Assembly (NCBI GenBank): GCA_902803365.1 | Contig: CADCPU010000095.1 | Location: 1 to 11,010 of the forward strand | Direction of reading: 5' to 3' | Origin: Oscillospiraceae bacterium | GTDB taxonomy: Bacteria > Bacillota_A > Clostridia > Saccharofermentanales > Saccharofermentanaceae | Length of the DNA: 11,010 nucleotides | Part shown: in pieces, positions 1 to 11,010 of the stretch | How the letters are laid out: every line of letters starts with the position of its first letter | Position numbering within the stretch: the stretch's first letter is position 1 | The notes under the pieces: model-generated | What the model was told of the DNA's origin: nothing | Database searches by the model: none | Seen by the model: the letters and a program-made list of their open reading frames with translations, nothing else | Made by a program: the position numbers and the translations under genes

Positions 1-24
1 AGGCATCTCGAAAAGTCCCATTTC

Positions 25-208
25 ATTTTTGCTACCCTAGGCAGCAAATGTTACAAGCCCGCTTGGTTACCAAAGACAGATCCGTGCGGAAGCGTCAAGA
101 CCCCACAGCCGCTTTAGCGGTGCCCGCAGGGCAGTCTTGACGGTTCTGAACGCGGATCTGTAAAAAGGATCAAGCGGGACTTGTAACCGCTGCCGGATTT
201 TTGCTACC
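25..208. repeat. 160-bp imperfect palindrome bounded by 12-bp direct repeats (MITE-like or structured RNA)
   Basis: A perfect 12-bp direct repeat, ATTTTTGCTACC, occurs at 25-36 and 197-208. Between the copies is a long imperfect palindrome. Its arms pair in order: 40-45 with 189-194, 51-57 with 180-186, 58-65 with 171-178 (one bulged base at 179), 77-86 with 151-160, and 93-101 with 134-142. The apex carries two small hairpins, at 109-120 (CCGC/GCGG) and 122-132 (GCCC/GGGC). An asymmetric internal loop lies at 66-76/161-170. Terminal inverted repeats just inside direct repeats resemble a miniature transposable element, although 12 bp would be long for a target duplication. A rod with a central bubble could also be an RNA. 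The pair t85/g152 is U-G on the plus strand but A-C on the minus strand, slightly favouring a plus-strand RNA. I found no promoter for one within the window. Confidence 0.6.
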
Positions 209-214
209 TTGGGA

Positions 215-261
215 AAACACGAAAACACAAAAGGAGAGGTGCCGTGTGTGGACACCTCTCC
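215..261 (-). terminator. Terminator-like hairpin
   Basis: On the minus strand, a perfect 9-bp stem (GGAGAGGTG at 233-241 on the plus strand paired with CACCTCTCC at 253-261) is followed by a T-rich but interrupted tract reading TTTTGTGTTTTCGTGTTTT. This fits an intrinsic terminator for the transcript starting near 350. The broken U tract makes it weaker than the other terminators in this window. Confidence 0.5.
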
Positions 262-350
262 CCAGGAGATTACTTGGGCATATGCCGTGCTTATCATGTA
301 TTTCCTTTTCCTCTACGAAATATTTCCTTGAGTCAGTTCGGCATAGCTTG
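218..350 (-). ncRNA. Candidate small RNA of about 130 nt
   Basis: This interval lies between a good minus-strand promoter (357-384) and a terminator-like hairpin (215-261), and carries no convincing protein gene. The RNA could close on itself through 339-344 (CGGCAT on the plus strand) pairing with 282-287 (ATGCCG). It contains two short palindromes, at 277-286 and 317-326. It lies downstream of the sugar kinase terminator, so it would be an independent unit. I do not recognise it as SRP RNA, tmRNA, RNase P RNA or a known riboswitch. A short reading frame starting at 297 has a GGAAA 3 bases upstream, but it runs through the terminator and the palindrome, so I do not call it a gene. Confidence 0.35.
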
Positions 351-356
351 ATAAAA

Positions 357-384
357 AGTATAGCAAAGAAGAGAAATACAACAA
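357..384 (-). promoter_or_regulatory. Sigma-A-type promoter
   Basis: On the minus strand a -35 element TTGTTG (379-384) and a -10 element TATACT (357-362) are separated by 16 bases. Transcription would start near 350 and run toward the left edge. It lies downstream of the terminator of the sugar kinase gene, which suggests a separate transcript. Confidence 0.5.
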
Positions 385-467
385 GCGCTATAATGCAAAA
401 ATCAAGAAAATTCGCGCAAATTCGCGATTATTTAAGCAAAACGTTACGCGCTGGCGCACATGTTTTT

Positions 468-509
468 CGAAAAACAAAAAGAGTCCGGAAACAACTTTCC
501 GAACTCTTT
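468..509 (-). terminator. Intrinsic terminator after the ROK kinase gene
   Basis: A 14-bp stem (478-491 with 496-509) has a 4-base loop and is followed on the minus strand by CTTTTTGTTTTT. It has one G-U pair when read on the minus strand. It begins 18 bases after the kinase stop codon and should end the tig-clpX-kinase transcripts. Confidence 0.85.
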
Positions 510-527
510 GATATCAAATATCAGATA

Positions 528-1502
528 TTACTTCTTGCTTCCTGACTCGATCATGGAGAGCGCTCCGTAGAGGATCGAATCATCTCCGAGAGCTGCCTTG
601 CGGAACTGGACTGTCGAGCGGATGGACGGCATACAGTACTTGTCGACTTCAGCTACGATCTTCTCGAGGAAGATGTCGCCTACTGCTTCGATAACACCGC
701 CGCCGTAGATAACGATCTCAGGGCTGAATGTGTTAACGAGGTTGCCTGATGCGATCGCGAGGTAGTGGCACGCACGGTCGACTGCTTCCATAGCGACCTT
801 GTCGCCGTTTGCAAGAGCAGCCTTAAGAACCTTACTCTTGAATACACCTTCCTTGACGCTGTCGGCCATCTCTGTGGTCCTGCCGCGCATGATCTGCTGA
901 CGGATGTAGTCGCTCATGCCCTGCTTACTGGAGAAAGCCTCAAGGCAGCCGCGCTGACCGCAGTTACAACGAGGTCCTTCTTCGTTCAGGATCATGTGAC
1001 CGAACTCGGCACCCTTGAACATATGGCCCGTGTAGAGCTTGCCGTCGAGGATGAGACCGCCGCCCATACCGGTTCCTACAAAGAGTCCGACGATGTGCTT
1101 GAAGTTCTTGCCTACGCCGTACTTGTATTCGCCGAGGACACCTACGTTAACGTCATTGCCGATATAGAACGGAACGCCGAAGTGTTCCTGAAGAGGTGTG
1201 CGGATATCGTAATCGCGCCATGGGAGGTTCGGTGAGAAAAGAACGATGCCCTTCTCCTGGTCGATAACACCCGGTGCACCTGCAGCGATAGCTCTTACGT
1301 CCTTGAGACTGATGCCGGACTTCTGAAGGAGCTCGTCAACAACGCTGATGATGACTTCCTCGATGTTCTGCGATGAGTCGCCGCCGGACTTGGTCTTCTT
1401 CTTGATCCTGAATACGATCTCTTTCTTGGAATCGAAAATGCATCCTAAGATCTTCGTACCGCCGATGTCCAGACAAATGGAGTATTCCTTTGATTTGGCC
1501 AT
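528..1502 (-). CDS. glcK: ROK-family sugar kinase, probably glucokinase
   Basis: Predicted cytoplasmic ATP-dependent kinase of 324 residues, most likely phosphorylating glucose to glucose-6-phosphate for glycolysis. The N-terminal phosphate-binding motif DIGGTK is at 12-17, the catalytic aspartate is D117 in GNDVN, and a second phosphate loop GTGMGGG is at 143-149. The ROK zinc site is complete: H169 in GAEFGH, then C179, C181 and C186 in CNCGQRGC. There is no N-terminal helix-turn-helix, which argues against a ROK repressor such as NagC or XylR. I chose the ATG at 1502 because GGAGG lies 7 bases upstream; the in-frame GTG at 1508 overlaps that site. The gene starts 53 bases after clpX and is probably co-transcribed. 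The substrate is inferred from the family; fructose, mannose or N-acetyl sugars are possible. Confidence 0.88.
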   Translation of the reverse strand: MAKSKEYSICLDIGGTKILGCIFDSKKEIVFRIKKKTKSGGDSSQNIEEVIISVVDELLQKSGISLKDVRAIAAGAPGVIDQEKGIVLFSPNLPWRDYDIRTPLQEHFGVPFYIGNDVNVGVLGEYKYGVGKNFKHIVGLFVGTGMGGGLILDGKLYTGHMFKGAEFGHMILNEEGPRCNCGQRGCLEAFSSKQGMSDYIRQQIMRGRTTEMADSVKEGVFKSKVLKAALANGDKVAMEAVDRACHYLAIASGNLVNTFSPEIVIYGGGVIEAVGDIFLEKIVAEVDKYCMPSIRSTVQFRKAALGDDSILYGALSMIESGSKK

Positions 1503-1555
1503 GGTCACACCTCCCTGCTGCTTATATATGTATTTGTATATGTCTTACAGGTGTA

Positions 1556-2890
1556 TCAGCCTGCGCTGAAACCGTAATCGCCTTCGATATGTGCGCCCTT
1601 CTCGTCAGGATCAGCTGACTTGGAACTTGCCTTCTTCTTTTTGAAGACGATGGCAGGCTCCTTGCCTTCCGTAATGCACTCTTCGTCGATGATGCACTTA
1701 GCTGCATCCTTCTGGGAAGGTACGTTAAACATTACGTTACGCATAGCTGCTTCGATGATCGTACGAAGTCCTCTTGCACCGATCTTCTGCTCGATAGCTT
1801 TCTTTGCGATAGCTACTGCTGCTTCATCAGTGAACTCGAGGTCTACGCCGTCGAGGGACATAAGCTTCTTATACTGCTTGAAAAGAGCGTTCTTTGGCTC
1901 CTTCAAGATGGAGATCAATGCTGTCTCGTCGAGCTTGTCGAGAGCTACAGTTACCGGGATACGTCCGAGGAACTCAGGGATGATACCGAACTTCATGAGG
2001 TCCTGAGGGAGCACTTCATGGAAGTGAGCACCGGAGTAGATATCCTTCTTCGAAGCGACTTCAACACCGAAGCCGAACTGCTTATTGGCCGTTCTGTCAG
2101 CGATGATGCTCTCAAGGCCGTCAAATGCGCCGCCGCAGATGAAGAGGATGTTCGTCGTATCGATCTGGATGCACTCTTCGTTAGGGTGTTTACGTCCGCC
2201 CTTAGGAGGTACGGAAGCGATCGTGCTCTCGAGGATCTTGAGGAGTGCCTGCTGAACGCCCTCACCGCTTACGTCACGGGTAATGGATACGTTCTCGGCC
2301 TTCTTGGCGATCTTATCGATCTCATCGATATAGATGATACCCATCTGGGCTCTGTCGATGTCGTAATCAGCTGCCATGATGAGCTTCAGGAGGATGTTCT
2401 CAACGTCCTCACCTACGTAACCTGCCTCAGTAAGGGATGTAGCGTCTGCGATGGCGAACGGTACATCGAGGATCTTGGCGAGTGTCTGGGCAAGATATGT
2501 CTTACCGCAACCCGTAGGGCCAAGAAGGAGGATGTTACTCTTCTGGATCTCAATATCGTCAAGCGGATCCTGATCCGCAAATACACGCTTATAGTGGTTA
2601 TATACGGCTACGGACAACGATACCTTGGCATCGTCCTGACCTACAACATACTGGTCGAGCTTGTCCTTGATCTCATGCGGTGTGAGGAGCTTACTCGGGC
2701 GCGCCTTCTTAAGAGTGCGCTTCCTCTGGAGCTTCTCTTCTTCTGCTACGATACCGTAAGCTGTCTTGATACAATCTATGCAGATATAGCAATTTACGCC
2801 CGAGAAGAGTCTCGGAACTTCGTATTCGGACTTGCCGCAGAATGAACATGTAAGGATCTCAGGGCCTTCACCGTCATATTTATTTGCCAT
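1556..2890 (-). CDS. clpX: ATP-dependent Clp protease ATP-binding subunit ClpX
   Basis: AAA+ unfoldase of 444 residues that forms hexamers, unfolds tagged proteins and feeds them to ClpP. The N-terminal zinc-binding domain has C15, C18, C37 and C40, the family positions, with an extra C34. Then come Walker A GPTGCGKT (124-131), pore loop GYVGED (157-162), Walker B ending IDE (188-190), the RKH loop (233-235), the arginine in EFLGR (R310) and the sensor 2 motif GARGLR (371-376). The ClpP-docking loop, usually IGF or LGF, reads FGF (272-274). The ATG at 2890 has GGAG 6 bases upstream; a TTG 12 bases earlier is in frame but overlaps that site. The gene follows tig across a terminator. No clpP lies in the window, so the protease partner must be encoded elsewhere. 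Confidence 0.97.
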
Positions 2891-2998
2891 AAAATACTCC
2901 AATCATTTTAGTCAGTATATTTTAACACTAATAAGCCAATATAAAAACAGAGTTACATAAACTTTATTTAACTTATATATTACGCACACTATCTTCCG

Positions 2999-3043
2999 TA
3001 AAAAGATTTGCCCCGAGTGCCTCTATTGGCAATCGGGACAAAT
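2999..3043 (-). terminator. Intrinsic terminator after tig
   Basis: On the minus strand, the arms at 3028-3043 and 3006-3021 form a stem of about 16 positions (one G-U pair, one mismatch) with a short loop, followed by CTTTTT. It starts 31 bases after the tig stop codon. It implies that clpX has its own promoter or depends on readthrough. A possible -10 TATACT for clpX lies at 2914-2919, but I see no -35 at correct spacing. Confidence 0.85.
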
Positions 3044-3073
3044 GAAATTACTTAATTAACAAAGCACTTAAGA

Positions 3074-4519
3074 TCAAGCCTCTTCGGACTTCTCTTCTGC
3101 AGGTGCCTCAGCCTCTGCTTCTGCCTCTGCAGCAGCCTTCTTTGTTGTCTTCTTAGCTGTTGTCTTCTTTGCAGCTGTCTTCTTAGCAGGCTTCTTCTCA
3201 GCCTTATCCTCGTCAGCAGCTTCCTCAGCAGCCTTAGGAGCTGTCTTAACAGCCTTCTCTGCGATGTACTCGATAGTCTTCTTTGTGATGATGGACTCCT
3301 TGAGGTACTCGCTGTCGTTACCGATAGCATTCTGTACGTCTTCGAGCTTCATGTTGTAAGACTTAGCGATGAGCTCGAGCTCAGCCTTGTACTCTTCCTC
3401 TGTAGCCTCAGCCTTGATCTCCTTGGAGATAGCCTCGAGTACGAGGTTGCCCTTAACGCGGACCTTAGCCATTGGTCTCAAGTTCTCACGGAAGTCTTCC
3501 ATTGTCTGACCAACATACTTGAGGTACATATCGAGCTCGATGCCCTGCTGGCTCATGGATGTTGACTGCTGCTGAACCATGTTGTCTACTTCTGTATCAA
3601 CCATGCAATCAGGTACTTCAACCTCAGCATTGTCGGATACTACACGTACGCACTCGTTCTCGAAGTTGTTCTTAGCTTCCTTCTGAGCACGCTCTGTCTG
3701 CTTAGCCTTGATGTCAGCCTTGAGCTCATCAAGTGTATCGAACTCGGAAACGTCCTTAGCGAACTCATCGTCGAGCTCAGGAAGCTTCTCAGCCTTGATA
3801 GCGTGGATCTTTACGTTGAATGTTGTCTTAGCGCCCTTGAGCTCTTCTGCGTGATACTCTTCAGGGAATGTTACGTCGATAGCGAACTCATCGTCAACGT
3901 TGTGACCGATGATCTGATCCTCGAAGCCCGGGATAAAGGAACCGGAACCGATAACGAGGCTGTAGTTCTCGCCCTTGCCGCCTTCAAAAGCAACGCCGTC
4001 CTTGAAACCTTCGTAGTCGATAACAACTGTATCGCCGTTCTCAACTGCACGATCTGTAACCTCAACCTGTGAAGCGTTTCTCTTGAGCATGTTCTGGAGC
4101 TCGTTGTTAACTGTCTCGTCGTTGATCTCACGCTCGGAATAAGGAACTTCAACGCCCTCATAAGCACCGAGCTTAACGTCAGGCTTAACTGTTACTTCGA
4201 GAGTGTACTTCATACCGTTCTCGTTGATCTCCTGGATGTCGATGCTTGGACGGGAAACAACCTGGAGGTCATTTGCCTTAACTGCCTCTACATAAGCAGG
4301 AGTAGCGATAGCGTCGATGGCATCATCATAAAGAACGCCTTCTCCGTAGTACTGGAGTACGAGCTGATAAGGAACCTTACCCTTTCTGAAGCCAGGAACC
4401 TGGAACTTCTTCTTGTTCTTCTCATAAGACTTCTTAAGACCTGCCTCAAATTCCTCTCTGGTGGCCTCAAGGGAGATAACAACCTTGCTGTTGTCCTTCT
4501 TCTCGATAGTAGATGCCAT
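3074..4519 (-). CDS. tig: Trigger factor, ribosome-associated chaperone and prolyl isomerase
   Basis: Chaperone of 481 residues that binds ribosomal protein L23 at the tunnel exit and shields nascent chains. The N-terminal domain carries the ribosome-binding signature GFRKGKVP (43-50). The FKBP-type prolyl isomerase domain spans about 162-242 (GDTVVIDYEG onward). The C-terminal arm domain runs from about 245 to 428. Residues 429-481 are a low-complexity tail rich in Ala, Lys, Thr and Glu, making this protein about 50 residues longer than typical trigger factors (around 430). I chose the ATG at 4519 because GGAGG lies 9 bases upstream; the reading frame is open to 4603, but the added residues pass through the promoter. 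The gene has its own promoter and terminator. Nearby clpX fits the tig-clp neighbourhood seen in many bacteria. Confidence 0.96.
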   Translation of the reverse strand: MASTIEKKDNSKVVISLEATREEFEAGLKKSYEKNKKKFQVPGFRKGKVPYQLVLQYYGEGVLYDDAIDAIATPAYVEAVKANDLQVVSRPSIDIQEINENGMKYTLEVTVKPDVKLGAYEGVEVPYSEREINDETVNNELQNMLKRNASQVEVTDRAVENGDTVVIDYEGFKDGVAFEGGKGENYSLVIGSGSFIPGFEDQIIGHNVDDEFAIDVTFPEEYHAEELKGAKTTFNVKIHAIKAEKLPELDDEFAKDVSEFDTLDELKADIKAKQTERAQKEAKNNFENECVRVVSDNAEVEVPDCMVDTEVDNMVQQQSTSMSQQGIELDMYLKYVGQTMEDFRENLRPMAKVRVKGNLVLEAISKEIKAEATEEEYKAELELIAKSYNMKLEDVQNAIGNDSEYLKESIITKKTIEYIAEKAVKTAPKAAEEAADEDKAEKKPAKKTAAKKTTAKKTTKKAAAEAEAEAEAPAEEKSEEA

Positions 4520-4574
4520 TTTTGACGTCCTCCGTATATAAAATATTATAATTAACAAAACTGTTAGCCGAAAA

Positions 4575-4603
4575 ATTGTAGCACAGTACATTAAATAAAG
4601 CAA
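4575..4603 (-). promoter_or_regulatory. Promoter of tig
   Basis: On the minus strand TTGCTT (4598-4603) and TACAAT (4575-4580) are separated by exactly 17 bases. This gives a start near 4568 and a leader of about 50 bases before the tig ATG. The -35 begins 15 bases beyond the U tract of the tRNA terminator, so the two units are closely packed. Confidence 0.7.
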
Positions 4604-4617
4604 ACAGATTTTAGTTC

Positions 4618-4651
4618 AAAAAAAGAGTTGCTTTCAAATCAAAAGCAACTC
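4618..4651 (-). terminator. Intrinsic terminator of the tRNA-Arg gene
   Basis: A perfect 10-bp stem (4642-4651 with 4625-4634) and 7-base loop is followed on the minus strand by seven T residues (4618-4624). It begins 9 bases after the tRNA CCA end. Confidence 0.92.
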
Positions 4652-4659
4652 TTGTACTT

Positions 4660-4736
4660 TGGCGCGCCTGGCAGAGATCGAATCCACAACCTTCTGATCC
4701 GTAGTCAGACACTCTATCCAGTTGAGCTACAGGCGC
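4660..4736 (-). tRNA. tRNA-Arg (anticodon ACG)
   Basis: A 77-nt cloverleaf on the minus strand. The 7-bp acceptor stem is GCGCCTG with CAGGCGC, the discriminator base is G, and the 3' CCA is encoded (4660-4662). The D arm contains AGCTCAACTGGATAGAG. The anticodon stem-loop is TCTGA-CTACGGA-TCAGA, placing ACG at positions 34-36. The T arm contains TTCGATC. ACG, with A34 normally deaminated to inosine by TadA, reads CGU, CGC and CGA arginine codons. Upstream on the minus strand is TTGACA (4775-4780) with an AT-rich TATTAATATAAT beyond it; the perfect TATAAT (4749-4754) lies 20 bases away, so the exact -10 is unclear. Confidence 0.96.
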
Positions 4737-4748
4737 ATGTGAACGTCA

Positions 4749-4780
4749 ATTATATTAATACACGACTTCAATTCTGTCAA
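4749..4780 (-). promoter_or_regulatory. Probable promoter of tRNA-Arg
   Basis: On the minus strand a consensus -35 TTGACA (4775-4780) is followed by an AT-rich block containing TATAAT (4749-4754). The 20-base spacing is longer than usual, so a less perfect hexamer inside the block may be the true -10. The tRNA starts 12 bases beyond TATAAT. Confidence 0.5.
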
Positions 4781-4825
4781 CAACAATTTTTCGCGATTTT
4801 TATTATCGAAAAAAACTTCGTCAAT

Positions 4826-4833
4826 GCTATAAT
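4826..4833 (+). promoter_or_regulatory. Extended -10 promoter element for the phosphatase gene
   Basis: The plus strand has TGCTATAAT (4825-4833), a TGnTATAAT extended -10 element, which can work with a poor -35. No convincing -35 is visible 17 bases upstream. Transcription would start near 4840, leaving about 25 bases before the ATG. Confidence 0.55.
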
Positions 4834-4864
4834 TATTTTCGAAAAAAACAGACGGAGCAATAAC

Positions 4865-5611
4865 ATGACCGAATATAATACCGATTCACAACTCATGCAC
4901 TTTGACGGGCTCTTGAACGCCCGCGAACTTGGAGGCATGCCCCTCCGAGGAGGCAAGGTATTCACTACGGGTCTTGCGATCCGCTCCGACTCCCCTTCAG
5001 ATCTTACGCGTGAGCAGGCGCTCGCGATCAGGGATCACGGCGTAACGCAGGTGCTCGACTTAAGATCCGAAGCAGAGGTCAAGGCATACGGCAATGCGTT
5101 CATGGACCTCGAGGGCGTTAAGTTTAAGAACATCCCGCTCTTTTTGGGTAATCCCGATGACAAAGAAGATCCGACCATGGAGTTTTTGAAGACTCATAAG
5201 CTCGGCGACTTCTATCTTCTCATCTTAGAGCAGCTCGGCGACCGCGTATGCGAAGTCTTAAGAGCGATCAAAGATAACGAGGGCATCACCCTCTACCATT
5301 GCGCGCACGGCAAGGACAGGACCGGCGTCATCTCCGCCATCCTCTATCTTCTCGCGGGCGCGTCTTACGAAAATATTATAAAAAATTACGCGTGTTCCTA
5401 TACATATATGAAACCGATCCTCGATCCGCTCATCGCGAGAGACTTGGCTCCGGGCGGCAGGAATATGGCGCATGTATTGAGAAGTGATGCTGAGAATATG
5501 GAGATCTTCCTTAACTACGTTGACTCTGAGTACAACGGCAAGATCGAGAACTTCCTTATGAATCACGGAATGAGCGCAAACGAGATCGAAGAGCTCAAGA
5601 AGCGCTTCTGA
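4865..5611 (+). CDS. CX5R protein tyrosine (or dual-specificity/lipid) phosphatase
   Basis: A 248-residue phosphatase, probably cytoplasmic, since no signal peptide or membrane segment is visible. The active-site loop is HCAHGKDRTG (145-154), with nucleophile C146 and phosphate-binding R152. This GKDRTG form is typical of the bacterial family of Mycobacterium PtpB and Listeria LipA (Y_phosphatase3), whose members act on phosphotyrosine and sometimes phosphoinositides. The N-terminal NARELGG (18-24) and the DLRSEAE segment (65-71) also match that family. The ATG at 4865 has GGAG 7 bases upstream. The reading frame extends upstream to 4628, but it would cross the tRNA gene, so that start is rejected. 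It is the only plus-strand gene here and ends 3 bases from the convergent lipoprotein gene. The physiological substrate cannot be told. Confidence 0.88.
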   Translation: MTEYNTDSQLMHFDGLLNARELGGMPLRGGKVFTTGLAIRSDSPSDLTREQALAIRDHGVTQVLDLRSEAEVKAYGNAFMDLEGVKFKNIPLFLGNPDDKEDPTMEFLKTHKLGDFYLLILEQLGDRVCEVLRAIKDNEGITLYHCAHGKDRTGVISAILYLLAGASYENIIKNYACSYTYMKPILDPLIARDLAPGGRNMAHVLRSDAENMEIFLNYVDSEYNGKIENFLMNHGMSANEIEELKKRF

Positions 5612-5614
5612 TAT

Positions 5615-7030
5615 TTATACTGTCCTCGTAATGAGGATCGAATCGACCAATCCGTCTTTATCAAGCGTATATTTGAGATTGTATGTTTTCGCGAACTTCG
5701 TGAAAGACAGCGTATACTTGCCCGGATCGAGCATCGGGAATCTCTCTATAAGATCGAACTCGGAGCTTCCGATACCGATATCGCAGACACTGTAATTCTG
5801 CTTGCTGTTCGGAACGACCCTGATAGATACGAGCTCACCAACCCACTCCTTATCACCCCTGGCGATAACGTTATAGTAATTCTTGGCTGACATATTGACC
5901 GTATCCATCATCCAGTCAGGCTCGCCGCTGTAGACTGCATTAAATACCAGACACAGACCGTTATAGCTGAGGACGATCCTCTTTTTAAGGATCTCGTTGC
6001 CATCGGAATCGACAGTAGCCTGGATGTTCTCCTTAGGGATATATGTCCAGAGCGGCTTACCGAGGATCCTCGTGATCGCGGAATAGTTATACTCAAGACC
6101 GCATGTGATGCTCTGTACCTGAGAGATGTTGACCTTTGCGATCGAATCATCCGCTTCCTGAGGGATGTCGTCGTAAATGATGATATCGTTGTTGGAATTG
6201 TGTGTACCGTAGGAACTTACAGTCCTCGTATAGATCCCGTTACCGTCAGAAGAGATTACTTCAGGGATCTGGTACTCGGTGTAGAAAGCATTCGCAGCAT
6301 TGAGCCTGAACTCGTCGACATTGTTCCTGACGCGGTACTTATAGAACTCGCTGATGTACTCGGCCTTGGCCGTAATGCGCTTCTCCTCGAGCTCCGTTCC
6401 GGAGTTCTTGGAAGACTTCCTGATAAGGCTCGCGATACCGTCGGTGTTCTGCTCGTCGATCGAACCGAGATAGTGCTGCATATAGTTATAGATATCGACG
6501 ACATCGGTGATCCACTCGTCTGAGAGCTTCGCAAAACCGTCGTCATCGATGCTGTAGTAAGCGTAGACAGGGTGATCAGGCTCAACGCCGTACTCGAAAA
6601 CGACCGTCCTGATATTGCCGTACGGCTCAAGATAGTGATCGAAGCTGTCGAGCGACACCTTGGTCCTCTGTGTGAACTTATCGAAAACGCTAAGGAGATG
6701 CTCGCTGTTGTCCTCATCGTTCATGAGACGGAAGCTCTTGATCTTACCGTTGCCCGTGGACATCTCCCTGATGATGTTGATGTAAGTTACATAGTAGGAA
6801 TAGTTGATGCCCTCGCGCTGGCTCTCAGGGATCGCTTCGTACGAATCGGCGATCTGTGCCGGGTCATCAATGCCCGTTACCATGAGCCTGATGAGTTCAG
6901 GCGCGGCGATCTTGACGGAATTGGGGTCGATCTGCTTCTGGATCTTGTCAAAAAACGAACAGCCGCTGAGCATCATCATAGCAGTGATGACCATGATAGC
7001 TGTCAGTCTCAAGACCGTCTTCCTAAGCAT
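5615..7030 (-). CDS. Lipoprotein of unknown function
   Basis: A 471-residue predicted lipoprotein. Basic residues R3, K4 and R8 precede a hydrophobic segment (about 9-20) and a lipobox LSGC, with C24 as the lipidated cysteine, so the mature protein should sit on the outer face of the membrane. The rest is hydrophilic with no further membrane segment, and I recognise no catalytic motif or family. The ATG at 7030 has GGAGG 5 bases upstream. It begins 18 bases after rlmB ends and is therefore probably the last gene of the cysS operon, an unusual partner for tRNA and rRNA genes. It ends 3 bases from the convergent phosphatase stop, and no terminator is visible. It may be lineage-specific. Confidence 0.85.
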   Translation of the reverse strand: MLRKTVLRLTAIMVITAMMMLSGCSFFDKIQKQIDPNSVKIAAPELIRLMVTGIDDPAQIADSYEAIPESQREGINYSYYVTYINIIREMSTGNGKIKSFRLMNDEDNSEHLLSVFDKFTQRTKVSLDSFDHYLEPYGNIRTVVFEYGVEPDHPVYAYYSIDDDGFAKLSDEWITDVVDIYNYMQHYLGSIDEQNTDGIASLIRKSSKNSGTELEEKRITAKAEYISEFYKYRVRNNVDEFRLNAANAFYTEYQIPEVISSDGNGIYTRTVSSYGTHNSNNDIIIYDDIPQEADDSIAKVNISQVQSITCGLEYNYSAITRILGKPLWTYIPKENIQATVDSDGNEILKKRIVLSYNGLCLVFNAVYSGEPDWMMDTVNMSAKNYYNVIARGDKEWVGELVSIRVVPNSKQNYSVCDIGIGSSEFDLIERFPMLDPGKYTLSFTKFAKTYNLKYTLDKDGLVDSILITRTV

Positions 7031-7048
7031 CTTCTCCTCCTCTTCCCA

Positions 7049-7939
7049 TTACTGATTTCGTTGTTTTGCGGCCTCGAAAATAACGATGCCTGCGGCAACA
7101 GCCGCATTAAGGCTGTTGACGTGTCCTGCCATCGGGATCGATACCAGGATGTCGCAGCTCTTTCTGACCGTGTCTCTCATGCCCTCGCCTTCGCTGCCGA
7201 TGACGATGACCATCGCACCCTTGTAGTCAGCCTTGTCGTAGGAACAAGTGCCCTCTGCATCTGTTCCGAGGACCCAGAAGCCGTCGTCCTTAAGGTCGCG
7301 GAGCGTCTGGGTAAGATTTGTTACCTTAGCTACAGGGACGTACTCGATCGCGCCTGCGGAAGCCTTCGCGACTACCGAATCAAGACCGATCGAACGGTGC
7401 TTTGTTATTATGATGCCGTCAACGCCTGCCGCATCGGAGATACGGAGCACGGAGCCGAGGTTATAAGAATCCTTGAGCTCGTCGAGCGCAACGAGGAGAG
7501 GCTGCCTGCCCTCTGCCCTTGCCTTGGCGATGATGTCGTCGAGTTCTGCATATTCGTGGCTTGCGACATTCGCGATGACGCCCTGGTGGTTATGAGTCTG
7601 GCTCATCCTGTCCAAGGAATCGCGCTTACATCTTATGACCGTGATGTTCTGCTCCTTGGCCATCGCGAGGATCCTCTGAAGATGAGACTCCAAAGGCTTG
7701 CCGTCAGAAGGCTCCAGGATCCAGATCTTATTGAACTCTCTTCCTGCACGGAGTGCTTCCATAACGGAATTCTTACCCTCGAGACGATCGGGAGAAGGTT
7801 CGTTCCTTACGCCTTCTTCCTCTGCTCTCTCACTTGGTGCTTTTCGAGCACGCTGCTCGCGCTTGTCAAAAGAGCGCTTATCATCAAAGCTCTTGCCCTT
7901 ATACGGTCTTGCATGTCTTCCGGATCTGTCGTCTGCCAT
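7049..7939 (-). CDS. rlmB: 23S rRNA 2'-O-methyltransferase RlmB (TrmH/SpoU family)
   Basis: SPOUT-class methyltransferase of 296 residues, predicted to use S-adenosylmethionine to methylate the 2'-hydroxyl of G2251 (E. coli numbering) in the peptidyl-transferase P-loop of 23S rRNA. Residues 1-50 are highly charged, rich in Arg and Lys, and probably disordered. The substrate-binding domain follows at about 53-130 (starting LEGKNSVMEAL). The catalytic domain has motif 1 NLGSVLR (160-166), motif 2 VIGSEGEG (246-253) and motif 3 IPMAGHVNSLNAAVAAGI (268-285), which form the trefoil-knot cofactor site. The ATG at 7939 directly abuts the mrnC stop codon, suggesting translational coupling. The cysS-mrnC-rlmB order is common in Firmicutes and supports RlmB over other TrmH paralogues. 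Confidence 0.92.
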   Translation of the reverse strand: MADDRSGRHARPYKGKSFDDKRSFDKREQRARKAPSERAEEEGVRNEPSPDRLEGKNSVMEALRAGREFNKIWILEPSDGKPLESHLQRILAMAKEQNITVIRCKRDSLDRMSQTHNHQGVIANVASHEYAELDDIIAKARAEGRQPLLVALDELKDSYNLGSVLRISDAAGVDGIIITKHRSIGLDSVVAKASAGAIEYVPVAKVTNLTQTLRDLKDDGFWVLGTDAEGTCSYDKADYKGAMVIVIGSEGEGMRDTVRKSCDILVSIPMAGHVNSLNAAVAAGIVIFEAAKQRNQ

Positions 7940-8347
7940 TTAGTCCTCTTTGTTGTCCAAATATTCAAAAGTCTTGTTGATCAGATAGTCCATACGTGCT
8001 TCCTGATTATCCAGGAAGAGGTATCCGATCAGTGTCTCAAAGCCCGTCGCGTACATATAGTCTGCAGGGCTCGCGTTCTTTGCCATGCTGCCCGGGTTGG
8101 AGTTCTTGCCTCTTCTGAAGTAATTCTCCTCCGTCTCCGTCAGCTCATCCATCAGGTGGCGTATGGCCTCGGCCTGAGCCTCGGCGCATACGTACTTGAT
8201 AGTCTTCTTATGCATTACTCCGGACTTGTTCGAGAAGTGCTCTGCGACCCAGCATCTCGCGTAAAGATCGTAAACGGCGTCGCCTACGTATGCGAGTACG
8301 GAGGGCTGGACTTCACGAAGGTCGCCCGCAAAATACGGTATTATCAT
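7940..8347 (-). CDS. mrnC: Mini-ribonuclease 3 (Mini-III)
   Basis: A 135-residue RNase III-like endonuclease lacking the double-stranded RNA-binding domain, as expected for Mini-III. In Bacillus subtilis this homodimeric enzyme removes the ends of the 23S rRNA precursor, with help from ribosomal protein L3. The RNase III signature is at 19-31 (AYVGDAVYDLYAR), with D23 a likely metal ligand. RRGKN (78-82) and GFETLIGYL (102-110, E104) are the other conserved blocks. Its ATG overlaps the cysS stop in an ATGA, indicating translational coupling. Being followed by rlmB places two 23S rRNA maturation enzymes together. Confidence 0.94.
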   Translation of the reverse strand: MIIPYFAGDLREVQPSVLAYVGDAVYDLYARCWVAEHFSNKSGVMHKKTIKYVCAEAQAEAIRHLMDELTETEENYFRRGKNSNPGSMAKNASPADYMYATGFETLIGYLFLDNQEARMDYLINKTFEYLDNKED

Positions 8348-9750
8348 AACTTCTCTACCTGAGGACCGTTAGCCGTGTCCTTAACGGAATAGCCGAGGGC
8401 GTTGATCTGATCTCTCAGGGAATCTGCGAGAGCAAAATCCTTTGCCTTCTTTGCTGCCGCACGCTGCTCAACGAGAGCCGTTACCTCAGCAGGGATGCCG
8501 TTATCTTCCTCAGCAGCAGTCTCGATACCGAGAACGTCCGTAAGCTCGAGGAGCTTATCAAGAGCTGCCTGAAGTGCCTTGTCGGAAGCATTCGCTTCGC
8601 TGATGGCAGTATTTGCAGCCTTAACGAGGTTAAAGATAGCCGTGATGGCATCAGCCGTATTAAGATCGTCGTCCATGCAAGCGATAAAGTCCTCGCCTGC
8701 CTTGTTTACAGCCTCAAGGAGCTGAGCATCAGCGCTTCCGTCTCCGCTGTTCTTGCCGATGACGAACTTCAGGTTATTGATGCTCGTCGTGATCCTTGCA
8801 AGACCATTCTGTGCACTTCTCAGAAGCTCATCGGAGAAGTTGATCGGCTGTCTGTAGTGACCGGAGAGGATGAAGAAACGGATAACCGCATATGGGAAAT
8901 GAGCTGCGATATCGCGGATCGTGAAGAAGTTGCCGAGCGACTTACTCATCTTCTCACCGTCAACATTTACGAAAGCGTTATGTACCCAGTTATGTGCGAG
9001 CGTGCAGCCGTTTGCAGCTTCACTCTGCGCGATCTCATTCTCGTGGTGCGGGAACGTAAGATCCTGTCCGCCGCCGTGGATATCGATCGTATTACCGAGG
9101 TACTTCTTGATCATGGCAGAGCACTCGATGTGCCAGCCCGGACGACCTTCACCCCAAGGAGATTCCCAGAAAGGCTCGCCTTCCTTCTTGAACTTCCAGA
9201 TCGCGAAGTCACCCGGATTCTTCTTACCCTCGTAGGAAGCCTTGCGCTCACCGCCGCCTGCTACGAGATCTTCGAGCTTAAAGTGTGAGAGCTTACCGTA
9301 GCCCTCGAACTTGGTTACGTCGTAATAAACACCGTCGCCTTCGATAACATAAGCATAGCCCTTATCCATAAGTGTCTTGACGATGTCGATGATCGCATCG
9401 ATGGACTCAGTAGCACGAGGCTGATATGTAGGGCGCTTGCAGTTGAGGCCGTCAGCATCGACATAGTACTCGGCAATGAATCTGTCAGCGATCGCCTTAA
9501 CCGTCGTGCCTTCCTCATTTGCACGCTTGATCATCTTGTCGTCGATATCAGTAAAGTTCTGGCAGAACTCGACCTCGTATCCCCTGTACTCGAGATATCT
9601 TCTCAGAGTATCGAAAGTAACGAACGGTCTTGCGTTACCGAGGTGGAAGTAGTTGTAGACCGTAGGGCCGCACGCATACATCTTGATGTGGCCTTCCTCG
9701 ATAGGCTTGAGCTCTTCCTTGTATCTTGTCATCGTGTTAAAGATCTTCAT
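8344..9750 (-). CDS. cysS: Cysteinyl-tRNA synthetase
   Basis: Class I aminoacyl-tRNA synthetase of 468 residues, the family's normal length, which charges tRNA-Cys with cysteine in the cytoplasm. The HIGH-type motif is HLGN (36-39) and the KMSKS loop is at 267-271. The zinc ion that discriminates cysteine is held by C27, C210, H235 and E239, all present, the last two within FPHHENE. The C-terminal part (about 310-468) is helical and should contact the tRNA. The ATG at 9750 has GGAG 10 bases upstream. It is the first gene of the cysS-mrnC-rlmB-lipoprotein operon. The leader holds a strong hairpin (9791-9817) and a -10 element. I see no clear T-box leader. Confidence 0.97.
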
Positions 9751-9790
9751 GTTTATATTTCTCCAAATCTATTTTGTCTCTTGATATGTT

Positions 9791-9817
9791 CGGGCATTTT
9801 GTTCTCGAAAACGCCCG
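9791..9817 (-). promoter_or_regulatory. Strong hairpin in the cysS leader
   Basis: On the minus strand a 10-bp stem (9808-9817 with 9791-9800) closes a 7-base loop. One pair is G-U when read as minus-strand RNA and A-C on the plus strand, so the fold belongs to the cysS transcript. No U tract follows, so it is not a terminator. If transcription starts from the -10 at 9825-9830, the hairpin sits almost at the mRNA 5' end, where it could protect the message or bind a regulator. Confidence 0.6.
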
Positions 9818-9824
9818 TCCTAAT

Positions 9825-9830
9825 ATTATA
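9825..9830 (-). promoter_or_regulatory. -10 element for cysS
   Basis: A perfect TATAAT on the minus strand, 75 bases before the cysS ATG. No good -35 hexamer is visible at 16-18 bases, so the promoter is only probable. Confidence 0.4.
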
Positions 9831-9884
9831 GGCGCGCGTATATAATAACACATCAGCCTTAAGCTTGTTATCTGAAATTTAAAT

Positions 9885-10248
9885 ATCCGCAGTCCCGCAG
9901 GGACAGTAGTCGTTCTTAGTCGCTCTCTGCAGGTCGCTGTTATTAAGGCATGTGGAAAAAGCAAAAGATCCGAAAACGGGATACAACAACATTACCCCGC
10001 CAACGCCAAGCGCTGCGGGGCCGCTAAAAGTTACTGTGTTGTACGTACTAAAACGTTCCATAACTTCCCGTCTCTTTTGTGCATAAAAAGCCTAGAATGA
10101 ACGAACCCTTTTTGACACCTAGCTTAAGCCAGGGCGGTACCCTGCAATCAGTTTCGACCGTCCGGCGTACCCGGCTTGACCTACATTGACTGACCCGGAT
10201 TCCAATTTATGTCGTGAAGGTTCAACAAAGAGCCCATACATCCCAGGT
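9885..10248 (-). ncRNA. Candidate large structured RNA of unknown family, or very long cysS leader
   Basis: A good promoter precedes this otherwise gene-free stretch. Minus-strand helices found by eye (plus-strand positions): 10225-10232 with 10072-10080, 10217-10223 with 10103-10110, 10210-10213 with 10114-10117, 10187-10192 with 10145-10150, 10162-10165 with 10171-10174, and 10130-10134 with 10140-10144. A second domain has 10067-10071 with 9976-9980, 10037-10043 with 9982-9988, and 10015-10020 with 9995-10000 extended by 10010-10014 with 10002-10006. A last hairpin is at 9892-9904. Several helices have G-U pairs on the minus strand that would be A-C on the plus strand, so the minus strand is the RNA. 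The 5' and 3' ends do not match tmRNA, and I find no RNase P, SRP, T-box or other familiar signature. The 3' end is uncertain, as no clear terminator follows the last hairpin. Confidence 0.55.
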
Positions 10249-10254
10249 ACTTTT

Positions 10255-10283
10255 ATTATAATCTAAGTATCGCTCAATGCAAA
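10255..10283 (-). promoter_or_regulatory. Promoter of the structured RNA
   Basis: On the minus strand TTTGCA (10278-10283) and a perfect TATAAT (10255-10260) have exactly 17 bases between them. Transcription would start near 10248, at the beginning of the structured region and 60 bases after the end of the upstream gene. Confidence 0.7.
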
Positions 10284-10335
10284 CAAATATGAGCATCTTT
10301 TCCGAAAGTTCAAAGATTGTTAAGATTTCTCTTTT

Positions 10336-10351
10336 AGCCTTGATCAAGGCT
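10336..10351. repeat. 16-bp perfect palindrome over the stop codon of the CBM3 gene
   Basis: AGCCTTGATCAAGGCT is perfectly self-complementary and contains the TGA stop codon of the minus-strand gene. On the minus strand it is followed by an A-rich run, so it is a poor intrinsic terminator there; on the plus strand CTTTTCC follows. It may act as a weak terminator, an mRNA 3' end stabiliser or a protein site. Confidence 0.45.
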
Positions 10352-11010
10352 CTTTTCCGAATACTGTCTTATCACCTGACGTGATCACGATATTTTCGAC
10401 GCTCTTATATGACCTGTCATCCTTGACATCCATATTCTGCCAGTCCGTCCTGTGGATCGAAAATCCGATCGTGAGCGAAGCATATCCCTGGATGTAACCC
10501 GTGCCAAAGCTGATCTTGACGCAAGTGTCGCAATCGTCCTTCTTAACATCCTCTATCTTGGCGCTGACGTGATCGGTCATCGCGGTATAAAGTCCGTACA
10601 TCGACATCGTAGCCGCATGATAACAGTCGAATGTCAGCTCACTGCCGCCGTCGTTCGTAAGATAGTAGAGCACGTTTAATGTCGACAGATCGATATCCGT
10701 CGCGCTCTTGTTCGTGATGTCGATCGTACCCGAGATGGAGTTAGCCTGATCCGCATTGACGTCATAGTGGACCTTGACCTCAAAGTCGCCTTCCTGTGCT
10801 TCCAGGAGCTCTTCAGGATCCATCGAATAGCCGCTCGTCTCCTGTGTAAGAACGACCTCAGTCGGAGTAGCCTTAGGTGTTGTGGTCGCTTTCACATCCG
10901 CAGCAGAAGTCGGCTCCGGCTTGTCAGCCGTCTTTCCGTCAGGCATCGTACCGTAGACGATCTCGCCGTTTTCGAGAAGGACACCGCCGCTTATGCCCGA
11001 AGGATCGTTA
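10344..11010 (-). CDS. C-terminal part of a protein with a family 3 carbohydrate-binding module (partial)
   Basis: The reading frame is open to the window edge, giving 221 visible residues; the start lies outside. After about 24 residues of an upstream domain comes a Pro/Thr/Ala/Lys linker of about 35 residues, such as links domains in secreted glycoside hydrolases. The last 150 or so residues match the CBM3 pattern: KVHYDVN, then NSISGTIDITNKS, LSTLNVLYYLT, an FSIHRTDW block and a DDRSY segment near the end. CBM3 modules bind crystalline cellulose, or in some subfamilies act as helper modules of the catalytic domain. By inference this is an extracellular plant-cell-wall enzyme or adhesin; the catalytic domain cannot be named from what is visible. 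The Met at 10946 lies inside the frame and is not the start. Confidence 0.8.
   Translation of the reverse strand, partial: NDPSGISGGVLLENGEIVYGTMPDGKTADKPEPTSAADVKATTTPKATPTEVVLTQETSGYSMDPEELLEAQEGDFEVKVHYDVNADQANSISGTIDITNKSATDIDLSTLNVLYYLTNDGGSELTFDCYHAATMSMYGLYTAMTDHVSAKIEDVKKDDCDTCVKISFGTGYIQGYASLTIGFSIHRTDWQNMDVKDDRSYKSVENIVITSGDKTVFGKEP

Follow-up and report, generated by a model that had tools for sequence, protein, structure and literature searches.

The window, the whole 11,010-nt stretch of Oscillospiraceae DNA analysed here, carries on its minus strand, at 10248-10085, an RNA ahead of cysS that we conclude to be a strongly diverged 6S RNA (SsrS). The assignment was made by homology, and binding of RNA polymerase is predicted. 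Taken together, a 6S RNA at this position and a Cys-ending cysE stub as candidate leader of cysS very probably give the best explanation of the region. Members of the 6S family are well known from bacteria and bind RNA polymerase. A preliminary description of the same DNA had proposed a structured non-coding RNA, possibly of an undescribed kind, with its own promoter. The structured RNA is real and is strongly supported by covariation; its kind is already known, as it is, judged by its sequence relatives, a diverged member of the 6S family. Coordinates of the features are given in Table 1.

Table 1. Features of the window around the 6S RNA and cysS.
Feature	Position	Strand	Basis or remark
SpoU-family RNA 2'-O-methyltransferase gene	7049..7939	-	PF00588, 5.1e-42
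Ribonuclease III-domain gene, overlaps cysS	7940..8347	-	PF00636, 6.5e-24
cysS, cysteinyl-tRNA synthetase	8344..9750	-	PF01406, 6.9e-131
60-codon frame MERFSTYN...NDYCPCGTADI, cysE 5' remnant, candidate Cys leader peptide	9879..10061	-	CysE N-terminal profile, E 1.6e-4
Hairpin GUCCC-UGC-GGGAC over two terminal Cys codons (TGT 9905-9903, TGC 9899-9897)	9892..9904	-	sequence
Hairpin CCCCGC...GCGGGG inside the frame	9995..10020	-	sequence; without U run; terminator scan negative
6S RNA (SsrS), about 164 nt	10085..10248	-	R1 match, covariation, RF00013 in relatives, folding z; 5' end inferred from promoter
Terminal U run	10085..10089	-	inside 6S RNA, after closing stem
Closing stem, 3' strand	10091..10116	-	covariation helices 1-3
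Small hairpin CCUGGC/GCUAGG, central bubble 3' strand	10118..10133	-	helix 8; 3/6 pairs changed on both sides
Apical arm	10135..10204	-	helices 4-7; 13/20 pairs changed on both sides
Central bubble, 5' strand CUUCACGACAUAAAU, unpaired	10205..10219	-	many invariant columns; relatives' alignment to RF00013
Closing stem, 5' strand (partner 10116-10091)	10220..10247	-	covariation helices 1-3
6S RNA promoter TTTGCA, 17 bases, TATAAT	10255..10283	-	10/12 matches

Related loci were collected using the window cysS as a query, and the best 80 of 521 were retained. These were mostly metagenome-assembled genomes (MAGs) labelled Saccharofermentans, Clostridiales or Clostridia, many of them from rumen. A search by nhmmer with the RNA stretch gave a match in all 80 cysS-selected loci, on the plus strand of the locus, the one that carries cysS. 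In the alignment of the relatives, the promoter TATAAT and the RNA were conserved and were followed by cysE, a cysE stub or cysS itself. A redundancy filter left out seven short cores and passed 35 rows, 32 of which made up alignment A1 (L020, L056 and L068 were left out and L080 was trimmed shorter). Raw mutual information was set aside for A1, where the relatedness of the rows drowned the signal. An 18-base pattern match in a viral contig (L081), with no further blastn similarity to the window, was taken as chance.

The rod common to the relatives and supported by covariation consists of a closing stem, a central bubble, an apical arm and a small hairpin in the 3' strand of the bubble. Across the 32 sequences its 46 pairs were formed in 90.0% of 1466 cells. 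Double-sided changes were counted in 139 cells, where shuffles gave 50.7 ± 6.2 and slid controls 23-48, and the covariation score was 0.398, against 0.255 in shuffles and at most 0.126 in slid versions, the slid control being biased in favour of the rod since this was drawn on the tested alignment itself. Three of five covariation measures were separated from the shuffles (0 of 500 as high); the other two, which count doubly changed pairs and further pair types, did not separate, their values being reached in 79 and 237 of 500 shuffles, respectively. The alignment of RF00013, the Rfam 6S model, to family members agreed with the rod test. Covariation in homologues, to which the preliminary description had looked for support of an RNA, was thus found.

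Folded alone, 10248-10085 was better than shuffles (z -2.48, 4 of 200 as good). Taken as one RNA, the 366-base stretch on the minus strand showed no advantage over shuffles, 26 of 100 of which folded as well (z -0.69), and its plus strand gave z +0.23. The RNA strand had been predicted correctly as minus, but the proposed length of about 360 bases has to be reduced to about 164 nt. One of two helices put forward earlier (10187-10192/10145-10150) survives in that 5 of its 6 pairs belong to a covarying apical helix (helix 5); the other (10010-10014/10002-10006) can be drawn but sits in a reading frame outside the RNA. Conserved structure ends at the closing stem (10091), after which the U run follows. 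At least five T were present among the ten bases after the closing stem in 83 of 99 loci, so many transcripts may end there; a terminator scan of 9700-10340 detected none.

At its cut-offs, Rfam matched tRNA-Arg alone in the whole window. In a permissive scan of 9780-10345 (E ≤ 10), no match was obtained for RF00013, nor for a T-box or other known riboswitch; a cyano_tmRNA match (E 2.3) was taken as chance, and ARAGORN found no tmRNA. 6S RNA had been set aside in the preliminary description, yet RF00013 matched relatives at the same place. Among 21 related genomes, 15 were matched at E ≤ 1, always at the place found by R1 (a model resting on the 32 rows, at least three of which, L080, L034 and L010, come from genomes with RF00013 matches); seven matches were over the cut-off, and the remaining six genomes had none. 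Similarly, cmscan on four related loci gave RF00013 in all four, three over the cut-off. A cysteine-riboswitch reading, suggested by the linkage to cysE and cysS, was dropped once RF00013 had matched relatives at the same place. Searching 12 close genomes with RF00013 at E ≤ 10 gave nothing at the right place and one chance stretch elsewhere. As RF00013 scores neither the window copy nor these 12 genomes, the identity is drawn through a chain of homology. A check against known Rfam families therefore leaves the window copy unmatched while relatives match over the cut-off, and because of these significant matches in relatives, rather than in the window copy, the novelty of the RNA falls.

At class level, RF00013 matched 208 of 245 genomes, 195 over the cut-off. 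Of these class-level RF00013 loci, the 30 with the best scores, hence not a random sample, were fetched; R1 detected every one at E ≤ 1, and 28 of them also passed E ≤ 0.01. A second model, R2, combined the window with 11 loci of clades where RF00013 fails, leaving out L080, L034 and L010; it detected 20 of the 30 class loci and all seven order-level loci at E ≤ 0.05 and missed 10 of the 30 (E-values of both models are rough). Nine of its 11 genomes and three other close loci had been searched with RF00013 at E ≤ 10, L066 and L074 lying outside that search. On the window, R1 matched 10254-10077 with 164 bits. It found a single copy in nine of nine genomes; in the order to which L080 belongs, 175 of 188 genomes had a match and 13 had none. 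Two 6S-model matches were seen in five of these 188 order genomes (G013, G086, G103, G111 and G112). No other 6S was found in the related genomes searched with RF00013.

The promoter of the preliminary description is present, at 10283-10255 on the minus strand. A TATAAT with at most one mismatch stood shortly before the RNA in each of the 92 loci, the window among them, whose upstream sequence was long enough; TTGACA with at most two mismatches was found in only 44 of the 92. A second promoter-like site (9871-9842) was within the chance count (two found in all, 1.1 expected) and was rejected.

Linkage was counted over 99 loci, 80 picked by cysS, 18 picked by the RNA and one being the window, with L128 outside the counts. 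In all 99, cysS lay downstream of 6S on the same strand. It was also found in all 65 RNA-picked loci; some places were fetched twice, and 18 are among the 99. Neither cysE nor cysS was found at any of the 30 class-level 6S loci, within about 3 kb or less around each. Following 6S, a full cysE stood in 33 of the 99 loci, a spacer without full cysE in 44 and cysS directly in 22. Where a full cysE followed or cysS came directly, the first start codon lay at most 100 nt from the closing stem in 52 of 55 loci; the exceptions were L080 and L137, where cysE begins after 167-176 nt, and L067, where cysS begins after 103 nt. Probably, therefore, transcripts of cysS or of cysE-cysS have 6S RNA as their 5' leader: with about 100 nt or less between closing stem and start codon, there is little room for another promoter, which makes co-transcription likely. 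On a CysS tree, built by a quick method and carrying several long branches, the three states could be explained with no fewer than 20 changes; for full cysE, 12 or more are imposed by well-supported branches. Therefore, cysE was lost or gained many times. The unusual part of the arrangement is the fixed position of 6S ahead of cysE/cysS with a cysE-derived, Cys-ending stub; searches of openly licensed PMC papers, judged by titles and the starts of abstracts, brought up no report of 6S before cysS.

In the window, ribonuclease III-domain and SpoU-family genes stand downstream of cysS, the former presumably Mini-III-like by its size and place. Further along, a protein of 471 residues is encoded at 5615-7030 (minus); by eye it begins like a lipoprotein (LSGC), and it matched nothing in Pfam at E ≤ 0.01. 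On the other side of the RNA, a gene for a CBM3 (cellulose-binding) protein occupies 10344-10946 (minus), and a similar gene was seen by eye upstream of the RNA in L001.

What had been described as a second RNA domain (about 10080-9885) is the 60-codon cysE stub, and the statement that no credible protein gene is present is wrong for 10061-9879. The E-value of this frame against a profile of 33 CysE N-termini is for 1000 sequences. Plain tblastn with one CysE (E ≤ 1e-3) did not show the stub, the frame had no Pfam match, and a protein search with its 60 residues gave one record alone, 98% identical. In the spacer loci, frames were searched only 15-60 nt behind the closing stem; one of at least 25 codons was present in 42 of 44, L020 and L134 having no frame of 25 codons. 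The CysE profile matched 26 of the 42 at E ≤ 0.01 and 36 at E ≤ 1, against 0 and two, respectively, of 840 shuffled frames; the frames of L062, L076 and L078, counted within the 42, are doubtful as cysE derivatives. Between 6S and cysS, these three loci show no clear cysE stub; inspection by eye gave a local hairpin that varies and, after it, a terminator-like one (GATCCCG...CGGGGTTATTT or a near variant).

Cys was present among the last 20 residues of all 42 short frames, window included, with at least two Cys in 33. Its share was 12.9% in the last 20 residues, compared with 1.0% in the rest of the frames and 1.2% in CysS; the 42 frames are related rows and not 42 independent events. Three kinds of tail occurred in different parts of the tree, ..CPCG.. 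(as in the window), ..RCCAVCTCVSG.. and ..RSCRC.

In one clade, most of whose frames end in RC (the RC-ending clade), the minimum-energy fold paired the stretch of Cys codons with at least three of the four bases of the cysS ribosome-binding site (RBS) core AGGA in 18 of 20 loci. All four bases were paired in 17 of the 20; L058 had two paired and L059 none. The 5' arm of this hairpin is nearly invariant, so no support from covariation is possible (alignment A2, 17 of 19 loci, L058 and L059 left out). Masking of the Cys codons raised the mean openness of the 12-base RBS stretch from 0.42 to 0.51 in 37 loci of all kinds (L033, L062, L071, L076 and L078, five of the 42 frames, were left out); openness rose by more than 0.1 in 12 of the 37 and fell in four. 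The gain is small because other pairings take the place of the hairpin. In the window, a hairpin between RBS and Cys codons was not seen and openness was unchanged upon masking (0.70 to 0.70). From these predicted folds, translational attenuation may fairly be inferred in the RC-ending clade; for the window it would be only an analogy. By eye, GUCCC..GGGAC was also present in L002, L003 and L077, and several relatives had a terminator-like hairpin in the 5' codons of cysE, the counterpart of window 10020-9995.

The rod of 6S RNA imitates an open promoter with its central bubble and binds the housekeeping RNA polymerase, which it leaves after templating a short product RNA. In the proposed mechanism, the RNA would be made from its own promoter, and the window transcript 10248-10085 would, from what is known of the family, act as 6S on the housekeeping RNA polymerase. 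The cysE stub would serve as a leader peptide, at whose terminal Cys codons the ribosome would stall under a shortage of charged tRNA-Cys; the hairpin masking the cysS ribosome-binding site would then open and cysS expression would go up.

A cis-acting, riboswitch-like leader of cysE/cysS that resembles 6S in shape alone would agree with the constant position before cysS or cysE-cysS (99/99), with the lack of either gene at the 30 class-level 6S loci and with the failure of Rfam to score the window copy. We consider it highly improbable, as members of the family score above the curated RF00013 cut-off at the very positions of this RNA, models of the window-type RNA detect 6S loci without cysS found nearby, and the RNA is mostly single copy, with no other 6S in the genomes searched. 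The proposal of a single 360-nt orphan RNA of the raiA, OLE, ROOL or GOLLD kind can hardly be correct: no Rfam match to those families was obtained, the 366-base stretch lacks a folding signal, and cysE codons are recognised in its second half, which is missing from the loci with 6S directly ahead of cysS (22/99), even though both halves keep their position in part of the relatives and the second-half hairpin recurs.

For the frame at 10061-9879, a mere decaying cysE pseudogene, whose Cys codons are chance or leftovers, has to be weighed against a leader peptide. The frame does derive from the start of cysE, the window lacks the RBS hairpin, L033 looks frameshifted and two spacer loci (L020, L134) are without a 25-codon frame. 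Constraint is weak, with pN/pS 0.61 in 12 frames picked for their equal length of 38 codons, a length which is hence no evidence; in these, the Cys codon before CGA alternates between TGT and TGC. Moreover, six of 28 full-length CysE examined end in RC or have DDRCC near the end (L011, L013, L016, L021, L022 and L023, just before cysS), so the Cys codons may already have been present before the body of cysE was lost. Against decay, Cys is kept near the end in 42/42 frames, at 12.9% versus 1.0% and in three tail kinds across the tree, the other two reading frames carry stops in 11 and 12 of the 12 equal-length frames, and Cys codons pair with the cysS RBS in 18 of 20 loci of one clade. On balance, the pseudogene reading seems rather unlikely, and a Cys-ending leader of cysS behind a 6S RNA is preferred.

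A protein gene downstream of 6S RNA, as found here, is also present in E. coli (ssrS-ygfA), the gene being another one. Its expression is reportedly tied to 6S termination, as Chae et al. are said to have described in 2011, and we know of no leader frame between E. coli ssrS and ygfA. The RNA shares with B. subtilis 6S-1 and RF00013 the rod, the small hairpin in the 3' strand of the bubble, a size of about 165-180 nt, its own promoter and a mostly single copy; it differs in that the window and 12 of 12 close genomes are unscored by RF00013 and in that it immediately precedes cysE/cysS. In the part of the source available to us, B. subtilis 6S-1 is described with a closing stem, a central bubble with a small 3'-strand hairpin and an apical arm (PMC8876501). 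As far as the consulted part of another report goes, 6S in lactic acid bacteria is a neighbour of rarA/uspA and, for most species, is regarded as monocistronic (PMC8414754).

Cys-codon frames before cysS and cys operons are already published. According to the accessible portion of the report on uORFC-8-2 of Rhodobacterales, a short Cys-codon frame stands ahead of cysS, as it does here, and ribosome-mediated attenuation was proposed (PMC8632094). That system, from alphaproteobacteria, has tandem Cys codons and a transcription attenuator with terminator, and 6S is not mentioned in the same portion (PMC8632094), whereas the present frame derives from cysE, has a Cys-codon end and would act on the RBS in one clade. 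In Mycobacterium and P. acnes, upstream short frames of cys operons, and in B. longum that of cbs, carry runs of Cys codons near the stop, in the excerpt consulted (PMC1262725). These actinobacterial leaders, short frames with Cys codons near the stop codon like those described here, precede biosynthesis genes, and the excerpt mentions neither a cysE origin nor 6S (PMC1262725).

A would-be orphan RNA is thereby removed and replaced by a 6S RNA that Rfam's model leaves unscored in this clade, and covariation-supported 6S members are now given for a clade common among rumen MAGs. It is quite possible, although put forward tentatively, that 6S has here been hard-wired as the 5' leader of cysteine/tRNA-Cys genes and that the first ~40 codons of cysE have been kept as a Cys-ending leader peptide after repeated loss of cysE, so that a growth-state regulator and a cysteine-sensed synthetase would arise from one unit. 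If true, an enzyme gene would have turned into a leader peptide, and polymerase control and cysteine supply would be joined in a single transcript.
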